From Candidatus Bathyarchaeota archaeon (lineage in GTDB: Archaea; Thermoproteota; Bathyarchaeia; 40CM-2-53-6), in the NCBI GenBank assembly GCA_005888735.1, contig VBBN01000036.1:1-64000 (forward strand): DNA of 64,000 nucleotides, given 5' to 3'. This document shows positions 1 through 64,000 of the stretch, in pieces; the first letter of the stretch is position 1, and every line of letters starts with the position of its first letter. A program made the translations under genes and the position numbers. The notes under the pieces were generated by a model that did no database searches, had not been told where the DNA came from, and was given only the letters and a program-made list of their open reading frames with translations.

Positions 1-628
1 GCACCGTACTACTGGCCACTCTCACAGTCTCTGAGAGGTCGTAGTGACTTGTCTCCTCCTCGTTTCCAACAGTGAGATTACGAAGATTACGGTCCACACC
101 GACCGTGGAAGTGCACTCTAACTTGGCAACGTCGAGAGCAATGCAGAGACTCAGCCTGTTCAGGGTGAGGGTGAAGGAGCGAACTTTGACCCGTGGTTGA
201 GAGATCATGTTTAACGTGTGCTTGGTTAGGGGTATGCTGAGACGTTTCCCTCTCGCGATCGGAATCTCCAGTCCTCCATTCCTCGTCTTGAAGACGTAGC
301 ATGATACGAGCTGCTGTCTAACAGCATACGGGGTCCTAGAGGGCAAACCTCTCCTGAGAGACTTCTTCCTAGACGCTAGTATTCCTGCTGCTCTGGATAT
401 GGCGCAGAGCTTGTAACAGCTGGGAGAATCATACTGGGCTAATTGGTTGTAGGAGAGGAGTGAGAGTTTTCTCAACGAGGACGCGTCGTTGGCTAGACCT
501 ATCCGTATGGACTCGTTGATCATCCTCCTGAACACTACCAGCAGTCCTAGCACTTCCCGTGTTGGAGCATAATGTTGCCAAACAGACCTGACAGCCAACA
601 ACGCACAACAAGAGCCAAAACCCTCCAC
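1..628 (-). CDS. TnpB-like (IS200/IS605 OrfB) RNA-guided nuclease, N-terminal part
   Basis: The minus strand is open from a GTG at 628 to the window edge, giving about 209 codons with no stop; the C-terminal part lies outside the window. The translation has the order typical of archaeal OrfB/TnpB: a helical N-terminus (YAPTREVLGLLVVFRRMIN), a segment with LRKLSLLSYNQLAQYDSPS, a basic stretch (ASRKKSLRRGLPSRTPY), a beta-rich segment (IPIARGKRLSIPLTKHTL) and the first RuvC motif, VGVDRNLRNLTVGN, whose Asp is catalytic in the family. Proteins of this family are RNA-guided DNA nucleases carried by IS200/IS605-type elements. No tnpA is visible, and element ends and guide RNA would lie beyond the left edge. 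The exact start is uncertain because the frame stays open upstream. Confidence 0.8.
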   Translation of the reverse strand, partial: MEGFGSCCALLAVRSVWQHYAPTREVLGLLVVFRRMINESIRIGLANDASSLRKLSLLSYNQLAQYDSPSCYKLCAISRAAGILASRKKSLRRGLPSRTPYAVRQQLVSCYVFKTRNGGLEIPIARGKRLSIPLTKHTLNMISQPRVKVRSFTLTLNRLSLCIALDVAKLECTSTVGVDRNLRNLTVGNEEETSHYDLSETVRVASSTV

Positions 629-714
629 ATACGTTAGAGAGGCACCCGACGATAAGTCAACAGAACTGTGTTTCGCAAACCCTAATAGATATCGAAGAAA
701 GCGCTGAAACAAAC

Positions 715-1242
715 TTGTCCTCGGAGAAAAGGCTCAGGTTCAGAATTCGCAAAGGAGACTTTGAAGTCGAACTAGAAGGCGACCATGACTATGTCAAGGA
801 ACGATTCGAAGAACTAGACGACTCGCTCCGACCTGGCGTCACAGCCCGAATGATTGAACAGGTCACTAGTACATCGGCAATACAGGCTCAGCCGAACAAC
901 TCCATCACCGGCATCGTCGAGTTCACACCTGAAGGAAGACCCCACCTAACCGTCCCGGTCGACAATCTCTCAGCAAAAGAGGCAATCTCAGTCGTCATGT
1001 TCTCGCTCCACCCCAAGCCTCTCGGCGACGACGAGCTAAGCTCTCTACTAAGCTCCTCATGGAAAGCAACAGGCGAACCGGTTGTTCGAGCCAGAATCAG
1101 CGAACTGCGCAAAGAGGGCAAGGTAATCGCGGAACGCGGAAGCTACGTCCTTTCTGGAGCAGGGGTTCAATGGGTCCAGAACGAGGTCCTCCCTAGGCTC
1201 CAGAAGATTCTCCCATCTCCTTCTTCAGCCATGCACGCCTAG
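715..1242 (+). CDS. Winged-helix protein 1 of the HerA-NurA neighbourhood
   Basis: This is a 175-residue protein starting at TTG (MSSEKRL); an AT-rich TATA-like stretch near 680-690 fits a nearly leaderless message. The N-terminal third (RFRIRKGDFEVELEGDHDYV) is beta-rich and resembles the start of the proteins at 1705 and 2257. The C-terminal part (AKEAISVVMF to SYVLSGAGVQ) has the pattern of a winged helix ending in a beta wing. No function is recognised; it is probably a regulator or adaptor of the downstream NurA-HerA genes. Its last 50 bases overlap the opposite-strand gene ending at 1193. Confidence 0.7.
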   Translation: MSSEKRLRFRIRKGDFEVELEGDHDYVKERFEELDDSLRPGVTARMIEQVTSTSAIQAQPNNSITGIVEFTPEGRPHLTVPVDNLSAKEAISVVMFSLHPKPLGDDELSSLLSSSWKATGEPVVRARISELRKEGKVIAERGSYVLSGAGVQWVQNEVLPRLQKILPSPSSAMHA

Positions 1243-1462
1243 AGACTCCGCGTTCGGTAAGCGTGTAGTAGAACCTCCCTCCTCTTCGGGTTCGGGCCAA
1301 CAGGCCCTGCCGCCAGTATCGAAGCAAAGCCATCTCGACCGCCTTGTCCCTGTTGCCAGGGACTTGCTCCTTCGATAACAGTTTGACGACCTGTCCACTA
1401 TCCAGTTCCTCGTCCCCCACAAACGCTCTCAGGACCCGGATTTTCAGCTGGTTGTACTCCAA
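1193..1462 (-). CDS. Small winged-helix DNA-binding protein
   Basis: An 89-residue protein starting at TTG. It reads as one helix-turn-helix with a wing: helices from QLKIRVLRAF to DSGQVVKLL, a recognition-like segment AVEMALLRYWRQGLLART and a beta hairpin GGRFYYTLTERG. Archaeal regulators of about 90 residues with this layout are common. It is convergent with, and overlaps by 50 bases, the winged-helix gene at 715-1242. It could repress the promoter region at 1463-1704, which it faces divergently. No target is known; that part is inference. Confidence 0.65.
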   Translation of the reverse strand: MEYNQLKIRVLRAFVGDEELDSGQVVKLLSKEQVPGNRDKAVEMALLRYWRQGLLARTRRGGRFYYTLTERGVSRRAWLKKEMGESSGA

Positions 1463-1551
1463 GCCGGACCCGATTCCTCAGAGGAGGTCTAAAAAACTAT
1501 CCAGACGGGAAGCGATTTTCGCCCCCCCTCACAATCAGATTTGTTTGGACA

Positions 1552-1639
1552 GAGAGTAACATCTTGCTGGTTCGCCCGGTTATCTCCGTGACAAGAAATA
1601 CTTTCACTTTCATTCCCGACTCTGAGAGTAACATCTTGT
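1552..1639. repeat. Direct repeat pair, possible operator, and TATA box before the wHTH-NurA-HerA cluster
   Basis: The 15-base word GAGAGTAACATCTTG occurs at 1552-1566 and again at 1624-1638, 72 bases apart. The second copy is about 27 bases upstream of a TATA-like sequence (GTTAAATATC, 1665-1674), which itself lies about 30 bases before the ATG at 1705. The position fits two binding sites for a regulator of the cluster, perhaps one of the adjacent winged-helix proteins. Confidence 0.55.
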
Positions 1640-1704
1640 TGTTGAGCTGTCGGGACTGAGAACCGTTAAATATCGAGCCCCCGAAAGTGCCGGGCTAATA
1701 GAAG

Positions 1705-2250
1705 ATGTCTGAACAGACAAGCCTTCAGACGAGTGAAGGCTCTCACCCCTCCGGCACCCTAGAGATAACGGTCAGGCATCAGGGAGTCGAGAACAAGATA
1801 ATCGGAACACCAGACGGTGTTATCCGCGAGCTCCTGTCCTACTTTTCCAAAGTCTACCCATCCCTCGAACTTACGTCAAAACTAGTCCTTACAGTGGACA
1901 ATGCGGAGTTCCTCCAAAGCGTCTCCGGGACACTAGCCTCTTCCCAGGAAGGACTCGTTGTTCTCAAGGAGGTCTCTGGACTCCGCGACAAGGAGCTGAT
2001 GATGCTTCACCTGGCAGGCGCCAAACTACTCAACCTCCTTGGAAAGAAAGACAACGACAACATCAGTTTGGACGAGATCACGAAAGCAACCGGCCGCTCA
2101 ACGGGAACAGTCGCCGGAAGACTCAGCGAGCTCTGCAACGAACAACTCGTCGAACGGGTCGGAAAAGGCTCCTACCGGCTAACAACAATGGGAGCAAGAG
2201 TCGTCATAAAGAACGTAATGCCGAAAACGGCGAGCTTCCCGGACAGGTAG
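1705..2250 (+). CDS. Winged-helix protein 2 of the HerA-NurA neighbourhood
   Basis: A 181-residue protein with an ATG start. After a polar leader it has a beta-rich N-terminal part (LEITVRHQGVENKIIGTPD), a helical middle containing RDKELMMLHLAGAKLLNLL, and a C-terminal winged helix (ISLDEITKATGRSTGTVAGRLSEL, then a wing ending SYRLTTMGARVV). Architecture and length match the next gene (2257-2802) and, more loosely, 715-1242, so these look like paralogues. It lies 6 bases upstream of the next gene and is probably cotranscribed with it. No catalytic residues are seen; DNA binding is inferred. Confidence 0.75.
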   Translation: MSEQTSLQTSEGSHPSGTLEITVRHQGVENKIIGTPDGVIRELLSYFSKVYPSLELTSKLVLTVDNAEFLQSVSGTLASSQEGLVVLKEVSGLRDKELMMLHLAGAKLLNLLGKKDNDNISLDEITKATGRSTGTVAGRLSELCNEQLVERVGKGSYRLTTMGARVVIKNVMPKTASFPDR

Positions 2251-2256
2251 AAATCC

Positions 2257-2802
2257 ATGACTGAGAAGCCAAAGGTCAAGGTCCAGATTGAGTGGGGCGA
2301 CGTCAAGCACACCGTCGAAGGCGACCTTGAAAGCGTCGTCCGCGAAGTCATGCAGTTCGCAGCCAAGGTACTGCCGAACTACACGCTCGCATCCAAGCTC
2401 ACATTCTCACCCGACTACTCGTCAATGGTAGACGACCTCTCCGAGAGCGTCAAACTCACACCGGAAGGAGAAGCAGTCTTTCTCAAACCTGAGCTCTCCG
2501 CCGAAACGTCGATCGCACTAGTCCTCCTAGCAGTAAGAGTCGCGAACGCTGTCGGAACAAGGCCAACAGTCGACATGAGCCCCGACTCTATCAGCAAGGC
2601 AATCGGCAAGTCAGTCAAGACAGTCCGAAACACTCTCGCACTCCTCACTAAGACCGGAGTCGTCGAGCGAAGCAGCGAGGGAAACTACAAGCTCACAATT
2701 CAAGGCATTCGAAAGTCACACGAAATCGCAAGAGGCATGACGGCCCGATCTGCATCCTCGAATCCGAGCCAAACTCAGACCGAGGTGACCGCATCAGGAT
2801 GA
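2257..2802 (+). CDS. Winged-helix protein 3 of the HerA-NurA neighbourhood
   Basis: A 181-residue protein, the third of the set and the same length as its upstream neighbour. The N-terminus (KVKVQIEWGDVKHTVEGDLESVVREVMQF) shares the beta-strand then helix pattern of the other two. The C-terminal winged helix (MSPDSISKAIGKSVKTVRNTLALL, then YKLTIQGI) resembles that of protein 2. It is followed by 61 bases containing a perfect hairpin and then the NurA gene. A separate role, such as recruiting the HerA-NurA machine to DNA, is only inferred. Confidence 0.75.
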   Translation: MTEKPKVKVQIEWGDVKHTVEGDLESVVREVMQFAAKVLPNYTLASKLTFSPDYSSMVDDLSESVKLTPEGEAVFLKPELSAETSIALVLLAVRVANAVGTRPTVDMSPDSISKAIGKSVKTVRNTLALLTKTGVVERSSEGNYKLTIQGIRKSHEIARGMTARSASSNPSQTQTEVTASG

Positions 2803-2826
2803 TACGGACGAGGGTGCGGGGAATAA

Positions 2827-2846
2827 CGGGAGAGGGGAATCTCCCG
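2827..2846. promoter_or_regulatory. Perfect inverted repeat between wHTH 3 and NurA
   Basis: CGGGAGA and TCTCCCG form a 7-bp stem around a 6-base loop. It sits 25 bases after the stop of the upstream gene and 17 bases before the GTG of nurA. It could be an operator, or an RNA hairpin that sets the ratio of the regulator to nuclease genes. There is no T-run after it on the plus strand, so a simple terminator is less likely. Confidence 0.4.
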
Positions 2847-2863
2847 CTACAGATCGGGGGAAC

Positions 2864-3973
2864 GTGCTAATGCTCCACCGCACCCAAGAGCTAATTGAGC
2901 CGCTGAGAGAACTAAAAAGCATACCGGAGGGCAACACGCACCCGATTCCAGAATCACTACTGGAACTTTCCTCTCGCTCAATGCGATCCCTCCGCGGGGC
3001 ATCTCTCAACCCTCGCAATGTGTCACTGGTAGAGATTGGAATTGACGATGGTGAGTCGGAAGAAAGCCTCGACCTAGGACACTCGCAAGTCTCCATGGGC
3101 CTGAAACAGACCCCCATCCAACCACTCCGCGACACCATCCCAATCGCCGCGTGCGACGCAGCCAGCGTGAAAATTGGAGAGACCGAGACAGGCATGATCT
3201 TCGCCATACGGGCCGTTGCTGTCTGGAGACAACCTGACCGGTTCGTGTTCACAAGATGGGGACCATTGCTCTTTCACATTACAAACTCGGAAGAACCGGA
3301 GAGGTTGAGGGATGAGGATTCCCAAGTTTTCGGCGGACTCTCTGTGAAGACGCTACGGGTCCTGACAAGATTGCGTAACCATGTAGAACGCTGGACCCAG
3401 GGAGTATTATCGGAAACGGTCAAGAACGGGATAATCCTCCTCGATGGCTCGCTCACGGCCGGGACCCCGGACAACCCAGCGAGCCGAGTCAAAAACATAC
3501 TCAACACCGCGCGCTCCAACCACACCATCACCCTCGCACTATCCAAGTCAACCCAACTAACTGTCGGCGGAAAGAACATTCTCACATTCTTCGAAGCTGA
3601 GAGAACACCCCACCTCTTCGACATTTCCAGCATCGTCGAAGCCGAGTACCCACCATACCCAGTCCGCTTCCTCGGCCGGGTCTGCGTTGTCAAGTTTTCC
3701 AGCGATGGCTTCCTCTTCCGCCTCGACATCGACAAGGAAACAGACGAGCAATCAGCACTCTCCGCCCTCGGTCGCGTCGCTGGCACAGACGTGATCTTCC
3801 ACGGCTACCCCGAAACCCTCCGGATAGCCCACATCTTCAGCACTTTCACAGCCAACGAGATCCTCGCAGTCCAACGCTTCGTCGTATCCAACCACCGCGT
3901 CACCCTCCAATCGCGCCCCAGTTTGCGTCGCAGTCTTTTCGGACCTTTCGGGACGAGCCGGTACGTGGCCTAG
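2864..3973 (+). CDS. nurA: NurA-domain 5'-3' nuclease
   Basis: A 369-residue protein starting at GTG, preceded by a GGGGG stretch that can act as a ribosome binding site; ATG at 2870 is an alternative. NurA nucleases work with HerA in DNA-end resection in archaea. The family's metal-binding Asp is represented by CDAAS (Asp near residue 98), with the later ILLDGS (near 192-196), a middle segment TLALSKSTQLT and a C-terminal part AHIFSTFTANEILAV as expected for this fold. The stop codon directly touches the ATG of the HerA gene, so the two are translationally coupled. The usual Mre11 and Rad50 neighbours are absent; three winged-helix genes take their place. Confidence 0.8.
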   Translation: MLMLHRTQELIEPLRELKSIPEGNTHPIPESLLELSSRSMRSLRGASLNPRNVSLVEIGIDDGESEESLDLGHSQVSMGLKQTPIQPLRDTIPIAACDAASVKIGETETGMIFAIRAVAVWRQPDRFVFTRWGPLLFHITNSEEPERLRDEDSQVFGGLSVKTLRVLTRLRNHVERWTQGVLSETVKNGIILLDGSLTAGTPDNPASRVKNILNTARSNHTITLALSKSTQLTVGGKNILTFFEAERTPHLFDISSIVEAEYPPYPVRFLGRVCVVKFSSDGFLFRLDIDKETDEQSALSALGRVAGTDVIFHGYPETLRIAHIFSTFTANEILAVQRFVVSNHRVTLQSRPSLRRSLFGPFGTSRYVA

Positions 3974-5401
3974 ATGCGCATCTACCGTAAGGAAGGAGAC
4001 GAAGTCCAGCTCATAGCCTTCCCCGATGAACAAGTGCACAAAGCAGACTACTTCCTTATCGAAGACCCCTCAGTTAGCCGCGGACTGCTCGTCCAGGTCA
4101 TAGACCTCCAATACGCCAACGTTCCAGGTGTCCTAGAGGACATTCTTCGCGACGTCATGACAGACGGGGAACTAGACGGGAAAGACGTGGACCCATTGAA
4201 CATTTCCAGCGAAGTCGACGCCCTCAAAGACACAAGGCTCGCTGTCTGCAAGGTACGCGGAACAATCGACCAGGACGGAAGCCTCACATCCAGCACCTCA
4301 TGGCTTCCCTCCCGTACAACATCACGAATCCGACCCTACCAAGTCACGCGCCTCATCACCAACGGCGGCCACCGACCAGTCAAAGTCGGACATGCAGACG
4401 GCGAACCAGTCCAGATAGACGCAACCGGGCTAGACGGGGGGCTCAACATTATCACCGGGCGCAAGGGGAGCGGAAAGTCACACCTCGCCAAACTCCTCCT
4501 CCTATCCATGGCCGGCTGGGGAGCACCATGCATCGTCCTCGATGTGAACGGCGAATACGTCAACCTGCACAAGTCAAAGGACGGACGTCAATCCAACTCC
4601 CGGCTAACAGTTCTTGCAGTCCGGAGCGGGCTCAACTTCGCAACGGCCAAGCTAGGCCTCAGAACCATCGCTGGCGTCCTCAGCCACGCCCTAGACCTCC
4701 CCGCAACATCATCAAAGGTCTTCACAACCATCTGGCGGCAGCTCGAATCCCGTGGAGAGGTCAGCCTACCAAACCTCATCTCGACAGTCCAAACATGGAG
4801 CTGCCACGAAAGCGTCCGGGACGCCCTCGCCTCGAGGCTACAGGTCCTACTTGAGACGGGCCTTTTCACCGACGAGACCAACCCACTAACAGAAGAGAAG
4901 ATACTCCACACCATCGAAAATGGAGGAGTCCTAGTCGTCAACCTGAAGAACCAGAACCAGACCGTCCGGCGAATCCTCGTAGAGATATTCCTCGGCGAGC
5001 TGACCAAGATTCTCTCGTCCAACTGGCTCCGCGCTGCCTTTCTCTTCGCTGAAGAAGCACACCTCTACCTACGCGACACGTACTGGGACGACATCGTCAC
5101 CCGCATGCGGCACATCGGTCTCTTCACCACATTCATCACAAACCAGCCCGACACAGTCCAGGAGGCAATCTACCGTCAAGCAGACAATATTTTCATCTTC
5201 AACTTCACCAATGAACACGACATCGAAGCCATCGGCAAAGTGGCCAAGGCAGACAGTGAAACAATCCGCTACCTAGTCAGGGGGATCCCAACCAGGAGAT
5301 GTCTCCTCCTCGGAAACGTCGTCCACGACCTGCCAATGATGGTTGACGTGGAACCCCTAGACGTGCGGACAATGGGCGAGACTAGGCTCTTCTTCAACTA
5401 G
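3974..5401 (+). CDS. herA: HerA-type hexameric DNA translocase ATPase
   Basis: A 475-residue protein starting immediately after the NurA stop. An N-terminal HAS-barrel-like region (VQLIAFPDEQ, DYFLIEDPSVSRGLLVQV) precedes the RecA-like ATPase core with Walker A GRKGSGKS (about 162-169), IVLDVNGEY after it, and Walker B FLFAEEAH (about 356-363). HerA pumps DNA and powers NurA. The order HAS-barrel, Walker A, Walker B is typical; the length is slightly below the usual 500 or so. Its end overlaps by 8 bases the convergent methyltransferase gene. With no Mre11-Rad50 nearby, the pair may serve defence or mobile-element control rather than general repair; that is inference. Confidence 0.88.
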   Translation: MRIYRKEGDEVQLIAFPDEQVHKADYFLIEDPSVSRGLLVQVIDLQYANVPGVLEDILRDVMTDGELDGKDVDPLNISSEVDALKDTRLAVCKVRGTIDQDGSLTSSTSWLPSRTTSRIRPYQVTRLITNGGHRPVKVGHADGEPVQIDATGLDGGLNIITGRKGSGKSHLAKLLLLSMAGWGAPCIVLDVNGEYVNLHKSKDGRQSNSRLTVLAVRSGLNFATAKLGLRTIAGVLSHALDLPATSSKVFTTIWRQLESRGEVSLPNLISTVQTWSCHESVRDALASRLQVLLETGLFTDETNPLTEEKILHTIENGGVLVVNLKNQNQTVRRILVEIFLGELTKILSSNWLRAAFLFAEEAHLYLRDTYWDDIVTRMRHIGLFTTFITNQPDTVQEAIYRQADNIFIFNFTNEHDIEAIGKVAKADSETIRYLVRGIPTRRCLLLGNVVHDLPMMVDVEPLDVRTMGETRLFFN

Positions 5402-6278
5402 TACGGCTCCACCCAGCCTCTTTATCCCCCACGAAACAGAAAAGCACCGGGCTTATTGCACCAGTATCGACTAGGGCTCTCTCCATTGCGTATACCGACC
5501 TTGCCACGGCATTCTCAGCTTCAGCGTCTGGAACATACATGTCAGTGAGTATGTCCCAATAGATATAGGGCTCCCAGGAGAGGCTCCTCTCCAGAAACCA
5601 CTTGCGCAACGGCTTCACCATGTCATCGAATCGATTGAAGTGTTCCTTTCGCGCAGGCTCGAACCACTCTTCCATAATCTCCGTAATCGACGCGTCCGCG
5701 TTCTCAGACAGCCTCTTCTCTGAACTATACCAACCCGCATGCTCCAAGGTCCGTCTCACATGGTAAAACCAAGTAGCCCCACGGCGGTCAAACTGGTCAT
5801 AGGCATGCTCCACGCAGATAATCCGCCCACCGGGGCGGAGCAGACTGTGAGCCTGCTTTACAGCACTCTCAGGCTTCGGAACATGGTGCAGAACGCGGCT
5901 GAAAATTATTAGGTCGAACGTCGAAACAGGATGCTTCCATGAAGAAAAATCCGAAACCACGTGCTCCAATGAGCCTCGTTCTGTCTTCTCAGGGTCCGAT
6001 TCCATCGATCTCCTTGCAACCTCAATCATCACAGGGTCAGAATCTAAACCCAGAACGTAGTGTCCTTCTCTCGACAATTCAAGGCTAAGCCAGCCTCTCC
6101 CACAACCAACATCCAAGATTTTCAAGCGTTGGCCAGTCACGAACTCATTCACCAGCCGGAGGGTCTCTCCGAAAGTGAGTCCCGCCAAGTATGGCTGCCT
6201 CCAAGGACTGCGTAGAATCGAGGGCCAGGCTTTCAGCCATCGAAGGTCGGCGATAAAGTCGTCAGGAAATCCGCTCAT
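5394..6278 (-). CDS. Class I SAM-dependent methyltransferase
   Basis: A 294-residue protein with ATG start. Motif I is ILDVGCGRGWLSLEL near residues 53-67, followed by the acidic residue in VLGLDSDP that binds the SAM ribose, and the motif IV/V region FDLIIFSRVLHHVPKPESAVKQAHSLLRPGGRI. The C-terminal 110 residues are rich in Trp, Tyr and Arg and may bind substrate. The substrate cannot be told from sequence; small molecules are usual for this UbiE/Methyltransf_11-like type. It is convergent with herA and divergent from the flavoprotein gene at 6370. Confidence 0.8.
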   Translation of the reverse strand: MSGFPDDFIADLRWLKAWPSILRSPWRQPYLAGLTFGETLRLVNEFVTGQRLKILDVGCGRGWLSLELSREGHYVLGLDSDPVMIEVARRSMESDPEKTERGSLEHVVSDFSSWKHPVSTFDLIIFSRVLHHVPKPESAVKQAHSLLRPGGRIICVEHAYDQFDRRGATWFYHVRRTLEHAGWYSSEKRLSENADASITEIMEEWFEPARKEHFNRFDDMVKPLRKWFLERSLSWEPYIYWDILTDMYVPDAEAENAVARSVYAMERALVDTGAISPVLFCFVGDKEAGWSRTS

Positions 6279-6337
6279 CTAAACTCATTCCTCTGATCGA
6301 CTAGCCTGTGTTAAGGCAGGTCTTAGTTGGGTGGAAA

Positions 6338-6346
6338 GGTAAATAG
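6338..6346 (+). promoter_or_regulatory. TATA-like box for the pyrK-like gene
   Basis: GGTAAATAG lies about 28 bases before the TTG start at 6370, the spacing expected for a leaderless archaeal message. Confidence 0.45.
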
Positions 6347-6369
6347 TCGCTTGCTTTTGGGAACAGCTC

Positions 6370-7212
6370 TTGTCCTTGGAAATAGATGTTCCAGTCCTAA
6401 TGCACGCGCCTCGTTCTGTCCGGGTGGAGCGAATCCAAGATGAAACCCCATCGATCCGCTCTTTCTGGTTCAGCGACGCCACCCTCCATCACGCTCGTCC
6501 AGGCCAGTTTGCTATGGTCTGGGTCCCAGGTGTCGACGAGGTTCCGATGAGTGTTCTCGCGATACATGGACATTCTGAGGCGGGGCTGGTCATCAAGAAG
6601 GGCGGACCCGTGAGCGTAGCGTTGTGGGACAAGAAACCCGGTGACAAACTCTGGGTCCGCGGACCCTACGGCCAACCCTACACTGTCGGTCACCATCACC
6701 GGCTCCTTATCGTAGGCGGTGGCACGGGTCTCGTCCCGCTAATCTCGCTACTAGTCCACCTTCGAGGCCGGGAAATCACACTAATTACAGGCGCACGAAC
6801 CGCGAGCGAACTCCTCTTCAAAGACTGGCTGATACGCGAAAGCAAGGAACACAATTTCAAACTCCTATTCGCAACCGACGACGGGTCCTACGGCGAAAAG
6901 AACCAGGTCCCAAAGGTTGTCGAGCACGTTCTCAAAGCTGACAAGTTCGACGCCATCTACACCTGTGGACCCGAACCAATGATGAAGCTCGTCTACGACC
7001 TCGCCCGCCTGAAACAATGCCACATGCAAGTCAGCCTCGAGCGTGTCTTCAAATGCGGACTCGGAATATGCGCCGCGTGCGTCATCGGACCCTACCTAGT
7101 CTGCCGAGACGGACCAGTATTCTCGGAACGTGAGCTAAGTGGCATGCCGGAATTCGGGCACGAACGACGCGACCTCTCAGGAAAGAAAGTACCACTAGGC
7201 GTGGGACACTAG
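6370..7212 (+). CDS. pyrK: PyrK-like FAD/NAD and [2Fe-2S] electron-transfer subunit
   Basis: A 280-residue protein starting at TTG (MSLEIDV). The N-terminal half is a ferredoxin-reductase-type FAD barrel (ARPGQFAMVWVPGVDEVPMSV), followed by the NAD-binding domain (LLIVGGGTGLVPLISLL and YTCGPEPMMKLV). At the C-terminus CGLGICAACVIG and a following Cys (LVCRDG) give the four-Cys [2Fe-2S] cluster of dihydroorotate dehydrogenase electron-transfer subunits. In those enzymes it passes electrons from PyrD to NAD. No pyrD is adjacent; pyrC and pyrG are elsewhere in this window. A related hydrogenase or sulfhydrogenase gamma subunit is possible, but the length and cluster match PyrK best. Confidence 0.8.
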   Translation: MSLEIDVPVLMHAPRSVRVERIQDETPSIRSFWFSDATLHHARPGQFAMVWVPGVDEVPMSVLAIHGHSEAGLVIKKGGPVSVALWDKKPGDKLWVRGPYGQPYTVGHHHRLLIVGGGTGLVPLISLLVHLRGREITLITGARTASELLFKDWLIRESKEHNFKLLFATDDGSYGEKNQVPKVVEHVLKADKFDAIYTCGPEPMMKLVYDLARLKQCHMQVSLERVFKCGLGICAACVIGPYLVCRDGPVFSERELSGMPEFGHERRDLSGKKVPLGVGH

Positions 7213-7213
7213 C

Positions 7214-8779
7214 CTACTCGCGCGCGACCTGCACTAGGTCCGCCGGTTCCTTTCCGATCGGTGCCGGGAGCGCCATTATCCCGCCAGTAAGACTCTCTCC
7301 CTCCACTCCCTTCTCCGCCAGTATCTGCGCGACTCTGAGCGAGGTGCCACCTGCCATACACACAAGAAGCAATCTACCCTTGTCCCTTGGAAGAAGAGCA
7401 CCGAAGGTGTCCGGAATCTGCTGAGTCGAAATCAGCGCCTGCACATCCGAAGCTCTGGCAATCTTGACCCTAGACTCGTCACAACCCAGCGAAGAGGCGA
7501 CCAGCTTCAACCCCTCCTCCTTCGGAACGAACATGCCGTGAGTCCAGAGAATCCCGGAATAGTTCGCCAGGCCGGCGCTCGCTTCTTGGACAGTTATTTC
7601 GAGTCGTCTTGGTGCCTCGGCCATCGAGTCGAGGGTCTTGCGATACTTGTCAATTCCATCAGCAATTATGACGACAAACTTGTCCCCGACCTCATAATTC
7701 AGCATCTGAATGCAACAGTATAGCGCGAGAGCACTGCTCTCCCCGATGTCGTACCCTCTGCCAGCGAAGAATCTCAGGACCCGTTTCGACGCATCAAAGT
7801 CCACCTCATGCTGGCCAGCATACAACCCCGGCTTGTAGAATCGCAGGCCCATCGCCTTGTCCTTGGTGCGAATTCCCGCCACATCCTGGTTGCCGAGAGG
7901 AAACACGACATGAACTGTCTTCCTAGCGTACTTGGCCTGAGTGTAATTGCTGAGACCCGCCGAAGTGCCACCAGTGCCAAAGGTTGTGACCACCCGAAAA
8001 TCGTCTAGCGAGTAGCCTAGAACTCTAACCTGTTGGTCTATCTCGGGACCCGTCACGGTCTCGTGAGACTTGACGTTCAACTCATTATCATACTGCTCAG
8101 GGCTAAACCCGCCATAGGCCTTCGCCAAGAACTTTGCAAGGTTGATCACATCCTGCCGGGCAAGAAGGCCCTCAATCTCGCCACGTGCACTGTCGAAAAC
8201 CGCGCCGTCCAAACCAATCTGCACGAGCTCCTGCTTGAGATTTTCAGCCGTAACTTTGGCTGCGAGAATATTCTGGTCGACTTTCAAGCCGGGTGCCGGG
8301 CAAATGTCGACATCAAGGTCCACAGTCTTCACATTCTTCTTCTTGAGCTCTTCAACGACTCCTTCCTGGAGTTTTCTCGAAACCAGCACAACCACTCGCA
8401 GGCCGAGCTTCTCCAGCATTCCAAGGGCTAGCCCGAAATTTCCAGATGTTGCCTCGAAGACTGTCTGGCCAGTTCTCAGTTTGCCAGTAGCGATGGCTTC
8501 TTCTATAATCTGGACCGCAGGTCGGACTTTGACAGAGGAGCCGAATATCTGTGAATCGAACTTTCCGAAAACCTTAGCTTTCCTCGTCGAAAAGTCTAGG
8601 TCGAATTCTGTCCGGGCGCAGTCTAGCACCGAGTCAGTAATGTCAACCAGAGGGGTCGGGTTGATAATGGCGGTCCCCGATTTTCCATCTCTTATATGGG
8701 GAACATGGGCTTTGATTTCGCTAGTGAACTTCGCGAGGAGGTCTTGGTCAACGTCCGTTCTCGAGAGTCCCTGGCTCAT
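7214..8779 (-). CDS. Cysteine-synthase-like PLP enzyme fused to a rhodanese-like domain
   Basis: A 521-residue protein. Residues about 35-390 form a fold-type II PLP enzyme: INPTPLV, GSSVKVRP with the candidate PLP lysine near 84, TSGNFGLALG (111-120) as the substrate-binding loop, and the glycine-rich phosphate loop TFGTGGTSAGL. The C-terminal 120 residues end with LLLVCMAGGTS-LR (Cys near 474) and a following LTGGIMALP, the active-site loop and end strand of rhodanese or sulfurtransferase domains. A fusion of a cysteine or cystathionine synthase-like enzyme with a sulfur carrier domain suggests direct sulfur hand-over, but substrates are unknown. There are insertions relative to ordinary cysteine synthase (about 320 residues). 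It is divergent from the gene at 8836. Confidence 0.75.
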   Translation of the reverse strand: MSQGLSRTDVDQDLLAKFTSEIKAHVPHIRDGKSGTAIINPTPLVDITDSVLDCARTEFDLDFSTRKAKVFGKFDSQIFGSSVKVRPAVQIIEEAIATGKLRTGQTVFEATSGNFGLALGMLEKLGLRVVVLVSRKLQEGVVEELKKKNVKTVDLDVDICPAPGLKVDQNILAAKVTAENLKQELVQIGLDGAVFDSARGEIEGLLARQDVINLAKFLAKAYGGFSPEQYDNELNVKSHETVTGPEIDQQVRVLGYSLDDFRVVTTFGTGGTSAGLSNYTQAKYARKTVHVVFPLGNQDVAGIRTKDKAMGLRFYKPGLYAGQHEVDFDASKRVLRFFAGRGYDIGESSALALYCCIQMLNYEVGDKFVVIIADGIDKYRKTLDSMAEAPRRLEITVQEASAGLANYSGILWTHGMFVPKEEGLKLVASSLGCDESRVKIARASDVQALISTQQIPDTFGALLPRDKGRLLLVCMAGGTSLRVAQILAEKGVEGESLTGGIMALPAPIGKEPADLVQVARE

Positions 8780-8807
8780 CCTTATCGCACCTGAATTGGA
8801 TAGACTT

Positions 8808-8822
8808 ACATATTACGTATGT
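8808..8822. promoter_or_regulatory. Divergent AT-rich promoter region with a small inverted repeat
   Basis: In the 56 bases between the divergent genes at 8779 and 8836, ACATA and TATGT form an inverted repeat around TTACG. It is the only AT-rich stretch there and would serve as TATA element or operator for one or both genes. Confidence 0.35.
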
Positions 8823-8835
8823 CATATTTCGGCTT

Positions 8836-9174
8836 ATGCTTGAAATCTACACCGCTCCTAACGTAGCCAGAGCCGTCCTTACAACCCAGTTCGTGAGGGA
8901 CGAACTGCTCCGCTGCTTCGAGAGCGCAAACAGAGAGTTCATGAGGCTTCTTGGCCAGCCGGTCACGGATGAGGCTCTCAAACAGCAGGTCAGACAGTTC
9001 GTACAAGGTGTCTTCAGCCAGTGCGGCGTAAGCTACACTGATCCGACTAAGGAAGGAATCCTTGCCGCCATCGCCGAGTGCAGAGGCAACGCCGAGAAAA
9101 TGATGGGTCCACAGGGCACCGGAATCATCCAGCACCACTACGATGAAATGATGAAATTAGTCCGCCAACTGTAA
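8836..9174 (+). CDS. Conserved small helical protein, function unknown
   Basis: A 112-residue protein with ATG start, probably leaderless. It is predicted all-helical (ARAVLTTQFVRDELLRCFESANREFMRLLG and DEALKQQVRQFVQGVFSQCG) with no signal peptide or membrane segment. Three Cys residues are spread out and do not form a metal site pattern. I do not recognise the family. It runs divergently from the PLP-rhodanese gene. Confidence 0.65.
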   Translation: MLEIYTAPNVARAVLTTQFVRDELLRCFESANREFMRLLGQPVTDEALKQQVRQFVQGVFSQCGVSYTDPTKEGILAAIAECRGNAEKMMGPQGTGIIQHHYDEMMKLVRQL

Positions 9175-9268
9175 CCGCCCCTCTCTGTTTCGTATCTCGT
9201 TAACTTCCAATCTACGGTTTTCAGGTAAGTACTAATAGCCGCAGGGCCAAGTACAACAAAGGCGCCTC

Positions 9269-9799
9269 TTGCAAGCTACAGGAGAGAAAAAGATCGGTCT
9301 CGTTCCGAAGCTAATCGTCCTAGGAACAATGGGGCCAAAAGAGTATGCGCTATTGGTAACCGACCATCGCTCAATTCTCGTGCTTGAAAAAGAGTCCAAA
9401 GCCGGCATAGCTGGAGCTTTAGGAGGCGCGGCAGGAGCTCTTATCGCTCAAGGATTGGCCAAGGAGAGATCCTTCGACTACAATCAGGCAGACGTGCAGT
9501 CTCTTGCACTAGACTCCAAGAACTTAGCCATTCCACACGAGGCGATTCAGGTCCTTCAGTTGAAGAAGGCGCTTATTGGGCCCATCTTTAGATTCGAGTT
9601 GAAGTACAGGAATGCCGAGGGTAAAGACAAGAAACTAAAGGGCCAACTAGCACCCCCTGGTGCTCATGTCAAGCAGAGAAAACAGGAAGGAAGAAGCAAG
9701 AAACAGATCTACTACGATTACGCGAAAAGCGTTCAGGATCTTTATCGGAGCGCCCTGTCGCCCGTCCGGTTTGAGTCAGTGATGGCCTCCCGTCTATGA
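9269..9799 (+). CDS. Hypothetical protein with a glycine-rich hydrophobic segment
   Basis: A 176-residue protein starting at TTG. It starts with a beta-rich part (LVPKLIVLGTMGPKEYALLVTDHRSILVLEK), has a small-residue hydrophobic stretch (AGIAGALGGAAGALIAQGLA) that could insert in or lie on a membrane, then a second beta-rich part with FRFELKYRNAEGK. The pattern resembles PH-like membrane-associated proteins, but I do not recognise the family. Its end overlaps the next gene (ATG at 9796), so the two are coupled. Confidence 0.65.
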   Translation: MQATGEKKIGLVPKLIVLGTMGPKEYALLVTDHRSILVLEKESKAGIAGALGGAAGALIAQGLAKERSFDYNQADVQSLALDSKNLAIPHEAIQVLQLKKALIGPIFRFELKYRNAEGKDKKLKGQLAPPGAHVKQRKQEGRSKKQIYYDYAKSVQDLYRSALSPVRFESVMASRL

Positions 9800-10362
9800 G
9801 AGTCTTTCGCGTCCTATTAACGACGGGTGGCATTTTCCTCATTGTCGGAATATACCTTGCTATTCCCGCAGCCGCGGTGTCCGGAAACGGCACGTACAGC
9901 GTTCCCGCTGGAAACTTCTACTACCGAATAATATTCAACGTGCAGAAAGCCGGTCGGATCTCGGGACAGTTCTCGGAGACCTCGGGGAGTATCGTTACCT
10001 TGTATGTCTTTACCAGCGCTCAATTTGACTCTTACAGGAACGGGGTCGTAAGTCAAGACCTCTTTGCAATAACAGGGAGTTCAGGCGGCTTCTCGGCCTC
10101 GGTAGCTTTCCCCGGCGACTATTACTTGGTGATTCAACACGGGGCGAGCTTCGTCAACCAGGCAGAAGCCGTTCAGTTGACCTGGCAGCTTGACGGATCA
10201 AACTTCTTCTTGCTGGGTTTGGGGATTACCATTTTTGTCGTCGGAGTGATCCTCACATTCCTCGGCTACAGGCTGCGGAGTAGAGGGGCACCTCCTCCCT
10301 CAACCGCGGGAGTGATCTTGTTCGACCAGCCAAAGTCTGAGAGTACGACTCCCGGAGAATGA
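9796..10362 (+). CDS. Membrane protein with an external beta domain between two helices
   Basis: A 188-residue protein overlapping the stop of its upstream neighbour (ATGA). An N-terminal hydrophobic helix (TTGGIFLIVGIYLAIPAAA) acts as signal or anchor, residues about 30-135 are a beta-rich Ser/Gly-rich domain predicted outside the cell (GSIVTLYVFT, VAFPGDYYLVIQHG), and a second helix (FFLLGLGITIFVVGVILTFL) is followed by a short basic and proline-rich cytoplasmic tail. The layout resembles GOLD/emp24-like domain proteins, but this is only a fold guess. Confidence 0.65.
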   Translation: MRVFRVLLTTGGIFLIVGIYLAIPAAAVSGNGTYSVPAGNFYYRIIFNVQKAGRISGQFSETSGSIVTLYVFTSAQFDSYRNGVVSQDLFAITGSSGGFSASVAFPGDYYLVIQHGASFVNQAEAVQLTWQLDGSNFFLLGLGITIFVVGVILTFLGYRLRSRGAPPPSTAGVILFDQPKSESTTPGE

Positions 10363-10446
10363 AGCCGCCTCGCGAAGCAGCTCATACAATCGAGCTCGTT
10401 TAGTTCAGGAACAAACTGGCCCGTTCGCGAATTTCGTAACTCCTCG

Positions 10447-10947
10447 TCAAGGAAGTATTCCTCCTTCATCCTGAAACTTACATGCTCCCCGGCCAGCATA
10501 GACCAACCAACCGGTCAGATAGTACTTCTTCCGAATCCAGTTGGCTATGCTCTCGTACCAACGCTTGAATTCACGCTCCTTCTGACCCAAATCCATTGTG
10601 TCATTATCAATGGTTGTGAACTCGACCCAAATCCGCCCCGCGTTCATTCGATTGTCCCGGGTGAAGCAGCGAGCAAACTCCACTGCTGAAGACCGAAGCC
10701 CATCAATCACGTAGACTCCGTGGTCATCATCGTAGTCAACAACCAGGTTCGAGGAAACGCTGCGGTTGAACAGCCAAAATATTCTATTGGACTCTTCCTG
10801 GTCAGCCTCCGGCATCTCAACAACAGGAACAAAACTGCTCATTGTCGACTGGTGAGGAAGAACTTCCACGTTGCCAGTCCCTTTCACGTAGTTGAGAAAC
10901 TCCTTCTCATCGTCATGGGTCATGTAGAAGTTGACTTGCTGCCCCAA
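10447..10947 (-). CDS. Conserved hypothetical protein after rio1
   Basis: A 166-residue acidic, aromatic-rich soluble protein starting at TTG one base after the RIO1 stop codon, so it is in the same operon. It contains MTHDDEKEFLNYV at the N-terminus, a hydrophobic core VYVIDGLRSSAVEFA, and FKRWYESIANWIRKKYY near the end. No known motif is seen. Linkage to RIO1 might hint at ribosome assembly, but this is inference from position only. Confidence 0.6.
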   Translation of the reverse strand: MGQQVNFYMTHDDEKEFLNYVKGTGNVEVLPHQSTMSSFVPVVEMPEADQEESNRIFWLFNRSVSSNLVVDYDDDHGVYVIDGLRSSAVEFARCFTRDNRMNAGRIWVEFTTIDNDTMDLGQKEREFKRWYESIANWIRKKYYLTGWLVYAGRGACKFQDEGGILP

Positions 10948-10948
10948 C

Positions 10949-11749
10949 CTAACGCAACTCCTTGCCGTCAGCGATGGGGCTTTCAGAGTCTAGAGCTCCC
11001 ATATCTGGCTGTAGCTTCGGTAGAAGTCTAGTGAATACCTCTCGCGCATTCACTGAAACACCGTGGCGTTTGAAGTAGGTCTCGACATTCTGGAGGTCTC
11101 GCAGCAGGAGAGGCGCGGCTTCTCGTGTTTTCTGGTGCCGGTCAACTTTGGAAGAGAAGTCCACGGCCTGGGGAAAATCTATCACGTAAAGCCGGTCGTT
11201 CCACGACAGAGTGTTGTACTCTGAGAGGTCACCGTGCACGATGAACGCGTCTAGAAGCTTCTCGACGATGCCTACCGCCTCTCTTGCCAGCTCCTCTGGC
11301 TTCTCAGGATCTAATCTCCTCAGCGAAGGAGCCATCTCTTCCGTTCCAAGGAATCTCATAGTGAACATGTTGTCAACTCTTCTAGCTGGCGTCGGCACAG
11401 GCACACCCCCACGATAGGCTTTTTGCAAAATCGTGAATTCCCGTGCAGCAATGGCGCCCATGCGGTCAGGCGCGTAGCCGATCGCACCGTGTTTCCGGTA
11501 TGAGGTCCTGTGAATCCTGTACACCTTTAGGGCAAGGGGCGTACCTTTCCACATTCCAATGTACACGTCCGCCTCCTTGCCTGTTCCAAGCAGAGCTACA
11601 ACGTTGTCGACGAGCCCGTTTTCCACAGCGTCCGCTCTGACGGTTTCGAGGGAGACCTCCCTCACCTCTACGAACCTGCTTCTGCGCCCCGCTCGTAGCT
11701 CGCGGCGTTTCCAGAAGCTCCGAGCGGACGCCAGCTCTTTTGCTGACAT
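10949..11749 (-). CDS. rio1: RIO1-type serine kinase/ATPase
   Basis: A 266-residue protein. The RIO kinase signatures are present: nucleotide loop LGTGKEADVYIG (about 54-65), the catalytic lysine in LALKVY (about 75), the catalytic loop HGDLSEYN (172-179) and the metal-binding IDFPQ (about 191-195). RIO kinases act in late maturation of the small ribosomal subunit. The GTGKEADVY loop (close to the STGKEANVY of RIO1) favours RIO1 over RIO2; no N-terminal winged helix of the RIO2 kind precedes the kinase domain. Confidence 0.9.
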   Translation of the reverse strand: MSAKELASARSFWKRRELRAGRRSRFVEVREVSLETVRADAVENGLVDNVVALLGTGKEADVYIGMWKGTPLALKVYRIHRTSYRKHGAIGYAPDRMGAIAAREFTILQKAYRGGVPVPTPARRVDNMFTMRFLGTEEMAPSLRRLDPEKPEELAREAVGIVEKLLDAFIVHGDLSEYNTLSWNDRLYVIDFPQAVDFSSKVDRHQKTREAAPLLLRDLQNVETYFKRHGVSVNAREVFTRLLPKLQPDMGALDSESPIADGKELR

Positions 11750-12419
11750 TTGATGTGTTCACGTTTGACACTTTCATCCACAAGCCCCGCCGCAGAGAAT
11801 CTACTCTACGATGGGCTCATGGTGCTGATACAAGTTAGAGGATTGTGCTCGACTAGACAGTTCAGAATGAAGGCTCGGGCGAAAACTCCAACGACTCGAA
11901 GCTTGTCAAACCCGCAACCCTCCAGACCTCCTAAACTCCGCCGTCAACATTAGGCTTCCGAGGCTTTTGCCAAGTTCTAACTTGGCTCATGTGACGGAGA
12001 GGAAAATCGCCCAGAATCATCCCTGAATCGCAATCGGTCACTGACCATCAACGGTCGCTTTGACGGCCTGAGGGAAAATGCTAACGATTCTACTTTGCCA
12101 AAATCCTAGACCCGCCCATAACACGCCCTGCCAGCGAAAAAGTCGCCCATTCTCCATGCCAACCAGAAAACGACCATCGATTTTTCGACCGGGTACGGAC
12201 GCGGCCGTTTGAGACACAAAAGACCCCGGTCAGAATTCCTCAAGCGAGAAACTAGAACCCCTCACTCGAGAAACCAAAACAGACAACCGTGGAGAAATAT
12301 CAAGCATTCTTAACGGGGCTCGGGGGGTGCCAAATCTCCCGCCCGCGAGCCCGAACAAAACAGGCCACGACTCCACACGACCCTACACGTGGAATCGTCC
12401 CTAACGCGGTCAAGGAACG
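11750..12419. other. Intergenic region with an inverted repeat
   Basis: About 670 bases between the divergent rio1 and eS30 genes hold no convincing protein gene. At 11969-11986 GCCAAGTT and AACTTGGC form an 8-bp inverted repeat around two bases. The region carries the rio1 promoter and may encode a small RNA. No tRNA or RNase P RNA signature is seen. A 118-codon plus-strand frame from 12289 overlaps the eS30 gene in another phase and is composition-driven. Confidence 0.4.
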
Positions 12420-12428
12420 ATTAAATAA
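12420..12428 (+). promoter_or_regulatory. TATA box of the eS30 gene
   Basis: ATTAAATAA in otherwise GC-rich sequence, about 38 bases before the ATG at 12462, as expected for a short-leader archaeal transcript. Confidence 0.6.
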
Positions 12429-12461
12429 CGCACGCCCCTTCAAACAGTTCAAGGTAGACTT

Positions 12462-12629
12462 ATGCCAACTCACGGCTCGCTCACCAAGGCCGGAAAAGTT
12501 CGACAACAAACCCCGAAGATCCAAGCCCTCAACAGGCCCAGCAAGTCACCCCGCGAAAGAGTCCGGCGCAACGCGACCAAACGACTCGTCCTCGGACGCA
12601 AACCCGGACAAAACTACATCCGAACCTAA
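12462..12629 (+). CDS. rps30e: Small-subunit ribosomal protein eS30
   Basis: A 55-codon frame from ATG to TAA. It begins MPTHGSLTKAGKVRQQTPKI, the hallmark of eS30 (archaeal S30e), and continues with a highly basic tail (ERVRRNATKRLVLGRKPGQN). Length and sequence fit archaeal family members of about 50-60 residues. It binds rRNA in the small subunit. It is monocistronic with its own TATA box and is close to the RIO1 kinase, a ribosome-maturation factor. Confidence 0.93.
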   Translation: MPTHGSLTKAGKVRQQTPKIQALNRPSKSPRERVRRNATKRLVLGRKPGQNYIRT

Positions 12630-12695
12630 TACCCACAACAGCTAAACGCCCGCCTCCCCGTCAAGCCTAGTTCCAAAAACTAGGAAAGAGCAAAC

Positions 12696-13871
12696 TTGTC
12701 GCTTCTAGTCGATACGCTCCTCTCAATCCAAGCCCTCCTGGTTTTCCTCCTCGCAGGCTACGAGTACCTAACACTCATGAACTTTCCCCGTCTCCCAGCC
12801 TCCAGCACACCTACCATCGTCCCCCTCGTCTCAATCATCCTCCCCGCAAAAGACCAAGCCAGGACCATCGACCAGTGCGTCAACTCACTAGTCCACCTTG
12901 ACTATCCAAACAAGGAAGTCATTGTCGTCCAAGGCCGATCAACTGATGAGACCCAGAACCTCCTTAACAAGTACAAATACAAGACAGCACTAATCGAAGA
13001 AGACCCGTTGCCCGAAGGTTGGGTTGGCAAGAACTGGGCCTGCCACCAGGGCTACAAACAAGCCAAAGGCGAACTTCTCCTCTTCACAGATGGCGACTCC
13101 GTCCACTCCCACGACAGCCTCACACGAACAGTCAGCTACCTCCAAACCACACAAGCAGACATGGTCACAATAGCCCCAGGAACCATCCTCAACACATTCT
13201 GGGAAAAACTACTCCAACCACCCATCTTCCTCCTTATCATGCTCTTTGTCGGGGGAAAGCTCGTCAACAGGGACAATCGTCAAAACGCGCTCGGCAACGG
13301 CCAGTACATGCTCTTCCGAAGAGCAGCCTACGAAAAACTCGGAGGACACTACGCCGTCCGCGAAAGGATAGTTGAAGACTACTCACTCGCCCGGCTGCTA
13401 AAGAAGGCTGGAATGAAGCTTCGAATGGTCGCCGCGCCTGACGCAGTAGGGGTCCGTATGTACTCCAGTCTGGGAGAGATCTGGAGAGGTTGGAGGAAGA
13501 ACTTCTATACGGTCCCTGAAAACCATAGATTCGAAAGGGCCCTCTTCCGGCTTACGTGGATGCTCGGGATCCTTGTTCTCCCGTATGCCATCCTAGTCAA
13601 CGGCATATTCCTTGCACCCACGACGCCTCTCAATCCTTACCTGTTCGCAGGGGTCTTCATGGCTCTCCTACTGTGGCTGGGCATACTCGTACTTGACAGA
13701 TCCATAGGAGTCTCAACCGGCTACGCTTTACTCTTCCCAGTCGCAATTCTCGTATACACAGCAATCGGAGTCGACTCCACTATTCGAGGGGCTCTAGGAC
13801 TGGGCTTTACATGGAAGGGACGCGTCTACGGGAGACCCGCGCCCGCAAAGCTCGAGGCCAGAATAGCTTAA
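12696..13871 (+). CDS. Membrane-anchored family 2 glycosyltransferase
   Basis: A 391-residue protein starting at TTG. An N-terminal helix (LLSIQALLVFLLAGYEYLTL) is followed by a GT-A catalytic domain with VSIILPAKDQARTIDQCV, the DxD-like LLFTDGDSVHS, and LPEGWVGKNWACHQGY, typical of the CrtQ/HpnB-like group of family 2 transferases. Three hydrophobic segments follow at the C-terminus (WMLGILVLPYAILVNGI, LFAGVFMALLLWLGILVL, YALLFPVAILVYTAIGV). It probably glycosylates a lipid or a lipid-linked acceptor on the inner face of the membrane; the substrate is unknown. Confidence 0.82.
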   Translation: MSLLVDTLLSIQALLVFLLAGYEYLTLMNFPRLPASSTPTIVPLVSIILPAKDQARTIDQCVNSLVHLDYPNKEVIVVQGRSTDETQNLLNKYKYKTALIEEDPLPEGWVGKNWACHQGYKQAKGELLLFTDGDSVHSHDSLTRTVSYLQTTQADMVTIAPGTILNTFWEKLLQPPIFLLIMLFVGGKLVNRDNRQNALGNGQYMLFRRAAYEKLGGHYAVRERIVEDYSLARLLKKAGMKLRMVAAPDAVGVRMYSSLGEIWRGWRKNFYTVPENHRFERALFRLTWMLGILVLPYAILVNGIFLAPTTPLNPYLFAGVFMALLLWLGILVLDRSIGVSTGYALLFPVAILVYTAIGVDSTIRGALGLGFTWKGRVYGRPAPAKLEARIA

Positions 13872-13901
13872 GCACAACAAGACCCTCGGAAGCCCGCAAG
13901 C

Positions 13902-15509
13902 TTGAGCCGGGTTTCAGAACAGCTCTCCAGCGAGATAGCGAGCCAACTCCTCGTACTGGAAAGCCTGACCCGTGAAGACATTAATCGTGTCAAGCTAGAG
14001 ATATGCCGCAAGCATCACTCGCCATTAATACCATCCAACTCTGACATTCTACATCTCCTCCATGAGCCCGAACTCTCCCGCCTGAAGCCGCTGCTTAAAG
14101 CCAAACAGGTTCGCGGGATGAGCGGAGTCACAACAGTCGCTGTGATGCCCAAGCCTTGGGCCTGCCCCCACGGAAAGTGCAGCTACTGCCCAGGGGGTCC
14201 GGAAGTCGGCGTCCCAAGAGCCTACACGGGGAAAGAGCCCGCTGTTATGCGAGCATTGGAGACAGAGTATGATCCATACCTTCAGGTCGAAAGGCGATTA
14301 TCACAGCTGAAAGCTATCGGACATGTTGCCGACAAAGTCGAACTAATCCTGGTTGGCGGAACCTTCCCGTTTCTTCCGCGAGACTACCAGGAGCATTTTG
14401 TCAAGCGATGCCTTGATGCGATGAACGATGCTGAAGCTATCTCCCTCGAAGAAGCCAAGGTCATTGCAGAGACGGCCCAGGTGAGAAACGTCGGAATTAC
14501 AGTCGAGACTCGACCTGACTGGTCTCGGAAGAGCCATGTTGACCACATGCTTTCAATGGGAGTCACCCGTGTCGAAATCGGGGTTCAGACCCTATACGAT
14601 GACGTGTACAAACGCATTCATCGCGACCACACAGTAGCGGACGTGGCGGAAGCCACGGGTACGTTAAAGGACTCTGGGCTCAAAGTCGGATACCACATGA
14701 TGCTAGGGTTACCGGGGTGCGACTATCAGCGCGACCTAGAAGCATTCCGTCGAATCTTTGAAGACCCGACGTTCAAGCCGGACATGCTGAAGATCTATCC
14801 GTGCCTGGTCACACCAGGCACACAGCTCCACGAGGAATGGCGCCGGGGAGAATACCAGCCGTACTCGACGGAGGAATCAGCACGGTTGATTGCCGATGTG
14901 AAACAGTTCATTCCAAGATGGGTTCGGATAATGCGGATACAGCGCGAGATTCCCGCGGATGGCATAGCGGATGGCGTTAAGCGTGGAAACCTGCGACAGC
15001 TTGTCCAAAAAGAACTCCAGGAACGTGGAACCAGATGCCACTGCATCCGTTGCAGAGAAGTAGGACAGGCCTCTCTCAGAAGAGAAATCAACTCAACCAT
15101 CACCCATGTCGAACTGCAAAGAATCAGCTACCAAGCCTCCACCGGGACAGAGGTCTTCCTATCCTACGAGGACGTCGAGCTCGACATCCTCGTCGGCTAC
15201 TTACGTCTGAGGATTCCGGGCGAAAAGGCCCACCGGTCAGAGATTATCGACCAAGACGCTGCAATCGTCCGGGAGCTCCACGTCTTTGGACAAACGGTCC
15301 CCGTCGGTGGTAGAGTTGAAGGAGCCTTTCAGCACAAAGGCTACGGGTCCCGATTGCTGCAAGAATCGGAACGAATAGCAAGAGAAGAGTTCAAGAGGGA
15401 AAAAATGCTGGTGATAAGCGCACTCGGAACCAAACCCTACTACGCCCGTTTCGGGTACACCCATGACGGCCCGTACATGTCAAAGCGTCTCTCACAAGCA
15501 TACACTTAA
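13902..15509 (+). CDS. elp3: Elp3-type tRNA uridine-34 modification enzyme
   Basis: A 535-residue protein with a TTG start (MSRVSEQ). The N-terminal radical SAM domain carries CPHGKCSYCPGG (near 87-98), the [4Fe-4S] motif of Elp3, with VGGTFPFLPRDYQ and GITVETRPDW further on; the C-terminal third is an acetyltransferase-like domain (HKGYGSRLLQESERIA and FGYTHDGPYMSKRL). Archaeal Elp3 acts alone to make the cm5U-type modification at wobble uridine. Length and domain order are normal. It sits directly upstream of gatD, so tRNA modification and tRNA charging genes are grouped. Confidence 0.93.
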   Translation: MSRVSEQLSSEIASQLLVLESLTREDINRVKLEICRKHHSPLIPSNSDILHLLHEPELSRLKPLLKAKQVRGMSGVTTVAVMPKPWACPHGKCSYCPGGPEVGVPRAYTGKEPAVMRALETEYDPYLQVERRLSQLKAIGHVADKVELILVGGTFPFLPRDYQEHFVKRCLDAMNDAEAISLEEAKVIAETAQVRNVGITVETRPDWSRKSHVDHMLSMGVTRVEIGVQTLYDDVYKRIHRDHTVADVAEATGTLKDSGLKVGYHMMLGLPGCDYQRDLEAFRRIFEDPTFKPDMLKIYPCLVTPGTQLHEEWRRGEYQPYSTEESARLIADVKQFIPRWVRIMRIQREIPADGIADGVKRGNLRQLVQKELQERGTRCHCIRCREVGQASLRREINSTITHVELQRISYQASTGTEVFLSYEDVELDILVGYLRLRIPGEKAHRSEIIDQDAAIVRELHVFGQTVPVGGRVEGAFQHKGYGSRLLQESERIAREEFKREKMLVISALGTKPYYARFGYTHDGPYMSKRLSQAYT

Positions 15510-15546
15510 CCAGTTCAGAAGGAATCCTCAGAGAAGATACGAGTCC

Positions 15547-16881
15547 TTGTCCAGGACAGAGCTCGAAGGGTACCAAGGCCAAATCCTACACCATCTTCAG
15601 GGAGCAGGCGCGAAGGTAGGAAGCATAATCCGCGTCACGTCAAAGGACGGAGAGGTCTTCGAAGGCGCGCTCTTTCCCCGCTCCGAATACGCAGACCAAA
15701 ACCACATCTGCCTCAAGATGAAAAACGGATACAACATAGGAATCCACCTAGAAAGAGCCGAGAAGATCGAGGTCATCGGAGAAGGCGAGAAACCCCACTT
15801 CACAAAACCGAAAGTTACAACAATACACGAAGTTCTCCCGAAGGTCTCCCTAGTCAGCATAGGTGGAACAATCGCCAGCAGAGTCGACTATCGCACAGGC
15901 GCCGTTCAACCAGCACTCACCGCGGAGGACCTGACAAGTGTAGTCCCGGAACTCGGCTCAATAGCAGAGATTGATGCTCATATTCTCTACAGCGAGCTCA
16001 GCGAGAACCTGACCACAGCTCACTGGCAGAAGATAGCTGAAGAGACAGCACGGCTCATACGGGGAGGAGCGGACGGCGTGATAATCGCTCATGGAACAGA
16101 CACAATGCACTACACCTCTGCCGCCCTCAGTTTCGCCCTGCAAGACTTACCAGTCCCAGTTCTCATCGTAGGAGCACAACGTTCCTCAGACAGACCGAGT
16201 TCTGACGCCGCCTCCAACCTGACCGGTGGAGTGGCAATAGCGGCAAGAGCAGACATCGCCTCCGTGGGAGTTGCCATGCACTCCGACATGTCAGACCGTT
16301 TCATAGTTGCCCACCGAGGCACGCGGGTGCGCAAATGCCACACGAGCAGGCGTGACGCATTCAGATCGATAAACAGCCCCTTCCTTGCACGATACGACCT
16401 GCAAACAAACCAGATAGAATCATTCGATGCAGTATCTAGAAGAGATAAGAATCGGCAATTATCCTTGAAGCCTCACTTCGACCATCACGCCAACCTAGTG
16501 AGATTCTACCCAAGTTTTGATCCCGCTTTGATAGACTCCGTGGTCGCCAACGGGGCTAGGGGAATAGTTCTCGAAGGGACGGGGCTTGGGCACGTATCAA
16601 GACAGTGCTACGAGCCCATCAACAGAGCTGTGAAACAGGACGTTCCAATTTTCATGACCTCCCAGACAATCTGGGGACGCGTCGACATGAACGTCTACTC
16701 TACAGGACGCGACCTCGTCGACATTGGGGTAGTCCCGTTGGAAGACATGCTCTCAGAAACAGCACTCGTCAAGCTGATGTGGGCTCTATCGCAGACAAAG
16801 TCGCGGGACAAGATCAGAGAAACGATGCTTCACCCTGTCGCAGGCGAGGTTACTGAGCGGACACTGGCGGAGGCGTCGTAG
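15547..16881 (+). CDS. gatD: Glutamyl-tRNA(Gln) amidotransferase subunit D
   Basis: From TTG at 15547 (MSRTELEGYQGQI) the protein has 444 residues. The frame is open back to 15463, but that would overlap elp3 and adds no family sequence. GatD is the asparaginase-like subunit that frees ammonia for GatE. After an N-terminal beta domain come SIGGTIASR with the catalytic Thr, the IIAHGTDTMHYT motif with Thr-Asp, and the Lys-bearing region of family asparaginases. The gene ends in TAG at 16879-16881, and the gatE reading frame continues in the same phase straight after. Confidence 0.92.
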   Translation: MSRTELEGYQGQILHHLQGAGAKVGSIIRVTSKDGEVFEGALFPRSEYADQNHICLKMKNGYNIGIHLERAEKIEVIGEGEKPHFTKPKVTTIHEVLPKVSLVSIGGTIASRVDYRTGAVQPALTAEDLTSVVPELGSIAEIDAHILYSELSENLTTAHWQKIAEETARLIRGGADGVIIAHGTDTMHYTSAALSFALQDLPVPVLIVGAQRSSDRPSSDAASNLTGGVAIAARADIASVGVAMHSDMSDRFIVAHRGTRVRKCHTSRRDAFRSINSPFLARYDLQTNQIESFDAVSRRDKNRQLSLKPHFDHHANLVRFYPSFDPALIDSVVANGARGIVLEGTGLGHVSRQCYEPINRAVKQDVPIFMTSQTIWGRVDMNVYSTGRDLVDIGVVPLEDMLSETALVKLMWALSQTKSRDKIRETMLHPVAGEVTERTLAEAS

Positions 16882-18786
16882 TCGTCCTTCGACTATGGAG
16901 CAGTCGGCCTTAAAGCAGGTCTCGAAATCCATCGACAGCTAGACACACGGAAGAAGCTGTTCTGTGACTGTCCAACGCAGCTTTCGACTGAAGCGGCAAC
17001 TCTTAGGTTCCTCCGCAGGCTCAGGCCCACCCAGAGCGAACTGGGACAGATAGACCCGGCTGCATTGTTCGAATTCCACAAAGGAAAGAGCATCACATAC
17101 GAAGCTGACCCGGAAACGGCATGCCTTGTCGAGCTAGACGAGGAACCACCTCGCCAGCTTAACAGCGAAGCGGTCGATATCGCCTTGACGATTACACTTC
17201 TCCTCAAAGCAAGACCGCTGGACGAGATTCATGTGATGCGAAAGGTCGTGATAGACGGCTCAAACACGACAGGTTTCCAGAGGACCGCTGTCATTGGACT
17301 GGATGGTGCGCTGCGAGCTGACGGGCGGGACGTGCCGGTTGAACAGGTAACTTTGGAGGAGGACTCCGGAAGGAAAACTGGTGAGACGAAGACTTCCGCC
17401 GTCTACAGGCTTGATAGACTGGGCGTTCCACTCATCGAAATCTCAACGGGTCCAGTGATTGGGACTCCAGAAGAGGCCGGGAAGACAGCGCTCGCAATCG
17501 GCCGGATTCTCAGAGCGACGCGAAAGGTGAAGAGAGGTTTGGGCAGTATCAGACAAGACCTCAACATTTCCATCAAGCAAGGCGCTCTGGTCGAGATCAA
17601 GGGTGTCCAAGACCTCGATTTGGTCTCTAGGGTTGTAGAGCTCGAGGTTCAGCGTCAGCTCAACCTAGTTAGCATCAGAGATGAGCTCCGATTCAGGCAG
17701 GTCAAACCATTAGACATCAAGGAGGATTTTGTGGACGTCACCGGGATCTTCGCGAGTTCAGAATCGAAAATAATCCAATCCGCCATCAAGAGAGGAGGAA
17801 AAGCCTACGCGGTTCGCCTGACGGGCTTTGCGAATCTTCTCAAACGCGAGCTTGCTCCTGGAATCAGACTCGGAACTGAGCTGGCAAAGAGGGCGATTTT
17901 CTGGGGTAGAGTCGGGGGTATCTTCCATTCTGATGAACTCCCAGCTTATGGAATCGAAACGGGTACTGTCGAGGCTGTGAAGGAGAGGCTAGGGTCTGAC
18001 GCTCGAGACGCATTTGTCGTGATTGCGGATGAGGAGCAGGCTGTTCTCGACGGGCTCAGAGCCGTGGTGGAGAGAGCACGTGAAGCCGTGGAGAAGGTTC
18101 CTGAAGAAACGAGAGCTGCAAACCCTGATGGAACAACGCATTACATGCGGCCCCGTCCCGGAGCTGCGAGAATGTATCCAGAGACTGATGTCCCTCCTGT
18201 TGCGATTAGTAAGGACAGAATTGCGAGGATTGCTGGCAGTCTTCCACGAATGCCCGCTGAAGTTGCTGGTGAGTTGCAGGTGCAGCACCGGCTCAGCCCG
18301 AAGCTCGCTTCGCAGATTGTCGATTCCGAGTACTTGTCATTATTCGAAAAGATCGTGGGGGCGTCGAGGGAAGTCTCAACAAGCTATGTTGCAACCGTTC
18401 TAACAGAGTCGCTGAAGAGCCTTCAGCGTGAAAATGTCCCAGTGGAGAATTTGCGCGAGGAACACTTTGTGCAGGTCTTCGATCTTGTCGCGAAGGGATC
18501 TACTGCAAAGGAATCGGTTGTGGAGGTTCTTCGTTGGCTGGCTGCCCATCCAGCTTCAACTGCGGCTGATGCCCTGGACGACCTCGGGCTGCGCATGCTG
18601 TCCGAGCAAGACCTGGCGGTGATCGTCAACAGGGTAGTCTCCTCGAACAAGTCGCTTCTTGCCAACGACCGGGCGAAGGCTTTGGGGAAGATGATGAATC
18701 TCGTAATGGGTGAAGTTCGAGGAAGAGCCGACCCAACGCTGGTCAGCGAGCTTCTCCGAGTGAGAATAGAACGGGTGTTGGCATGA
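16882..18786 (+). CDS. gatE: Glutamyl-tRNA(Gln) amidotransferase subunit E, no canonical start codon
   Basis: GatE transfers ammonia to Glu-tRNA(Gln). Translation in this frame gives FDYGAVGLKAGLEIHRQLDT right after the gatD stop, matching the conserved N-terminus of GatE, and proceeds through DEEPP, DGSNTTGFQRT, a GatB/YqeY-like C-terminal domain and the usual length of about 634 residues. Yet from the TAG at 16879 to a TTG at 17065 there is no ATG, GTG or TTG in frame. Starting at 17065 would remove about 61 conserved residues. The start therefore may be non-canonical, the TAG may be read through to give a GatD-GatE fusion, or the sequence has an error. I use the first codon after the TAG as the left limit. 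Confidence 0.88.
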   Translation, partial: SSFDYGAVGLKAGLEIHRQLDTRKKLFCDCPTQLSTEAATLRFLRRLRPTQSELGQIDPAALFEFHKGKSITYEADPETACLVELDEEPPRQLNSEAVDIALTITLLLKARPLDEIHVMRKVVIDGSNTTGFQRTAVIGLDGALRADGRDVPVEQVTLEEDSGRKTGETKTSAVYRLDRLGVPLIEISTGPVIGTPEEAGKTALAIGRILRATRKVKRGLGSIRQDLNISIKQGALVEIKGVQDLDLVSRVVELEVQRQLNLVSIRDELRFRQVKPLDIKEDFVDVTGIFASSESKIIQSAIKRGGKAYAVRLTGFANLLKRELAPGIRLGTELAKRAIFWGRVGGIFHSDELPAYGIETGTVEAVKERLGSDARDAFVVIADEEQAVLDGLRAVVERAREAVEKVPEETRAANPDGTTHYMRPRPGAARMYPETDVPPVAISKDRIARIAGSLPRMPAEVAGELQVQHRLSPKLASQIVDSEYLSLFEKIVGASREVSTSYVATVLTESLKSLQRENVPVENLREEHFVQVFDLVAKGSTAKESVVEVLRWLAAHPASTAADALDDLGLRMLSEQDLAVIVNRVVSSNKSLLANDRAKALGKMMNLVMGEVRGRADPTLVSELLRVRIERVLA

Positions 18787-19268
18787 CTCAGCTGGGGAGG
18801 ACAGGGGCTGGGAGAGGCGGGGATGTTGCATTGGATGAGCTTGACCATAGGATTTGCCAGGCTTACTTGCTTGATGCACGACTCTCTTACCGGGAGCTGG
18901 CTCACAAGCTCGGAGTGTCAACTACCACTGTTCAGTCCCGAACTGTCAAGCTTGAGAAGGGTGGAGTCATTCGGGGGTACTCGGCGGTTTTCGACCATGA
19001 GAAAGTTGGCTATCAGCTTACAGCGATAACTGAGGTGAGTGTTTCGAAGGGAAAGCTGCTTGAGCTGGAGAGGGAGGTCGCGAAAATTCCCCAGGTTCTC
19101 GCGGTCTATGATGTGACGGGTCTGACTGATGCGATTGTGATTGCGAAGTTCAAGAGTCGAGATGATCTGAGCAGGTTCACTAAGTCTCTTCTCTCAATGC
19201 CTTTCATTGAGCGGACTAATACTCATATTGTTTTGACGACTGTTAAGGAAGACTTCCGACTCCTCTGA
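18783..19268 (+). CDS. Lrp/AsnC-family transcription regulator
   Basis: A 161-residue protein that overlaps the gatE stop (ATGA). After about 15 extra residues rich in Gly, an AsnC-type helix-turn-helix is seen (LDHRICQAYLLDARLSYRELAHKLGVSTTTVQSR), then a RAM ligand-binding beta-alpha domain (AITEVSVSKGKLLELEREVAKIPQVLAVYDVTG to FIERTNTHIVLTTVKED). Such proteins respond to amino acids. It is cotranscribed with gatD-gatE; its target is not known. The trp operon lies on the opposite strand 470 bases away and is a possible target, which is inference. Confidence 0.88.
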   Translation: MTQLGRTGAGRGGDVALDELDHRICQAYLLDARLSYRELAHKLGVSTTTVQSRTVKLEKGGVIRGYSAVFDHEKVGYQLTAITEVSVSKGKLLELEREVAKIPQVLAVYDVTGLTDAIVIAKFKSRDDLSRFTKSLLSMPFIERTNTHIVLTTVKEDFRLL

Positions 19269-19741
19269 GGCAGTCTCTTAGCGACCTCCATCTCGCGTCC
19301 AGGAATGCTGCAGGCGTACCCCATGTTGAAATCGGGGAGTGCCTCCGCTCAGCGCTGGCTGTGGGTAATTCTTCAGTCTGGGCGGGAACGGGCGGGTCAG
19401 ACGGTTTCCCGATGCCCTGTTTCAAGGGGGGTACGGTAGTCTTTCTCTACCGGTCTCGTCTCTCGAGACTGTTAAACGATTACGAATTTTTCCGGGAGAG
19501 TCTCGCTGTCCAGGCATGATTTTGGGCTTGTTTCCGGCTGATTAGCCTGTTCTGGGCTTGTTTGTGGTTTCTGACCCCCTGTTGGATTCCCCTAGGGTCA
19601 GCTGTGGAATAGGTGAGTCTAGAAATCTCGGGTTCATTTCTGTGATCCAAGTTGGTTCTGCGCGATTTTGGTGATGGGGTGAGGTTCGCTGGGTCTACAT
19701 TGCAGAGGCTGGCACGTGTGCTGAATGGCTTCTCGACTTGT
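19269..19741. other. Intergenic region downstream of the lrp and trp transcription units
   Basis: About 470 bases lie between the convergent lrp-like gene and trpA. No protein gene is supported. CTGACCC at 19571-19577 and GGGTCAG at 19595-19601 can form a 7-bp hairpin, possibly a 3'-end structure for trp mRNA. TGGGCTTGTTT occurs twice (19523-19533 and 19553-19563). No tRNA-like fold is evident. Confidence 0.35.
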
Positions 19742-20602
19742 TCAGACCAAGCTCGGGTTTGTTGCTTTTTTCAGATCCGAGACAGCGTCTTTCAGCTTGA
19801 CGCGAGTTCTTTCCCTATCTTCGAGGTTGTGGGCGACAATTTCCACTAGCGCGCTTCCCACAATGGCGCCATCCGCGCCCGCGGCGATGATTTCTGCAAC
19901 ATGCTCGGGTCTAGATATTCCAAAGCCCGCTGCAATTGGAATCCTACCTTTCGCAAGGGCCTTGACACGCTTGACAGAGTGAAGAGCGACTGGGTCCAGT
20001 TCTCTCCGGGGGCCTGTCACTCCGAAGAGGGAGACCATGTACACGAAGCCATGCGATTTCTCGATTATCTGTCTCATTCTCGTCGGAGACGTGTTTGGCC
20101 CCGCTAGGAAAATCGTGTCGATGTGGTGTTTGCTAGATGTTTTCCGAAAGCTGTCGCTCTCTTCAACTGGAAGGTCAGGGATGACAAGCCCTCCGACACC
20201 GGATCTCTGGGCAGTCTTAAGAAATCGCTCGAGGCCGGTCGCCAAGACGAGGTTGTAGTATGTCAACACAACAATTGGAACACTTCGGGCTAGAGAAATC
20301 TCCTTGATAAGTCCCAAGACTCCTCGGGGCGTCGCACCAGACAAGAGTGCCCGTTGGCTAGAGCCTTGGATAACTGGGCCGTCAGCAATCGGGTCTGAGA
20401 AAGGGATCCCGACTTCGAGAATGTCAGCCCCGCCGTCCACAAGAGCGGTCGCGTTGTCGAGGAATGATTTCCCGTCAGGGTCACCTCCTGTAAGAAAGGC
20501 AATCAAGGCTCCTTGCCCGCGGCTGCGAAGGCTTCCAAGCTTGGACTCGATGGCTGTCTCAGTTTGGGATGTGTTTGGCAACGGTTTCAACGTCCTTGTC
20601 AC
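19742..20602 (-). CDS. trpA: Tryptophan synthase alpha chain
   Basis: A 286-residue protein that cleaves indole-3-glycerol phosphate. The TrpA signatures are [11 protein letters not shown] (with catalytic Glu later in [21 protein letters not shown]), [11 protein letters not shown] with the second catalytic acid, and the phosphate loop [12 protein letters not shown] and AIVGSALVE. The GTG start overlaps trpB by 44 bases; a downstream TTG at residue 8 or 9 is also possible. Last gene of the trp operon. Confidence 0.95.
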
Positions 20603-21677
20603 CCCGGCCCGATAGATTCACAATGATGGCGTCGTTCTTGCGGTAGTTGCCGGCCAATTTTGTCGCGTAGCTCAAGGCATGAGCTGGCTCCAATGCTGGC
20701 ATGATTCCCTCAGTCTCAGATAGAACTTGGAAGGCCTCTAAGGCCTCGTTGTCCGTTGCGACAGCGTACTTGGCCCTCCTCGTGTCCATCAGAAACGCGT
20801 GCTCAGGTCCGACTCCCGGATAGTCGAGACCTGCGGAGATACTGTGGGTCGACTGTATCTGGCCGTTTGCGTCTTGGAGGATGTAAGTGAGCATCCCGTG
20901 GAAGACTCCCTCACGGCCTGCACAGAGTGGGGCGGCATGACGGCCGCGATCAAGGCCTTCTCCTCCCGCCTCGACTCCATAGAGATCCACTTCTAAATCA
21001 TGAAGGAATGGGTGGAAAAGGCCCATCGAGTTGCTCCCTCCGCCGACGCATGCAACGGCTGCTCTAGGAAGGTGTCCCTCACTCTGCAATATCTGCCGCC
21101 TGGCCTCAATCCCTATGATGCTCTGGAAGTCTCGCACCATAGTCGGATATGGGTGAGGACCTACAACAGATCCTATGAGGTAGTATGTGTCCTCAACGTT
21201 CGTCACCCAGTCTCTCAACGCTTCGTTAATCGCGTCCTTCAGGGTTCTCGACCCGGAACCTACCGGGTGAACTCTCGCACCCAGCATCTTCATCCGATAG
21301 ACGTTGAGCCTCTGCCTCTCCATGTCCTCCTCTCCCATGTAGACCTCTGCTCTAAGTCCAAGGGTGGCGCATGCCATCGCCGTGGCCACTCCGTGTTGGC
21401 CTGCTCCCGTCTCCGCAATGATTCTCGTCTTTCCCATCCTTTTCGCGAGCAGTGCCTGGCCCAAGGTGTTGTTGATCTTGTGCGCTCCGCCATGCAGGAG
21501 GTCCTCGCGTTTGAGATAGATTTTCGCGCCTCCTGAGCGTTGGGTGAGGTTTCTCGCGAGATAGAGAGGAGTGGGCCGGCCGGCGTAGTTGGCCAGCAAT
21601 CCTTTCAGCTCCTTTCGAAAGCTACTCTCCTTTGAAAGCTTGCGATAGGATAATTCTAGTTGTATGAGGGGCTCCAT
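20559..21677 (-). CDS. trpB: Tryptophan synthase beta chain
   Basis: A 372-residue PLP enzyme joining indole with serine. [20 protein letters not shown] contains the PLP lysine (HK), followed by [12 protein letters not shown] and the phosphate loop [10 protein letters not shown]. The sequence is of the TrpB1 type that partners TrpA (about 390 residues), not the longer TrpB2. It overlaps trpA and is 83 bases from trpC. Confidence 0.95.
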
Positions 21678-21760
21678 CAGAGTTTCGGGTACATAACGTC
21701 CCCCGAACCTGCCAAACTTTCCAGACTCGCCCAGTTGCCTGCTGGGTCTACTCTTACTTT

Positions 21761-22537
21761 TCAGCTGTTTACGAGCTCTCTAACCTTGACTTTGATGTTG
21801 GAGGCGCGCATGATTGATGAGCCAACAAGGAATGCGTCGGCTCCCGCTTTTCTGAGCCGTCGAATGTCCGCTGGGGATTCTATTCCACTTTCTGAGACAA
21901 TGGGCCGGTCGGTAGGGCCTATCCGCGAGAGGACTCTTTCAGTTGTGGCTAGTTCAATCTGAAATGTAGATAAGTTTCGGTTGTTGATACCGTACAGGTC
22001 AGGTTCATACTTCCGAATGAGTTCAAACTCTCTTGAGTCATTAGCCTCGACCAATGCCTCCATTCCCAGTCGTCGAGCTTCAGCAATCATCCTGCCGAGC
22101 TTCACTTCCGCAAACCCTGCGCTGAAAATCTCCGAGATTAGGACGACAGCATCAGCACCAGCACTCGAACCAGCCTCCAGCTGCTTCGGCGAGACCAAAA
22201 TATCTTTCATTAACACAGGTGCACCAGTCTGACTCGCAACCTCAGCCAAGATCTCCAGTCCTCCCTTGAAATCATCGGGGTCTGTGAGAACCGATAGCCC
22301 GGAAGCTCCACCTTCCAGCATTGCCTTCGCAATCGTCACGGGAGACTCGGATCCGCGGATTCTCCCAGATGATGGAGAAGCATACTTTATCTCCGTAATG
22401 ATCGGGGTTCGACTTGTCTTCTGGATTGTTTCCACCAGGCTTTGATGAGGACGATTCACGTGTATGGGTCGGTCGTAGTATCCTCTTTTGACTCTGCCAC
22501 TTGCGTTCTCTGCCAATCTGGAAAGATGGTCTGGCAT
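21761..22537 (-). CDS. trpC: Indole-3-glycerol phosphate synthase
   Basis: A 258-residue TIM-barrel protein. [12 protein letters not shown] is the substrate-binding strand with the catalytic Lys (EIKYASPS), VLMKDILV has the second Lys, and [24 protein letters not shown] and [13 protein letters not shown] are the usual later barrel motifs. No TrpF domain is fused to it, and no trpF is found in the window. It lies 3 bases downstream of trpD. Confidence 0.95.
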
Positions 22538-22540
22538 TTT

Positions 22541-23566
22541 CTAGCTCATTGTACAAGGGTTCCGAAATTCACCCCCAGAATGGGTAACAAGCTCGTGGAG
22601 TTTCTTGTTCGCCTTACCGTCACTCACAGTGTTGGCGGCAATCTCGATGCCTTCCCTCATGTCTCTTGCCGCTGCACATAGTAAGAGCCCGGCAGCGGAG
22701 TTTGCTAGAACCATTTGCAATCGCGGGTCGTCCTTGGAGAGTGACCCTGATAGGATGTCAATTGTGAGTTTTGCATTCTGGTCCACGTCATATCCGGCGA
22801 CATCTCTCGGATGGGCCATCTTGAACCCCAGTTCTGTCGGGTCTATCTCTTCCCTCGTTGATGAGCCATTCTGGATCTTGACAATCGCAGTCCTCTCCGA
22901 CATTGAAATCTCGTCCACGCCGTCTAATCCATAAACCGTCATCACGCTACTCACCCCTAGGTTGTGAGCGGATTGTGCCATTGGCTCCAGGAGGTTTGGG
23001 TCGTATACTCCAATGAGCTGCGCGGTTGCTCCAGCTGGATTTGTGAGAGGGCCGAGAATGTTGAAGACTGTGCGGATGCCGAGCTCTTTTCTGATTGAGG
23101 CGACGTTTTTCATGGCGGAGTGAAAGTTGGGGGCGAACATGAACCCGATTCCGATATTCTCGATAGAATTCTGGACCGCCTCTGGAGTCATGTTCAGGTT
23201 CAAGCCTAGTCGTTCGAGAACGTCGGCGCTTCCGCACCGGCTTGTGGACGATCGGTTGCCATGTTTTGCGACCGGGACGCCGGCTGCAGCTATGACTATG
23301 GCGCTTGTGGTGCTGACATTGAATGTCTTTGTTCTATCGCCACCCGTTCCGCAGGTGTCGAGAAGGTATCCGTTCACCTTTGGATGGATTGTCCTGCTGA
23401 ACCCTCGCATCGCTGAGGCCAAAGCGGTAATTTCCCCAACAGTTTCTCCCTTCTTTTTCAGCCCGACAAGAAACGCTGCAACCTGCGCAGGTGTGGCTTC
23501 TCCCGACATTATCTCGTTCATTGCGGTCTGAGCTTCGTTGCCTTGCAGGTCCCGATTTTCAAGCAA
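22541..23566 (-). CDS. trpD: Anthranilate phosphoribosyltransferase
   Basis: A 341-residue protein with the PRPP site DTCGTGGDRTKTFNVST and the anthranilate site KHGNRSSTSRCGSADVLE, both complete. The canonical TTG at 23566 gives MLENRDLQGNEA. Upstream codons in the same frame read IRECIPALLENRDL, which fits the usual TrpD N-terminus; there the initiating position would be an ACG at 23588-23590. So the real start may be non-canonical or the first eight residues may be dispensable. It follows a frame-broken small ORF. Confidence 0.93.
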   Translation of the reverse strand: MLENRDLQGNEAQTAMNEIMSGEATPAQVAAFLVGLKKKGETVGEITALASAMRGFSRTIHPKVNGYLLDTCGTGGDRTKTFNVSTTSAIVIAAAGVPVAKHGNRSSTSRCGSADVLERLGLNLNMTPEAVQNSIENIGIGFMFAPNFHSAMKNVASIRKELGIRTVFNILGPLTNPAGATAQLIGVYDPNLLEPMAQSAHNLGVSSVMTVYGLDGVDEISMSERTAIVKIQNGSSTREEIDPTELGFKMAHPRDVAGYDVDQNAKLTIDILSGSLSKDDPRLQMVLANSAAGLLLCAAARDMREGIEIAANTVSDGKANKKLHELVTHSGGEFRNPCTMS

Positions 23567-23594
23567 AGCTGGAATGCATTCTCGGATCGTTGCG

Positions 23595-23929
23595 TCACAC
23601 CTCTAGAGATTCTTTGATGAGCCGGATGCTCTCCAGCGTGAGGATACCCTCAGGAAAGCTTCTAGTCCCAAGCATGCGACTTAGATCGACACATGTGTCA
23701 GGTTCGCGTTTATCGTACAGGTCTGATAGGTCTCGAAGGGAAATACTAGTCGCTAATCTCGAGTAATCCGGTCGCTCTTCTTGGGGACGAGCTTGATGTT
23801 TCCCAAAGGCTATTCCCCATGGAGGTTCTCCGCCGTCACTACCCTACATGCACTATTTATTGCTTGCATGACCACTTCTGTACCATCAAGCAGAATCGGC
23901 CCCTCAGTAATAATCATCGGTCCGAGCAT
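23595..23929 (-). pseudogene. Frame-broken small ORF between ADTH synthase and trpD
   Basis: From ATG at 23929 the frame reads MLGPMIITEGPILLDGTEVV and then AINSACRVVTAENLHGE before a TAG; a second frame carries on at once with GIAFGKHQARPQEERPDY, then RDLSDLYDKREPDTCVDLSR, ending LIKESLEV and TGA at 23595. One extra G in the run of four Gs in the HG(E) region would join them into a single protein of about 111 residues. I do not recognise the product. It lies 23 bases after ADTH synthase and just before trpD in the same operon. It may be a real small gene with a sequencing error, a frameshift mutant, or a case of recoding. Confidence 0.5.
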
Positions 23930-23952
23930 TGATTATTACCCGTGGGTCGGGG

Positions 23953-24765
23953 TTAGGCGCCAGGCGGGTTTCTCTCCCGAGAACCGCCTACTACTTTCAG
24001 CGCTTGTGAGGGGGTTTTGTTCCCGTGCACTATGCTAACCAGTGCTCTCGTCATGAGAGCGGGGTGCTGTTGTTGGAACACATTGCGCCCGATTGAGATT
24101 CCTGCTGCTCCAGCTTTGATAGAATCTGAGACCGTTTTCAGGACTTCGCGCTCCGATCGGGCTTTGGGGCCTCCGGTAATTACCACTGGCACCTTGACGC
24201 TCTTCACAATTCGGCGGAAGCTTTCCACACCGCCCGTGTAGTTTGTCTGGACGATGTCGGATCCCAGCTCATAGCCTAGTCGTGCCGCATGCAGGACAGG
24301 CTCGTACGCGTGTTCACTGGATGTGCCGGGCCCTCTGGGATACATCATGCCTAAGACTGGTATCCCGTAGTCGTCGCATTCCTCACGGATTTTAGAGAAA
24401 GAATGTAGCATTTCTTGCTCGTGTTGAGACCCAATATTGATTTGGACGGAAACCGCGTCCGCCCCTAGTCTGATAGCGTCCCTAACGGTCGAGACTTGAA
24501 TTTTCCAGTTAGGATCACCAGCAAGTTTTGTGGCACCTGATAGGTGAAGGATTAGACCCATCTTGTCAGTTCGCACCGTTTTGGCTATGCCTGCGTGAAC
24601 AAGCAAGGCGTCAGGACTCCCCTTCGACAGGTTGTCTACGGTCTGCGCAATCTTCTCAAGGCCTGGTATCGGACCAACTGATGTTCCGTGCTCCATCGGA
24701 ATGATCACTGTCCGACCATCTTGTCGGAATATTCGTCGAAGGCGTCTTGTTTTTCCTGCTTCCAA
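23953..24765 (-). CDS. 2-amino-3,7-dideoxy-D-threo-hept-6-ulosonate (ADTH) synthase
   Basis: A 270-residue class I aldolase-type TIM barrel starting at TTG. FRQDGRTVIIPMEHGTSVGPIPGLE is split here as the N-terminal strand with the acidic residue in MEHG; SVQINIGSQHEQEML, GIPVLGMMYPRGPG, GSDIVQTNYTG with the downstream VPVVITGGPKA, and AAGISIGRNVFQQ with its phosphate loop are all present. The enzyme makes the first precursor in the archaeal alternative shikimate pathway, here leading the trp operon. The partner dehydroquinate synthase II is not in the window. DeoC/FbaB-type aldolases are the only alternative, but this gene context favours ADTH synthase. Confidence 0.82.
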   Translation of the reverse strand: MEAGKTRRLRRIFRQDGRTVIIPMEHGTSVGPIPGLEKIAQTVDNLSKGSPDALLVHAGIAKTVRTDKMGLILHLSGATKLAGDPNWKIQVSTVRDAIRLGADAVSVQINIGSQHEQEMLHSFSKIREECDDYGIPVLGMMYPRGPGTSSEHAYEPVLHAARLGYELGSDIVQTNYTGGVESFRRIVKSVKVPVVITGGPKARSEREVLKTVSDSIKAGAAGISIGRNVFQQQHPALMTRALVSIVHGNKTPSQALKVVGGSRERNPPGA

Positions 24766-25205
24766 CTAGCAGATCGCCTGATTAGCGTCTCCGAAACGAA
24801 GTGTTCGGTGATGAGAATCCCTCGAATGGAGGGGGCAGTTTGGATTTCTGGGGCATGGGTTCCAATCATCTTATGACTCCTTCAGCTTCTTTCGGTGAGG
24901 CCTCGATACGGTCACGCGCGGGTACGGTCCATTCGAGGAAGGGATGTTGCAGAGAGTGTTCACTTGTGACCGATGCCTCATCTGCATTGGGTCATGGCGC
25001 CCGCCTATGCCTAACCGCCACGCTATGAAGAGTCTCGAATTCCCCGCCTGCCTATTACGGCTTTGGCAAGCAACCAACCGCCGTTCTATTGGATGCGTCT
25101 TACCGCCAGGGGATAGTTAGAAGTGACATCTTAGCACGGTTTAGTGTCGGAATTCTTAATGGCGACTCCTATGCTCGGGTGAGTGGACTAGGCTGGTAAC
25201 CTGTA
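24766..25205. other. Intergenic region between the divergent trp operon and glmS
   Basis: About 440 bases with no supported gene. It must hold the promoters of the leftward trp operon and of glmS. A 54-codon minus frame (24705-24869) overlaps the ADTH synthase start in another phase and is not convincing. No hairpin, tRNA or riboswitch is clear. Confidence 0.3.
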
Positions 25206-27035
25206 GTGTGTGGAATATTCGGGTGCATCTTGCATGAAGGCCGGCCAGCTGCCCCCTTGATTCACCAGGCTCTGAAGAGGCTGGAGTATAGGGGGTACGA
25301 CTCCGTTGGAGAGGTGACTGTAGAGGGGTCCCGGTTGTTTGTCAAGAAAGACAGTGGACGGCTGGAAGAAGTTCATCAGAAGTACAACCTCGATGACCTG
25401 CCAGGATCTACAGGGGTCGGCCATACCAGATGGGCGACTCACGGACGGCCGGTGCAGGAGAACGCGCACCCGCAGGTCGACTGTCATTCCAGGATCGCAG
25501 TGGTTCACAATGGCATTATAGAGAACTATGTTGATTTCAAGCGAGACCTTGAGGCAAAGGGACACAAGTTCTTCTCAAGAACCGACACGGAAATTGTCCC
25601 ACACCAGGTTGAGGAATATGTCAAACAGGGAATGAGTCTCGAAGAGGCTTTCCGTAAGACTTTGAGTCAACTCGAGGGAGCTTACTCTCTCGTTCTTCTG
25701 AGTTCCTTGGTCCCGAGGACGATTATCTGCGCACGCCAGGAAAGCCCTCTTGTTTTGGGTATTGGCCAGGGCGAGTCTTATTGCGCATCCGACATCTCGG
25801 CCTTTCTTCCGCTCACAAAACGAGCCGTTGTGTTGGAAGAGGGCGAGATGGCGATACTGAACCCTAGCGGAATCAAGATTCTCAAGACTAGGGATGCCGA
25901 ACCCGTCAATCGAGACCCCATCTCGATAACTTGGAGCGTAGAGTCGGCAACCAAGGAGGGCTTCCGCCATTTCATGCTGAAAGAAGTCCACGAGCAGGTT
26001 CAGACGATAAAGGACGCGATGAGAACCCATCAGATCTACTATGACCTAATGGCTGGCAAGCTTGCTGAGGCCAAGAGGATCTTCGTGGCAGCATGTGGAA
26101 CATCATACCACGCAGGCCTAGTCGGAAGTTTCGCCTTGAGCAGACTCGCTGGTCTCGATGCTAGAGTAGTGATTGCCTCTGAACTGTCGGAAGAAGTGTT
26201 GGACTTGGTCGACAAGAACACAGCAATTCTCGCTGTAAGCCAGTCGGGAGAAACTATGGACACTCTAAACGCTGTGAGGGATTCAAAGGCCAAGGGGGCT
26301 TCTATTCTCAGCATCACAAACGTCATGGGCTCGACCCTGATGCGGCTCTCGGATGTCTACATTGGGCAAAACTGTGGGCCGGAGATTGGCGTGGCGGGAA
26401 CTAAGACCTTCACCTCGCAAGTTGCCGTGCTGTTGAGGTTAGCTGCTGCTTTGGCGAAGAACAAGGGGAGGGAAAAGGAGCAGCGGGCGAGAGAAGTTGT
26501 GGACGCACTATACCGGACTCCCGAAATAATTCAGGACATTCTGCACACCAAGGAGGAGGTCGTACGCAGAATTGCTCTCAGCATCATAGGTGCTCCAAGC
26601 ATATGCTTTCTGGGTCGAGGAGTAAGTGTGGCAACTGCCCTAGAGGGAAGGCTGAAGCTGCTTGAGCTCAGCTATGTCCCAGCAATCGCTTACCCTGCTG
26701 GCGAGAGTAAGCACGGCTTCATCTCGGTCATCGAGGAAGGCTTTCCCGTTGTCTTCGTCGCTCCCAAAGACGAGACCCACAAGAAGGTCATCGGGAACAT
26801 AATGGAAATGAAGGCGAGAGGGGCTCGCATCATTTCCCTGATCCAGGAAGGAGATGACGAAGTTCGCAGCCTGTCAGACGACGTGGTAGAGATTCCGGGA
26901 GGAAAGCTACCCTCACTGGTCTCACCTATCGCCTACACTGTCCCACTGCAACTTCTCGCATACTACCTGTCCGTTGGAAAGGGGCATGACCCTGACTACC
27001 CCCGCAACCTAGCCAAGAGCGTTACCGTAGAGTAA
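25206..27035 (+). CDS. glmS: Glutamine-fructose-6-phosphate aminotransferase (isomerizing)
   Basis: A 609-residue protein starting at GTG. After the initiator comes CGIFGC with the catalytic Cys2 of class II glutaminases, then GHTRWATHG and HNGIIENY of the glutaminase domain, and two SIS domains (ACGTSYHAG, AVSQSGETMDTL, and GAPSICFLGRG) with the C-terminal LAKSVTVE. Makes glucosamine-6-phosphate for surface sugars. Full length and intact. A small gene follows at once. Confidence 0.96.
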   Translation: MCGIFGCILHEGRPAAPLIHQALKRLEYRGYDSVGEVTVEGSRLFVKKDSGRLEEVHQKYNLDDLPGSTGVGHTRWATHGRPVQENAHPQVDCHSRIAVVHNGIIENYVDFKRDLEAKGHKFFSRTDTEIVPHQVEEYVKQGMSLEEAFRKTLSQLEGAYSLVLLSSLVPRTIICARQESPLVLGIGQGESYCASDISAFLPLTKRAVVLEEGEMAILNPSGIKILKTRDAEPVNRDPISITWSVESATKEGFRHFMLKEVHEQVQTIKDAMRTHQIYYDLMAGKLAEAKRIFVAACGTSYHAGLVGSFALSRLAGLDARVVIASELSEEVLDLVDKNTAILAVSQSGETMDTLNAVRDSKAKGASILSITNVMGSTLMRLSDVYIGQNCGPEIGVAGTKTFTSQVAVLLRLAAALAKNKGREKEQRAREVVDALYRTPEIIQDILHTKEEVVRRIALSIIGAPSICFLGRGVSVATALEGRLKLLELSYVPAIAYPAGESKHGFISVIEEGFPVVFVAPKDETHKKVIGNIMEMKARGARIISLIQEGDDEVRSLSDDVVEIPGGKLPSLVSPIAYTVPLQLLAYYLSVGKGHDPDYPRNLAKSVTVE

Positions 27036-27435
27036 GGGAGAAGCATCGCAGAATCCAGCATCTGAACAGCGATTACTGGAAGAAAAACTCGCGAGCGTCC
27101 TCAGCGAGGCAAGGACAAAAACAGAGGCGGCACTCTTCGAGACCATCACCCAGATTCAGGGTTTCGAGAAGAAGGTCTGGTTTGCCGCTGAAGCGGCTGA
27201 ATTCTCCAGCCTCATATTCTCACTCACCTATCAGTTGGAGGACTTTGACCCTCCGGCCCCCGTGGTGAAAGGGAAGACGACTATTGAATTGTTGAGAGAA
27301 TCCTCCGTCACTCTTCGAGAGATTGTGGAGGGCTATGCAAGCGACCCGAAGAGCTCTTACGTGAAGCTCAGAACGGTCGTCCACTATTTGTGGAGGGCTC
27401 ATCATAACGTGCGGAAGACCAAACTATCAAGGTAG
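27034..27435 (+). CDS. Conserved hypothetical helical protein after glmS, start uncertain
   Basis: The frame is continuous from the glmS stop to TAG at 27435. It encodes NPASEQRLLEEKLASVL, ARTKTEAALFETITQIQ, KKVWFAAEAAEFSSLIF, LEDFDPPAPV and TTIELLRESSVTLREIV, ending in HYLWRAHHNVRKTK. It is alpha-helical and acidic, with no known motif. The first ATG, GTG or TTG in frame is at 27235, which would throw away half of a protein that looks coding throughout. A GGGAG ribosome-binding-like stretch lies at 27036-27040. An AAG at 27034 overlapping the glmS TAA is the nearest near-cognate codon; I use it as provisional limit. Confidence 0.55.
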   Translation, partial: KGEASQNPASEQRLLEEKLASVLSEARTKTEAALFETITQIQGFEKKVWFAAEAAEFSSLIFSLTYQLEDFDPPAPVVKGKTTIELLRESSVTLREIVEGYASDPKSSYVKLRTVVHYLWRAHHNVRKTKLSR

Positions 27436-27456
27436 GATTTAACTAGGCCTAGAAAG

Positions 27457-27474
27457 CCGGGCGAACCCGCCCGG
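27457..27474. promoter_or_regulatory. GC-rich inverted repeat before cofD
   Basis: CCGGGCG and CGCCCGG pair in a 7-bp stem around AACC, 11 bases before the cofD GTG and just after a TATA-like GATTTAACTA (27437-27446). It sits about where transcription would begin, so it could be an operator or a 5'-end hairpin. Confidence 0.45.
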
Positions 27475-27484
27475 GCGTCTCTAG

Positions 27485-28429
27485 GTGGTTAGCTCAGTCG
27501 TCTGTCTGGCAGGCGGCGTAGGCGCTGCCAAGTTTCTTGACGGACTCGCCCACTACCACCCTCCCGAAAGAATTACTGTCGTCGTGAACACTGGAGACGA
27601 CCTCGAATACTTAGGCTCTCATATCAGCCCCGACATAGACATCGTTACCTACACTCTGGCAGGCGTAGTGGATCCAGATAGGGGGTGGGGGTTCAAAAGT
27701 GACACATATCATTGCATGGAACAACTGGAGCGTTACGGGGCGGAGACCTGGTTCCGAATTGGTGATGCGGATTTCGCAACGCACCTTCTCCGAAGCGCCT
27801 ATCTCCAGCAAGGATTCACCCTATCGGAAGTGACCGAAAGGATCCGAAACGCGCTCGAGGTCAAGGTGCGTATTCTTCCGATGTCAGACGATAGGGTTGC
27901 CACGAAAATCAAGACCCCTGAGGGCCTCTTGGATTTTCAGGAGTACTTCGTAAAGAGAAAATTTTCGGACCGAGTTGAAGACGTAACTTACGAGGGGGCT
28001 GACCACGCGACTCCAGCTGACGGAGTGCTTGATGCAGTGAAGAAGAGCGATGTGATCATCCTATGCCCCAGCAACCCAATTCTGAGCATTGGGCCAATCC
28101 TTGCTATTCCTGGCATTCGAGAAGGCCTGGCGAAAGCCAGGGGAAGAATCGTGGGGGTGACCCCGATAATCGCTGGAAAATCATTGAAGGGTCCTTTGGA
28201 CAGGATTATGCAGAACCTCGGACTGGATGTCTCATCTTACGGTGTGGCCCAGCTCTACAAAGGGGTCCTGGATGGGTTCGTGATTGACGAGGCTGACAAA
28301 GCCCTCACCTCGAAGATTGCCGCACTGGGCATTCATGTTAGACAGACGAATACGTTAATGGACTCGCCCGAGGCCAGGGTACGTCTGGCACGGGAAACAG
28401 TTTCCCTCGCCGAAGGCATAAGAAAATGA
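27485..28429 (+). CDS. cofD: 2-phospho-L-lactate transferase (coenzyme F420 synthesis)
   Basis: A 314-residue protein from GTG. N-terminal CLAGGVGAAKFLDGLA is the CofD signature, followed by VVNTGDDLEYLGSHISPDIDIVTYTLAG split over the nucleotide site, and CPSNPILSIGPILAIPG, the GPP-binding loop. It joins the activated lactyl (or phosphoenolpyruvyl) phosphate to the deazaflavin Fo. The stop overlaps cofC (ATGA), giving a two-gene F420 unit; cofE, cofG and cofH are not in this window. Confidence 0.95.
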   Translation: MVSSVVCLAGGVGAAKFLDGLAHYHPPERITVVVNTGDDLEYLGSHISPDIDIVTYTLAGVVDPDRGWGFKSDTYHCMEQLERYGAETWFRIGDADFATHLLRSAYLQQGFTLSEVTERIRNALEVKVRILPMSDDRVATKIKTPEGLLDFQEYFVKRKFSDRVEDVTYEGADHATPADGVLDAVKKSDVIILCPSNPILSIGPILAIPGIREGLAKARGRIVGVTPIIAGKSLKGPLDRIMQNLGLDVSSYGVAQLYKGVLDGFVIDEADKALTSKIAALGIHVRQTNTLMDSPEARVRLARETVSLAEGIRK

Positions 28430-29088
28430 GAGAGGTGGCCGTCGTCCCTGTCAAGAGCCTGACGGAGGCGAAAAAAAGGCTTGCCGGAGCCTTGTCATCG
28501 GAAGACAGGCAAAGTATTGTCATTGCCATGCTCAACGATGTTCTGCATTCTCTAAACCGGGCGAACCTGTTTGGTCAAGTAATCGTCGTGTCCCCCGACA
28601 ACACTCTCGAATACGAGGCTGAAAAGAACCATTCGCGATTCGTTCGACAAGTAGGGGACGGGCTCAACGCGGCGGTCCGCCAAGTTACGAAGATGGTCGT
28701 CGAGGAAGGAGCTTCGGCACTATCATGCGTGTTGGGCGACATTCCGCTGGTGGAACCTGGTGACTTCGAAGAACTGCACCGGATTAGCCGCTGGAAGCCT
28801 AGAGTCGTCCTCTCACCATCGCTGAAAGGAGGAACAAATGTCTTGATGCGAAGCCCCCCCGAAGCCATACCAATCGCATATGGGAGATGGAGCTACGCGA
28901 AACACCTTAGGGCGGCACAGGAGGGAAGAGTCCCACTCTACTCGGTCTCAAACGAACGTCTATCCCTTGACATTGACACCGTAGACGATCTCAGAATTCT
29001 GCGTCAGCGAGACTCGATGGGCCGAACTAACGCGGGGCGTCTGGTAAAGCAGCTTTCTCGACTCTCTCCGCTTCCAAGAAGCAGCTGA
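28426..29088 (+). CDS. cofC: 2-phospho-L-lactate guanylyltransferase (coenzyme F420 synthesis)
   Basis: A 220-residue nucleotidyltransferase. VVPVKSLTEAKKRLAGALS at the start is the nucleotide-binding loop of the family, CVLGDIPLVEPGD holds the metal-binding Asp, and SLDIDTVDDLRIL is the conserved end motif. It forms the guanylylated phospho-lactate or enolpyruvate used by CofD. Full-length and translationally coupled to cofD. Confidence 0.94.
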   Translation: MREVAVVPVKSLTEAKKRLAGALSSEDRQSIVIAMLNDVLHSLNRANLFGQVIVVSPDNTLEYEAEKNHSRFVRQVGDGLNAAVRQVTKMVVEEGASALSCVLGDIPLVEPGDFEELHRISRWKPRVVLSPSLKGGTNVLMRSPPEAIPIAYGRWSYAKHLRAAQEGRVPLYSVSNERLSLDIDTVDDLRILRQRDSMGRTNAGRLVKQLSRLSPLPRSS

Positions 29089-29095
29089 AGTGTCT

Positions 29096-29123
29096 GGGTA
29101 GCAATCTACCCGAATACGGGTAG
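29096..29123. promoter_or_regulatory. Triple half-site inverted repeat before the ECF S-component gene
   Basis: Three alternating copies of one hexamer are present: GGGTAG (29096-29101), CTACCC (29106-29111) and GGGTAG (29118-29123), spaced by 4 and 6 bases. The second and third extend to an 8-bp palindrome arm (TCTACCCG and CGGGTAGA). They sit directly upstream of a TATA-like CTTTTATG (29127-29134), the classic place for an operator or activator site. Confidence 0.6.
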
Positions 29124-29163
29124 AAACTCTTTTATGAGTAGGTCGTCTGCCGGGCGCGCGACC

Positions 29164-29841
29164 ATGACTGATCGTGAACCCTTCAAGTCCAAGACCGTCT
29201 TGGCAGCGGGGGCAGCGGTCTTCGGTGCGCTGGCCGCAGCTACAACATGGCTGGTCCAGGTGCCTTATCCTGTCCCAGGGTTCGAGTTTCTCCGCTTTGA
29301 TGCTGCGGAAGTTATCGACGCGACTGCATTCCTCATCTTCGGTCCGGAGGTTGGCTTCCTAGCAGCATTGGTTCACTGGCTGACTTTGAACTTTCTACCG
29401 ACCGCTCTCCCAGTTTATGGACCTCTTCTGAAGTTTCTCGCAGTCACCACTATGCTTCTTGGCATGTTGGTTGGATACTGGGCGTTCACTCATTTGCTCA
29501 CGGGAAGGACGGGGATGAATGTGGGGTTCACGTTAATGGGGGTTTTTGGCCTGACTAGCAGAGTGCTTATCTTGACTCCCGTGAACTACTTGGTATTGGT
29601 TTACGTTTTCAACGCGCCCAACACAGCAGCTGTAGTCAACCCCTACCTTATCGGAATCGGGATTTTCAACGCAATTCACGCTGTTATCTCAATGGTGGTT
29701 CCTTTCATCGTGACAGGTGCCTTGTTCCGTGCTTCACCGGAGCTGAAGGCCAAGGCATGGATAACAGGGCCTTTGAGGCTGCGTTCGGCCATGCGTTCAA
29801 GCATTGCTCGGCGAAACGGGAACAAGTCATTGCCGCAATGA
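29164..29841 (+). CDS. ECF-transporter S-component-like membrane protein
   Basis: The frame is open from ATG at 29134, but a TATA-like element at 29127-29134 favours the ATG at 29164 (MTDREPFKSK, 225 residues). Five or six hydrophobic segments are seen, starting with TVLAAGAAVFGALAAATTWL, then PGFEFLRFDAAEVIDATAFLIFGP, similar in pattern to vitamin-binding S components such as RibU (conserved 'loop then Phe-Asp' before helix 2), with ILTPVNYLVL later. It would bind a vitamin or metal and needs the EcfA-EcfT module, which is not in the window. Its end overlaps convergent purA by 15 bases. Confidence 0.7.
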   Translation: MTDREPFKSKTVLAAGAAVFGALAAATTWLVQVPYPVPGFEFLRFDAAEVIDATAFLIFGPEVGFLAALVHWLTLNFLPTALPVYGPLLKFLAVTTMLLGMLVGYWAFTHLLTGRTGMNVGFTLMGVFGLTSRVLILTPVNYLVLVYVFNAPNTAAVVNPYLIGIGIFNAIHAVISMVVPFIVTGALFRASPELKAKAWITGPLRLRSAMRSSIARRNGNKSLPQ

Positions 29842-30914
29842 CTTCCTAACTGACAACGGCGCCTCCTTCTTTGGGGGCAAAGGTTTGCCAGTCCTTCTGT
29901 CGATCATGTCCTCGCAGGAGGGCCCCGTCCCAACGAGTGTGACGGGTACACCGGTTTCCTTCTCAATCATGGCGATGAAGTCACTTGAGTCCTTTCGGAG
30001 CTGCTTAATGTCTGAGACCCCCTTGCTCTCGGGGAAAAGCACGTCGAGTTTTGTTAGTGCTATCTGAGTAGCCCCGTTGAGCTGCACGGCCCTCATTGCA
30101 AGGTGAAAGTCGAATGGTGCGGCTCTGCGTTCGCGACCAGTGACTGTTCCGTGTTCCATCCAACCTCGTCGCACGACTTCTTCCCGGTTGAGTTGTCCTT
30201 CCAATGGTCCTTCCCCTACGCGTGTCACGTACGCTTTGAAAATGACGATTACATCATTCACTTGTGTGGGTCCTACTCCGACGTCCGCACAGGCCTGTGA
30301 GGCTGTCACATCCTTAGATGTGACGTACGGATAGGTTCCATGGTAAAGACTGAGGTACGTGCCCTGCGTTCCCTCGATCATAACATTCTTGCCCTGTGAG
30401 AGAGCATTCTGAACCTCTGCAACGGAGTCAACGGTGTAGGGCTGAAGTTTTCCGATTTGACGCGCGAGCTTTACCATTCTCAAGGCTCTTTCTGCGTTGC
30501 ATGCTCCTACACCACTTTTTGTCGAGCCTATTTTTTGCGAGAGGTGCTCTGACCTGTGCTCTTGGTCCTTGTGGCGCTCTTCTATTATCGCGCACTGGTT
30601 GTCGATTCCGATTCGTCCCTCCGACTCTGTCTGTCGAATCTCTTCGAGTAAGACGGGAACGTCGATAAGCACTCCCGGTCCGATTAGGAGGCGTGTTTGT
30701 CTGTTAACGAAGCCACTGGGGATAAGGCGTAGCGAGTATTGTTTTCCGTCGTGTAGTACGGTGTGGCCTGCGTTCGGGCCGTTTCCTCCTCTGACGCAAA
30801 TGTCGGGTTTGTCCTTCAGGGCCAGGTAGGCTGCTATCTTGCCTCTAGGGGACGATTCTCGTCGTCTTTCCCTTCGTCCCCGAAGAATCCCCCGACGATT
30901 ACGGTGCAGGGCAT
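29827..30914 (-). CDS. purA: Adenylosuccinate synthetase, reading frame broken by a 23-nt insertion
   Basis: PurA makes adenylosuccinate from IMP, Asp and GTP. Translation from ATG at 30914 gives MPCTVIVGGFFGDEGK, then the frame is lost at 30843-30865 and resumes as GKIAAYLALKDKPDI, then GGNGPNAGHTVLHDG, RLLIGPGVLIDVPV and on to the end. Removing exactly 23 bases restores the archaeal PurA of about 354 residues, including the P-loop GDEGKGK that the insertion splits. All other motifs (GTQGTYLSLYHGTYPYVTS is the long one, VVRRGWMEHGTVTGRERR) are intact. Unless the insertion is removed from the RNA, bypassed, or is an error, the gene is inactive. The purely in-frame part runs from 29827 to 30672. 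Confidence 0.9.
30843..30865 (-). other. 23-nt insertion inside the purA P-loop codons
   Basis: The boundary is ambiguous by two bases because AG is shared at both ends. The inserted piece contains TCGTCCCC, the exact complement of GGGGACGA in the upstream purA codons, so the two form an 8-bp hairpin across the junction. It also contains ACGA and TCGT as a shorter internal hairpin. The fold-back relation suggests templated insertion or an RNA structure. Confidence 0.7.
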
Positions 30915-31135
30915 TTAGTATCCAAGCCCTGATTTACCATGATTGGATAAGACTTTGGAATAGTTGGTTCGGGCAGGCGTTAGACTATGTATCAGCCCGC
31001 CCGATGTCGTTCGTCACAGCGTTGGCTGAGAACGCTCAGAGCAGCTTTCTAGCGGAAACTCATCATATAGCCTAGAGCTCGAAACGCTTCGTTAATAATC
31101 CGATGGTAGGGTCCGCATCGCAGCCGGGTTGCGCG

Positions 31136-32026
31136 CTACAGTCGAGACTTGCCGCATAGTCCACAAAAGACTCCTTCCGGGTCAATAACGCCATTACAAA
31201 ACCGGCACTTTAGGGCTTCATGCTCACGTTTCTTCTCCGGAAGGGGATGTCGCTTCTCATACCTTCTGGCGACAAGGAGGGAACCCTCCAGCAGGATAAT
31301 TATCGGAATGAACAGCGCCACATCGGCAATTGGGCCTCCATCGGGGGTAATGACCGCGGTTAGAATGTACGTGCCCACCCACACCCATACTCGCCTCTTT
31401 GTTATTCCAGAAGTCCCAATGATCTGGAACTTGACTAGGAGCACAACAAAAACAGGTAGGGTGAAAGCGAAGCCTGTGGTAAGAAGTGTGAAGAAAACTA
31501 GAGTGTAAAAGTCCTCGATGTTGACGAAAGGCGCCGCGCCTACCACGGGTAGGAAGATTAGGGTACCTATGACGATGAACGGGAGCAGGATCAAGAAACC
31601 GAAGAGAACTCCTGCAACGAAGAGGAGCGAGAAGGCCGCTGTGAATGGGTAAACGGATTGTCTCTCAGACGGCTTGAGGGCTGGGTCTACAAACCTGTAG
31701 ACCTTGAAAGCCAGTAGGGGAAGGCTGACGGCGAAGCCTAGGACCACGGAGGCGATGACGTAGAGTTCTATCGGCGCAGTGAAGCTGCCCGCGATGAGTT
31801 GAACGTTGGACGGGAGAAGTCTGTTCTTGAGTGTCAAGAGGATGACTGATACTAGTGGGTTGTAAAACGCGAGTGGATCCTTGAGGAAGGAGAGGTCGGC
31901 GGGGATGACCATGAACGCCATGCTTGCCAGGATGAAAGTGTAGACCCATGTTCGGAGAAGGTTCGCGAGTTCGATTACATGTTCCCATAGTGGGAGAACT
32001 TTCGCGTCTCCCCGGTCATCGGGCAA
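31136..32026 (-). CDS. tatC: Twin-arginine translocase TatC with a C-terminal zinc ribbon
   Basis: A 296-residue protein. Six membrane helices follow the TatC plan: a cytoplasmic N-terminus with PLWEHVIELANLLRTWVYTF, conserved Pro and Glu loops, and the middle LPFIVIGTLIFLPVVG. The core spans residues about 10-255. The last 40 residues carry CRFCNGVIDPEGVFCGLCGK, two CxxC pairs typical of a zinc ribbon, absent from ordinary TatC. The protein receives folded Tat substrates and assembles with TatA. It is the last gene of a tatA-tatA-tatC operon. Confidence 0.88.
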   Translation of the reverse strand: MPDDRGDAKVLPLWEHVIELANLLRTWVYTFILASMAFMVIPADLSFLKDPLAFYNPLVSVILLTLKNRLLPSNVQLIAGSFTAPIELYVIASVVLGFAVSLPLLAFKVYRFVDPALKPSERQSVYPFTAAFSLLFVAGVLFGFLILLPFIVIGTLIFLPVVGAAPFVNIEDFYTLVFFTLLTTGFAFTLPVFVVLLVKFQIIGTSGITKRRVWVWVGTYILTAVITPDGGPIADVALFIPIIILLEGSLLVARRYEKRHPLPEKKREHEALKCRFCNGVIDPEGVFCGLCGKSRL

Positions 32027-32035
32027 GGGAAGGCA

Positions 32036-32305
32036 CTAGTTGCGGCGGCTAGCCCTTGCTAGTATTTCTTCTCTTATCTGAGATGAACTCTTTCCTTCAG
32101 TGGCTATGCCGAGTCGTTCTGCCGTTTCGCTGAGGAGATCTGGAGCTTTTTTCGTCCTTTCGGAACCCCTCTCTCCCTTCTTGAATTCGGCAGCCACCTG
32201 GCCGATAGATTTGGCCATGTCTGTGATGGCTCTGGGCCTGAGAAGGAAGAATAAGAAAACAATTAGCGCCCCCACAATGATCCATTCTGTCCCTGCGAGG
32301 GCCAA
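32036..32305 (-). CDS. tatA: TatA/TatB-type Tat translocase subunit (second copy)
   Basis: An 89-residue protein. A hydrophobic N-terminal helix (TEWIIVGALIVFLFFLL) is followed by a short hinge with RPRAITDMAKSIGQVAAEFKK, the amphipathic helix of TatA. The C-terminal 35 residues (SETAERLGIATEGKSSSQI and so on) match those of the neighbouring copy. It is 10 bases upstream of tatC and lacks the usual FGP hinge (here FLLRP). Confidence 0.82.
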   Translation of the reverse strand: MALAGTEWIIVGALIVFLFFLLRPRAITDMAKSIGQVAAEFKKGERGSERTKKAPDLLSETAERLGIATEGKSSSQIREEILARASRRN

Positions 32306-32319
32306 TTGTTTTCGCCGAC

Positions 32320-32610
32320 CTACTTTGACTGAGCAGCTTTGACTATTTCGTCGGAAATTTCCCGACGGGTCTTCCCTTCGGTCGCGATGCCGAGTTTGCG
32401 CGCGGTGTCAATCAAGGGGTCAGATGAACCATTCTCGATTCGAGGCGTAGAATCGATGCCCGCTGAGGAAAGTCCCTTCGCGGCTTCGTCGAATTCCTTT
32501 CTTGCCCTGCCTAAAGAACGGGCAACCTCGGGAATCTTGTTGGGGCCCCAGATGAATATGGCCAGGACTATCACTCCGATGATTACCCACTCATAGCCGG
32601 TTATCGCCAT
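32320..32610 (-). CDS. tatA: TatA-type Tat translocase subunit (first copy)
   Basis: A 96-residue protein with the classical TatA form: helix YEWVIIGVIVLAIFIW, hinge GPNKIPEVARSLGRARKEFDEAA with the Gly-Pro turn. The C-terminus has DTARKLGIATEGKTRREISDEIV, which resembles the end of the next copy. TatA forms the pore-like assembly. First gene of the tat operon. Confidence 0.87.
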   Translation of the reverse strand: MAITGYEWVIIGVIVLAIFIWGPNKIPEVARSLGRARKEFDEAAKGLSSAGIDSTPRIENGSSDPLIDTARKLGIATEGKTRREISDEIVKAAQSK

Positions 32611-32688
32611 CCGTCTCGCCTAAGAATAGGGATTTCCAATCCGACCTTTAACTTTTTACCCCATTCCGTTCCACATGGGTGGGATTGC

Positions 32689-33492
32689 GTGCCGAAACGG
32701 TTATTCCCCAGCCTGGAGTCCGCCCCGCTAGGTCGCTTACAACTGAAGATCGTCGTCTGCGTTCGCCGAGTCCCGGACACGGCGTCAAGGGTCAAGATTG
32801 CCTCGAATGGAAGGTCTGTTGATGCGACTGATTTCGAGTATGTGATCAACCCCTACGAGGAATACGCCCTTGAGGCAGGCGTCCAGCTCAAGGAGAAACA
32901 TGGTGGAGAAGTAACTGTTCTCACACTCGGCCCCGAGAAATCGACCCAGACTATCACAAAGGCACTCGCTTTGGGAGCGGACAAGGCGGTTCATCTTAGA
33001 AGCGAAAGCTTTCCTGACGACCCGAGTTGCAGCGCACGCGCTCTAGCTGAAGAGCTGAAATCGACAGAGTTCGACATTCTTCTTTTCGGCAAGAAAGGAG
33101 TTGACGATGATAACCAGCAGGTCGGACAGATGGTAGCAGAACTTCTCGGCGTGCCGTGTGTCACTCAAATCCTCGGTCTCGAGGTCGCAGACGGAAAGGC
33201 CATTGCCCGAAGGGAAGTTGAAGGCGGTTCCTTGATTGTCGAAACAGCTCTCCCGGCCGCCTTCACGGCCGAAAAGGATCTAGCGGCTCCCCGCTATGCT
33301 TCGCTGAGGGAACTTGTCGCTGCCCGGAAGAAACCCGTCACAGTCAAGGAACCAAGATCGCAACCTTCAACCCTCGAGACGATCGCCGTTCAGTACCCTC
33401 CCCCGAGGCCTCCTGGAAAAGTTGTCGGCAAAGGAGTAGAAGCTGTCCCAAAACTCATCCAATTGTTACACGAAGAGGCCAAGGTGATCTAA
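32689..33492 (+). CDS. etfB: Electron transfer flavoprotein beta subunit (FixA-type)
   Basis: A 267-residue frame from GTG. The family sequence begins only at KIVVCVRRVPDTASRV (residue 20 on), so about 19 residues precede it. A CTG at 32743 sits exactly where the usual Met would stand; two TATA-like elements (near 32645 and 32695) leave both starts possible. Later motifs are INPYEEYALEAGVQL, LALGADKAVHL and LLFGKKGVDDDNQQVGQMVAELLG, which bind AMP or FAD. Pairs with EtfA, sharing electrons between acyl-CoA dehydrogenases and FixCX. Coupled to etfA. Confidence 0.93.
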   Translation: MPKRLFPSLESAPLGRLQLKIVVCVRRVPDTASRVKIASNGRSVDATDFEYVINPYEEYALEAGVQLKEKHGGEVTVLTLGPEKSTQTITKALALGADKAVHLRSESFPDDPSCSARALAEELKSTEFDILLFGKKGVDDDNQQVGQMVAELLGVPCVTQILGLEVADGKAIARREVEGGSLIVETALPAAFTAEKDLAAPRYASLRELVAARKKPVTVKEPRSQPSTLETIAVQYPPPRPPGKVVGKGVEAVPKLIQLLHEEAKVI

Positions 33493-34473
33493 GTGAAGGG
33501 TCCAGTTCTGGTTTTTGCAGAGTCCTCAGGCTCTCAGCTCCGAAAGGCAGCTCTTGAAGCGGTCACCGCAGGAAGAAGGCTCGCCGATGAGTTGAAGGTC
33601 GAGGAGTACGTCCTCGCCATAGGCAACGGGCTGAAAGAGATTGGAACGGAACTGGGAAAGTATGGTGCTGATCGCTTACTCGTCTGCGAAGACCCGAGCC
33701 TAGGACTTTTTCATCCAGAATTCTATAAACAGATAGCGCTTGACGCCATTCGTAGAGTTGCACCTGGAACCATTCTTTTGCCGGCCACCTCTACGGGAAA
33801 AGACCTGGCTCCACGGCTTGCTATCCACCTTAACACAGGGCTCGCGACAGAATGCGTTCAGATAGGACTGGAGAACGGCGAATTTGTGGCTACACGTCCC
33901 GCTTACGCTGGAAAAGTACTCCTGAAGGTGAAAATAAATGGGTCCCCCAAGATTGCGACACTTCGCCCAAACGTTTTCACCGCGAAGGAAATTGTCCCGA
34001 GGAACCTGTCCGTTGAGAGATTGCTCTTCTCCAGGCCGGATACAAAGATGACCGTAAAGGAATCTGTTGCCCACGACGCGAAGAAAATGGACCTCACAGA
34101 GGCAAACGTCATAGTCTCAGGCGGCCGCGGGATGGGCGGTCCCGAAAACTACAAGATTCTCGAAGAATTGGCAGAAGTATTGGGGGGCGTTGTAGGTGCC
34201 TCGCGAGCCTCTGTGGACTCGGGCTGGCGGCCCCATTCAGACCAAGTCGGCCAAACGGGCAGAACAGTATCGCCTACGCTCTATGTTGCATGCGGCATAT
34301 CTGGAGCGATTCAGCACAAAGTGGGGATGGTTAATTCGAAGGTAATAGTGGCTATCAACAGGGACCCTGAAGCGCCCATTTTCGGCTTTGCCGATTATGG
34401 GATAGTCGGGGATGTTTTCGAGGTTGTTCCAGCCCTAACAAGGCAACTGCGAGAGTTTTACGGGAAGAGGTGA
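33493..34473 (+). CDS. etfA: Electron transfer flavoprotein alpha subunit (FixB-type)
   Basis: A 326-residue protein starting at GTG directly after the etfB stop. The C-terminal FAD domain has VSGGRGMGGPENYKILEELAEVLGG in split form, GASRASVDSGWRPHSDQVGQTG, IACGISGAIQHKVGM and INRDPEAPIFGFADYGIVGD, all characteristic of EtfA. It carries the FAD that passes electrons to the quinone reductase. Full length. Confidence 0.95.
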   Translation: MKGPVLVFAESSGSQLRKAALEAVTAGRRLADELKVEEYVLAIGNGLKEIGTELGKYGADRLLVCEDPSLGLFHPEFYKQIALDAIRRVAPGTILLPATSTGKDLAPRLAIHLNTGLATECVQIGLENGEFVATRPAYAGKVLLKVKINGSPKIATLRPNVFTAKEIVPRNLSVERLLFSRPDTKMTVKESVAHDAKKMDLTEANVIVSGGRGMGGPENYKILEELAEVLGGVVGASRASVDSGWRPHSDQVGQTGRTVSPTLYVACGISGAIQHKVGMVNSKVIVAINRDPEAPIFGFADYGIVGDVFEVVPALTRQLREFYGKR

Positions 34474-34482
34474 AGCTGGCTA

Positions 34483-34848
34483 TTAGGGGCTAGTCTTCTC
34501 TTCCATCTTACTTCTAAGGAACTTGGCAAGTTGCTTGCTGACCGGACTCCGTGATGTATCAATTACTGGCATCTCAACATTTCCTGATTTCACGGTGCTG
34601 CTGTAGTCGGACATGGGGGCGCAGCTTACTGAGGCCATGTAGAGCTCGCCTCTGGCATATTCCTCGGCCATTTCGGGCGGGGGTATGGCTTGAGCTGCGA
34701 AGACAACTCCGTCCGCCCAGGTCAACAGGACGGGCTGGCCCATTTTCATTACGAATGTAAACGCGTTGACTAGTTGCTGTGCTGTTTCGTACTTAACGAT
34801 CTCTCTAACGATAATTCTCTTGAGAGGCTCATATGAGATGTCCACCAT
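34483..34848 (-). CDS. Conserved hypothetical protein between the etf and fix units
   Basis: A 121-residue soluble protein with ATG start (MVDISYEPLKRIIVREIVKY is the start region, split at the end of the first helix). The centre, QPVLLTWADGVVFAAQAIPPPEMAEEYARG, looks like a Rossmann-like strand and loop; TVKSGNVEMPVIDTSRSPVSKQL follows. No known motif. It may be a DsrE-like fold, but that is only a guess. It lies between etfA (convergent) and fixX and is probably part of the leftward unit with fixCX. Confidence 0.6.
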   Translation of the reverse strand: MVDISYEPLKRIIVREIVKYETAQQLVNAFTFVMKMGQPVLLTWADGVVFAAQAIPPPEMAEEYARGELYMASVSCAPMSDYSSTVKSGNVEMPVIDTSRSPVSKQLAKFLRSKMEEKTSP

Positions 34849-34907
34849 GCTCTTACTCTTCTCGATTGTGCTGTGGATAAACCTAGGTTATGAGCGTTTG
34901 TAAGAAG

Positions 34908-35201
34908 TCATCCTTGCCTGAACGACACACCCTTTCCGCCCGCGGGATACTTCCAGTGAATTGCTTTTGCCCCGATTTTGTGGCATACTACGAGGCATGC
35001 CCCTGTCTCCAAGCATCCTTCTGTGTTGTAGTTCAGCTGGTCTTGCCAAGTGTAGACTCCTGCCGGGCAGATGTAGAGGCAAGGTTTCTTCTCGCACTCC
35101 TTGCAGAGTTCGGTTTCGACGGTTATGAAGGGCCGAGGGTCCTTCGTGAAGCTTACGAGTGCAAGACGTTTGTCCAGTGTCAGCTTGCCTTCTTGGCTCA
35201 T
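34908..35201 (-). CDS. fixX: Ferredoxin-like protein FixX
   Basis: A 97-residue protein. LCKECEKKPCLYICPAGVY and GCLETGACLVVCHKIGAKAI give the cysteine set of the FixX family, which supports one [4Fe-4S] cluster. It forms the electron-transfer end of the FixABCX complex with FixC. It starts one base after the fixC stop, so the two are coupled. Confidence 0.92.
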   Translation of the reverse strand: MSQEGKLTLDKRLALVSFTKDPRPFITVETELCKECEKKPCLYICPAGVYTWQDQLNYNTEGCLETGACLVVCHKIGAKAIHWKYPAGGKGVSFRQG

Positions 35202-36482
35202 CTAGAAGGTTCGAGCTCCTGCCAACAGGTCTCTTACTAGTGTAAGAGTGGACACTTTTCCTTTAGTTTGCGCACGCATCTCCTTGTAGATTTTCTTCTT
35301 GCCGGTCCCGTCCACTCGGTAGACTGCCTCTGCCGCGGAGCAAACGATTTCAGGATACACCCCGTACAGCCGACGGTTCCTCAAGTACGAGGGGACTTTA
35401 CTGAAGGTGTACATGTCCTTTAACGCGGGGTCCTTACGGAGTCTTGTCTCGTAAGACTGAAGGTTTCCTGCTGAGTAGTCTTTCGTTTTCTTAGCATCAA
35501 GGATCGTGGTCGCCGCTGCCATTCCTGCTATCATCGCCATGTCGACTCCTCTGAACGTGTATCCGTTGTTTAACAGGTGGCCCGCAGCATCTCCAGCCAC
35601 CAGCATTCCGCCCGTGAAGGGCCGAGTCAACATTCGGGGGCCTGCCTCAGGGATCATGTGCGCATTGTACTCCCTGTTCTTGCCTCCTTTGATGAGACGC
35701 TGGACTTTCGGGTGGGCCCGGAGTCTATCCAAGAGGCTGTGTGAGGGTTTTGCTTGAATGGAAACATCGTCTCCTCCAACAACGAGGCCAAGTGCAATAC
35801 TGTCCTTGTTTGTGTAGAGAAATCCACCCCCTCTAAGTCCATCAGTGCAAGACCCCGCGAACACGTGGGCGGCCCCTTCTCCCTGGTCCACGCCGAAACG
35901 TTCCTCGATTGTCCCCGGTGAGATTTCAATCACATCTTTCATACCTATGGAGATTTGTTGCGGTTCCAGCATTTTCACAAGCCCCGCCTTTCTCGCCAGC
36001 CCTGTAGTCGTACCGTCACAGGCAATAACCGCGTCAGTGGGAATCTTGTCCTCTCCTGCGATGATTCCCTTCACCTGTCCGTTTTCGACTATAAGGTCGT
36101 CCACCAAAGAATCAGTGATCACCTGCGCCCCCGCTTTCTCAGCCTGCTCAGCGAGCCACTTGTCGAATTTCGCTCTGACGGCCGAGAAGCTTTGCTCGGG
36201 ATCCTTGACCTCGTACTCGAGGGTGAAGGCGCTGTCGTTGGACATGAAGGTAATTCCCTCCTTTCGAATGAATCTTTCAACTGGGGCGTCCTTCCACGCG
36301 TCCCCTAGGAGGCGTTTGAGGGCGTAGGTGTAGATTCGCCCGCCGAACACGTTCTTGGAGCCTGGGAAACTTCCTCTCTCGACTAGAAGCACCTGAACTC
36401 CTTGTCTCGCGAGCGTAATCGCGGCCGCGCTTCCGGCTGGACCCGCTCCCACTACCGCTACTTCGAATCCTTCTCCGGACAA
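35202..36482 (-). CDS. fixC: FixC-type ETF-quinone oxidoreductase flavoprotein
   Basis: A 426-residue FAD protein starting at TTG. VAVVGAGPAGSAAAITLARQG is the dinucleotide-binding loop, followed by LLVERGSFPGSKNVFGG, a conserved middle with VIACDGTTTGLARK, and GGMLVAGDAAGHLLNNGY with the second FAD motif. FixC takes electrons from EtfBA and delivers them to quinone or, in bifurcating systems, to ferredoxin. Here etfBA are 400 bases away on the opposite strand. A full fixABCX set is therefore present, split in two convergent units. Confidence 0.92.
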   Translation of the reverse strand: MSGEGFEVAVVGAGPAGSAAAITLARQGVQVLLVERGSFPGSKNVFGGRIYTYALKRLLGDAWKDAPVERFIRKEGITFMSNDSAFTLEYEVKDPEQSFSAVRAKFDKWLAEQAEKAGAQVITDSLVDDLIVENGQVKGIIAGEDKIPTDAVIACDGTTTGLARKAGLVKMLEPQQISIGMKDVIEISPGTIEERFGVDQGEGAAHVFAGSCTDGLRGGGFLYTNKDSIALGLVVGGDDVSIQAKPSHSLLDRLRAHPKVQRLIKGGKNREYNAHMIPEAGPRMLTRPFTGGMLVAGDAAGHLLNNGYTFRGVDMAMIAGMAAATTILDAKKTKDYSAGNLQSYETRLRKDPALKDMYTFSKVPSYLRNRRLYGVYPEIVCSAAEAVYRVDGTGKKKIYKEMRAQTKGKVSTLTLVRDLLAGARTF

Positions 36483-36525
36483 GTCTGGGAGGAGGGTCGG
36501 AATTGGGAGCTTATTCGGTTTGGCT

Positions 36526-37041
36526 CTAGCCTTTCCGAGGCTCTTCCTTCCACCGTCCGTCGAGAATCTCTTGGATCAGATCCATCGCCCTCTTGACTTG
36601 TCGCTGGAGAGCCATCGGATCGTATCCAACGGGTGGTTTAGTGTTGAGGTAGCGTTTGTACATGTCGAAGTCGAGGAATTTCTTGCTGGTCTCGAAGATT
36701 GACATTAGGGCCGGGCTGTCCATCGTTTCCAGGTCTGACCGGCGGCAGTGGTATAGCCCGTCGTCTCTTGCAAAAGTGATCTTTTCGTTTCCTTGGGAGT
36801 CATTGTGCATGTCCTCCCAGAGGTTCCTATCGACCTCGTTCTCCTGAACGATTCCGTGGGCGACTTTAGACTCATACGCGCGATAGAGGAGCTCCGCGTC
36901 TTTCTCAGAGACTTCCAAAGCCTTGGAGATTTGGGGGAGTGTCAGTCCTTTCTTTCGCAGGTAGTAGCAGGCTTCCTGCATGTAGCCCTCAACACCATCG
37001 TTCGGATTTTCTTCAGGAGAATCCAAGACCATACCCTCCAC
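36526..37041 (-). CDS. Conserved hypothetical protein with a helix-turn-helix-like region
   Basis: A 171-residue acidic protein. YMQEACYYLRKKGLTLPQISKALEVSEKDAELLYRAYESK fits a helix-turn-helix of the sigma-70-region-4 or MarR-like type (residues about 20-60), followed by a charged middle and a C-terminal helix that ends in basic residues. I do not recognise the family. It is 43 bases upstream of fixC in the same direction and may regulate or assist the Fix proteins; this is inference. Confidence 0.62.
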   Translation of the reverse strand: MEGMVLDSPEENPNDGVEGYMQEACYYLRKKGLTLPQISKALEVSEKDAELLYRAYESKVAHGIVQENEVDRNLWEDMHNDSQGNEKITFARDDGLYHCRRSDLETMDSPALMSIFETSKKFLDFDMYKRYLNTKPPVGYDPMALQRQVKRAMDLIQEILDGRWKEEPRKG

Positions 37042-37178
37042 ACTCCGCTCCTAACATTTCCTAGAGTCTAATAGGACAATTGGCCTCTGCGACATGTTGG
37101 GGACGGCTTCTTTGAGCCGTGGTCTTAGCTTGGGCCCTTATGAAAGTTGCCTGGAAGGGGAGCTCCCTTTTTTTCGGG

Positions 37179-37553
37179 TTATTTCTTGAAGAATCTCTTA
37201 CATTGACGGCACTGAAATCGGTTATCAGAAACCGACTTGAGTTCGACGTTGCAGTGGGGGCATACGTCGAGCGGCGTGACGCGTGAGGTATTCTCGGGCC
37301 CTGATGCAGAAGCTGCAGGCGAGACCAGAAAGCCGAACCCTGACCTCCTTGAGAAAAACAGAAAGGTCCCCCCCACGATCGCAACGCCTGCCAGACCGGC
37401 GGAAACGACTAATCCGTTAGAGGCCCAGAAAGAGTCGAGGTACTGACGCATGAACCTGTTGTTGAGATATTCGCTGTAAATCCACAAGCCTAGCAGAATG
37501 TTCACGGCCAACTGAACAGCGTTCAGTGTTACGCTTCGATTCGGCTGAATCAA
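37179..37553 (-). CDS. Two-helix membrane protein with a C-terminal zinc ribbon
   Basis: The frame is open back to 37712 but overlaps the acyl-CoA dehydrogenase gene there; a TATA-like sequence (minus CTTAACTTTA, 37577-37586) supports TTG at 37553, giving 124 residues. Two hydrophobic helices (LNAVQLAVNILLGLWIYSEYL and SNGLVVSAGLAGVAIVGGTF) are joined by an outside loop NNRFMRQYLDSFW. The C-terminus CPHCNVELKSVSDNRFQCRQC is a zinc ribbon. The first helix and loop resemble those of the proteins at 55460 and 55804 (aromatic run ending EYxNN or EYFSN). Function unknown. Confidence 0.65.
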   Translation of the reverse strand: MIQPNRSVTLNAVQLAVNILLGLWIYSEYLNNRFMRQYLDSFWASNGLVVSAGLAGVAIVGGTFLFFSRRSGFGFLVSPAASASGPENTSRVTPLDVCPHCNVELKSVSDNRFQCRQCKRFFKK

Positions 37554-37683
37554 ATCATTACTAGAACGTGTCGCCCTAAAGTTAAGTCTATTCAAATGTT
37601 GAAACATCACACGAATGGAGTGTGGAACGCCGCCACTCCACCGCAGCTCCGGCTCAGCCAAATGGTGAGAGCTTTGGGGCGCA

Positions 37684-38910
37684 TCACTTGTAAGCTTCGA
37701 AATCCGTTCCAAGCAGAGAGACAGCTATCTTTTGAACCATGATCTCGTCTGTTCCTTCATAGATTCTGCACACTCGTGTGTCGACCAGATGGCGTGGCGC
37801 ACGAGTTTCGAAGCTGTAGCCGCTAGAGCCGAAAATTTGGACTGCTCGATCCGCCGCGTCAAAAGACGCGTTTGAAGCGAAATATTTCGCTTTTGCAATC
37901 GCTACATCTGCTACCTCCCGCAAGTCAAGGTTGGCCGGTTGCTCATCGCTCTTCTGCTTGAGAAGGGCTGCTTTGTAGACAAGGTTCTTCGCAGCGTCGA
38001 GGTTGGTGGACATGATTCCGATATGTCTCTGGACGAGCTGGTGCTTTCCTATCAGCTTGCCGTGCTGGACCCTCTGCTTTGCATAACTGACTGACTCCTC
38101 TATGCAGTCCTCGATTACGCCGAGGCAGCCTCCGGCGACGCTAAGCCTTCCGCTCATCAATCCTGAATACGCGACACCCAGACCCTTACCCACCGGCCCA
38201 AGCAGGTTTTCCCTTGGAATCTTACAGTTGTCGAGGAAGATCGACCCTGTGTCGGAAGTTGGCATTCCGAGCTTGTGCTTCTGCTGCTGGCTGGTATATC
38301 CCTCAAATCCTTTCTCGGCAATGAACGCGCACATTCCCTCTCTCTTTCCTTTCGGATAGGCAAAGATAACGGCCGAATCAGCGATGCTACCGTTGGAAAT
38401 CCAGGCCTTGCTGCCGTTGAGCAGGTAGTGTGTTCCTCTGTCTTCGAAACTCGTCCTTAGAGAAGACGGGTCGCTGCCCGCAGTTGGCTCGGTCAGCCCG
38501 AAACACATCACCTTTTCTCCCCTGGTCGCAGGAGGAAGATAGCGCTCCTTCTGTTCCTCGCTCCCCCATTTCTGCACGGTCAGTTGTCCTAATGACACGT
38601 GTCCTGAGAGGAAGGTTCGGACCCCTGTTCCCTCTCTCCCAATTCGCTCGAGTGCTAGGGCATACGTTAGAATGTCCGCGCCCTGCCCTTCGCCGTAGAG
38701 GCGGGATATCGGCAGCCCTAGAAGCTTAGCTTTCTTGAATATTGGAACCAGGTGCTGGTTGAACCTGCTTGCAAGATATGCCTCGTCCTCGAAAGGACGC
38801 AATTCTCGGCAAGCCCGGTCAACTTCTTCAAGGATGAGCCTTTGTTCTTCGGAGACGTCAAAGTTCATCTGAGAGAGATCGTCTATGCCCGTTTCAGCAA
38901 TCGTCTTCAT
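37684..38910 (-). CDS. Acyl-CoA dehydrogenase
   Basis: A 408-residue flavoprotein. FGLTEPTAGSDPSSLRTSF is the FAD/substrate motif, WISNGSIADSAVIFA the second, and RIYEGTDEIMVQKIAVSL holds the catalytic Glu in the EGT motif at the right place (position about 385). It would oxidise an acyl-CoA such as a fatty acid or branched-chain amino-acid derivative, handing electrons to EtfBA encoded nearby. Full length. It is divergent from the AbrB-like gene. Confidence 0.94.
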   Translation of the reverse strand: MKTIAETGIDDLSQMNFDVSEEQRLILEEVDRACRELRPFEDEAYLASRFNQHLVPIFKKAKLLGLPISRLYGEGQGADILTYALALERIGREGTGVRTFLSGHVSLGQLTVQKWGSEEQKERYLPPATRGEKVMCFGLTEPTAGSDPSSLRTSFEDRGTHYLLNGSKAWISNGSIADSAVIFAYPKGKREGMCAFIAEKGFEGYTSQQQKHKLGMPTSDTGSIFLDNCKIPRENLLGPVGKGLGVAYSGLMSGRLSVAGGCLGVIEDCIEESVSYAKQRVQHGKLIGKHQLVQRHIGIMSTNLDAAKNLVYKAALLKQKSDEQPANLDLREVADVAIAKAKYFASNASFDAADRAVQIFGSSGYSFETRAPRHLVDTRVCRIYEGTDEIMVQKIAVSLLGTDFEAYK

Positions 38911-38961
38911 TTCGAGTCCAAAGCCCTAGTGCGTGATTAATGTGCGTTTTGCCCTCAAAAC

Positions 38962-38968
38962 ATTATAT
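38962..38968 (+). promoter_or_regulatory. TATA box of the AbrB-like gene
   Basis: ATTATAT lies about 40 bases before the TTG start at 39004. It is the clearest AT-rich box in this divergent spacer, which must also hold the acyl-CoA dehydrogenase promoter. Confidence 0.5.
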
Positions 38969-39003
38969 CGCCCGGGAATGATGCTCCCGCTTGGGGACGC
39001 TGT

Positions 39004-39168
39004 TTGCCAATTCAAGTTGACGAGGAGGACATTCCCTTCTTTGCAGAGGTAATTGCCGGCGGCAGAATTACTATACCTGAAGAAATCCGGAAAATATTCG
39101 GAGTGAAGGACGGGGACCACGTAATGTGCCGCGTCCGACTCGTAAAGAGAGCCGAAGACGTCAAGTGA
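39004..39168 (+). CDS. SpoVT/AbrB-like DNA-binding protein
   Basis: A 55-codon frame with TTG start (MPIQVDEEDIPFFAEV) and TGA stop. The centre GRITIPEEIRKIFGVKDGDHV is the swapped-hairpin AbrB/MazE domain: Gly-Arg-Ile/Val-Thr-Ile/Leu-Pro, then a helix and a GVKDGD turn. The domain usually dimerises and binds DNA, either as a regulator or as an antitoxin. No toxin gene adjoins. It is read divergently from the acyl-CoA dehydrogenase, which it may regulate. Confidence 0.82.
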   Translation: MPIQVDEEDIPFFAEVIAGGRITIPEEIRKIFGVKDGDHVMCRVRLVKRAEDVK

Positions 39169-39324
39169 CAAGACCCCGTGGTCAAAATCTGAAGTCATTT
39201 CTCAGTTAAACCGTGATCGCTCTAGGACTCTGACTATTTTCTCAGAATTTGCTGTAAAACCTACCACTCGCTGAGCAGGGGCACACATGAGTCTCCATAT
39301 AGCTGGAACACTTAAAATAGACGC

Positions 39325-40377
39325 TTGCCAACGGTCCAATCAGAGCCCCAGTTGACACTGGCCGTCTCCGATCTCACGAGGGTCATGGACGGCTTTAGAG
39401 ACCGGTCCATACTTGTCGCCGGGGACTTGATGGTTGACCGGTATGTTGTCTGTCAAGGTAGAAAACTCTCCAGAGAAGCACCCGTTCCGGTCGCAGACTA
39501 TGTCTCTGAAGAGCTCGTCTTTGGAGGTGCAGCGAATCTTGCAAACAACCTACTCTCGCTCGGTGCGAGAGTGAAAGTGCTGGGGGTTGTGGGAAAGGAC
39601 GATCCGGGCAAATGGCTTCAGGACGAGCTGGGCAGGAAGGGCGTCGATGTCTCTGGAATCATTGTTACCAATAGACCAACCAGCCTCAAGACCCGGTTCA
39701 TCCTCAACCACAGGCAATACCTTCGTATCGACAAGGAGTCGCGGTCAGACGTTGAAGCGCACGTAACGAAGCAGTTTCTGAACGAGCTCAAACCTTCCGT
39801 TCAAGAAGCTGATGGAGTCGTCCTCTCCGACTACGACAAGGGAGTGATAACCTCCGAGCTGATAAGCAACGTCGTTGAGGAATGTAGAATCCAAGGAAAG
39901 AAAGTGCTGGCACAGCCCAAGGTCCGACACTACCTTGATTACATCGGTGTTTCCATGGTGAAGTCGAACGTTCGTGAAGCAACAATCGCGACAGGGGTTT
40001 CGATGATCAACGATACTTCCCTCCGCAATATGGGCCATAATCTCATGACTCGCCTCGAGTGCGAGAGTATTCTTTTGACCCGTAGCGAGCACGGGATGAT
40101 CCTCTTTGAGAAGAAGAACATCACCAGCTTTCCCCCCTTCAAAGGACCAAAGCCAGGCTTCAACGCGGTAGGAGTCAGAGACTGCATGACTGCAGTACTC
40201 GCGGCTTCGCTGGCTTCAGGGTCCCCGGTTAAAGAAGCAGTTCTTCTAGCCGGTCTTGCCGCATCGCAACAGGCTGACAAGATAGGCACGGTGGTCGTGG
40301 ACTTGAACGAGCTCAAGTCTCAAGCTGACATTACAGTTGAGCTTGCAGAACGGATAGTTCAGGTTCCGGTCCACTAG
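39325..40377 (+). CDS. PfkB/RfaE-type sugar kinase, atypical
   Basis: A 350-residue frame from TTG at 39325; a TATA-like CTTAAAATA (39311-39319) favours the TTG at 39352 as start (341 residues). The order matches the heptose-7-phosphate kinase group: SILVAGDLMVDRYV, then FGGAANLANNLLSLGARV and VVGKDDPGKWLQDEL, and a C-terminal phosphate loop. The catalytic loop reads AVGVRDCMTAVL instead of the usual GAGD; the Asp is kept but two Gly are changed, and the expected Asn-bearing K-P-N-x-x-E reads VKSNVREA. It heads a pentose phosphate operon, so a phosphorylated sugar is likely handled, but activity may be changed. Confidence 0.8.
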   Translation: MPTVQSEPQLTLAVSDLTRVMDGFRDRSILVAGDLMVDRYVVCQGRKLSREAPVPVADYVSEELVFGGAANLANNLLSLGARVKVLGVVGKDDPGKWLQDELGRKGVDVSGIIVTNRPTSLKTRFILNHRQYLRIDKESRSDVEAHVTKQFLNELKPSVQEADGVVLSDYDKGVITSELISNVVEECRIQGKKVLAQPKVRHYLDYIGVSMVKSNVREATIATGVSMINDTSLRNMGHNLMTRLECESILLTRSEHGMILFEKKNITSFPPFKGPKPGFNAVGVRDCMTAVLAASLASGSPVKEAVLLAGLAASQQADKIGTVVVDLNELKSQADITVELAERIVQVPVH

Positions 40378-40379
40378 GA

Positions 40380-41201
40380 ATGGAACAATCCCAAATTCCC
40401 ATCGGCATGCTCATTCAGAAAGCGGTTAAGATCCGAACCCATATTCTCGAGATGGTCGCGGAGGCAAAGTCCGGCCATCCAGGCGGCAGCCTCTCTGCAG
40501 TCGAGATTCTCGTTTCACTTTATTTCCACAAAATGCGGGTGGACCCTAAACGCCCGGACTGGCCTGACAGGGATCGATTCGTCCTCTCGAAGGGACACGC
40601 TGCCCCCGTACTGTTCGCAACCCTTGCAGAGAAAGGGTTCATTCCCACCAGCGAGCTCAAAACCCTGCGGAAGCTAAACAGCAACCTCCAAGGCCACCCA
40701 GACCTCAGGGTTCCAGGTGTAGAGTTTCCCGGAGGTTCCTTGGGAATCGGCCTCTCAGCAGCAATTGGGATGGCTTTGGCTGGAAAGCTGGACAGGAGAG
40801 ATTCTCGAGTATACGCGCTTCTAGGCGATGGCGAGCTTGATGAGGGCGAGACCTGGGAGGCCGCTATGGCGGCGCCAAAATTCAAGCTAGACAATCTCAC
40901 AGCAATCGTTGACAGGAACGGCATACAACAAGACGGTCTTACTGAGCAGATCATGCCGAAGGAACCTGTTGGTTACAAATGGCGCGCGTTCAACTGGCAC
41001 GTGCTGGAGGTTGACGGTTTCGACTTTCGACAGATAATCGACGCCCTCGACAAGGCGGAGAACATGCGCAACCGACCGACCGTCATCATCGCTCATACAG
41101 TGAAGGGGAAGGGCGTCTCGTTCATGGAATGGGACCCGGCGTATCACGGCAAGGCTCCGGACAAAGATACGGTCCGAAAACTTGTCGAGACGATGCGATA
41201 G
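40380..41201 (+). CDS. Transketolase, N-terminal (thiamine diphosphate) subunit
   Basis: A 273-residue protein with SGHPGGSLSAVEILVSLYF, FVLSKGHAAPVLFATLAEKG and GDGELDEGETWEAAMAAP, the diphosphate and metal motifs, with NGIQQDG after. The second half of the enzyme (pyrimidine-binding domain) is the separate gene at 41890. Split transketolases are usual in archaea. Coupled to rpe. Confidence 0.94.
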   Translation: MEQSQIPIGMLIQKAVKIRTHILEMVAEAKSGHPGGSLSAVEILVSLYFHKMRVDPKRPDWPDRDRFVLSKGHAAPVLFATLAEKGFIPTSELKTLRKLNSNLQGHPDLRVPGVEFPGGSLGIGLSAAIGMALAGKLDRRDSRVYALLGDGELDEGETWEAAMAAPKFKLDNLTAIVDRNGIQQDGLTEQIMPKEPVGYKWRAFNWHVLEVDGFDFRQIIDALDKAENMRNRPTVIIAHTVKGKGVSFMEWDPAYHGKAPDKDTVRKLVETMR

Positions 41202-41203
41202 GG

Positions 41204-41890
41204 ATGAATCGGGTCAAGATTGCACCTTCTATTCTAGCGGCAGACCATGCTGACCTCAAGGGAGAGATAGGAAAGGCGGAATCAGCCGGAGCGGACATGA
41301 TTCACGTGGACGTTGCTGATGGGCATTTTGCCCCCAACATAAGTATGGGGCCCGACACTGTCCGTTCCATACGTGCAACCACGCGCCTTCCTCTTGACGT
41401 GCACTTGATGATTTCTGAGCCAGAGAAATTCGTAGGGTCGTTTCTCTCCGCGGGAAGCGACATCATTACAGTTCACACAGAGGTTGTCGAGGAGAAGCAG
41501 GTATCCAAACTTTCGAAGACTATTCGAGAGCAGGACAAGAAACTCGGTCTTGCACTGAAACCCTCTACGCCTATCCCGCCATGGTTCAAATCGAACCTAG
41601 CCAGCATTGACCTCGTTCTGATACTTGCTGTGAACCCTGGATTTCCCGGTCAGCGGTTCATGCCAGAAGTCTTACCCAAAGTTGGACAGGTGCTAGAGCT
41701 CGCTCACCCTGCTCACATCGAACTAGAATTGGACGGGGGGATTGACCAAGGAAACGCCCCCGTTATTGTCCGGGCGGGGGCGACCATTCTGGTCGCCGGC
41801 GCATCAATTTTCAGAAAAGGTGATGTTAAATCCGCCGTCCATGAGATGAGGACCGTCATCGATAGGACCCTTCAGGAGGTATCAGCATAG
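41204..41890 (+). CDS. rpe: Ribulose-phosphate 3-epimerase
   Basis: From ATG at 41204 the protein has 228 residues; the frame runs further upstream but that part overlaps the transketolase gene. IAPSILAADHADLKGEI, MIHVDVADGHFAPNIS, PLDVHLMISEPEKFV, ILAVNPGFPGQRF and ELDGGIDQGNAPVIVRAG are the expected TIM-barrel motifs, with metal-binding His and Asp. It interconverts ribulose- and xylulose-5-phosphate. Inserted between the two transketolase halves. Confidence 0.95.
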   Translation: MNRVKIAPSILAADHADLKGEIGKAESAGADMIHVDVADGHFAPNISMGPDTVRSIRATTRLPLDVHLMISEPEKFVGSFLSAGSDIITVHTEVVEEKQVSKLSKTIREQDKKLGLALKPSTPIPPWFKSNLASIDLVLILAVNPGFPGQRFMPEVLPKVGQVLELAHPAHIELELDGGIDQGNAPVIVRAGATILVAGASIFRKGDVKSAVHEMRTVIDRTLQEVSA

Positions 41891-42837
41891 TGCTCGTTCA
41901 ATTGGCGTCAATGCGCGACGCTCTTGCCGAAGCAATCCTGGAACTGGGCACGAAAGACAGGCGAATCGTGGTCCTGGGTGCGGACACTTCCGTCTCCATA
42001 AAGACAAGTCTCTTCGGAGAGCGATTTCCAGAACGCTTCTTCAACGTCGGAATTGCCGAATCCAACATGATTGGAATAGCCTCAGGGCTAGCACTAGCTG
42101 GAAAGATTCCCGTCGTAAGTACGTACTCAGCCTTCGTCCCAGGAAAATGCCTTGACCAGATTCGAAACGCAGTTGCTTACCCCAATCTCAACGTAAAAAT
42201 CGTGTCTTCCCACGGGGGGTTAACCGTTGGGCCCGACGGAGCTTCCCACCAGACCATTGAGGACGTTGCGGTGATGCGTGCGATACCTCATATGCATGTC
42301 GTCATTCCCGCGGACGCTCCCTCTGCGCGGGAGCTCATTCTGAAAGCGGCAAGCACACCAGGGCCTTTCTATATGCGGTTGAGCCGGCCAAACGTGGCTA
42401 CAGTTCACGAATCAACTGCTGACCTTGAGATAGGCAAGGCAGCCCTGCTGAGGGATGGGTCGGACGTTACTATCGTTGCGTGTGGAATCATGCTGAGTGA
42501 GGCCATGATCGCCGCGGAGAATCTCTCCCAGGAAGGAATCTCAGCTGAGATCATTGACTGCCACACTGTCAAGCCACTCGACAATGCGACACTTGGAAAG
42601 TCGGCAGCGAAGACTGGCGCAGTCATAACGGCTGAAGAGCACAACATCATAGGGGGGTTAGGGGGCGCTGTCGCAGAGGCACTCTCGGAGTCCCGCCCAG
42701 TGAGAATAGAGCGGGTTGGAGTGCGGGACACGTTCGGCGAATCGGGAGAACACTCCGAACTCTTGGTCAAGTACGGCCTCACCTCAAGAGAGATTGCTAA
42801 AGCAGCCCGTAGGCTGGTGAGAGGACAAAGCGCTTGA
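41890..42837 (+). CDS. Transketolase, C-terminal subunit
   Basis: A 315-residue protein from GTG overlapping the rpe stop. Thiamine-pyrimidine domain motifs are FFNVGIAESNMIGIASGLALAG split here as IAESNMIGIA, the His-bearing region VSSHGGLTVGPDGASHQTIEDVAVMR, and a C-terminal domain with ITAEEHNIIGGLGGAVAE. Pairs with the N-terminal subunit at 40380. Stop overlaps the transaldolase gene. Confidence 0.94.
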   Translation: MLVQLASMRDALAEAILELGTKDRRIVVLGADTSVSIKTSLFGERFPERFFNVGIAESNMIGIASGLALAGKIPVVSTYSAFVPGKCLDQIRNAVAYPNLNVKIVSSHGGLTVGPDGASHQTIEDVAVMRAIPHMHVVIPADAPSARELILKAASTPGPFYMRLSRPNVATVHESTADLEIGKAALLRDGSDVTIVACGIMLSEAMIAAENLSQEGISAEIIDCHTVKPLDNATLGKSAAKTGAVITAEEHNIIGGLGGAVAEALSESRPVRIERVGVRDTFGESGEHSELLVKYGLTSREIAKAARRLVRGQSA

Positions 42838-43526
42838 AGATATTTCTCGATACGGCCAACATCGCGTCCATCAAGACCTTTGCAGACATGGGTGTTCTGG
42901 ATGGAGTAACCACCAATCCTACGCTTGTTGCGAAGGAGAATCAGGATTTTCACGAGCTCGTGAGCGCAATCCTAAAGATTGTTCCGGGGCCCGTCAACTT
43001 GGAGGTCGTTAGCCAAGACACCGAAGGTATGCTGCGAGAAGGACGCGACCTGGCCTTACTCGGGCCCAATGTTGTAGTCAAGTGTCCTATGACGGAACCC
43101 GGGTTAGTAGCAGTTCGAAAGTTGGGGAAGGAAGGGCTGAAAACGAACGTGACGCTTGTCTTCTCGCCAAACCAGGCGCTTTTGGCCGCGAAAGCCGGAG
43201 CGACGTATGTGAGCCCCTTCATTGGACGACTCGACGACGCGGGGCATGAAGGAATGGAGGTCGTCGAAGACACGTTGCAGATTTACAGGAACTATGAGAT
43301 CGAGACTCAAGTGCTAGTTGCGAGCATTAGGCATCCCGTTCATGTAGTTCAAGCGGCAAAACTGGGGGCGCATGTCGCGACAATGCCGCCCGATGTCCTG
43401 GATAAGATGGTGAGACATCCTCTGACCGATACTGGGCTGAAGCGCTTTCTTGACGATTGGGCGAAGGCGGGACTGAAGCTACCTGAGCGTCGGACTCTAG
43501 TGGCAAAGGCTCGCCCATACGGTTAG
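42834..43526 (+). CDS. Transaldolase / fructose-6-phosphate aldolase family protein
   Basis: A 230-residue protein from TTG. FLDTANIASIKTF and VDGVTTNPTLV-like sequence (GVTTNPTLVAKE), VVVKCPMTEPG with the Schiff-base Lys, YVSPFIGRLDD and VLVASIRHPVHV place it in the small transaldolase (TalC/FSA) family. It completes the non-oxidative branch here. A transaldolase role is favoured by the transketolase-rpe context, while aldolase activity cannot be excluded. Confidence 0.92.
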   Translation: MKIFLDTANIASIKTFADMGVLDGVTTNPTLVAKENQDFHELVSAILKIVPGPVNLEVVSQDTEGMLREGRDLALLGPNVVVKCPMTEPGLVAVRKLGKEGLKTNVTLVFSPNQALLAAKAGATYVSPFIGRLDDAGHEGMEVVEDTLQIYRNYEIETQVLVASIRHPVHVVQAAKLGAHVATMPPDVLDKMVRHPLTDTGLKRFLDDWAKAGLKLPERRTLVAKARPYG

Positions 43527-43669
43527 ACGCCTGGTTTCCATCGTGGAGACGAGTTCCTGTGGGCCCGAACCAGGTTCTGAACCGGAAGTCTCATCATGAG
43601 AACAAAGTTGTTCAGGACTCTTGAGCGTTAGTCTTTTGAACCACTGGCTAATCCTGTGACTGTTACCCT

Positions 43670-45319
43670 TTGGCAAAGTTCGTGTTTGTCACAGGCGGTG
43701 TAATGTCCGGAATCGGCAAGGGCGTAATCGCGGCTTCTATCGGCAAGATAATGCAAGTTCGCGGGCTGAAAGTGACCGCTATAAAAATCGACCCATATCT
43801 GAACTATGATGCTGGGACCATGAACCCGTACATCCACGGCGAAGTGTTCGTTACCGAAGACGGAGGTGAAACAGACATGGACATTGGAACATATGAGAGG
43901 TTCCTTGACATTAACGTGCCGAAAAGCCACAACATCACAACCGGGCAGGTCTACCTCTCGGTAATCGAACAAGAACGCAGAGGAGACTTTCTAGGTAAGT
44001 GCGTGCAGATAATCCCCCACGTGACGGACGAGATCAAAGACCGGCTAAGGCGCGTCTCCAGGGAGAACTCTACCGATTTGGCTATTGTGGAAATCGGAGG
44101 AACGGTTGGCGACATCGAATCTCTTCCATATCTCGAAGCCGCGCGCGAATTTCGATTGGAAGAGGGGGGCTCGAACGTGGCGAACGTTCACGTCACCCTC
44201 GTCCCAGTCTTGGATGTCGTGGGAGAGCAAAAGACCAAGCCTACCCAACACAGTGTACAAGAGCTTCGCCGAATTGGGGTCCAACCAGATATTATCGTTG
44301 CTCGGAGCAAGGCCCCATTGAAATCTGGACCCAAGAGGAAGATTGCTCTCTTCTGCAACGTCGATGAAGCAGGAGTCTTCACATCCACGGACATGGAAAC
44401 AGTCTATCAATCCCCCCTGCTGCTGGACCAACAGGGACTCGGCGGCTTCCTTCTCCAACGCCTTCAAATCGAGAAACGCAATCCCACGTGGGGTCGGTGG
44501 GGAAAGATAGTTGAAACACACTTATCCACTGGAAAGCAGGTGAACATCGCCATTTGTGGCAAGTACGCCGAACTCGCCGACTGTTACGTCAGTGTCAACG
44601 AGGCGCTAAAGGATGCAGGCGCTGCCTGTCAAGCAAAGGTTAACCTTGAATGGATCGAAACCGACGATTTCGAGAAAGAGCCTGAGAAGGTTAGAATTCT
44701 CTCCAGGTTCGATGGAGTTCTCGTGCCAGGGGGTTTTGGCTCACGCGGGGCTGAGGGGAAGATTCGAGCTATCGAATATGCACGGACGCATGACATTCCA
44801 TTTCTTGGAATCTGCTATGGTTTCCAGATGGGCGTAGTCGAGTATGCGAGGAACATCGGAATCAAAGATGCCAGCAGTGCAGAGGTGGAGTCAAACTCGA
44901 AAAGTCCGGTCATTGATCTCATGCCAGAGCAGACCGAAGTGTTGGAGAAAGGCGGGACTATGAGATTGGGCGCTCATGAGATTAGAATCGACCCTGCTAC
45001 GACAGCTTTTGACCTTTACAAGAGGAGAACCGTGAAGGAAAGACATCGCCACCGTTATGAGGTGAATCCGAAATACATCTCGGCGCTGACATCGCGAGGT
45101 CTTCGATTTTCTGGCAAAAGCGACTCCGACCATCGTATGGAAATACTCGAGTTGCCATTAAACAAATTCCACTTCGCAACTCAATTCCATGCCGAATTCA
45201 AGTCTCGCCCAGGGGCACCGTCCCCGCCTTACTTTGGATTTGTCAAAGCCGCGGTCGATTCCAAGACTCCAGTTCTAGAGTCAAGCCGTCTGCTCGCACA
45301 GTCCGCAGGTCGTCGGTAA
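43670..45319 (+). CDS. pyrG: CTP synthase
   Basis: A 549-residue protein from TTG. The N-terminal synthetase domain shows FVTGGVMSGIGKGVIAAS, DPYLNYDAGTMNPYIHGEVFV split at its centre, and IVEIGGTVGDIESLPYLEA; the C-terminal glutaminase has the catalytic Cys in FLGICYGFQM and the His in ATQFHAEFKS. It amidates UTP to CTP. Full length and intact. An S-component gene follows 5 bases later. Confidence 0.96.
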   Translation: MAKFVFVTGGVMSGIGKGVIAASIGKIMQVRGLKVTAIKIDPYLNYDAGTMNPYIHGEVFVTEDGGETDMDIGTYERFLDINVPKSHNITTGQVYLSVIEQERRGDFLGKCVQIIPHVTDEIKDRLRRVSRENSTDLAIVEIGGTVGDIESLPYLEAAREFRLEEGGSNVANVHVTLVPVLDVVGEQKTKPTQHSVQELRRIGVQPDIIVARSKAPLKSGPKRKIALFCNVDEAGVFTSTDMETVYQSPLLLDQQGLGGFLLQRLQIEKRNPTWGRWGKIVETHLSTGKQVNIAICGKYAELADCYVSVNEALKDAGAACQAKVNLEWIETDDFEKEPEKVRILSRFDGVLVPGGFGSRGAEGKIRAIEYARTHDIPFLGICYGFQMGVVEYARNIGIKDASSAEVESNSKSPVIDLMPEQTEVLEKGGTMRLGAHEIRIDPATTAFDLYKRRTVKERHRHRYEVNPKYISALTSRGLRFSGKSDSDHRMEILELPLNKFHFATQFHAEFKSRPGAPSPPYFGFVKAAVDSKTPVLESSRLLAQSAGRR

Positions 45320-45324
45320 GTGAA

Positions 45325-45942
45325 ATGACCGATTCGGCAAGTACTTCCACATCTTTGCCTGGGTCAAGAAGGAGGGACCCTGTGGTAACTCTAGCACTTG
45401 CCGCGGTATCGATTCCGTTCATTCTCATTGTCACATTTTTCGCCAGCGTTCCTCTTCCGGCTACTAAGGGGCAGGTCTTCGATGCAGGAGACATCGCGAT
45501 TTTCATCACCGCACTAAGTTTCGGCCCGGCTGTGGGTGGACTTGCAGGAGGCATGGGGTCAGGGCTCTCTGATGCTCTAAACGGGTCGATCTTTGCTCCT
45601 TTCACCTTGGTCATAAAGGGAGCGGAAGGACTGGTGGCCGGCTACATCTCACAACGCAGCTTCAGACGACGAGAGCCAGTCGCGTGGCTCTGCGGAAGCG
45701 TCATTATGGTGACTGGATATTTTGTTGCAGAGACCTACTTCATAGGTTTCGTCTTCGGAAATTCTGCAGCTCCGGGACTTGCAGCAGCTATTCTAGAGCT
45801 CCCGTTCAACATTATTCAGGTAGTTGCAGGGGGATTGATTGGTATTCCCGTTTCCCGAGTTTTGAGAACACAGCTTCCTTCAGTGTTGTTTTCGACAACC
45901 CGCCACGTTGGCGGCTCGAGTCCATCATCTAGGAAGGACTAG
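45325..45942 (+). CDS. ECF-transporter S-component-like membrane protein (second)
   Basis: A 205-residue membrane protein. Five or six hydrophobic segments begin at LALAAVSIPFILIVTFFA; the second part DAGDIAIFITALSFGPAVGGLAGGMGSGLSD and VIKGAEGLVAGYI match the pattern of ECF S components (short loops with conserved acidic residue before helix 2). It is cotranscribed with pyrG. No ATPase or T component accompanies it. The ligand is unknown; a nucleobase or vitamin is conceivable from linkage with pyrG. Confidence 0.7.
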   Translation: MTDSASTSTSLPGSRRRDPVVTLALAAVSIPFILIVTFFASVPLPATKGQVFDAGDIAIFITALSFGPAVGGLAGGMGSGLSDALNGSIFAPFTLVIKGAEGLVAGYISQRSFRRREPVAWLCGSVIMVTGYFVAETYFIGFVFGNSAAPGLAAAILELPFNIIQVVAGGLIGIPVSRVLRTQLPSVLFSTTRHVGGSSPSSRKD

Positions 45943-45947
45943 GCGAC

Positions 45948-46187
45948 CTAACTCGGCGGTGGGGTAACGCAAATGTACAACACATTGCTTCCCCGAACTA
46001 TTAAACTACCATAATTGGTCGCAGGGTCTCCGCCGCGAAATTCTCTGGCACCGTCCAGGATGATGTTCATGTGGCTGTCACAGTCTATCATTTTACCGCG
46101 GTATTCAGTGTCGTTCTTCAGTTTGACTGCAACGTCACCGTTGAGTTTGCGAACGAGAAGATTCAGTGGTTTTCTAGACGGTTCCAA
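45948..46187 (-). CDS. Sm-like (LSm) archaeal protein
   Basis: A 79-residue protein. PLNLLVRKLNGDVAVKLKNDTEYRGKMIDCDSHMNIILDGARE has the Sm1 motif with NDTEYRGKMIDCDSHMNIIL and the Sm2 motif IVRGSNVLYICV near the end. Archaeal Sm proteins form rings that bind U-rich RNA. Convergent with the S-component gene. Confidence 0.94.
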   Translation of the reverse strand: MEPSRKPLNLLVRKLNGDVAVKLKNDTEYRGKMIDCDSHMNIILDGAREFRGGDPATNYGSLIVRGSNVLYICVTPPPS

Positions 46188-46306
46188 TATTACGCCTTGA
46201 TGTGCGCATTCCCTATTTCCGATAAAAACTCTTTGCTTTTGCTGGTTCCTGCTCGCGAATTCTCGTCTTGAATGGCTAGGATGGGAACCCTACGAAAAAC
46301 GGGCCG

Positions 46307-46450
46307 CTAGCCCTCGTTAGACTCGGAATTTTCTCTTGCCAGCATCTTCTGGCTGTGCTGTTCTTTTCTGAAATCGGTTTTCAATTTCCCGCACCGAATG
46401 CACCTGGCCATCTGGCCTCTTCCTCGCCACTGGTGTGAGCATCCTGGCAT
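46307..46450 (-). CDS. Small zinc-ribbon protein
   Basis: A 48-codon frame with ATG start and TAG stop. MPGCSHQWRGRGQMARC and the following IRCGKLKTDF give a Cys-X-His plus CxxC pattern of a zinc knuckle, then a polar tail. A TATA-like box (minus CTTTAAGA, 46482-46489) is about 35 bases upstream, and codons follow genome usage. I do not recognise it as eL37 or another ribosomal protein. The function is unknown; RNA binding is possible given the adjoining Sm-like gene. Confidence 0.6.
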   Translation of the reverse strand: MPGCSHQWRGRGQMARCIRCGKLKTDFRKEQHSQKMLARENSESNEG

Positions 46451-46481
46451 TACTGTCGTTCGTAATACTTCAATGAGGTAT

Positions 46482-46489
46482 TCTTAAAG
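46482..46489 (-). promoter_or_regulatory. TATA box of the small zinc-ribbon gene
   Basis: CTTTAAGA on the minus strand lies about 32-39 bases upstream of the ATG at 46450. Confidence 0.45.
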
Positions 46490-46530
46490 TAGCTGACTGA
46501 GGCAGCCCCGGCTAGGCTCCACCATCCGCG

Positions 46531-47052
46531 TCACTGTTTATCAGAGACTAGATAAAGCGTTTCCATCCCCGAAACATTCTCAACACGCGTCCCAGGACGA
46601 AGTCCGAGTCGCCCAATCTTCAGGACCTGCCGATCGGGATGGAAGACAGTAAACGCAAGGGTCCCTCTTCGTTTCACGATCCTCCCCAGTTCCATTATCC
46701 GAGACCTCCAATCGCCCTTGCTGAACTCCAATAATGAAATTGCTAGAACGATATCCGCACTGGCGCTCTTGATTGGTAGAGCTTTAGAATCGGCTCTGAT
46801 AAGTTCAGCTCTCCCACGCCCCAGCCTTGCTCTGGCCTTGAACAGCATTCGTAATGAGATATCGATTCCAACTCCCATCTCGCTTCTTTTGCCAACCCTC
46901 TCTAGGAGATTTCCCGTTCCACAGCCAACGTCGACAACGATCTCAACTATTTTGTCCCCGAGAAAATCTATTACTTTGGTATGCTTCCTCGATTGCTCTG
47001 GGCCGTAGAGTTCATCGTAGCCTGTGGAGAGTTTGTCATAGTATTCCTCCAC
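46531..47052 (-). CDS. SAM-dependent methyltransferase
   Basis: From the GTG at 47052 (MEEYYDKLSTGYDELYGPEQ) the protein has 173 residues. The frame is open to 47367, but that region belongs to the opposite nucS gene. VVDVGCGTGNLLERVGK is motif I, GVGIDISLRMLFKAR holds the acidic residue, ADSKALPIKSASADIVLAISLLEFS covers motifs II-IV. UbiE-like small-molecule methyltransferases start with the same YYDKLSxxYDE. The substrate is unknown. It is divergent from nucS. Confidence 0.8.
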   Translation of the reverse strand: MEEYYDKLSTGYDELYGPEQSRKHTKVIDFLGDKIVEIVVDVGCGTGNLLERVGKRSEMGVGIDISLRMLFKARARLGRGRAELIRADSKALPIKSASADIVLAISLLEFSKGDWRSRIMELGRIVKRRGTLAFTVFHPDRQVLKIGRLGLRPGTRVENVSGMETLYLVSDKQ

Positions 47053-47084
47053 ACTATTTCCCGAGAAGCGATGCAAGCTAAGTG

Positions 47085-47092
47085 GATATATC
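47085..47092 (+). promoter_or_regulatory. TATA box of nucS
   Basis: GATATATC at 47085-47092 is about 33-40 bases before the nucS ATG at 47125, in a 72-base spacer shared with the divergent methyltransferase. Confidence 0.5.
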
Positions 47093-47124
47093 TCCCGGCT
47101 CTCTCTTGTAGCTTTCGAGTGGAT

Positions 47125-47901
47125 ATGGTAGAAGTCCGAGTCTCCCCAAGCCTCGAGGAGGCCCATGAAGAACTTGTCCGGGCTTTTGAGGCAAGAAAAA
47201 TGGTCGTGATGGTTGCGGAATGTTCCGTAAACTACTCGGGACGCACAGGAAGCCAACTCGGAAACGGCGAAAGGCTGATTGTCCTCAAAGAAGACGGATG
47301 TGTGCTCGTTCATCGCGGAAGAGACTACCAGCCGGTGAACTGGCAACCGTCCGGATGCATCTTCCAATCACAAGTCGAGAAAGGGACCCTCGTAGTGAAA
47401 GCCATCCGCCCAACTCCTCTCGAATCCCTAACGATAGTTACCGAAAACATGCATCTTCTGGCGAGCTTCCATCTGAAAGACGAGGCTGCGTTTTCTCTGC
47501 ATGCCACTGAAGAGGATATGCAGAGGGCGATTCTCGTGCAGCCAGACCTCATAGAAGCAGGGCTGAAAATAGTTGACTTTGAGAAGAAGGTAGCTCCGGG
47601 CTTCGTAGATATTTACGCGCTAGATCGTGAGGGCAATACGGTTGTGATTGAGATAAAGAAGGACCCGGCCGGGTTTCCTGCCATAAAACAGCTTTCTGAG
47701 TATCTGAAGCACCTCCAGCCTGCTCCAGGGCGGAGACTCCGTCCAATCATTGTCGCGCCTTCGCTTGCAAAAGGTGCTCAACCCGTCGTTGCGAAGATGG
47801 GAATCGAGTTCAAACAATTGGGTCTCCAGAAAGCTGCTGAGGTTCTTCAAAGCCATGCCAGTTCGGACCAGAAGGTACTAAAGGGCTGGCTGGGCTCCTA
47901 G
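47125..47901 (+). CDS. nucS: Endonuclease NucS/EndoMS
   Basis: From ATG at 47125 (MVEVRVSPSLEEA) the protein has 258 residues. The frame is open back to 46981 but a TATA box at 47085 and family length favour this start. The N-terminal beta domain has VVMVAECSVNYSGRTGSQL; the C-terminal nuclease domain shows GFVDIYALDREGNTVVIEIKK with active-site Asp, Glu and Lys and the following QLSEYLKHL. NucS cleaves mismatched or branched DNA in archaea and actinobacteria. Convergent with the glycosyltransferase gene (4-base overlap). Confidence 0.93.
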   Translation: MVEVRVSPSLEEAHEELVRAFEARKMVVMVAECSVNYSGRTGSQLGNGERLIVLKEDGCVLVHRGRDYQPVNWQPSGCIFQSQVEKGTLVVKAIRPTPLESLTIVTENMHLLASFHLKDEAAFSLHATEEDMQRAILVQPDLIEAGLKIVDFEKKVAPGFVDIYALDREGNTVVIEIKKDPAGFPAIKQLSEYLKHLQPAPGRRLRPIIVAPSLAKGAQPVVAKMGIEFKQLGLQKAAEVLQSHASSDQKVLKGWLGS

Positions 47902-48593
47902 AGACCCAGTTTGACAAGTAGCTTGACATAGCCTACTCCGCTCCTCAGAAAGCTGAGCTTGCTGGTGCCTCGTGGCCGTGGGATGAATGTTATTGGTACT
48001 TCCGCTATTGTGAGCCCTTTCTTTTTTGCTCGGATGAGGAGTTCAGCGGCAACTTCAAAGTTCTTAGATGTCAGCTCGTCCCTGACCCTTTCGACAGCTT
48101 TTGCTGAGTAGACTCGAAATCCCGACGTTACGTCGCTGGAGGAGATTCTGAAAGCGTTTCTCAAGAGCCAATTTGTCCCAGCACTGACGACCCGTTTGAA
48201 AAGGGGGAGTTCCCCCACCATGCCGCGGGTTCTGGTCCGCGACCCGACAACGACGTCGGCTTCTTTCGCCGCTAGGAGCAACCTCTCTATTTCTTCGGGT
48301 TGGTGGTTCAGATCAGCGTCCATCGTAAGGACGAAGTCAGTATTCGGGTCAATGAGACTCATTCCTCTCTTCATGGCTCGCCCAAGGCCGAGTCGCTTAG
48401 CCTGGTAGTCAACCTTAACCCGCTGATCCCTCTTTGAGAGAGTTTCCAACTTGTCGCGTGTGGAATCGTTGCCCTCAACTACGAATATTACCTCATAATC
48501 GCAGAGGTTCTGAAGCGAGTTGACGAGTCGGGTCGAGAACTCGTCAATGACCTCCTCCTCATTGTAGACCGGCACTACAGCGCTTACTTTCAA
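47898..48593 (-). CDS. Family 2 glycosyltransferase, dolichol-phosphate mannosyltransferase-like
   Basis: A 231-residue GT-A protein with AVVPVYNEEEVIDEF, MDADLNHQPEEI with the DxD, VVGSRTRTRG, and PLFKRVVSAGTNWLLR, all typical of DPM1-like enzymes. No membrane helix is present. It probably transfers a sugar from a nucleotide donor to a polyprenyl phosphate for protein or surface glycosylation. Convergent with nucS. Confidence 0.9.
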   Translation of the reverse strand: MKVSAVVPVYNEEEVIDEFSTRLVNSLQNLCDYEVIFVVEGNDSTRDKLETLSKRDQRVKVDYQAKRLGLGRAMKRGMSLIDPNTDFVLTMDADLNHQPEEIERLLLAAKEADVVVGSRTRTRGMVGELPLFKRVVSAGTNWLLRNAFRISSSDVTSGFRVYSAKAVERVRDELTSKNFEVAAELLIRAKKKGLTIAEVPITFIPRPRGTSKLSFLRSGVGYVKLLVKLGL

Positions 48594-48638
48594 CCCGATG
48601 ACGACCTCGGATACTTTTGTCGGGTCTAATCTTCCTTG

Positions 48639-48653
48639 TGGCGGATCCCGCCA
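48639..48653. promoter_or_regulatory. Small GC-rich inverted repeat
   Basis: TGGCGG and CCGCCA flank ATC, a 6-bp hairpin in the spacer downstream of the small membrane protein gene and upstream of the glycosyltransferase gene (both leftward). It might be a transcript-end hairpin or an operator. Confidence 0.3.
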
Positions 48654-48731
48654 GCTCCAGCTACTATTGACAGTTAACAGGAATTTCGGGAGCTGAGGGT
48701 TTGTTGAGCCCTTAAGCAGTGATAGCGTAGG

Positions 48732-48959
48732 CTACGCTCGGGGTTCGAACACGTCTCTGCCGAGAACCACGATGAGAAGTAAGGTGCCAACTGCGAAAAG
48801 CATGATACTGATAGAAAGTGAGACAACGAGTTCGAAGTGAAGCCGGTTGAAAATCTCTAGGTTCAAGTACGCAGGAAGAATCATCAAAGCACCTGCGACT
48901 GCAACCAGTGCTCCCCTGAGGGCCTTTCTAATCGCGAACTCCTCAGCCACTTTGTTCAT
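48732..48959 (-). CDS. Small two-helix membrane protein
   Basis: A 75-residue protein with ATG start. Two hydrophobic segments, LRGALVAVAGALMILPAYLNLEIF and LVVSLSISIMLFAVGTLLLIVVLG, are separated by a short polar loop NRLHFE. N-terminus is probably inside. No known family. It is between the glycosyltransferase and trmI genes on the same strand. Confidence 0.6.
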   Translation of the reverse strand: MNKVAEEFAIRKALRGALVAVAGALMILPAYLNLEIFNRLHFELVVSLSISIMLFAVGTLLLIVVLGRDVFEPRA

Positions 48960-49031
48960 TGTGCTAAGTCAATCCAGCGGTTTTGTGGAGAGGTCCGATT
49001 AGCTATATGAACATTCAGAGCTCATTACCGT

Positions 49032-49829
49032 TCAGTTGCCCTGCTGAATCTTCCTGGCAATCGTGACGTAGGCCGTGTGTCCTACCATTCTCGACTCTGG
49101 GCGCAGCTTACCTGCGTCAGTCTTCAGCTGTCGTAATAAGACCTCCACAGCTTCTATTATGAGGAAGCCTCGGCTTCGAAGGCTTTCAGCTAGCTTCTCC
49201 AGCTGGTTCGTTGTAGGCGTGAAGCCAGCTAACATTCCGCCGCCAACGAGCGCTCTTCGTGACGCCTCTACCATCTTCCAAGGGTCACCTAGGTCCACGA
49301 TCACCGCTTCCACATTCGCTTCTTGAAATCCCTCTGATGGGTCGCTGTTGTGAAACGTGACGACTGAAGAGAGTCCTGCTTTCTCGATGTTGGCCTGTGC
49401 TGCTTCGAGAAATTCGGGACGGTTTTCATAGGTGTAGACGTGACCCTCAGGCTGGACCGCCGATGCGAGTGAGGCCGTCATGGCGCCGCTTCCAGTTCCG
49501 ACTTCGAGGACTTTGTCGCCGGACTTTGTTCCGAGCTGGTAGAGTGCATAGCCAATGTCCTTTGGATAGAGAATCTGAGTGGGCCTATCGAAGCTTTCCA
49601 CGATGTCTACGGTTCTTGGCTTGAAGATGGCCAGGGGTTGGCCCATGCTCGTCATGACAGATTCGCCGAACTTCTTCCCTGCTATGGTTTCGAGTTCTAC
49701 GAACCCTTTGTGTGTGTGGAACCTCTGCTTGGAGACGGTCGTAATCCACTTTCTTTTGGGGTCTTGATAGAGAAGGACAAGATTGCCTTCTTCGATCGTC
49801 TCGGGCAAAGCTCTGCCCACCGCTGACAT
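49032..49829 (-). CDS. trmI: tRNA (adenine-N1)-methyltransferase TrmI
   Basis: A 265-residue protein. The N-terminal beta domain (VLLYQDPKRKWITTV) is followed by LYPKDIGYALYQLGTKSGDKVLEVGTGSGAMTASLASAV in part, with the SAM motif EVGTGSGAMT, and later VEAVIVDLGDPWKMVEASRR, GGMLAGFTPTTNQLEKLAESL. This is the archaeal TrmI pattern that methylates position 57/58 of tRNA. Intact and of family length. Confidence 0.92.
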   Translation of the reverse strand: MSAVGRALPETIEEGNLVLLYQDPKRKWITTVSKQRFHTHKGFVELETIAGKKFGESVMTSMGQPLAIFKPRTVDIVESFDRPTQILYPKDIGYALYQLGTKSGDKVLEVGTGSGAMTASLASAVQPEGHVYTYENRPEFLEAAQANIEKAGLSSVVTFHNSDPSEGFQEANVEAVIVDLGDPWKMVEASRRALVGGGMLAGFTPTTNQLEKLAESLRSRGFLIIEAVEVLLRQLKTDAGKLRPESRMVGHTAYVTIARKIQQGN

Positions 49830-49867
49830 GCTGGCCCTTAAGCCTTCTAGCAGAGAACTCTCTAGGA

Positions 49868-50383
49868 CTAGCCTTTCAGGGCGCGAAATACGCCTTCAGC
49901 CTTTGAAGTGCTGACCATCTTAACGGTGAAAGGTTCCTTCGAGCCAACAACCCCGATGCGCAGAATTGCGACTCGTCTCCTCCACCCGACGGAAGCAAGC
50001 CCTACAAGGAATAGTCCCGCTGATCCGAAAAGGATGATGTTGTAGGGGAAGGCTGGAAGGGCGGATCTGCCCTGTCCGGGGAACCACCAGACCAGAAAGG
50101 CGCCGATAGCGGCTAGAAGTGCGAATGTTAAGGGCGGAAGCACGCTCTTGGTGATTAGTTCTATACTGCTCACGTTAGAGTGTGGTACATTGACGTAGTT
50201 CTCTCCGAGCATGAAACGTTTCCCTACCAGCAACCGGGACTGTGTCACGTACACAGAATAGTTCACGCCGGAACAGTCGGCGAGAACGTCCTCGTTTCCT
50301 AGCAGGTTCTTGAGATTGCTCAAGTCGAGAGTGACTGATAACTGGTCGGTTCTGCATCTCATTACAAGAGTCGAACCGTACAT
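49868..50383 (-). CDS. Membrane protein with a central two-helix segment
   Basis: A 171-residue protein. Beta-rich N-terminus with YSVYVTQSRLLVGKRFMLGE and YVNVPHSNVSSIELI, two hydrophobic helices (PLTFALLAAIGAFLVWWF and YNIILFGSAGLFLVGLASVG), and a beta-rich C-terminus. The layout suggests a PH-like membrane-associated domain split around a helical hairpin. No family recognised. Confidence 0.6.
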   Translation of the reverse strand: MYGSTLVMRCRTDQLSVTLDLSNLKNLLGNEDVLADCSGVNYSVYVTQSRLLVGKRFMLGENYVNVPHSNVSSIELITKSVLPPLTFALLAAIGAFLVWWFPGQGRSALPAFPYNIILFGSAGLFLVGLASVGWRRRVAILRIGVVGSKEPFTVKMVSTSKAEGVFRALKG

Positions 50384-50397
50384 CCGCCCGAAGTGTC

Positions 50398-51018
50398 TTA
50401 TCGCTCAGCCTTTCCGGCTAGCTTCCTCTCGAAAACCCGTCCCTCTGGCTTCTCCTCAGAGAAGGCCTGTCCTTGGAACTTCAGCACCCTGATTTCACCT
50501 GAGAGCCATGCGTCGGGTAGGAGTCCGGCTTTGAGGCAGCACTGGGAGAGGAACTCTTCAGAATCAAACCCCTCCTCGACAGCAACCTGAGGCAGTAGTA
50601 GGCCCCTGCCTCCGACGCCTTCAACTATGAGCCCGTCTCGTCCAACGACGATCTCATCTCGGTATAGGATGGGTTTGTCAACTCTGACCTCCCGGGGTAT
50701 CGTCAGGACGGAGACTTCGACGGTGATGTTAGACTTCAGCTCGACGGGTTTGACGGGCGGGAAGCGAGGGTCTGATGTCGCCGCCTCAACCGCCATTAGC
50801 GATACTTGGTCGAGAAGTGGGCGTTCGGGAAACGGATTCCCTATGCAGCCTCTGAGTTGATTCCCCCTATAGTCGAGAAGCGTCACAAAAACCCCCCTGG
50901 GTCTCGTCAGGTTAGTAGCCGCCTTCGGGGTTGGAGTAATCTTCTCGCCGTTGAGATGGGATTCTATCGCAGCGCGAGCGGTCGCAACCAATAGGGTTCC
51001 GTCCTTGATGGTCAGCAT
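50398..51018 (-). CDS. AMMECR1-domain protein
   Basis: From ATG at 51018 (MLTIKDGTLLVATA) the protein has 206 residues; a frame running to 51225 overlaps the next gene and adds low-quality sequence. RGVFVTLLDYRGNQLRGCIGNPFPERPLLDQVSLMAVEAATSDPRF has the family signature RGCIG and the DPRF that follow. Function of the family is unclear, though a link with redox or RNA processes has been suggested. Starts inside the preceding Mut7-C gene, so coupled. Confidence 0.88.
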   Translation of the reverse strand: MLTIKDGTLLVATARAAIESHLNGEKITPTPKAATNLTRPRGVFVTLLDYRGNQLRGCIGNPFPERPLLDQVSLMAVEAATSDPRFPPVKPVELKSNITVEVSVLTIPREVRVDKPILYRDEIVVGRDGLIVEGVGGRGLLLPQVAVEEGFDSEEFLSQCCLKAGLLPDAWLSGEIRVLKFQGQAFSEEKPEGRVFERKLAGKAER

Positions 51019-51506
51019 GTATCTTGGATCGTTTCCATGATTTTCTTGGCTTTCGCAAGGGTCGATGTGATTTGTCTCCAGTGGCCTCCTATCCAGTACA
51101 CTTTTGCGCATTCTGGGTTCTTGCATTCCCAAAACTCCTCGTATAGGGCGAGGCTCTTGGCGGGAACCTTGTGAGATATCTCGCTGCGTGGTGTTTTCCT
51201 CAGGTCTTTTCCGCATTCTGGGCATCTAGTCTTCGCCATGTCGACTTCTAGAGAGAGGCGGAACCTCTTAGCCACCTGGGCGATTCTCTCCTCTTCTCTG
51301 AGCTCGGTCACTAGCAGCTTCGTTACTCTCTTAGCGGTCGCTCTCTGGCAGAGTTCTTCGTCTCTGGTCAGTAGAATCATTTTGTCTTTGATTGCCCTGT
51401 TTAGGAGCGCGTTGTCGTTTCGAGTCTTGTCGTAGACCACTTCTTGGCCGAGAATCCTCAGCCATCGTGCCAAGCCCCCCAGCATGCCGTCGACTATGAA
51501 TCTCAA
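51012..51506 (-). CDS. Mut7-C RNase-domain protein with a zinc ribbon
   Basis: A 164-residue protein. The N-terminal PIN-like Mut7-C region has RFIVDGMLGGLARWLRILGQ with the metal Asp, LLNRAIKDKMILLTRDEEL, followed by a zinc ribbon CPECGKDL and CKNPECAKVYWIGGHW. These domains are thought to act as ribonucleases. Overlaps pyrC by 4 bases upstream and AMMECR1 downstream; part of a long operon. Confidence 0.9.
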   Translation of the reverse strand: MRFIVDGMLGGLARWLRILGQEVVYDKTRNDNALLNRAIKDKMILLTRDEELCQRATAKRVTKLLVTELREEERIAQVAKRFRLSLEVDMAKTRCPECGKDLRKTPRSEISHKVPAKSLALYEEFWECKNPECAKVYWIGGHWRQITSTLAKAKKIMETIQDTC

Positions 51507-52789
51507 TTCCTCTTGAGAACTACTCCAGATCCAGGCGCAGCCACGATTTGGCCCCGTTCAAAGATGACATGTCCTCCAACGATCGTAGTGTCAACTTGCC
51601 CTTGGGTCGTCCATCCTTCGAAAGGGGAGTACTTTGCCTTGGAGAGGAACTTCTCAGGTCTCACAACAGACCGTTTGTTCGGGTCTACTAGAATAATGTC
51701 TGCATCGGTTCCATGTTCAATTCTGCCCTTGGAGTTCAGTCCAAATATTCGTGCGGGATTGCGAGCGAGACAGGCGACTATTGTTCTCAGGCTCATCACC
51801 CCTTTGCCCACTAGGCTCATGAGAAGGGGTAGCGTCGTCTCCAAGCCTGGAATTCCCGGAGGGGAGTCTCTTGGTTGGACAGCCTTCTCCTTAATCTCGT
51901 GAGGAGCGTGGTCGGAGGCGATTACGTCTGCTCGTCCTGAGACAGTCGCCTGAAGGAGTCTTCTTCGTACTGTCTCGGATCTGAGAGGCGGGACCATCCA
52001 TGCCTTCCATGTTAGGTGTTTCAGAGACTTGTTGGAGAGGAGCAGGTGGTGTGGCGTGACCTCGGCCGTCAACCCGGGGGAGGAGTGTATTCGTTGAAGA
52101 TTCGAAGCGATTGATACGTGGCAGAAGTGAATTGGAGATCCAAGCGGTTCTCGTAGTTGTCGAATTCTCTCTATCGCATGGATCTCGGCTCTTGCCGGCC
52201 GAGATTGAGCCATGTCGTAGAATGTCTGGGGGCGGACTGTTTTGAGTTCGGTTGGTTCTTCAGCGTGAACTGTTAGTGGAACGTCTTCTTCCGAAGAAGC
52301 TCGGATCAATCGTCGAAGCGTGTTGTCGTTGACATCTAGAGGAGAGATCGGTCTTGGGAGGTATAGCTTGAAGGAAAACGCTCCCATTCTAGCCATTTTC
52401 TTAATCGAGAGTCTGGCTCCGACGGCGGCGGCGTGGAAGCCGACGTTGACTAGTATCTTGTTCGAGGCGTCTTCCATTTTCGCAGCCAGCCTCGCGGGCG
52501 TGTCTGTGGGGGGGACTGTGTTTGGCATGTCTAGAACGCTGGTGAACCCGCCTGCTGCAGCGGAGGCGGTCCCGGTGGTGAAGTCTTCTTTATGGCGAAG
52601 TCCCAGTGCTCGAAGGTGTGTATGCGCGTCGATGAGCCCTGGGAGGGCTACCAGTCCCCGCCCGTCGATCCGCGACGAAGCGGGCTGTCGTATTTGGCGT
52701 CCTATCTTCCGAATCTTGCCATCTTCTAATAGAAGCGAACCTTCCCTGAGTCCAGCTTCTGTCCAGAGCTTGCAGTTTCTGACTAGAAT
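51503..52789 (-). CDS. pyrC: Dihydroorotase, no canonical start codon
   Basis: Continuous coding sequence runs from at least 52789 to the stop at 51503 and includes the N-terminal barrel LVRNCKLWTEAGLREGSLLL, GLVALPGLIDAHTHLRALG with the metal motif HTH and DxH, then CHVSIASNLQRIH, TPHHLLLS and ASDHAPHEIKEK with the catalytic Asp. Total is about 428 residues, normal for the family. The first ATG, GTG or TTG in frame is at 52528, behind the metal-binding motif and thus not the true start. An ATT at 52787-52789 stands where the initiating codon is expected (LVRNCK follows). It makes dihydroorotate from carbamoyl-aspartate. Confidence 0.9.
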   Translation of the reverse strand: MLVRNCKLWTEAGLREGSLLLEDGKIRKIGRQIRQPASSRIDGRGLVALPGLIDAHTHLRALGLRHKEDFTTGTASAAAGGFTSVLDMPNTVPPTDTPARLAAKMEDASNKILVNVGFHAAAVGARLSIKKMARMGAFSFKLYLPRPISPLDVNDNTLRRLIRASSEEDVPLTVHAEEPTELKTVRPQTFYDMAQSRPARAEIHAIERIRQLREPLGSPIHFCHVSIASNLQRIHSSPGLTAEVTPHHLLLSNKSLKHLTWKAWMVPPLRSETVRRRLLQATVSGRADVIASDHAPHEIKEKAVQPRDSPPGIPGLETTLPLLMSLVGKGVMSLRTIVACLARNPARIFGLNSKGRIEHGTDADIILVDPNKRSVVRPEKFLSKAKYSPFEGWTTQGQVDTTIVGGHVIFERGQIVAAPGSGVVLKRN

Positions 52790-52811
52790 GCTTTGGTGAT
52801 GAGGGGACGTG

Positions 52812-53387
52812 TTAGGTTTCCTCGGTTGAGCCGAGGTCCTTTGAGCAATCCGGGCAGAGGAAGACGCCCTCTTTCTGGACGAGGTGCTCTGACCATGTTT
52901 CGCACTCGTCGCAGTATCCGGCTAGGCCGGACTGTGCTCTTGTGGTTCGAAGTCCAGCCTGGTTCTTTTCTGAGATGAGGTCGATTAGTGTCGGGGTCAC
53001 TTCGAGGATGTCTTTCATTGTCGCGATTCCAACTAGTTGTCCCCCGTCTACCACAGCAAGTCGACGAATCTTTCTCTGGTTCATCTCTTTTGCAGCCTCG
53101 TTCAGCGAGACACCTGGGGAGATGCTGACGATGGGTTTGGACATGATCTCGACGACCTTTAGGTTGGAGGGGACGAGGTCTTTAGCGGCGACTCGCTGGA
53201 CGATGTCACGTTCGGTGACTATTCCGCTAGGTTTTCCTGCCTTGTCAAGAATTATCACGCATCCGATGTTCTGCCTCACCATCAGCTTTGAAACCGTCAT
53301 CACGCTGTCTGTTTCTTTCGCTGTTATTGGTGGTCTTGACATGATGTCCCGGACGAGTACTTCCGGTTCGGCTTCATGAACGGACAA
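52812..53387 (-). CDS. CBS-domain pair with a C-terminal zinc ribbon
   Basis: A 191-residue protein with two CBS motifs: MSRPPITAKETDSVMTVSKLM to GIVTERDIVQRVA, and MSKPIVSISPGVSLNEAAKEM to LVGIATMKDILEV. The C-terminus GYCDECETWSEHLVQKEGVFLCPDCSK is a two-CxxC zinc ribbon. CBS pairs sense adenosyl ligands. It is 22 bases upstream of pyrC, and could link energy charge to the pyrimidine operon, which is an inference. Confidence 0.88.
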   Translation of the reverse strand: MSVHEAEPEVLVRDIMSRPPITAKETDSVMTVSKLMVRQNIGCVIILDKAGKPSGIVTERDIVQRVAAKDLVPSNLKVVEIMSKPIVSISPGVSLNEAAKEMNQRKIRRLAVVDGGQLVGIATMKDILEVTPTLIDLISEKNQAGLRTTRAQSGLAGYCDECETWSEHLVQKEGVFLCPDCSKDLGSTEET

Positions 53388-53466
53388 GACGGAGAGGGCT
53401 CACGATTTGCTCTTCTATAAAGTGTTCACGAAAACCGGTTGAAGTGTTTCCAAGCAAACATTATCA

Positions 53467-53850
53467 ATGATTGAAACAAGTCCGGGTTTTGAGCCGTACT
53501 TGAGTGTAAATTCGGAGCCGACTTCTGGGGGAGTCAAAGAGGGACTTTTCGGGCTTCCTCCGACTTCGATTGTCTATTGGGCTCGCCTGGGGCTCGCTGT
53601 CTTGGCTGGCGCGGTCTACAACGCTTTGGGCCTCGGTCTTCAAGGAGTCTTACTGGGAACTCTTGCCGCGATTGGGATTGGCATTCTCTTCTATGCTGCT
53701 TCGGTCTTCCTGGTCAAGAACGTGCTTCGCTACGGAGAGGCAGAACTGAAGGGCCCTAGGAAGCATGTGTCGCTGGGCTGGGGGACCTACACAATCTGGT
53801 TGATATTCACAATAGTCCTGTTGAACACTATTCTTTACGCTCGCCCTTAG
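53467..53850 (+). CDS. Small three-helix membrane protein
   Basis: A 127-residue protein with ATG start. After a polar N-terminus of about 40 residues come helices VYWARLGLAVLAGAVYNALGL, VLLGTLAAIGIGILFYAASVFLV and TYTIWLIFTIVLLNTILYA. A TATA-like stretch (CAAACATTATCAATG) is just before the start. No family recognised; the layout of Sec-type accessory or transporter subunits is possible but unproven. Convergent with the next gene (4-base overlap). Confidence 0.65.
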   Translation: MIETSPGFEPYLSVNSEPTSGGVKEGLFGLPPTSIVYWARLGLAVLAGAVYNALGLGLQGVLLGTLAAIGIGILFYAASVFLVKNVLRYGEAELKGPRKHVSLGWGTYTIWLIFTIVLLNTILYARP

Positions 53851-54296
53851 TTACCAGCGGCCTCGCTGTCATCACCTGTCAGTGTTTTCTGGAGAGACTG
53901 TTGTTGGATTTGATGGGCGCCTTTTTGTGTCTTCAGAACGGCCAGATATTCTTCTAGGGCCTTGAAGTAGCCTCTATCGTACTCTCCATGGAGCTCGTCA
54001 GAAGAGAACTCTCCGAACTCTTTGTGTAGGCGTTGAGTGCTCTCATCGGATCGGTTGCTCAATGCTTTTGGGAGGTAGAGGTGCTTGTCGTCATTGCTCT
54101 TGTAGGTTAGCATTAGTCCTTCCAAGGCTTTGATGTAGCCCCGTGACCATTGATTGTTCTCTGCTTTCTGCCTGATGACGTCCAGCTCTTTCTCCGCGTC
54201 GGTCCAAGCCCTCTCTTCCACCGATTGGAAGAATTTTGTGACGGAAAGCTGCGTTGTCACGGGCGATTCACGCCCTGCGCTTTTTGACTTCGTCAT
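53847..54296 (-). CDS. Conserved helical protein after radA
   Basis: From ATG at 54296 (MTKSKSAGRESPVTTQLS) the protein has 149 residues; the start overlaps radA by 29 bases. The frame is open further up but that is radA sequence. Repeated helical units are seen: SVEERAWTDAEKELDVIRQKAENNQWSRGYIKALEGLMLTYKS in short helices, and GEYDRGYFKALEEYLAVLKTQ, the two related by the pattern RGYxKALE. A helical repeat protein; no catalytic motif. Probably cotranscribed with radA. Confidence 0.7.
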   Translation of the reverse strand: MTKSKSAGRESPVTTQLSVTKFFQSVEERAWTDAEKELDVIRQKAENNQWSRGYIKALEGLMLTYKSNDDKHLYLPKALSNRSDESTQRLHKEFGEFSSDELHGEYDRGYFKALEEYLAVLKTQKGAHQIQQQSLQKTLTGDDSEAAGN

Positions 54297-55260
54297 CTTC
54301 CGAAACGTCCTGTATTCCCGTTTCTGTAACTTTGAAAATTCTCTCTCCCTCCGGAAGATAGGGGCTTGATACGAGCCTTGCAATTCTAATCGGACCGGTT
54401 GCAGCTCGGCGGATGTAGATTCTTGTGTGGCTTGTGTGGGCTACTATGTGTCCACCTACCGCATCGATGGCGTTGGCGAAGAACTGGTCAGGCTTGGACA
54501 TGACTTGGTTAGTGACTATTGCGACTGCGTTGAAGGCCCTGGCCAGCCGGATGAGCCTGTGCATGTGGTTGTTAAGCCGTTGCTGTCTCTCCGCTAGCAT
54601 TTCTCTTCCGAGGTATTCGCTCCTGAAGTGGGACGTGAGCGAGTCGATGATGATTGCGCGAATATTGTTCTCCTTTATCACCCGGTCGGCTTTTTCCAGA
54701 AGGAGGACTTGATGGTCGGAGTTGTAGGCCTCGGAGTACATGATGCGTTGGGCAGCGTTGACCGGTTCTATCCCAGCTTGCCTAGCCATCCGTACAATCC
54801 ACTCGGGCCGAAATGTCTGCTCAGTGTCTAGGTACAAGGCTCCTCCGTCGAGCCCGCCACGGGAAACGGGAAGTTGGACGTTTATCGCTAGCTGGTGGCA
54901 GAGGATGGATTTTCCAACACCGTATTCCCCGTAGAGTTCTGTTATCGTCTGGGACTCCAGCCCCCCTCCAACCAGCTCGTCGAAGGCTTTGCTGCCGGTT
55001 GTGAGCCTGAGGGCGTTGGCCTTCATCTTCATGAGCTCATCGGCTCTGACGAATGAAAGGGAGATGCTGTTTCGAGCTTCTCCGATGATTTTGACCGCTT
55101 GTTTCTCGCCGATTCCAGCCGGGACGAGTTCCCTGGTCGTTGCCGCGGCTAGGCTCTCAATCGTGTTGAAACCGAGTTCCTTCAGTTTCTCAGCAGTCGC
55201 AGGACCGACTCCTGGAATGTCTTCGACAGCGTCATATTTCTTCGCGACTTCCTGGGTCAC
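54268..55260 (-). CDS. radA: RadA recombinase
   Basis: A 330-residue protein from GTG. An N-terminal HhH domain (DIPGVGPATAEKLKELGFNTIESLA) precedes the recombinase core with Walker A ELYGEYGVGKSILCHQLA, YLDTEQTFRPEW, Walker B IRAIIIDSLTSHFRSEYLGR and loop NNHMHRLIRLARAFNAVAIVTNQV. RadA forms the filament for homologous pairing. A TATA-like box (minus CTTAAATA, 55301-55308) lies about 40 bases upstream. Full length. Confidence 0.97.
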   Translation of the reverse strand: MTQEVAKKYDAVEDIPGVGPATAEKLKELGFNTIESLAAATTRELVPAGIGEKQAVKIIGEARNSISLSFVRADELMKMKANALRLTTGSKAFDELVGGGLESQTITELYGEYGVGKSILCHQLAINVQLPVSRGGLDGGALYLDTEQTFRPEWIVRMARQAGIEPVNAAQRIMYSEAYNSDHQVLLLEKADRVIKENNIRAIIIDSLTSHFRSEYLGREMLAERQQRLNNHMHRLIRLARAFNAVAIVTNQVMSKPDQFFANAIDAVGGHIVAHTSHTRIYIRRAATGPIRIARLVSSPYLPEGERIFKVTETGIQDVSEDDEVKKRRA

Positions 55261-55300
55261 AGGTTCTCGACTCGGTCCAGATTCATTTTCGATTCCAGAT

Positions 55301-55308
55301 TATTTAAG
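55301..55308 (-). promoter_or_regulatory. TATA box of radA
   Basis: CTTAAATA on the minus strand, about 41-48 bases before the radA GTG at 55260. Confidence 0.5.
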
Positions 55309-55309
55309 C

Positions 55310-55331
55310 TGAGATTTGCCTGAGATTTGCA
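55310..55331. repeat. Short tandem repeat in the radA upstream spacer
   Basis: TGAGATTTGCC is followed directly by TGAGATTTGCA, 11 bases each, just upstream of the radA TATA box (counting on the minus strand). It may be a regulator site for radA or for the divergent membrane gene. Confidence 0.35.
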
Positions 55332-55459
55332 TTCTCTGCGTTATTAGACCGTAGACGGCTCCGAATTCAGCGCCGAACTTGAATGTTCTATCGTCCGGGT
55401 TTCCGAGGTTACAACAGGCTTATCGTAAGTGTGGGCTGGAGCCTGAGCGTTGAGGATTA

Positions 55460-55807
55460 TTGGGGGTTGAGGGTTCAGAGGCCCAACCCAAGAAGAGCCA
55501 CAGCAGGAAGTATGTGGAAGCGTTGCTAGGATGGGCCTCAGAGGAGTCCAAGGTTACGGGCATCTACGAGACAGCCCTCTTGACCTCATTGTTCGAGTAT
55601 CTGATAGTCATATTCTTTGGCGTCTGGCTCATCATTGAATACTTCTCCAACGTATACGAACAGCAGTACTTCGGCTCTTTCAACCCTATCTTCCTCGTTA
55701 TTGTTCTAATGGCAGCGTCTGGGTACGGCTTCACACGACTCGTCTCGATTGTGAGAAGCATCTTTGGGGTTGCTCCTCCTAAGACCAACCGGGAGGACGA
55801 TTATTGA
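55460..55807 (+). CDS. Two-helix membrane protein (family with 37179 and 55804)
   Basis: A 115-residue protein from TTG. A basic N-terminus (KKSHSRKYVEALLGW) precedes a helix LTSLFEYLIVIFFGVWLIIEYF, an outside loop SNVYEQQYFGSFNP and a second helix IFLVIVLMAASGYGFTRLV. The WLIIEYFSNVYEQQY piece lines up with WLVAQYFNDVFFRGY of the next gene and WIYSEYLNNRFMRQY at 37179. The stop overlaps the next gene, so the three genes 55460-58507 form one unit. Function unknown. Confidence 0.65.
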   Translation: MGVEGSEAQPKKSHSRKYVEALLGWASEESKVTGIYETALLTSLFEYLIVIFFGVWLIIEYFSNVYEQQYFGSFNPIFLVIVLMAASGYGFTRLVSIVRSIFGVAPPKTNREDDY

Positions 55808-57363
55808 TGCGTAAGCTGGGGTTCGCGTTAGCAATGTCGGTCTTGGTCAACATGTTTCTAGCAGGATGGCTTGTCGCACAGTACTTCAACGACGTCTTCT
55901 TCCGGGGCTACGTAGACCAGTTCTTCGGCGTGAATTCAACCTACATCATTCTAACAATCGGTGTAGGGGGCGGTTCCACCTTGGGCTACATTTTCCTCAG
56001 GAGAAAGGGGCATGTGGACCATTCCATGCTTGTTGGTCTCGGAAGAACTAAGGGGTTGAAGGCTGACGAGGGGATTCGCTCCCCGGCCTTTGCCTCCCAA
56101 GTCAAGCCGTTACCCGCAGGGGCCCCGCCCATGCAGCCCTCGAAGCACACTGCCTATGCAGTTCCGCCGATCTCCAAGGGCCCGTCCCCATCGACTTCCA
56201 GCTCCCAAAAAGGCGCTCCTAGTACCGCTTGGACTAGTGCTAGTAAGACGATCTCCAGGCAGCCAAGTTCGCCGCCCACCCTAGCGTCGGCTCCTAGACA
56301 AGTGACTCCTTCCCCAATTCCAATGGACAGGACGCGACAGCCTCCCGCCTCCTCCAGTTTCGAGTCTCGGCCGGGTCCACCCATGGGCTCGTCCCAGACG
56401 TCCACCCCGCCTGGACCTAGTTCCATCCCCTCACAGTTCGGTAAGCCTCCCTCGGTCTCAATGGTTCCGAGTCAGAGAGCCGACCAGTTCTCACCTTCTC
56501 GTCAGCAATCGGACACGAGATTAGGCCTTGAAGCAACCACTCCCAAGTGGACTCCTGATCAGAGGTCGACAACGCAGGGAAGTGAGCCGGGTTTTTCCCC
56601 AGCTATGCCTATTCCTGGAGGGTTCACCAGCGGGGAGACGGGCCTCAAGAGAGTCCCTATCCAGGGGGTGGGCCCTAGTCCGCAACCCTCCTCTCAGCCC
56701 CCGGCTCAATCCTCTGTTCCGACAGCGAAATGGCAGCCTCCGGATTCAGCCTCTCGGCCCAACTTCCAAGCGCCATCCAGCCAATGGGTGAGTCCTGTGC
56801 CAAAACAGTCCTATAATCCAGGCCCACGGCCTGGACCGCCTGGAAGTGCATTTCCGGGCCAGCGCCCTCAGTCTCCTCCCGGAGTTCCTATGAGGCCTGG
56901 TCAGGCAGCCCCGCCTCGTCCATTGTTTCCTCCCGGACAGAACACCCCTCGACCCTTGGCATACCCGGGAGCTCCCAGGCCCACGCAACCGGGACAGGGA
57001 GCGCCGGGATCATTCCGGCAGGGCCTGGTCGTCACAGGTCCGCAAGGTTCGGGTTCGCGAAGCGTAGCTTCCGGTGAAGGTCCGGGTCAGAGGCCTTCTC
57101 AATCCTCGAACTTCCCACAGGGGTCAGACCCGAGGGGCACCACGTCTATGTCGCTGGGAAGGTCGGGTCAAAGTGATGATACGAGCTTCCGACAGCCTAC
57201 ACGTGAGGGTGGACTTCCTCAAGGAGCGGCCGTTAGCCAGGCGCCCGGCCTTTCAGAGGAGAAGCCCACCTCTGACCAGTCGAGTGGACCCGAGATGGAC
57301 TGGGACACTGCTCTGGATACCATCTTGAAGACTCTAAGGAAGGACAAGGTGGGAGAGAAGTAG
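55804..57363 (+). CDS. Two-helix membrane protein with a long Pro/Ser/Gln-rich disordered tail
   Basis: A 519-residue protein. Two N-terminal helices (GFALAMSVLVNMFLAGWLVAQYF and YIILTIGVGGGSTLGYIFL) anchor it; about 420 following residues are Pro-, Ser-, Gln- and Gly-rich with many PP, PSS and RPGPP steps and almost no predicted structure. The tail ends with a short conserved-looking acidic helix, DWDTALDTILKTLRKDK. The long unstructured part is probably cytoplasmic. No homologue is recognised. Such architecture suggests a scaffold or recruiting role, but this is inference. Confidence 0.65.
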   Translation: MMRKLGFALAMSVLVNMFLAGWLVAQYFNDVFFRGYVDQFFGVNSTYIILTIGVGGGSTLGYIFLRRKGHVDHSMLVGLGRTKGLKADEGIRSPAFASQVKPLPAGAPPMQPSKHTAYAVPPISKGPSPSTSSSQKGAPSTAWTSASKTISRQPSSPPTLASAPRQVTPSPIPMDRTRQPPASSSFESRPGPPMGSSQTSTPPGPSSIPSQFGKPPSVSMVPSQRADQFSPSRQQSDTRLGLEATTPKWTPDQRSTTQGSEPGFSPAMPIPGGFTSGETGLKRVPIQGVGPSPQPSSQPPAQSSVPTAKWQPPDSASRPNFQAPSSQWVSPVPKQSYNPGPRPGPPGSAFPGQRPQSPPGVPMRPGQAAPPRPLFPPGQNTPRPLAYPGAPRPTQPGQGAPGSFRQGLVVTGPQGSGSRSVASGEGPGQRPSQSSNFPQGSDPRGTTSMSLGRSGQSDDTSFRQPTREGGLPQGAAVSQAPGLSEEKPTSDQSSGPEMDWDTALDTILKTLRKDKVGEK

Positions 57364-57382
57364 GTTTGCGAGGGGAAGCGAT

Positions 57383-58507
57383 ATGCGGCGTTTGCTGATC
57401 AAGATGGTGGCGGTTGAGACCGCGCTTGTGGGCTGGCTGTCCTACTGGCTGTTTCTGGTATACGCGGACAATCCCTCAGTGACTCAGGCTCTTGCTGACA
57501 AGCTCTCAAAGTTTCCACAGTTTTCATTCACAACCATCGACATTTCGGTCCTGGTTGTTATCGGAGTTCTTGCTCTTCTTCTCGCGTTGAAGTTTCAGCG
57601 CGGACTTAGACCGGGAATCAGGCTGGAGAGGGCCCTTGAGATGCTGGAGACTTTGATGAAGCGTAACCTCTACTTGGAGTCCCAAGTGGCTGAGCTCAAG
57701 GTAACGAAGGGCCATGTGACCCAGCCGGTAACTTCACCTGTTCCCTCGGCTCCGGAGCCCCAGCTCGGATCATGGGAGAGGGCTTTCCGGACTCCTATTG
57801 AAGCAGGGTCAGGAGCTGCCATTGCTCCGACAAGGCCATCCTTGCCAGCCTCAGTTGGCCCAGTCCATGATAGAGCTCCATTCTCGCCCTCCTCGCCCGC
57901 GTTTAGAGTCGACACGAAGCCCATGGCTTCACCCAGTCCCGCGAGGCCTCCTATCCTCTCTAACGATAGGCAGGATGCAAAACCCGTGGAACGGAAGGTG
58001 GACCCGGACGTTGAAAAGACTGTTACACTTGGAACCGGAGTGACTCCTTCGAATTGGGAAGACAGCCCGAAGCGTGTTGTCGAGACGTCTGGAGTCCTAA
58101 ATGCGCTTCGGGAGGCTCGAAAAAGAGTGCCAATAATACCTGATTCAACCGTAAACACGCCCGTTCCCGTTCTGCCTTTCCCGACTAAGGTTTCTCCGCC
58201 ACAGGGCGTTATCGTAGGACCTGGAGCTTCCCCTCTCTCGCAGAGGAGGCCTTCCCTTAGGCCCACACCCGCACTGCTGCCCCCGAAAGCCGGGCCCTCT
58301 GGATTGCTGGGACCCGCATCTCCAGCCTCCGGGCCGACTCCAACTACAGCAGGCTCATTGCCGCAAAAAAATGTGGAGATTGAAGCGAGGCCCTCGGGAG
58401 AGAAGAGTAGTACCTCCGAGGCCTCTGAGCCAGAGACGGACTCTGACAAGCCGGCGGCTAGGCCTCGTCCACAAGTAAAGAAACGGTTTCCATTCGAAGA
58501 GGAGTAA
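57383..58507 (+). CDS. Two-helix membrane protein with coiled-coil and disordered tail
   Basis: A 374-residue protein with ATG start. Two helices (ETALVGWLSYWLFLVYADNP region and DISVLVVIGVLALLLALKF) are followed by a probable coiled coil (LERALEMLETLMKRNLYLESQVAELK) and then about 240 residues rich in Pro, Ser and Ala, ending in RPRPQVKKRFPFEEE. It shares plan, operon and composition with the gene before it. Probably a partner in the same membrane assembly. Confidence 0.65.
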   Translation: MRRLLIKMVAVETALVGWLSYWLFLVYADNPSVTQALADKLSKFPQFSFTTIDISVLVVIGVLALLLALKFQRGLRPGIRLERALEMLETLMKRNLYLESQVAELKVTKGHVTQPVTSPVPSAPEPQLGSWERAFRTPIEAGSGAAIAPTRPSLPASVGPVHDRAPFSPSSPAFRVDTKPMASPSPARPPILSNDRQDAKPVERKVDPDVEKTVTLGTGVTPSNWEDSPKRVVETSGVLNALREARKRVPIIPDSTVNTPVPVLPFPTKVSPPQGVIVGPGASPLSQRRPSLRPTPALLPPKAGPSGLLGPASPASGPTPTTAGSLPQKNVEIEARPSGEKSSTSEASEPETDSDKPAARPRPQVKKRFPFEEE

Positions 58508-58553
58508 ATCCAGACTCTTCGGTTTGAGGGTGCTCGAATCCGAGGCTGAAGCT

Positions 58554-60092
58554 CTAGGCTCTCGTACGGTCTGCCCAGAGAAATTTCCGCTGAAGTGTTT
58601 TTGGGTACATTTTTTTCCAGTCGAACTCTGCCTGGTTAGCCCATCCTTTGTAGACACGCGGGTCGATGTAGTTTCTGAGCGATGTGTTCAGGTTATAATC
58701 TCGGGTCTTTTTCTGCAGCTCAAGGTCTAGCCTTAGCTTCTCAACACGAGCCTCGAGCCGTTCCTTCTGTGTCTCCGTCTTGACCGGTTTCGCCTTGAGT
58801 TCTAGGAGACGTTGCTGCTTCTTCGCGAGGCTACCCTCCCAGGTCTTAGGGGGGGTCCGTTTGTGATTGCAGCGAATGGCCGCTTCAAGGTTCGCCATTC
58901 GGGCGTGGTAGAGCTTGGAAAATGTCGGGGTCTCAGGCTTGAACGTATTGTGGCTCTTGAGGTATTTCTTGACCGTCTCTGTTGCATGGTGTGTGCGGAA
59001 GACCTTAGCTGTGAGCCCTCTCGCTGCTTTTCCGAGGAACCGGTTGACCGATTCGGAGGTGATTCCGTCAAATACGAGGTCTTCGGGTTTCTTTCCCCTG
59101 GAGAACTCGATCAGATTCTTTCGAACCGGGTTGTCCTCGCCGTCAAGCTTGAGGGTCTTCTGCCACCTGACGCTGTCTTTTCCGAGAAAGTCAAACTCGA
59201 CGGCGTGGGGATGGAATTTGAGGTGTTCCACTCTCAGAGTTGAGGCCCCGACAGTATCTGCTTCGTCCTCTTCCTTCTCGTCTCCAACTCTCATGGCGAG
59301 GTTGTCAATGAGGTAGCAGACGGTTGCTAGCTTGCGTGTCTTCTCCTCGGGAGACTGGAGATTTTTCAGAATAAACTCGCGGACGGTGGGCAGTCGTTTC
59401 TCGAGTTTGCGTGCTGTTTCATACTTCTGCTTGTCTCGTTCTTGTCGGAGGTCTGATATGTCGGAGGGCCAGACGTATTTGCGCACGTTGCTTAGCTTGT
59501 CGACCCAGTAAGCTATCCACATTGAGTCATGGTCGTGGACAATCTCTTTCCAGTTTCCCTGAGGACGCGGCGCGCTCTCGGAAAGATTGAGAACTACGTC
59601 TTCTGGAAATATTCGAGGTTTCCAGCGCCCGCGCATCGGATGGCTTCCTCGTCCCATGAAGAGGCTTGGGGGTTCGACCATCCAATTCGCGATCTCTGTT
59701 TTGGTCCCGTCGATCTCTGCGTAACCATGTCTTTCCTTGAGCTGTAGCCGGATCAGCTTTCTCTCAGCGGCCAGCTTTTTCCTGTAGGCAGGGTCAGTTT
59801 TGAGCAGGTCTTCCTTAGCTTGACATTCGTGGACTTGCGTGAAGTCGATTTCTGGCATTTTGGCTTCGGAGCATTTCGAAGGCAGGAGTTTCAGAAAGTC
59901 GGAGAGAAAGTTGGTCTGGAAGACCGGGTCTTGGACGTAAGGGGTTGCTCTCTTCTTTCCCCAGGCATAGGCGAGCTCCTCCGCATTGGGCCCGAGGCTT
60001 ACCGGTTCTTGATTGATGAGTATGGTCAGGTTTCGGGGTTCGTATGGTTGTGGAAATGCTACTCCGTTGTGTTTGAGTTCCTTCCACTTCAA
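58554..60092 (-). CDS. DNA topoisomerase IB, eukaryote type
   Basis: A 512-residue protein. The N-terminal cap has KWKELKHNGVAFPQPYEP; the core has SMWIAYWVDKLSNVRKYVWPS and VCYLIDNLAMRVGDEKEEDEADTVG in part with catalytic Arg; RTHHATET carries another catalytic Arg; a charged linker (QKERLEARVEKLRLDLELQKK) leads to LNTSLRNYIDPRV, in which Tyr at about residue 475 is the nucleophile. It relaxes DNA supercoils of both signs. Among archaea this enzyme is characteristic of Thaumarchaeota and relatives. Full length. Confidence 0.95.
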   Translation of the reverse strand: MKWKELKHNGVAFPQPYEPRNLTILINQEPVSLGPNAEELAYAWGKKRATPYVQDPVFQTNFLSDFLKLLPSKCSEAKMPEIDFTQVHECQAKEDLLKTDPAYRKKLAAERKLIRLQLKERHGYAEIDGTKTEIANWMVEPPSLFMGRGSHPMRGRWKPRIFPEDVVLNLSESAPRPQGNWKEIVHDHDSMWIAYWVDKLSNVRKYVWPSDISDLRQERDKQKYETARKLEKRLPTVREFILKNLQSPEEKTRKLATVCYLIDNLAMRVGDEKEEDEADTVGASTLRVEHLKFHPHAVEFDFLGKDSVRWQKTLKLDGEDNPVRKNLIEFSRGKKPEDLVFDGITSESVNRFLGKAARGLTAKVFRTHHATETVKKYLKSHNTFKPETPTFSKLYHARMANLEAAIRCNHKRTPPKTWEGSLAKKQQRLLELKAKPVKTETQKERLEARVEKLRLDLELQKKTRDYNLNTSLRNYIDPRVYKGWANQAEFDWKKMYPKTLQRKFLWADRTRA

Positions 60093-60265
60093 GCCTGAAA
60101 CCTTTCGTTGAAGATTCCTGTAGGTGTCCCCGTCTCCTTGGAGTGTACGAATTCCGGATTCTTTGCAATATGAGGGTTATCATTGTGTTGCTGGCTGGAT
60201 TGGTTTTTGAGTTCTTACGGAAATTCTTTAACGTGAACATTCAGCTTTGAGTTTGACGCTTCGAA

Positions 60266-60739
60266 TTGCTGCCAAATGCGGGGGTAAACCAAGTGTTTGG
60301 GTTGCTGGATTTGCTTCGGGCCTACAATGGGAAGACAGGCGTTGCGAACTTGAACCTGGACCTGAGGGTGGACATTGACGAGCTCCTGCCCATCGTGGAC
60401 ACTGCCGAGTACATGGGTTTCGTAAATGTCCAACAGGGAGACATTTCATTGACAGACCTCGGCAGAAAGGCTTTGAGCGCGAAGATGAACGAAAGGAAGA
60501 AGCTGCTGAGAGACCGACTGGCCACGCTGGAGCCTTTCTCTGAGGTCGTCAAGCTGCTGGGGAGGGAAAAGGAGATGAGCCGCCTGTCCATCGGACGTTT
60601 TGTTAACCAGAAGTTCGGCTACATATCTGACCTGCATATCGCCGTGAACTTCCTCGTCAGCTGGGGAGTGTTCGCGGGACTCTTCCGTTACGATGGAGAG
60701 TCAGGGAAACTGTTACCCCATGACGAGAAAAGTCACTAG
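60266..60739 (+). CDS. Free-standing AAA-associated (ABC transporter C-terminal) domain protein
   Basis: A 157-residue protein from [22 protein letters not shown], then [35 protein letters not shown] and [16 protein letters not shown], resemble the C-terminal domain often fused to the ATPase of NitT/TauT-type transporters (winged-helix-like). Here it is a separate protein on the opposite strand, meeting the ATPase gene tail to tail with a 4-base overlap. It may regulate the transporter. Confidence in the family is moderate. Confidence 0.65.
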
Positions 60740-61503
60740 CTGATTTTCGATACGATTCGGTCCGCAAAATCGTAGAGTCCAGGGTCTCGTTGATTGCGCG
60801 GCCGGGGGAGGCTGATGGGCACGTCGTCGAGAATTTTTGCGGGCCTTCCCCCTAAGACGAGGACCCTGTCTGCCATGTACACCGCCTCCTGAACGTTGTG
60901 GGTGACCATGATGACGGCGTTCGTAGGGTAAGCCGGGTCTCGCCATATGTCTAACACCTCGCGTCGAAGGTTTTCAGCTGTGAGCGCGTCGAGGCTGGAG
61001 AACGGCTCATCCATGAGGAGCACTTCCGGTTGAAGGGCTAATGCCCTCGCAATTCCCACACGTTGTTTCATCCCGCCCGAGAGTTCCTTGGGATAAGAGG
61101 TTTCGAAGCCTTCCAGACCCACGTCTTGAATGTACTTCCTGGCGAGACTTGTCTGTTCTTCATGGGGCACCGCTGTCGGACCGAGAGCCATCTCCACGTT
61201 TCCGAGAACTGTTTTCCACGGGATGAGAGCGAATGTTTGGAAGATCACGCCGATCTTGGGGCTTGGACGGGTTATTGCTTGGTCGTGGAAAAGGACACGC
61301 CCGCTTGTCGCAGTGTCAAGCCCATCGATGATCCTTAGCAGAGTGCTCTTGCCGCAACCACTGGGGCCCACAATACAGAGAAACTCGTTTCCAACGTTGA
61401 AGGTGATCCGGTCGAGGACTGTGGCTGTTTTTCCAGTTTCGCCGAGGAAGGTCTTGGTTACGTTGTCGACTCGAATAATAGGCTCGGAGGCTTGGACTGC
61501 CAA
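60736..61503 (-). CDS. ABC transporter ATPase, NitT/TauT type
   Basis: A 255-residue ATPase. [18 protein letters not shown] holds Walker [21 protein letters not shown] the Q-loop, [17 protein letters not shown] the signature, [16 protein letters not shown] Walker B, and [15 protein letters not shown] the His switch. It would power the permease 3 bases upstream. Nitrate, sulfonate, taurine, bicarbonate or metal ligands are usual; no substrate-binding protein is found here. Confidence 0.93.
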
Positions 61504-61506
61504 TGC

Positions 61507-63351
61507 TCAAGCCTCGAACTTGTACTTGTCGGCTTTCTTGAGGAGCCGGCGCCAAACCACACGGTTGATAATGACAATCGTGGCCGTCATTGTTAGAATT
61601 GTTGCCGCTATAATGACGGTTCCGATTGTCGGGTCCAAGCTTAGCGCTCTGTTGAGGAGGCTTCCCAGTCCCGGCACTTGATAGACGGTTGGGCTCCCAT
61701 TTTGGCCTGATACAGAAATGTACTCGGAGACAATCGTGGCATTCCAACCTCCACCCCATGCTTGGATGCTTCCGATGATAATGGCTGGAAACGATGCAGG
61801 CACAAGGATTTCTTTCGCGAAGCGTAATCCTCGGATCCTATACGCTGCCGTCGCTTCCGCGATATCTGCTGGGAGGTTGTGTATTGCTCCGACGATGTTG
61901 AAGAGAATGTACCATTGCATTCCCGTCAACATCAGCAAGACGGATGCGATCTCAAGCGCGAACGGGTTGCCTAGGTTCGGCCGGACGAGCAGGAGGATGA
62001 TGATAGGAAACAGCGCGGTCGCTGGGATTGATTGTCCAATGTCAAAGATGGGGACGAGAAGTTTCGAGACTCTCTCGCTTCTAGCTATCAACATCCCCGC
62101 GGCGAGAGTCCACGTTAACGCTATTGTGTAGGATGTGAGGATTCTGAGTAGCGATCTTCCCGTATCGTAGAAAAGGGCCGGAATTCCCACTTCTTTTTGG
62201 ATGATGGTGATTCCGCTCTCCACCGACGAGAGTGCGCCATTACTGAGGAGGTTGATGGCTAAGAAGAATAGGAACGCGAATATGATTATGCTAGCGACTC
62301 TTCCAGCGAGCGTGTGCTTCGCCCATCTATCGTGCAGCCTCATCCGGTCGGAGATGTGGAGCCGAGGTCTCAAGTGCGCCGTTTCAAGAAACGAGCCGAG
62401 GTACGCCCTTTCATATTTGAGGAAGGAGACGATGGGAGTTAGTAATCTTCCCTCGGCCCTTCTAAAACTGCCTACGACTCTACTTTCGTGATGGGCGTTT
62501 GCTGTTGGGCTAGTCACGCTTTCGTACTTGTACTTGTCCGTTCTTCTCTCAAGAGGTCTCCAGACCAGTCTATCGATGAGGACTATGATTCCAACCAGAA
62601 CCATTACTCCGAACACCGACGAGGCGAGGTCTGAGCGGTTTGCGGCGTCGGCTATGTAGAATCCTATCCCGGGTAGCGTATGCGGGGGGCAAGGGGGGGC
62701 GAGGCAGCGGCCGAAAGTGAAGTACTCTTCGATTGGGATTAGATACCAGCCTCCTCCCCAAGCTAGAATGCTCGTCCAGACCAGCTCTGGATAGACAGCG
62801 GGCAGAACGACTTGACGAAGGTACTGGATACCTCCCATCCCATAGGCTTGCGAAGCCTCCTTGATGTCCTGGGGGATAGCGTTCACTCCCGCTATGACTC
62901 CGAATGTCGGAGCCCAGACCATCGCAGTGAAAATGAGGATGATCGAGGAGATTTCCTCCCCAAAAGAACCTGGGAATCTACTGAGGAAAAAGAGGAAGAC
63001 TATCGGTAGGAACGCTAGCACTGGAACTGACTGAAGAATGTCAAGCAGCGGCAACATGACATGTGATGCGCGGTGATTGAGTGCCGCTGTGATCCCATAG
63101 GCTAGAGCAAAGGCTAAGGCTAGGACGTACGCAATGCTCATCCGAGCAAGTGTCCGCGCAACATAATAAGGCAGCTTGATCGTGAGAGGATTCGCAAGAA
63201 TCGGGGCAAGCATTCCACCCATCGCAAGCTCAGCTCCGACGAATCCTAAAACACCGAAGACGAGCGTCCCGGACACTACATTGCGGGCGAAATTGCGTGG
63301 CGGTTGCTTGGGGTTTCCAGGGAATTCTGGTGCGGCCAACTTTGTCGCCAC
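61507..63351 (-). CDS. ABC transporter permease with two fused membrane domains, NitT/TauT type
   Basis: A 614-residue protein from GTG. Two copies of the permease domain are fused head to tail: the first has IKEASQAYGMGGIQYLRQVVLPAVYPE as its EAA loop, the second IAEATAAYRIRGLRFAKEILVPASFPA. Each copy has 5 or 6 helices, with DIGQSIPATALFPIIILLL and DILQSVPVLAFLPIVFLFF as equivalent pieces. A charged linker separates them (RADKYKYES-like, then ERAYLGSFLE). A single gene thus makes the whole membrane channel. Transcribed with the ATPase gene. Confidence 0.9.
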   Translation of the reverse strand: MATKLAAPEFPGNPKQPPRNFARNVVSGTLVFGVLGFVGAELAMGGMLAPILANPLTIKLPYYVARTLARMSIAYVLALAFALAYGITAALNHRASHVMLPLLDILQSVPVLAFLPIVFLFFLSRFPGSFGEEISSIILIFTAMVWAPTFGVIAGVNAIPQDIKEASQAYGMGGIQYLRQVVLPAVYPELVWTSILAWGGGWYLIPIEEYFTFGRCLAPPCPPHTLPGIGFYIADAANRSDLASSVFGVMVLVGIIVLIDRLVWRPLERRTDKYKYESVTSPTANAHHESRVVGSFRRAEGRLLTPIVSFLKYERAYLGSFLETAHLRPRLHISDRMRLHDRWAKHTLAGRVASIIIFAFLFFLAINLLSNGALSSVESGITIIQKEVGIPALFYDTGRSLLRILTSYTIALTWTLAAGMLIARSERVSKLLVPIFDIGQSIPATALFPIIILLLVRPNLGNPFALEIASVLLMLTGMQWYILFNIVGAIHNLPADIAEATAAYRIRGLRFAKEILVPASFPAIIIGSIQAWGGGWNATIVSEYISVSGQNGSPTVYQVPGLGSLLNRALSLDPTIGTVIIAATILTMTATIVIINRVVWRRLLKKADKYKFEA

Positions 63352-63393
63352 TCCTGCCCCGGCTATTTTTCGGAACCGAGCGATTTCACTATG

Positions 63394-63402
63394 TTATAAA
63401 AG
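63394..63402 (+). promoter_or_regulatory. TATA box of the rhomboid gene
   Basis: TTATAAAAG, the most consensus-like box of the window, lies between the divergent permease start (63351) and the rhomboid gene. Confidence 0.55.
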
Positions 63403-63495
63403 GGCAGTATAACGAAGGCCACAATCCTAGCAAGACCAAGAAACTCCCTTAGAGAGCTTGCAAAGACCTTACTCTTTAGGAGGAAACGGGCGGAG

Positions 63496-64000
63496 TTGGA
63501 ACAAAGCCAGAGCTCGCGGATTCGGGATTCGCCTACTGTTCAGATGGCTGCTGTTCTGACTTCGGTTTATGTCCTGTTCGGATGGTTGGGCGGCGATTTC
63601 GTCACCTTGAACATTTTTGTCGCGCTTCCGTTAGTTCAGATCAACTCAGCAGTGCGGCAGGGCTCGGTGTGGATGCTCTTCACCTCGATGTTCCTTCACG
63701 CCAACCTCCTCCATCTCGGAGGGAACCTGCTGTTCCTCCTAATCTTTGGAACTGTCCTTGAAGAACAGGTCTCGAGAGAGAGGTGGCTTGCAACATTTCT
63801 TGCGAGCGGTCTCACTGGAAACATCGAGTTTCTCCTAATTGGACCGCTGTTGGGGCAGGAAGTTGGGCTCGGTGCGTCGGGTGCCATCTACGGGCTCCTT
63901 GGGGCGGCAGGTGGAGCCAAAGGAGCAATCGCAATGATTTTTCTGCTGGGGCTCAACCTTTTCGCAGGGGGAGGAGAGCTAGCACATACGTTCGGACTTG
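63496..64000 (+). CDS. Rhomboid-family intramembrane serine protease, C-terminus cut by the window
   Basis: The frame continues to the right edge without a stop. From TTG at 63496 (MEQSQSSRIRDSPT) it encodes a first helix VQMAAVLTSVYVLFGWL, WMLFTSMFLHANLLHLGGNLLFLLIFGTVLEE in part with HANxxHLxxN, and VGLGASGAIYGLLGA with the catalytic Ser in GASG. AHTFGL just before the edge marks the region of the catalytic His. An AGGAGG stretch is 12 bases upstream of the TTG; the frame is open further upstream. Rhomboids cleave transmembrane segments. Confidence 0.88.
   Translation, partial: MEQSQSSRIRDSPTVQMAAVLTSVYVLFGWLGGDFVTLNIFVALPLVQINSAVRQGSVWMLFTSMFLHANLLHLGGNLLFLLIFGTVLEEQVSRERWLATFLASGLTGNIEFLLIGPLLGQEVGLGASGAIYGLLGAAGGAKGAIAMIFLLGLNLFAGGGELAHTFGL

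Follow-up and report, generated by a model that had tools for sequence, protein, structure and literature searches.

A pre-mRNA intron in the cbf5 gene of Crenarchaeota was reportedly described by Watanabe in 2002. The cbf5 introns of this group, 16-44 bp long, interrupt the catalytic Asp codon (PMC2738675, Yokobori 2009), and in archaeal bulge-helix-bulge (BHB) motifs each bulge is cut between its second and third bases (PMC2738675). As of 2020, cbf5 was still listed as the only other mRNA with a BHB intron besides a site in a Haloferax 5' UTR (PMC7714728). Putative archaeal virus introns of 12 bp have an in-frame length and, as they are presented in the citing paper, no demonstrated splicing (Peng et al., cited in PMC2738675). 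In the window studied here (the whole stretch of 64,000 nucleotides that was analysed), purA carries 23 nt which, judging from sequence and modelled fold, are highly likely to be a BHB pre-mRNA intron that EndA and RtcB would splice.

The purA gene is encoded on the minus strand, its ATG being at 30914, and the 23 surplus bases fall between GDEGK and GKIAAY. The frame before the break reads MPCTVIVGGFFGDEGK, runs on through DDENRPLEAR and ends at a TAG stop, so that the mRNA, if left unspliced, encodes only a 26-residue peptide; the GKIAAYLAL... frame picks up 23 nt downstream and stays open to 29827. Translation of both frames thus bore out the sequence-only reading, which had described extra bases splitting the P-loop. 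Its further claim, that excision gives an intact P-loop and a protein of normal length, also held: whichever of three equivalent registers was chosen for removing the 23 nt (30843-30865, 30844-30866 or 30845-30867), the product was the identical 354-aa protein with GDEGKGKIAAY. This joined PurA scored 505 bits against the archaeal PurA equivalog NF003295 (cut-off 368 bits) and aligned end to end with 2d7u, the junction being gap-free. The GDEGKGK loop of PurA contains the catalytic Asp and binds the substrate phosphates, hence the unspliced product cannot be active. Exon 2 alone, starting at GTG 30672, was considered as a gene and rejected, as it is without the P-loop. A search for a second intact purA found no other PF00709 gene in the genome (93% complete), and the interrupted purA is the sole copy found. 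The features of the locus are collected in Table 1.

Table 1. Coordinates of the purA exons, the putative intron and the predicted RNA elements in the window.
Feature	Position	Strand	Basis or remark
purA exon 1 (codons 1-15 plus two bases of codon 16, which encodes the Lys of GDEGK)	30868..30914	-	translation
Putative 23-nt intron, by BHB cut sites	30845..30867	-	same sequence as 30843-30865; removal gives GGG AA/A GGC AAG
purA exon 2, through stop codon	29827..30844	-	translation, profile match, 2d7u alignment
Predicted spliced junction, GGGGACGAAGGGAA joined to AGGCAAGATAGC			
Outer exon-exon helix, 5' strand UUCUUCGGGG	30878..30887	-	predicted in 6/6 sequences; one pair C-G to U-A
Central 4-bp helix, 5' strand AGGG (exon 1)	30870..30873	-	minimum-energy fold; pair probabilities 0.83-0.91
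Bulge 1, AAA	30867..30869	-	fold; 5' splice cut predicted at AA^A (30868/30867)
Inner helix, 5' strand GACGA (intron)	30862..30866	-	unchanged in every intron-bearing copy
Hypervariable 6-nt hairpin loop CGAGAA	30856..30861	-	1/6 positions shared by the four species compared
Inner helix, 3' strand UCGUC (intron)	30851..30855	-	invariant among intron-bearing copies
Central helix, 3' strand CCCU (intron)	30847..30850	-	comparison of intron-bearing copies
Bulge 2, AGA	30844..30846	-	geometry; 3' splice cut predicted at AG^A (30845/30844)
Hairpin of exon 2, AGGC...GCCU, lying between the core and the outer helix	30828..30844	-	predicted in 6/6 sequences
Outer exon-exon helix, 3' strand CCCUGAAGGA	30812..30821	-	predicted in 6/6 distinct sequences

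A protein search of 61 relatives, followed by reading of the DNA, showed that in four other genomes of the family (G005, G006, G007 and G011) and on a short contig of the G012 bin, purA is interrupted by this insert at an identical codon, all these purA copies being split at the protein level at exactly residue 16. The same split purA sequences are present in soil MAGs labelled Candidatus Bathyarchaeota, an archaeon 13_2_20CM bin and a Centralia soil bin, and the insert-bearing copies come from different, independent soil assemblies. Their DNA has in common the element GGGAAA-GACGA-NNNNNN-TCGTC-CCCTAGAGGC, for which a pattern search returned one match per genome, in purA only, apart from a match with 3 mismatches in G013 that falls in a peptide-transporter region and was discarded as unrelated. 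Among the roughly 150 matches listed for 232 genomes of the class, no further purA was split at residue 16 (nine odd cases were inspected), and a search for a viral copy of the insert found none.

Some of the bins showed peculiarities of their own. That of G012 holds both an intronless purA (contig C137, L006) and the intron-bearing one (contig C48, L048, the same purA region as L038); since the rpoB of G012 groups with the intronless clade, the intron-bearing contig is probably a binning error, foreign to the bin. In G005 (L044, C56 at about 144062), the purA lacks 118 nt relative to L015 in addition to carrying the intron; this deletion disrupts the frame near codon 257 and may be an assembly collapse or real decay. 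At G101:C10:7875-8836, purA is broken by a deletion and not by an insertion, some 18 residues being absent between its two frames, and at G081:C97:1894-4510 two complete purA-like genes stand in tandem with a third fragment.

In the rpoB tree, the intron-bearing members of genus g2 formed one clade (99/99) and the intronless members another (100/100), with G000 on its own branch, and the purA tree showed the same clades. The relatives also share the purA neighbourhood, with cofC, cofD and a membrane protein gene convergent to purA. The matching clades and the shared neighbourhood therefore indicate that the insert is old and mainly vertically inherited.

We have compared the insert and its flanks in four diverged species. 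The non-loop bases were identical at 17 of 17 positions and the loop bases at 1 of 6; any two species differed at 0/17 non-loop and 2-5/6 loop positions. Over purA as a whole, 5 of 101 four-fold sites were identical in all four species. Synonymous conservation was concentrated around the insert, with 19/24 degenerate codons frozen in codons 6-30 of intron-bearing purA vs 25/191 elsewhere (Fisher p=4e-11), and codons 2-16 of exon 1 showed 0-1 amino-acid change per species pair. For the intronless relatives the corresponding counts were 5/22 and 26/227, a difference that was not significant (p=0.17). The frozen non-loop bases and synonymous sites thus indicate that the insert and its flanks are constrained as RNA or DNA, the loop being unconstrained.

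The same core fold was the minimum-energy structure in all six distinct sequences and comprised AGGG/CCCU, bulge AAA, the GACGA/UCGUC stem and AGA, with core pair probabilities of 0.78-1.0 in the four sequences tested. It places two 3-nt bulges on opposite strands around a central 4-bp helix (AGGG/CCCU), that is, a BHB core. Cuts between bulge bases 2 and 3 would excise A-GACGA-N6-UCGUC-CCCU-AG, exactly 23 nt, and join GGGAA to AGGCAAG; of 500,000 random 23-nt inserts at the same place, only 227 gave the core in register. The inner helix has 5 bp and no helix stands directly under the second bulge. The outer helix (consensus UUCUUYGGGG with CCCURAAGGA) runs from exon to exon and is reached only via a three-way junction with the exon 2 hairpin, and the motif therefore appears not to be a strict textbook hBHBh'. 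Covariation was limited to one outer-helix pair (C-G to U-A), a count not above that of shuffles with six sequences and invariant core pairs, so that the case rests on geometry and conservation and not on covariation. The sequence-only reading had noted that part of the insert is complementary to the preceding codons and had folded the junction as a hairpin. The complementarity between TCGTCCCC and GGGGACGA is real, but the 8-bp hairpin did not emerge as the dominant fold: it is predicted to be a minor alternative, 3.6-6.1 kcal/mol less stable than the BHB fold and with a pair probability of at most 0.005.

The genes for the corresponding enzymes were also present. PF01974 proteins were found in 41 of the 41 relatives searched, usually two per genome, and G000 has two EndA paralogues, as in the two-subunit tRNA-splicing endonuclease of the Aeropyrum type. 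The catalytic EndA of G000 (L088) matched 3p1z, the Aeropyrum pernix EndA (5e-42), and retains the sequence surrounding the catalytic Tyr, His and Lys. It has K-P-K at the place of the Aeropyrum loop K44-P45-R46, a loop that has been tied to relaxed substrate use (PMC12397907). As for the structural subunit, the G006 sequence matched EndA families and its G000 counterpart was located at C7:8203-8442. The RtcB ligase gene is present in the genome. In G008 and G009, the RtcB profile match is split inside one 1006-aa open frame (G008:C2:17455-20262 and G009:C11:125223-128030), suggestive of an intein. The tRNA genes found in G000 number 18, most of them 92-146 nt long; ARAGORN places introns in many, and several loci among L097-L112 were recognised as tRNAs only with introns allowed. 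The length of most of these genes and the need to allow introns for several indicate that tRNA introns are frequent in G000.

We have also looked for other interrupted genes. An ORF-by-ORF comparison detected no other 23-nt-like break in about 200 kb around purA (G001, G005), in 108 kb of G011 or in the window, and yielded one weak 26-nt case with 54% identity. The cbf5/TruB gene of G000 is uninterrupted. Two genes of the window that appeared truncated, gatE (16877-17064) and pyrC (52529-52811), were rejected as candidates, both being intact with unusual starts. Their frames extend upstream of the first in-frame ATG/GTG/TTG, and the ORF lists thus clip their N-termini.

A pathway can be proposed in which exon 1 AGGG of the purA transcript would pair with CCCU at the intron 3' end, and the intron would close on itself as GACGA-N6-UCGUC, leaving the two 3-nt bulges (AAA and AGA). 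The two-subunit tRNA-splicing endonuclease would then cleave both bulges between their second and third bases, freeing 23 nt, and RtcB would ligate the exons within codon 16, restoring the P-loop GDEGKGK. We infer the transcription, RNA cutting and ligation of purA from the insert, conservation, fold geometry and enzyme genes observed. Among the explanations that the sequence-only reading had put forward, that of a very short intron-like element excised at the RNA level draws strong support from the conserved insert, the canonical cut geometry, the synonymous constraint on the flanking exons and the presence of the enzymes. The frozen synonymous sites of both exons and a competing 8-bp fold, in which exon GGGGACGA pairs with intron UCGUCCCC, raise the idea that splicing is a regulated control point for AMP synthesis, with competing folds switching the pre-mRNA between spliceable and unspliceable forms, which we regard as unlikely.

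Under programmed ribosomal bypassing, with the hairpin aiding a hop of 23 nt downstream from the Lys codon, conservation of both the frame break and a hairpin within the gap would be expected too. However, the triplet 23 nt past AAA is AGA, leaving the take-off and landing codons unmatched, and no stop codon directly follows the take-off site. The BHB geometry and the exact cut positions would also be left unexplained. We know of no bypassing in archaeal genes and judge such a programmed event to be very improbable here. The displaced outer helix and the not strictly canonical motif could point to excision by a nuclease and a ligase other than EndA and RtcB, but the predicted cuts match EndA geometry exactly, and this genome has an EndA of the crenarchaeal type, which accepts relaxed motifs (PMC12397907, PMC2738675); only a slim chance, slighter still, can be given to another pair of enzymes. 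A self-splicing group I or II intron was dismissed, as its catalytic core needs well over 100 nt and the insert has 23, and the region 30400-31200 gave no Rfam match.

A decaying pseudogene, with its function lost or taken over by another gene, would be in keeping with a reading frame broken at the DNA level. Against this, each of the two exons translates as intact PurA, in the window as well as in four other copies, 17 intron bases are frozen and the genome yielded no other purA, which makes decay extremely improbable and agrees with the earlier opinion that an essential purine gene should not be dead. The sequence-only reading had further listed an assembly artefact and a fold-back templated mutation, and the 8-nt inverted repeat GGGGACGA/TCGTCCCC does look like a templated insertion. 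Nevertheless, the insert was found in independent assemblies and in several species, with differing loop sequences. Because the copies are conserved across independent assemblies, an assembly or amplification artefact and a one-off fold-back mutation are excluded, their probability being negligible. A fold-back event could be the ancient origin of the purA intron.

Our literature search on introns in purA, adenylosuccinate synthetase or Bathyarchaeota, which covered mostly papers outside subscription, found nothing relevant. Taken with the modelled fold, the sequence comparison suggests that purA is very probably a second archaeal gene with a BHB intron inside the reading frame, besides cbf5, the only one reported in the literature covered. 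Such an intron in a further gene, at a different active-site codon and in a distant, uncultivated lineage from soil, suggests that mRNA splicing of the tRNA type is wider than thought and overlooked in archaea with heteromeric endonucleases, and that gene callers truncate such intron-split genes. Presence and absence in sister clades, together with the freely varying loop, make gain, loss and structural need directly testable.

The bypass element of T4 gene 60 resembles the purA insert as a short, hairpin-bearing gap in a reading frame; it requires matched take-off and landing codons, unlike the purA insert, which is without them. The tRNA-splicing endonuclease of Haloferax is homomeric. The BHB site of Haloferax HVO_1309 is an mRNA substrate of EndA, as proposed for purA, but it lies in the 5' UTR and leaves the reading frame uninterrupted, whereas the purA insert breaks the frame (PMC7714728). 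The putative archaeal virus introns, as far as the citing paper describes them, share with purA the tiny size of the insert and the location in archaeal protein genes. Archaeal tRNA introns, abundant in this genome, have the same motif and presumably use the same enzymes; the purA insert differs from them in being in a protein-coding mRNA with no tRNA fold. Compared with the cbf5 intron, the gene is another one (purA), the hosts are soil MAGs labelled Bathyarchaeota, a three-way junction replaces the outer helix and splicing is what we infer. The two have in common the short length (23 nt in purA vs 16-44 bp), the BHB-like fold with cuts between bulge bases 2 and 3 (predicted for purA), the position within the codon of an active-site residue, the clade-specific presence or absence and the crenarchaeal-type heteromeric EndA.
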